Below, piece after piece: positions 1-6,791 of a DNA stretch of 6,791 nt. The stretch spans positions 1 through 6,791 of the forward strand of contig CALEHZ010000271.1 in the NCBI GenBank assembly GCA_937875715.1, read 5' to 3'. The notes beneath the pieces are model-generated. The model saw nothing but the letters and a program-made list of their open reading frames with translations, did not search any database and was not told the DNA's origin. How positions within the stretch are numbered: the stretch's first letter is position 1; each line of letters starts with the position of its first letter. This stretch comes from an uncultured Campylobacter sp. (GTDB lineage: Bacteria; Campylobacterota; Campylobacteria; Campylobacterales; Campylobacteraceae). A program made the translations under genes and the position numbers.

Positions 1-284
1 TTATATTTTGCTTCATCTATTTGGTATAGCTTGTCGCCTTCTTTTACGCTATCGCCTGGTTTAAAAAACTGCTCTTCAATGCTGCCAGCCACTTTGGCTT
101 TTAAAATAACTTCTAGTTCGCTTACACTTTTTCCGTTAAATGAAAGCATAATTTCTTGGTCGCCTTTGCTTACTTTCATCGCAGTTACAGGCAGTGGTGG
201 CGTTTCTTTTTTTTCTTGCTTCTCTTCACAACCGGCTAAAAATAATCCAGCACAAAGTCCTAAAACTAAAATATTTTTTTTCAT
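1..284 (-). CDS. RND efflux periplasmic adaptor lipoprotein, CmeA-like (N-terminal part)
   Basis: This is the N-terminal 94 residues of a membrane fusion (adaptor) protein of a tripartite RND multidrug efflux pump; the rest lies beyond the left edge. Residues 1-18 are a lipoprotein signal peptide ending in the lipobox LAGC, with Cys19 as the lipidation site, so the mature protein should be anchored to the inner membrane and lie in the periplasm. A Lys/Glu/Pro-rich linker follows. Residues 58-90 (ILKAKVAGSIEE, then FKPGDSVKEGDKLYQID) are the first half of the lipoyl-like domain typical of AcrA/CmeA proteins. The ATG has GGAG six bases upstream, and the gene begins 11 nt after the stop of the TetR gene, so the two are almost certainly co-transcribed, as cmeR-cmeABC are in C. 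jejuni. The family is clear. True orthology to CmeA, rather than another RND adaptor, cannot be settled from this fragment. Confidence 0.88.
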   Translation of the reverse strand, partial: MKKNILVLGLCAGLFLAGCEEKQEKKETPPLPVTAMKVSKGDQEIMLSFNGKSVSELEVILKAKVAGSIEEQFFKPGDSVKEGDKLYQIDEAKY

Positions 285-295
285 AAAATTCTCCA

Positions 296-928
296 TTATT
301 TTTTTCTAACGCCATTTATAAAAAATTCAACGCTTTGTTTTATCCACTCATCATCTTGTTTTAAAATGCTTTCGTCATCAAACATCAAAGCACAGACCTT
401 GCCCCATGAGCGCAGTGGTTCTTCAAGTAGATTAAAAAATCTAAAAGTAAGTAGATCGTAATCAGCATCTACAAGCTGAGCAGAAATTTCAGGTCTAGAA
501 AAATAATCAGTAAAAAGTCTAAAAATAGGCTTTATAGCAAGTTCGTAAAATAAATTTGCAACCTGCTCATTTTGACTATCTTGGATGACAATAGACTTAA
601 TATCAATCGCCTTTTTATCTTTGGCTAATCTTACATAATCTCTTGCCATATTTAGTAAAAATTCTTTTAAATCATAGTTAGCATATTTTGCAGCACTTTC
701 TTCTAGTGATGAGACAATTGTAATGGCTTTGCTTTGAATCAAGGCTTTGAGCATACCTTCTTTTGAGCCGTAAGCATCGTATAAAGTGCCAAGCGAACCA
801 CCGCTTTTTTTAATTATTTCAAGCAAGCCGGTTTTGTGATAACCATTTTTTAAAAACAGCTCTAATGCTGCTTCTAACATATTTTGGCGTCTAAGTTCTG
901 ATTTTGGTGTTTTTTTTGGTGTTTTCAT
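296..928 (-). CDS. TetR-family transcriptional repressor, CmeR-like
   Basis: A 210-residue TetR-family regulator, the same length I recall for C. jejuni CmeR. Residues 11-60 form the DNA-binding domain, with the helix-turn-helix around 35-54 (LLEIIKKSGGSLGTLYDAYG) followed by the family signature SKEGML. The remaining ~150 residues are the helical ligand-binding and dimer domain, which varies across the family. The ATG at 926-928 is preceded by AGGA with a fairly long spacer of about 9 nt. The gene lies 11 nt upstream of an RND adaptor gene in the same direction, so it probably represses its own efflux operon and responds to pump substrates. In C. jejuni the operator lies between cmeR and cmeA; here that gap is too short, so the operator should lie upstream of this gene, where a 13-bp inverted repeat (953-993) is found. 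The regulator family is certain; the CmeR role is inferred from context and partial similarity. Confidence 0.9.
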   Translation of the reverse strand: MKTPKKTPKSELRRQNMLEAALELFLKNGYHKTGLLEIIKKSGGSLGTLYDAYGSKEGMLKALIQSKAITIVSSLEESAAKYANYDLKEFLLNMARDYVRLAKDKKAIDIKSIVIQDSQNEQVANLFYELAIKPIFRLFTDYFSRPEISAQLVDADYDLLTFRFFNLLEEPLRSWGKVCALMFDDESILKQDDEWIKQSVEFFINGVRKK

Positions 929-952
929 GTATGTGAAGTCCTTTTAAGAAAA

Positions 953-993
953 ACGAATTTTTTAAAAATTCAAAGAACTCTTAAAAAATTCGT
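953..993. promoter_or_regulatory. 13-bp inverted repeat upstream of the TetR gene, candidate operator
   Basis: The arms ACGAATTTTTTAA (953-965) and TTAAAAAATTCGT (981-993) are perfect reverse complements separated by 15 nt, and lie 25-65 bp upstream of the TetR start codon. TetR regulators usually bind inverted repeats near their own promoter, and this is the most symmetric site in that spacer apart from the cytochrome terminator. The arms also contain the AT-rich words that recur across the window, so the symmetry may instead come from the repeat family. I could not pick a convincing TATAAT box for the TetR gene nearby. Confidence 0.4.
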
Positions 994-1037
994 CAAAATT
1001 TAAAAAATTCACCCAAGAAGGCGAAGTAAAAAATTCA
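962..1037. repeat. Four near-regular copies of TAAAAA(A)TTC
   Basis: The word TAAAAA(A)TTC is repeated with its final C at about 971, 991, 1010 and 1036. The steps are 20, 19 and 26 bp, so the first three copies lie roughly two helical turns apart. The spacer is otherwise non-coding and lies between the cytochrome terminator and the TetR gene. The repeats may be phased A-tracts that bend DNA, part of a regulator site, or members of the AAAATTCA family that is dense throughout the window. Confidence 0.4.
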
Positions 1038-1040
1038 AAA

Positions 1041-1070
1041 TGTAGCGCCTTTGAATTTTCTGGCGCTACA
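1041..1070 (-). terminator. Rho-independent terminator after the cytochrome c genes
   Basis: A perfect 9-bp GC-rich stem, TGTAGCGCC (1041-1049) with GGCGCTACA (1062-1070), encloses a 12-nt loop. It begins 10 nt past the stop codon of the cytochrome gene that ends at 1080. On the minus strand the stem is followed by TTTTGAATTTTTTA, an interrupted U-tract. This should end the cytochrome transcript and insulate the TetR-efflux operon from it. The loop contains TGAATTTTCT, the repeat word discussed in the findings. Confidence 0.7.
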
Positions 1071-1079
1071 AAAAGAGGC

Positions 1080-1400
1080 TTATTTTAAGCTTGTAATGTA
1101 GTCATTTACAGCTGCCATATCCTCATCGCTTAGCTTAGCCATTTGCATTTTCATAACAGCACCTTGACCAACTTTACCTTTGCCTTCGCCAAGAGTGCCA
1201 GCTTTGTAAGCTTTCATATCTGCAAGGCGAGCAGCAGGATCAAGTGTAGTAAGCACTGGAACTTTACCGCCAAGATAAGCTTTTTCAGCTTTTGCGCCAT
1301 GGCAAGCAGCACATGGTTTAAATAGTGTAGCACCATCAGCAGCCAGTGCAAATGAAGTAGCAGCCATGCTTAAAGCTGCACATACAAGAACTTTTTTCAT
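1080..1400 (-). CDS. Periplasmic monohaem cytochrome c (c553-like), copy 1
   Basis: A 106-residue class I cytochrome c, a small periplasmic electron carrier of the respiratory chain. Residues 1-20 are a Sec signal peptide, with likely cleavage at ALA|AD. The single haem site is CAACH at 30-34 (Cys30, Cys33, His34), and Met83 in GAVMKMQ is the best candidate for the distal haem ligand by alignment with the neighbouring copy. The C-terminal helix LSDEDMAAVNDYI (90-102) is identical to that of the copy upstream. AAGGAG lies 6 nt before the ATG. The gene has its own extended -10 (TGCTATAAT at 1447-1454) in the 65-nt gap after its paralogue and is followed by a hairpin terminator. Similar small cytochromes in Campylobacter and Helicobacter carry electrons from the bc1 complex to the cbb3 oxidase or to peroxidases; the partner here is not shown by the sequence. 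Confidence 0.92.
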   Translation of the reverse strand: MKKVLVCAALSMAATSFALAADGATLFKPCAACHGAKAEKAYLGGKVPVLTTLDPAARLADMKAYKAGTLGEGKGKVGQGAVMKMQMAKLSDEDMAAVNDYITSLK

Positions 1401-1446
1401 TTCGTTCTCCTTTTTTAGAATTTTAGCTTAAAAAAGCCAATTTGTG

Positions 1447-1465
1447 ATTATAGCATAAATTTATG
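1447..1465 (-). promoter_or_regulatory. Extended -10 promoter of cytochrome copy 1, abutting a palindrome
   Basis: On the minus strand TATAAT (1447-1452) is preceded by TGC, an extended -10, about 45 nt upstream of the start codon of the gene at 1080-1400. Directly upstream is the perfect 12-bp palindrome CATAAATTTATG (1454-1465), which starts right after the stop codon of the preceding cytochrome gene. The promoter means copy 1 can be made apart from copy 2, though read-through from copy 2 is also likely. The palindrome may be a regulator site or only AT-rich chance symmetry. Confidence 0.6.
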
Positions 1466-1771
1466 TTATTTTAGTGTCTCGATGTAGTCATTAACAGCAG
1501 CCATATCCTCATCGCTAAGGCTTGCTACATTTGGCTTCATCATAGCGCCCATTCCATAGCTGTTTTGAGTGCCAGCTTTGTAGCCTTTTAGAGCTGCTAG
1601 GCGATCTTCTTTAGCAATGCTAGTAAGAGGTTTAGTCTTATTTAGATAGCTTTTTTCAGCTTTTTCACCGTGGCAAGTGATACATTTTTTAAATATAGCT
1701 GCACCATCAGCACCAAAAGCAACACTAGTTGCAAACAAAGCAGCACAAGCTGCCAACGCGAATTTTTTCAT
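1466..1771 (-). CDS. Periplasmic monohaem cytochrome c (c553-like), copy 2
   Basis: A 101-residue class I cytochrome c with a Sec signal peptide (1-20, likely cleavage after AFG) and one haem site, CITCH at 30-34. Met78 in GAMMKPNV is the probable distal ligand. It is the tandem paralogue of the gene at 1080-1400: the two share HGxKAEKxYL, YKAGT and the identical C-terminal LSDEDMAAVNDYI, but differ in the 65-80 loop, where copy 1 has extra Gly/Lys residues (GEGKGKVGQG) and this copy has NSYGMG. As I remember it, this copy is closer to C. jejuni Cj1153, which is also divergent from gmhB. AAGGAG lies 6 nt before the ATG, with a TATAAT at 1804-1809. The function as a periplasmic electron carrier is secure; the donor and acceptor are not known from sequence. 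Confidence 0.92.
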   Translation of the reverse strand: MKKFALAACAALFATSVAFGADGAAIFKKCITCHGEKAEKSYLNKTKPLTSIAKEDRLAALKGYKAGTQNSYGMGAMMKPNVASLSDEDMAAVNDYIETLK

Positions 1772-1803
1772 TGTATTCTCCTTAAAAAAAATTGAGTGGT
1801 GGA

Positions 1804-1809
1804 ATTATA
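1804..1809 (-). promoter_or_regulatory. -10 box of the cytochrome copy 2 promoter
   Basis: On the minus strand a perfect TATAAT lies about 33 nt upstream of the ATG at 1771. T-rich DNA further upstream fits the Campylobacter sigma70 pattern, in which no -35 hexamer is needed. The predicted start is near 1797, giving a leader of about 25 nt with the AAGGAG site. Confidence 0.65.
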
Positions 1810-1835
1810 AGTTTTTTTACTAAAATTTTTGTTAA

Positions 1836-1859
1836 ATTTAATAAAAATTTTTATTAAAT
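1836..1859. repeat. 24-bp perfect AT-only palindrome between divergent promoters
   Basis: Positions 1836-1847 and 1848-1859 are perfect reverse complements with no spacer (centre AAAAATTTTT, flanked by TTTAAT and ATTAAA). The palindrome lies about 40-60 bp upstream of the predicted cytochrome start and about 55-80 bp upstream of the predicted gmhB start. That placement suits a shared activator or repressor. The DNA around it is almost only A and T, which raises the chance of accidental symmetry, although 24 perfect bases is long. Confidence 0.45.
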
Positions 1860-1903
1860 ATAAAAAAATATTAAATTTTAACTATAAAAAAGAAAATTTT
1901 TTG

Positions 1904-1909
1904 TAAAAT
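1904..1909 (+). promoter_or_regulatory. Candidate -10 of gmhB giving a near-leaderless mRNA
   Basis: TTTTTTGTAAAATTC (1897-1911) contains an extended -10-like TAAAAT at 1904-1909. A start about 7 nt downstream would fall near 1916, only a few bases before the gmhB ATG at 1920. No Shine-Dalgarno sequence precedes that ATG, which fits a leaderless transcript. A second candidate, TATAAA at 1883-1888, would give a leader of about 25 nt, but still without a ribosome site. Confidence 0.45.
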
Positions 1910-1919
1910 TCACGCCGTT

Positions 1920-2411
1920 ATGAAAAAAGCAGTATTTTTAGACAGAGACGGTGTCATCAACGAAGATAAAGGTTATGTGAGCAAAATAGAGAATTTTGTC
2001 TGGTGCGATGGTGTATTTGAGGCACTTTTGGAGCTTATGGAGCTTGGTTTTAGCCTTTTTATCGTCACAAACCAATCTGGCATCGGCAGAGGTTATTACA
2101 CTTTAAGCGATTTTGAGCGGCTAAATTCTTACATGCTGGATGAATTTTCTAAAAGAAACATAGAAATAAAAAAGGTGTATTTTTGTCCGCACGCACCAGA
2201 GCAAAACTGCTCTTGCCGCAAACCAAGCCCACAGATGATTTTAAGGGCGGCAGGTGAGTTTGATATAGATTTGCTAAACTCAATTTTAGTAGGCGATAAA
2301 AATAGCGACATCGAGGCTGGAAAAGCTGCTAAAATCGGGCGTTTATTTAAAATCGGCGATGAATTTTCTAGCTTAAAACAAATTGTGAATTTTTTAAAAA
2401 ATTCAAAATAA
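1920..2411 (+). CDS. gmhB: D-glycero-beta-D-manno-heptose 1,7-bisphosphate 7-phosphatase
   Basis: A 163-residue HAD-superfamily phosphatase that removes the 7-phosphate of heptose 1,7-bisphosphate on the route to ADP-heptose for the LOS/LPS inner core; cytoplasmic. Visible motifs are FLDRDGVIN (6-14) with nucleophile Asp8 and acid/base Asp10, VTNQSGIGRG (49-58), the zinc loop Cys89-Pro-His91...Cys97-Ser-Cys99, RKP (100-102) and GDKNSD (125-130). All expected catalytic and zinc residues are present and the length is slightly below the E. coli enzyme. The start is set by the conserved position of FLDRDG, yet no ribosome site precedes it. It is divergent from a cytochrome c gene, as Cj1152c/Cj1153 are in C. 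jejuni, but the other heptose genes (gmhA, hldE, hldD) do not follow; ilvD does. The 3' end contains a 20-bp palindrome (2386-2405) encoding NFLKNS, a string also found in the NadD insertion. Confidence 0.93.
   Translation: MKKAVFLDRDGVINEDKGYVSKIENFVWCDGVFEALLELMELGFSLFIVTNQSGIGRGYYTLSDFERLNSYMLDEFSKRNIEIKKVYFCPHAPEQNCSCRKPSPQMILRAAGEFDIDLLNSILVGDKNSDIEAGKAAKIGRLFKIGDEFSSLKQIVNFLKNSK
2386..2405. repeat. 20-bp perfect palindrome in the gmhB 3' end
   Basis: TGAATTTTTT and AAAAAATTCA abut as a perfect palindrome that covers the last residues of GmhB (NFLKNS), just before the stop codon and the ilvD ribosome site. It is a head-to-head pair of the TGAATTTT word. The same arrangement with one base changed (TGAATTTTCT then AAAAAATTCA) lies in nadD at 6189-6208. 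As RNA it would form an AU-only hairpin immediately upstream of the ilvD start and might influence its translation. Confidence 0.6.
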
Positions 2412-2420
2412 GGAGAAAAA

Positions 2421-4094
2421 ATGAGATCTGACATTGTAAAAAAGGGCTATACACGCACGCCGCACCGCTCACTTTTAAGGGCTACTGGGCTAAAAGACGA
2501 GGATTTTAACAAGCCTTTTATAGGCGTGGCAAATAGCTTTATAGAGATAATTCCTGGGCATTTTTATCTAAATAAATACTCACAAATTATCAAAGATGAA
2601 ATTCGCAAAAATGGTTGCGTGCCTTTTGAGTTTAACACAATCGGCGTTGATGATGGTATCGCTATGGGGCACGAAGGTATGTTATATTCACTTCCTAGCC
2701 GTGAAATCATCGCAAACTCAATAGAAACCGTGATGAATGCGCACTCACTGGATGCGCTAATTTGTGTGCCAAACTGCGATAAAATCGTCCCTGGCATGCT
2801 AATGGGCGCTTTAAGAGTAAATGTGCCTACGATTTTTGTAAGTGGTGGGCCAATGCGTGCTGGCGTGGGCTCAAAGGGCGAGGCGCTTGATTTAAACTCA
2901 GCTTTTGAGGCAGTTGGCGCCTTTGAGACTGGAAAAATAAATGAGAGCGAACTTCACGCGATTGAGTGTGCTTGCTGTCCTGGTGGTGGGTCGTGCTCTG
3001 GTATGTTTACGGCAAACTCAATGAACACACTTTGTGAGGCGATGGGAATTGCGCTTGATGGAAATGGCACGATTTTAGCGCTTACGCCGGAGCGTGAAGA
3101 GCTTTTAAGAGCGGCTGCTAGGCGCATCTGCGAGATCGCTACTGATGAGAGCTATAAAATTCGCAATATCATAAACGCTAAAACCATCAAAAACGCAATG
3201 GTCGTGGATATGGCGATGGGTGGTAGTTCTAATACGATTTTACACATGCTTGCTATCAGCCGTGAGGCAGGTGCGCCGCTGGATATCGCTAGCTTAAACG
3301 ACATTAGCCGCGCTGTGCCACACATCGCAAAGGTCGCTCCAAGCTTGCCTAGCGTTCATATGCAAGATGTCCATAATGCTGGCGGTCTAAGCGCAATTAT
3401 TAAAGAAATTAGCGATTATGATAGCACTTTGCTTGATCTTAGCGTAAAGACGATTAGCGGCGATACTTTGGGCGAGCGTGTGGCAAATGCTAAAATCAGC
3501 GATGAAAAGGTGATTCATAGGGTAAATAATGCTTATTCTATGCGTGGTGGGCTTGCGATACTTTTTGGCAATTTAGCCGAGCAAGGCTGCGTGATAAAGG
3601 CTGCTGGTATCATCGGCGAGCGAAAATTCAAAGGCAAGGCGATTTGTTTTAATAGCCAAGATGAAGCAATAGAGGGCATTTCAAGCGGCAAAGTCCAAAA
3701 AGGGCATGTGGTAGTCCTTCGCTACGAAGGCCCAAAAGGCGGCCCTGGAATGCAAGAAATGCTAAGCCCAACTAGCCTAATCGTAGGTCGTGGGCTTGGC
3801 GCTGATGTGGCGCTCATCACTGATGGGCGTTTTAGCGGTGCTACAAGAGGGCTTAGCATCGGGCATGTAAGCCCTGAGGCTGCTGAGGGCGGTATGATAG
3901 GGCTACTTAAAGACGGCGATGAGATTGAGATTGATGTGGATAATTTCAGCATAAATGCGCTTTTAAGCGAGGCTGAAATCGCTGCTCGCAAGGCTGCTTG
4001 GAAATACGAAGGTAAAGAAGTAAAAAGCAAATGGCTAAGGCAATATCAAAAGCTAGTAACAAACGCTAGCAATGGTGCGATTTTAGAGGCTTGA
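2421..4094 (+). CDS. ilvD: Dihydroxy-acid dehydratase
   Basis: A 557-residue IlvD/Edd-family enzyme, full family length. It dehydrates 2,3-dihydroxy-isovalerate and 2,3-dihydroxy-3-methylvalerate to the 2-keto acids that become valine, leucine and isoleucine. Visible signatures are PNCDK (117-121, Cys119 as cluster ligand, Lys121), [18 protein letters not shown] (185-202, with Cys192 the likely ligand), [24 protein letters not shown] (434-447) and [20 protein letters not shown] starting near 468. The PGHFYL region lacks the first cysteine ligand of the [2Fe-2S] dehydratases and resembles the oxygen-sensitive E. coli enzyme, so a [4Fe-4S] cluster is likely; this is inference. AAGGAG (2410-2415) overlaps the gmhB stop, and the gap is 9 nt, so the two genes are probably co-transcribed although their pathways are unrelated. 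Its GC content is visibly higher than that of its neighbours, and it holds only one copy of the TGAATTTT word. Confidence 0.97.
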
Positions 4095-4190
4095 ATTTTA
4101 TAAATTTCATAAAATTCAGCGACTAAATTTTATAAAAATACTGCTGAATTTTATGAAAATAGTAAAATTAGCACTGAATTTTATGAAAAA
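4092..4190. repeat. Spacer repeat cluster: CTGAATTTTATGAAA twice direct, once inverted
   Basis: Directly after ilvD, the 15-mer CTGAATTTTATGAAA occurs at 4144-4158 and 4174-4188, and its reverse complement at 4105-4119. The inverted copy plus one base pairs with the first direct copy as a perfect 16-bp stem (4105-4120 with 4143-4158, 22-nt loop). A further 10-bp inverted repeat begins at the ilvD stop codon (TGAATTTTAT 4092-4101 with ATAAAATTCA 4109-4118, 7-nt loop). The two direct copies are 30 bp apart. Alternative pairings are therefore possible, which could act as a weak terminator or protect the mRNA 3' end. No coding frame fits this stretch. Confidence 0.75.
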
Positions 4191-4198
4191 CAATTTTA

Positions 4199-4229
4199 TG
4201 GCAAAATAGCAAATCTTGTTATTTTGCCA
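4199..4229. terminator. Hairpin after ilvD, possible terminator
   Basis: TGGCAAAATAGC (4199-4210) pairs with GTTATTTTGCCA (4218-4229) as a 12-bp stem with one G-U pair and a 7-nt loop. It is the most GC-clamped hairpin between ilvD and the next reading frame and probably helps end the gmhB-ilvD transcript. No clean U-tract follows on either strand, so it may instead be an mRNA 3'-end stabiliser or a regulator site upstream of the acyltransferase remnant. Confidence 0.4.
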
Positions 4230-4250
4230 CTTGTAAAATTTATATAAAAA

Positions 4251-4818
4251 ATGTATAAAAAAGAATTAGAATTTTTAAATAGTTTGAAATTTTTTGCTGC
4301 TTTTTCTATAGCTATTTTTTTACATTACAACGATCATTTTCTGCCATTTTTAAATATAAAAAATCCTTTTTCTGAATTTTCTATTTTTTGGTTTTTTTCT
4401 CTTTATAGCTATATTTTTGTGGAAATGTTTTTTGTGATTTCTGGGCTACTTTTTATCATTGCTTATATGGAAAAAATTCAAAATAAAATGAAATTTTCTA
4501 GCTTTTTATTTAATAGAATCATTCGCATCTATCCACTTTTGATTGTAACTAGCATTTATATGTATTTGGCTAATTTTGTATCTTTGTCAATTTAGTATTT
4601 TAAGGCTTGAAATTTTTAAAAAACTAGGCGGAATTGCTTTTGAGGTATATTTATGGAATTTTCCAATTTACATAACCTTGCACATTTTGATTGTGCTTGG
4701 GGCTGTAAATGCAAATATTAGCTCTGGGTATTTCATATTTTTACTTGCCGTCATTCATTTGATAGTAGCAATTTTGTCTGCTTTTATTTTTAATAAAATT
4801 AAGATATTTAAAAAGTGA
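4251..4818 (+). pseudogene. Acyltransferase-3 family membrane protein, internally deleted and frameshifted
   Basis: Two pieces of one acyltransferase-3 (OafA-like) gene, a family of integral membrane enzymes that O-acetylate surface sugars, are joined out of frame. The first piece (4251-4595, 114 residues) has the family start: KFFAAFSIAIFLHY with its helix-1 histidine, EMFFVISGLLFII, and the loop FNRIIRIYPLL. It ends at a TAG. The second piece, open from 4549 in the next frame to the TGA at 4816-4818, has the family C-terminus, GGIAFEVYLWNFPIYITLHIL, and a last helix with a basic tail. Together they encode under 200 residues, where the family usually has about 340-380, so roughly 150-200 residues of the middle helices are missing. 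The junction lies between about 4549 and 4600. The first ATG lacks a ribosome site; TTGTAAAATT (4231-4240) may be its -10. The DNA is more AT-rich than its neighbours. It may be a decayed LOS/glycan modification gene. Confidence 0.8.
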
Positions 4819-4854
4819 ATTTTATAAAATTTATAAATTTCAAGTAAAAGCAAA

Positions 4855-4886
4855 AAGCAGAAAATTCACTTTTGAATTTTCTGCTT
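4855..4886 (-). terminator. Rho-independent terminator of gap
   Basis: AAGCAGAAAATTCA (4855-4868) and TGAATTTTCTGCTT (4873-4886) form a perfect 14-bp stem with a 4-nt loop, 27 nt past the gap stop codon. On the minus strand it is followed by TTTGCTTTTACTT, so the tail is U-rich in the gap direction. On the plus strand the tail is poorer, although it may also stop transcripts from the acyltransferase remnant. The stem consists of two facing copies of the TGAATTTTCT word and closely matches the palindrome inside nadD. Confidence 0.75.
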
Positions 4887-4913
4887 AAATTCTGCTTGAA
4901 TTTTTTGAATAAA

Positions 4914-5906
4914 TTAAGCTTTTGAAATGTATTTGCCAAGTTCTACAAGGCGTTTTGTATAGCCCCATTCGTTATCATACCACGCCATGATTTTTACCAT
5001 GTAATCGCAAATAACTTGCGTCAAATCAGCCGCCACGATGCTAGAATACTCGCAAGTCATAAAATCGCTGCTAACACGCTCTTCAAAATCCACTAGCATA
5101 ATGCCTTTTAAGCTAGAATTCGCAGCTTTTAAAAAAGTCTCGTTTAGCTCGTCCTTGCTAGTCTTGCGTCCTAAAACCGCTGTTAAATCTACCATTGAGA
5201 CATCAGCTACTGGCACACGCACACTTTGTCCGTGAAGCTTGCCATTTAAGCTTGGCATGATTAGCTTCATCGCTTTTGCTGCGCCTGTGGTGCTTGGAAT
5301 GAGATTTGTAGCAGCGGCGCGAGATGAGCGCAAATCTTTTGCTTTGCTATCAAGCAAAGACTGACTATTTGTATATGCGTGAATTGTAGTCATCAGTCCT
5401 TTTTCTATGCCAAAATTATCTTCAAGCACTTTTGCCACTGGCCCTAAGCAGTTTGTGGTACAGCTTGCATTTGAGATGATTTTTTGCCCAGCATAAAGAT
5501 TTTCATTTACGCCAAGCACGAAGGTCGGCGTATCATCCTTTGCCGGTGCGCTCATAACTACCTTTTTTGCTCCTGCTTTTAGGTATGCCTCGCATTTTTC
5601 GCTGGTTAAAAACTTGCCAGTGCATTCAAGCACGACATCAATGCCGCTAAGGTCCATTTCATCAATGTTTCTAGTGCTATACATGCGAACTTTTTGCTCA
5701 CCGATTTTTAGATAATTCTCACCATCAATTTCTACTTCTTTATCAAACTCGCCGTGAATTGTGTCGTATTTTAGAAGGTAGCGAGTAACTTTTCGCTCAG
5801 CCGTGTCGTTTATGACGCAAAGCTCGTAGTTTGGGTCATTTGCGATGATTCTAGCTGCGCAACGCCCGATGCGACCAAAGCCGTTAATTGCGATTTTTAG
5901 AGCCAT
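4914..5906 (-). CDS. gapA: Glyceraldehyde-3-phosphate dehydrogenase, NAD-dependent type
   Basis: A 330-residue GAPDH of normal length. It catalyses the reversible, phosphate- and NAD-dependent oxidation of glyceraldehyde 3-phosphate; in campylobacters, which as a rule lack a working phosphofructokinase, it acts mainly in gluconeogenesis. The Rossmann start is INGFGRIGR (7-15), and Asp34 in VINDT suits NAD preference. SNASCTTNC (145-153) places the catalytic Cys at 149, and His176 lies in TTIHAYTNSQ. STTGAAKA (205-212) and WYDNEWGY (309-316) complete the set. The ATG at 5904-5906 was chosen because AAGGAT lies 6 nt upstream and the protein then starts MALKIAINGFG; an in-frame upstream start would add 37 unrelated residues and run into nadD. 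It is divergent from nadD, as in C. jejuni (Cj1403c/Cj1404), with overlapping promoters, and is followed by a strong hairpin terminator. Confidence 0.97.
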   Translation of the reverse strand: MALKIAINGFGRIGRCAARIIANDPNYELCVINDTAERKVTRYLLKYDTIHGEFDKEVEIDGENYLKIGEQKVRMYSTRNIDEMDLSGIDVVLECTGKFLTSEKCEAYLKAGAKKVVMSAPAKDDTPTFVLGVNENLYAGQKIISNASCTTNCLGPVAKVLEDNFGIEKGLMTTIHAYTNSQSLLDSKAKDLRSSRAAATNLIPSTTGAAKAMKLIMPSLNGKLHGQSVRVPVADVSMVDLTAVLGRKTSKDELNETFLKAANSSLKGIMLVDFEERVSSDFMTCEYSSIVAADLTQVICDYMVKIMAWYDNEWGYTKRLVELGKYISKA

Positions 5907-5923
5907 GTTTTTATCCTTTTTTT

Positions 5924-5932
5924 TGGTATAAT
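5924..5932 (+). promoter_or_regulatory. Extended -10 of the nadD-rsfS promoter
   Basis: TGGTATAAT (5924-5932) is a perfect extended -10 preceded by a run of eight or more T, the classic Campylobacter sigma70 layout. The predicted start is near 5939, giving a leader of about 39 nt. The T-run is the same DNA that encodes the gap ribosome site on the other strand. Confidence 0.7.
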
Positions 5933-5941
5933 TGCGCTGTG

Positions 5942-5950
5942 ATTTTAGCA
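5942..5950 (-). promoter_or_regulatory. Extended -10 of the gap promoter
   Basis: On the minus strand TGCTAAAAT (hexamer TAAAAT at 5942-5947) is an extended -10, with a predicted start near 5935 and a leader of about 29 nt to the gap ATG. T-rich DNA upstream fits the Campylobacter sigma70 pattern. The predicted start lies to the left of the predicted nadD start, so the two promoters overlap face to face. Confidence 0.55.
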
Positions 5951-5977
5951 AAATTTTATTTAATTTAAGGAAAATTT

Positions 5978-6583
5978 TTGAATATTGCGATTTTTGGTGG
6001 TTCGTTTGACCCGCCACACGCCGGACATGATGAGATTGTAAAAGCTGCGTTAAATACGCTTGATATTGATAAGCTCATTATAATTCCAACTTTTTGTTCG
6101 CCTTTTAAAAGTGAATTTTCTGCCTTGCCTAAGCAGCGCCTTTCGTGGTGTAAGGCGCTTTGGGGCGAGAATTTAGAAAATTCAAACTTGAATTTTCTAA
6201 AAAATTCAGAAAATTCAAAAATTCTAGTTAGTGATTTTGAGATTTTGCGTGGATTAAAAAATGGGCAAAAAACGCCTACGATAACGAGTGTTAGGCACTT
6301 TAAAGAGCTTTTGAAACCAGAAAAAATTTATTTAATAATCGGCGCTGATTGCTTAGAAAACTTACATAAATGGGCTGAATTTTCTAGTCTTTGTGAGCTT
6401 GTGGAATTCGTGGTTGCCACAAGAGAGAATTCACAAATTCCAGATTGCTTTAAAACCTTGAAAAATTTAGAAATAAATGTTAATATTTCATCATCAATTA
6501 TAAGGAAAAACTTAGATTTTAAGCAAGTTTTGCCAAAAATCTTAGATGAAGTGAAGGAATTTTATGGAAGAAAGAATCAGTAG
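5978..6583 (+). CDS. nadD: Nicotinate-nucleotide adenylyltransferase
   Basis: A 201-residue cytoplasmic nucleotidyltransferase that joins ATP and nicotinate mononucleotide to give deamido-NAD, the next-to-last step of NAD synthesis. GGSFDPPHAGH (7-17) holds the HxGH nucleotide-binding motif (His14, His17); KTPTITSV (98-105), IIGAD (120-124), LHKW (129-132) and ISSSIIR (170-176) are the other family blocks. The start is TTG, chosen because AAGGA sits 6 nt upstream and the family begins MxIAxFGGSFDP. Compared with the C. jejuni protein as I remember it, residues about 66-80 (LENSNLNFLKNSENS) are an extra low-complexity stretch between the conserved WG and SDFEI; it is encoded by a palindromic repeat (6172-6217). 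The active-site blocks on both sides are intact, so the enzyme is probably functional. It overlaps rsfS by 20 nt. Confidence 0.95.
   Translation: MNIAIFGGSFDPPHAGHDEIVKAALNTLDIDKLIIIPTFCSPFKSEFSALPKQRLSWCKALWGENLENSNLNFLKNSENSKILVSDFEILRGLKNGQKTPTITSVRHFKELLKPEKIYLIIGADCLENLHKWAEFSSLCELVEFVVATRENSQIPDCFKTLKNLEINVNISSSIIRKNLDFKQVLPKILDEVKEFYGRKNQ
6172..6217. repeat. Palindromic repeat block inside nadD
   Basis: The arms 6172-6185 (TTTAGAAAATTCAA) and 6188-6201 (TTGAATTTTCTAAA) are perfect 14-bp reverse complements with a 2-nt centre. They are followed by two more AAAATTCA words ending at 6208 and 6217. The block lies in frame and encodes the Asn/Ser/Leu/Lys-rich extra segment of NadD, with AAT-TCA (Asn-Ser) three times. 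The core matches the gap terminator stem (4859-4882) except in the central few bases. Confidence 0.8.
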
Positions 6584-6791
6584 AATAACTAGAATTCTAG
6601 ATGAGAAAAAAGCCGAAGATATTGAAGTTATCGATATGAGCGGTCAAGAATACATCGCAAAGTATGTAATAATCGCAACTACACTTCACTCACGTCACGC
6701 TCTTAGCCTAAAAGACGAGCTTTCTTCGCAGTTAAAACCACTAGGAGAAAAGTTTTTGGGCGAAGAAGTAAGCGATGATTGGTGTGTGATT
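6564..6791 (+). CDS. rsfS: Ribosomal silencing factor RsfS (N-terminal part)
   Basis: The first 76 residues of a protein that normally has about 110; the rest lies beyond the right edge. RsfS (YbeB, Iojap family) binds ribosomal protein L14 (uL14) on the 50S subunit and blocks joining with the 30S, damping translation during starvation. Visible family features are the N-terminal helix ending ILDEKKAEDIEVIDM (11-25), the strand YVIIATTLHSRHALSL (35-50) and the DDWCVI block (71-76) that leads to the conserved Asp-Gly segment. The ATG at 6564 lies within the end of nadD (20-nt overlap) and has AAGGA 5 nt upstream, so the genes are likely translationally coupled. The nadD-rsfS pairing is widespread in bacteria and present in C. 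jejuni. Confidence 0.93.
   Translation, partial: MEERISRITRILDEKKAEDIEVIDMSGQEYIAKYVIIATTLHSRHALSLKDELSSQLKPLGEKFLGEEVSDDWCVI

Follow-up and report, generated by a model that had tools for sequence, protein, structure and literature searches.

The word TGAATTTT, repeated 27 times in the stretch of DNA analyzed here (the window, 6,791 nt of contig CALEHZ010000271.1 from an uncultured Campylobacter sp.), is probably one lineage's dialect of a putative DNA uptake or self-recognition tag arranged around RAATTY, the presumed site of CtsM. A self-DNA tag is the likely role because most of the words described below contain the site that C. jejuni reportedly needs methylated; the relevant parts of two papers describe this species as importing only RA(m6)ATTY-methylated DNA and EcoRI-methylated sites as having served as an uptake signal (PMC10046745, PMC8468864). 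It is also quite conceivable, if held more tentatively, that such uptake dialects exist throughout Campylobacteraceae, the methylation-dependent RAATTY hexamer being favored in synonymous codons and lineages having repeatedly bred longer, private words (TGAATTTTHT, GGAATTCTAGAATTCC and TTCAAATTTGAA) as mating-type-like exchange barriers. Searches of open-licence PMC turned up no title or abstract opening reporting these words.

Abundance of the Word in the Window

Fourteen copies lie on the forward strand and 13 on the reverse one (by direct count, as are all the positions given below unless indicated otherwise), which amounts to 3.98 copies/kb in the 6.8-kb window, and thus a short word exceeding about 1/kb in both orientations, as expected of DUS/USS. 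Every copy contains GAATTT, and TGAATTT is followed by T in 27 of 27 cases; as base 9 is never G (it can be C, T or A) and base 10 is T in 89% of the copies, the word is better given as TGAATTTTHT, which is non-palindromic and, in this, unlike a HIP. Past ~13 bp, the sequences around the 27 copies have little in common, in contrast to the tens of bp shared by copies of REP/BIME-type elements.

The sequence-only reading had claimed about 27 copies on either strand and 11 copies of the longer TGAATTTTCT (starting at 1052, 2141, 2360, 4373, 4859rc, 4873, 6112, 6175rc, 6189, 6208rc and 6376), both of which the count bore out, and had pointed to a core, GAATTT, fitting RAATTY; its expectation of about one copy stood under low-order models, but not at higher orders, the expectation of window-trained Markov models being 1.8 (order 1), 2.1, 4.1, 8.1 and 13.5 (order 5). 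The order-6 value of 23.9 is circular, since that model itself includes the 8-mer word. The largest counts seen in simulations (500 runs each) were 14, 17 and 26 at orders 3, 4 and 5, respectively, so that, against the self-trained order-5 model, the excess is merely about twofold. Nulls built separately for coding and spacer DNA are fairer: 14 coding copies were seen vs. 3.6 in protein- and codon-preserving shuffles (maximum 9, n = 1000), and 11 spacer copies vs. 1.1 in order-2 simulations (maximum 7, n = 1000), while the remaining two of the 27 overlap stop codons. The 168 anagrams of the word average 1.3 copies in the window vs. its 27, and the four next commonest of them are the same word in a shifted register. 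Being the commonest 8-mer was dropped as a test, the top 8-mer of order-3 simulations averaging 24 copies (maximum 48); these top 8-mers are probably A/T runs.

Different Words in Related Lineages

The comparison set consisted of 153 genomes from the family of the window's nearest kin (the window's own genome is not among them), and none of these is rich in TGAATTTTCT. In the sampled relatives the density of TGAATTTT is less than one tenth of that in the window: 0.09/kb in G041 and 0.10/kb in G066, two genomes forming the sister lineage of the window's (IlvD tree, support 100/99), and ~0.32/kb (52 copies) in ~160 kb pooled from five further genomes of the clade. The sister genomes are instead rich in GGAATTCTAGA, the longer form of which is GGAATTCTAGA(ATTCC), with 2,313 copies in G041 (1168 forward/1145 reverse) and 2,387 in G066, totals that score both halves of a palindrome; the reversed control yields 0, and each of the other 151 genomes holds at most 11 copies. 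A third word, TTCAAATTTGAA, occupies 1,468 sites in G081, none of the 152 remaining genomes having more than 24, and its coding copies in 57 kb of G081 number 47 vs. 1.8 by codon shuffle (maximum 5, n = 50). The words of G041/G066 and G081 are palindromic, occur in both orientations across the whole genomes and reach ~1.0–1.5 copies/kb genome-wide in their own lineages, whereas the outgroup genomes G010, G020 and G013 amplify TTACATGTAA, a word without RAATTY, which speaks against the RAATTY-based reading. In this comparison with related species, a check suggested by the sequence-only reading, the words differ, and they may be acting as dialects, as known for DUS/USS. A further candidate, GCCGTTGGC of G023 (67 copies/20 kb), was discarded, as it belongs to a CRISPR-like array with a 64–71-bp period.

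Genes and Spacers Carrying the Words

The window words occupy weakly conserved DNA and are scarce in conserved coding sequence, as are DUS/USS: nadD has six and the gmhB-like gene four, while ilvD has one and gap and the two cytochromes have none. The one copy noted earlier for ilvD is the sole word fully within that gene (3623..3630, −), to which a copy supplying ilvD with its TGA stop (4092..4099, +) has to be added; another TGA of a word closes the ORF at 4576–4818 (4816..4823, +). At lower positions, a copy lies in tetR (322..329, −), three more at 965..972 (tetR/cytochrome c spacer), 1004..1011 (spacer) and 1030..1037 (spacer), all on the reverse strand, and a 10-mer, TGAATTTTCT, at 1052..1061 (+, spacer), with another word in the divergent spacer ahead of the gmhB-like gene (1905..1912, −). 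That gene contains 10-mers at 2141..2150 and 2360..2369 (both +), and an inverted pair, TGAATTTTTTAAAAAATTCA, spans 2386..2405 (words at 2386, +, and 2398, −). The spacer 3′ of ilvD has a copy at 4111..4118 (−), followed by spacer copies at 4145..4152 and 4175..4182 (both +); a broken membrane-protein gene holds a 10-mer (4373..4382, +) and a word (4473..4480, −). Between convergent genes lies the inverted pair AAGCAGAAAATTCA-CTTT-TGAATTTTCTGCTT (4855..4886, words at 4861, −, and 4873, +; read off the sequence alone), and past gap there is a copy at 4897..4904 (+).

Within nadD, 10-mers at 6112..6121 and 6376..6385 (both +) flank a loop holding words at 6177..6184, 6201..6208 and 6210..6217 (all −) and a 10-mer at 6189..6198 (+). 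DNA and protein alignments show a 42-bp in-frame expansion of this loop relative to G041/G066 (6165..6206, +), mostly made of the word; in the DNA alignment, G041/G066 have GGGAATTCTAGAG in this loop, where the window has its own words. Protein relatives have GNSR-type residues there, P0003 and P0004 have neither, and the loop lengths of the window and P0002 are unequal in the protein alignment.

In the G041 sample, 254 of 293 words (87%) are non-coding, a proportion more extreme than usual for Haemophilus or Neisseria words. Words are found in 16/17 convergent gaps of G041 and 13/14 of G066, and in 2/13 and 5/12 divergent ones, respectively; the spacers of G041 contain word arrays, and spacing is even, at 17–41 copies per 20 kb across 18 stretches of both genomes. 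The G081 sample has 47 of its 65 words inside genes.

The RAATTY Core

All three words (that of the window, GGAATTCTAGA and TTCAAATTTGAA) contain RAATTY. Near-misses of GGAATTCTAGA with any of 12 changes within AATT amount to one copy each in G041 and G066, and those with the four changes breaking R or Y to seven each, vs. 71 (G041) and 68 (G066) for the two changes that keep RAATTY; in G081 other RAATTY forms have one copy each, only AAATTT being allowed, and the window is too small a sample for its near-miss count to discriminate. The claim of a lineage-specific self-DNA word on RAATTY gains partial support from the near-misses of G041/G066, from the own words of G041/G066 and G081, from the codon data that follow and from the D12 methyltransferase of relatives described below, but not from the near-misses of G081.

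RAATTY exceeds its codon-shuffle expectation more than 1.2-fold in 56 of 61 sets (the window together with 60 genomes that we selected from the 153) and in none of seven controls (0.64–1.04); a shortfall of YAATTR extends to the controls. In coding DNA the lineages of the window, G041/G066 and G081 are each enriched mainly in their own RAATTY form; the majority of the family's remaining genomes in the sample are enriched in RAATTY generally. Masking TGAATTTT in the window lowers AAATTC to 1.38-fold (rank 219), whereas in G041/G066 AAATTC stays at 2.66 and 2.58 (rank 2) with the words masked, so that in these two genomes enrichment confined to the own form is true of coding DNA and not overall. 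Depletion of AAATTT in word-bearing genomes (0.63–0.83 in five masked sets) was dropped as support, as the larger G086 sample gave 1.04 unmasked. With 5–12 RAATTY sites/kb in 15 sets, a methylated site can be had without any longer word, a point against the proposed tag.

Methyltransferase, ComEC, Phages and Plasmids

The search for a CtsM homologue suggested earlier, carried out in relatives, found a D12 methyltransferase in 23 of 23 genomes (open frames of 361–430 aa, about the length of CtsM), the DPPY motif being retained in 12 of 12 aligned sequences, three of them N-truncated. G019 has a homologue at 57%, yet its RAATTY ratio is just 0.74; in the five main TTACATGTAA genomes, the CtsM homologues reach no more than 29–32%. 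ComEC (PF03772), present in 13/13 genomes, carries little information, being common in controls too (10/14, E. coli included).

Phages and plasmids, examined with the aim of telling uptake drive from repair bias, gave a mixed outcome. RAATTY is below expectation in two Campylobacter phages (0.77, 0.66), but phage NCTC12673 is low in YAATTR as well (0.76), so avoidance there is not specific to RAATTY. Among plasmids, two of C. concisus are rich in RAATTY (1.61 and 1.63), as opposed to a ratio of 1.08 in one of C. lari. Three scans of IMG/VR revealed no phage or provirus of the window's lineage: one long exact pattern had no match among the viral contigs, and two paired-word patterns hit 15 and 64 loci, none at the window's density (the densest had 1.5/kb, two copies in 1.3 kb).

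Known Systems and Rival Explanations

Among known systems, C. jejuni CtsM/RA(m6)ATTY resembles the present case in the RAATTY of the words, the CtsM-like D12 methyltransferase of relatives and the RAATTY enrichment of most sampled genomes, and differs in that C. jejuni is, in the parts of the sources concerned, described as requiring a methylated hexamer, whereas here an 8–16-bp word is amplified, another one per lineage. Pasteurellaceae USS, which are commoner in weakly conserved and spacer DNA, match the dense, non-palindromic window word in that preference; their sequence is unrelated, and methylation is not known to have a role there. As far as the relevant part of Frye 2013 (PMC3630211) goes, Neisseriaceae DUS likewise come in thousands of copies and species dialects around a common core, although here the core is a methyltransferase site and the words are partly palindromic. 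Cyanobacterial HIP1 and alternate HIPs are also iterated words with a methyltransferase site, swapped in some lineages, and they vary by lineage while tracking methyltransferases of matching specificity (Elhai 2015, PMC4390886, in the part concerned, which states no tie to uptake); the window word is, by comparison, non-palindromic, and the G041 words are mostly non-coding.

A HIP-like origin, in which RAATTY methylation would make and keep the words via methylation-dependent repair or mutation bias, with no role in uptake, is the main rival, even if we deem it rather unlikely: the words of G041/G066 and G081 are palindromic, a different word pairs with a different enzyme in the TTACATGTAA genomes, and the enrichment extends to two resident plasmids of C. 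concisus, but the window word is no palindrome, pure repair bias would not be expected to leave the G041/G066 words few in genes and divergent spacers, the word differs between sisters, and RAATTY methylation already has a reported uptake role in C. jejuni. An origin as structural elements, be they terminators, AT-rich hairpins or spacer arrays grown by slippage and local duplication, would account for the inverted pairs (2386/2398, 4861/4873, 6177/6189 and 6189/6201), the G041 arrays and the unequal NadD loops; this structural origin is nonetheless improbable, given that genes hold 14/27 window words and 47/65 of those sampled in G081, that both orientations are represented over whole genomes, and that slippage leaves the genome-wide identity of the word and the shared RAATTY unexplained.

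A role apart from uptake, as a Chi-like signal or a binding site for proteins (nucleoid, segregation, recombination), would suit the dense, even words of G041/G066, but appears very improbable to us: strand counts are balanced in G041 and the window (a weak test against Chi/KOPS, contig orientation being arbitrary), and a switch of word between sister species would be unusual for housekeeping sites. Chance or base composition, for which only the order-5 simulations speak, is scarcely credible in view of the low codon-preserving and spacer nulls and the rarity of the word in the sampled relatives.

If the preferred reading of an uptake or self-recognition tag is correct, cells would favor the import of fragments with the methylated word, and homologous recombination after import would spread and restore it, so that the word would accumulate in freely changing sequence, such as spacers, gene ends and protein loops that tolerate change. 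Were the preference of the uptake machinery to shift beyond RAATTY, each lineage would acquire a new dialect and an exchange barrier.

Implications

Should the words indeed be uptake dialects, methylation-based and sequence-based self-recognition would be the ends of one system, the origin of a dialect between sister species would become observable, and the evolution of uptake words would become testable. G041, G081 and the window's lineage would then form a comparative set for receptor finding, and the dialect words themselves would be a genomic record of DNA exchange partners.

The Over-Represented Word in the Window

The over-representation of TGAATTTT in the window is real: the sequence-only reading's tally of about 27 copies, and of 11 copies of the longer TGAATTTTCT, turned out to be exact in number (27, split 14/13 by strand, and 11), the 11 also in place, and the two positions after TGAATTTT are biased as well, the first never being G and the second being T in 89% of copies, giving TGAATTTTHT. 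Fourteen of the 27 copies lie in genes, 11 entirely in spacers, and two provide the TGA stop of an ORF, whereas codon-preserving shuffles of the same proteins averaged 3.6 coding copies (maximum 9, n = 1000) and simulated spacers 1.1 (maximum 7, n = 1000). Having the word in their own training sequence, Markov models of order 5–6 trained on the window reproduce a large part of the count, which makes relatives the better null: TGAATTTT reaches 3.98/kb in the window versus approximately 0.1/kb in the sister genomes G041 and G066, and 52 copies per ~160 kb in five other clade genomes.

The copies sit in spacers and weakly conserved genes. The partial coding content of the 6,791 bases comprises a TetR regulator, two small cytochromes c, a HAD phosphatase (presumably gmhB-like), IlvD, a broken membrane-protein gene, GapA, NadD, and the start of a gene that we take to be RsfS-like, NadD-RsfS fusions also pointing there. 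The broken gene (4251–4818) is split between two ORFs, 114 and 80 aa long, that overlap and have no Pfam match; it has the look of a decayed acyltransferase-type gene. The window's nadD loop bears an in-frame expansion of 42 bp full of its word, and G041 and G066 have GGGAATTCTAGAG at that place; judging from proteins only, the loop has GNSR-like residues in several metagenomic relatives, a shorter ENSENS version in NadD relative P0002 (78%), and neither type in the aligned P0003 and P0004.

Lineage-Specific Words in Relatives

Dense TGAATTTTCT was found in none of the 153 genomes of the family to which G001, the nearest named genome, belongs (G136 has the most, 164 copies in 2.9 Mb; 15 in G041 and 8 in G066). 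Seeking each genome's own top word revealed that G041 and G066, sister to the window in the IlvD tree (support 100/99), carry GGAATTCTAGA, a segment of the palindrome GGAATTCTAGAATTCC, 2,313 and 2,387 times genome-wide (both palindrome halves counted), the reversed form being found 0 times and each of the other 151 genomes having at most 11 copies. These words lie mostly outside genes (39 coding/254 non-coding in G041, 44/239 in G066); almost every convergent gap has them, but few of the divergent gaps do. G081, from the same larger clade of that tree (support 93/96, branch not starred; GC 48–49% in its sampled stretches), has 1,468 sites of TTCAAATTTGAA (none of the other 152 genomes exceeds 24), mostly genic (47 of 65 sampled, the codon shuffle expecting 1.8 coding), and a weaker word of the AATTCTAG type is present in G086. 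The words thus differ between sister lineages.

Elsewhere, TAAATTTA stands about threefold over an order-4 model (39/10.8, 38/13.3, 27/8.4) in loci L191 and L250 (G071), L197 and L198 (G076), and L216 (G042), perhaps a mild dialect, and the top hexamers of Helicobacter-type loci, AGATTC/AGAATC (L008, L013), GATTCC (L009), and AATCTC/GAATCC/GATTCC (L044), are perhaps further lineage words. A CRISPR-like array (67 repeats spaced 64–71 bp) lies at about 14629–18990 of L212 (G023).

The RAATTY Core

All three words, those of the window, G041/G066, and G081, enclose RAATTY. In C. jejuni, as described in the cited passages, import is restricted to DNA methylated at RA(m6)ATTY by CtsM, recognition takes place as DNA enters the periplasm, and EcoRI-methylated sites have been used to supply the uptake signal (PMC10046745, PMC8468864, PMC8627207). 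Among single-base variants of GGAATTCTAGA, tallied over 206 kb (G041) and 210 kb (G066), those altering AATT (12 kinds) add up to 1 and 1, the four breaking R or Y 7 and 7, and the two preserving RAATTY 71 and 68; outside the hexamer (0-based, G041/G066), variants are common at positions 0, 9, and 10 (67/78, 32/35, 41/40) and rare at 7 and 8 (6/3, 4/6). The preserved variants are transitions, but the type of mutation does not account for this pattern, since only 0 and 1 transitions fall within AATT. G081 lacks such tolerance (RAATTY-keeping variants 1 and 1), and the window sample is too small for this count.

For the family at large, 60 genomes out of 153 were sampled, a selection of ours that combines close relatives with a wider range. 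When 6-mers were ranked by comparison with an order-3 model, a RAATTY form took first place in 16 of the 60 and also in the window, and 30 of the 60 had one among their top five; no RAATTY form ranked better than 16 in 14 outgroup loci. In a comparison that kept proteins and codon use constant (on the first four stretches per genome), the ratio of observed to expected RAATTY was above 1.2 in 56 of the 61 sets (60 genomes plus the window; maximum 2.8, window 1.38) and stood at 0.64–1.04 in seven Campylobacterales controls. Both the family and the controls have YAATTR below 1, which leaves the RAATTY excess as the only informative signal. The five remaining sets are G041 and G066, where GAATTC is enriched in genes (27 vs. 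8.4 and 36 vs. 8.9 expected), G010 and G053, whose CtsM homologues reach only 29–32%, and G019, which has a homologue at 57% without enrichment and is a true counter-case. One RAATTY form apiece is enriched in genes of G041/G066 and G081; window genes favour mainly GAATTT (26 vs. 15.2), GAATTC (3 vs. 1.8) being too scarce to judge. With words masked in all DNA, AAATTC still ranks second in G041/G066, probably as near-miss copies.

Methyltransferase and Uptake Machinery

All 23 genomes searched have a PF02086 (D12) methyltransferase whose open frame is 361–430 aa long (several candidates in G001), and DPPY is kept in 12/12 aligned homologues, three of them N-terminally cut by stretch limits. 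We take these to be CtsM homologues from their family and from a length match with C. jejuni F38011, whose REBASE-assigned RAATTY enzyme is described as spanning 1,104 bp. Adjoining the catalytic motif, the G041/G066 enzymes (L257, L258) read DPPYNE versus DPPYNQ in the other ten; these two genomes favour GAATTC. ComEC is present in 13/13 genomes, and also in 10/14 control genomes.

Discussion

The serious rival to an uptake tag, though we consider it rather unlikely, is that these words are HIP-like, akin to the highly iterated palindromes of cyanobacteria (PMC4390886). Another iterated palindrome, TTACATGTAA, without RAATTY, occurs in outgroup genomes of the family (G010 1059, G020 1084, G013 804, G068 287, and G053 138 sites; reversed control 0–2), its coding copies exceeding codon shuffles (15 vs. 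0.7 in G010, 10 vs. 0.5 in G020); CtsM homologues reach only 29–32% in all five, and a search of G021 (78 sites) found none. Relative to codon shuffles, RAATTY is low in Campylobacter phages CP220 (0.77, z -5.9; YAATTR 0.92) and NCTC12673 (0.66, z -7.0; YAATTR 0.76, z -3.3) (L320, L322), neutral in a C. lari conjugative plasmid (1.08), and enriched in two C. concisus plasmids (1.61 and 1.63), a pattern that agrees with an uptake tag but may equally stem from a repair or mutation bias.

The best-supported reading, which we hold to be reasonably probable, takes the window's word for one lineage's dialect of an uptake tag that works through methylation; the sequence pattern, the lineage-specific words, and their core are observed. 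By extension from sequence, the word would be methylated, serve uptake, and be spread genome-wide in the window's own lineage. The closest parallel in behaviour is the DUS dialects of Neisseria (PMC3630211).
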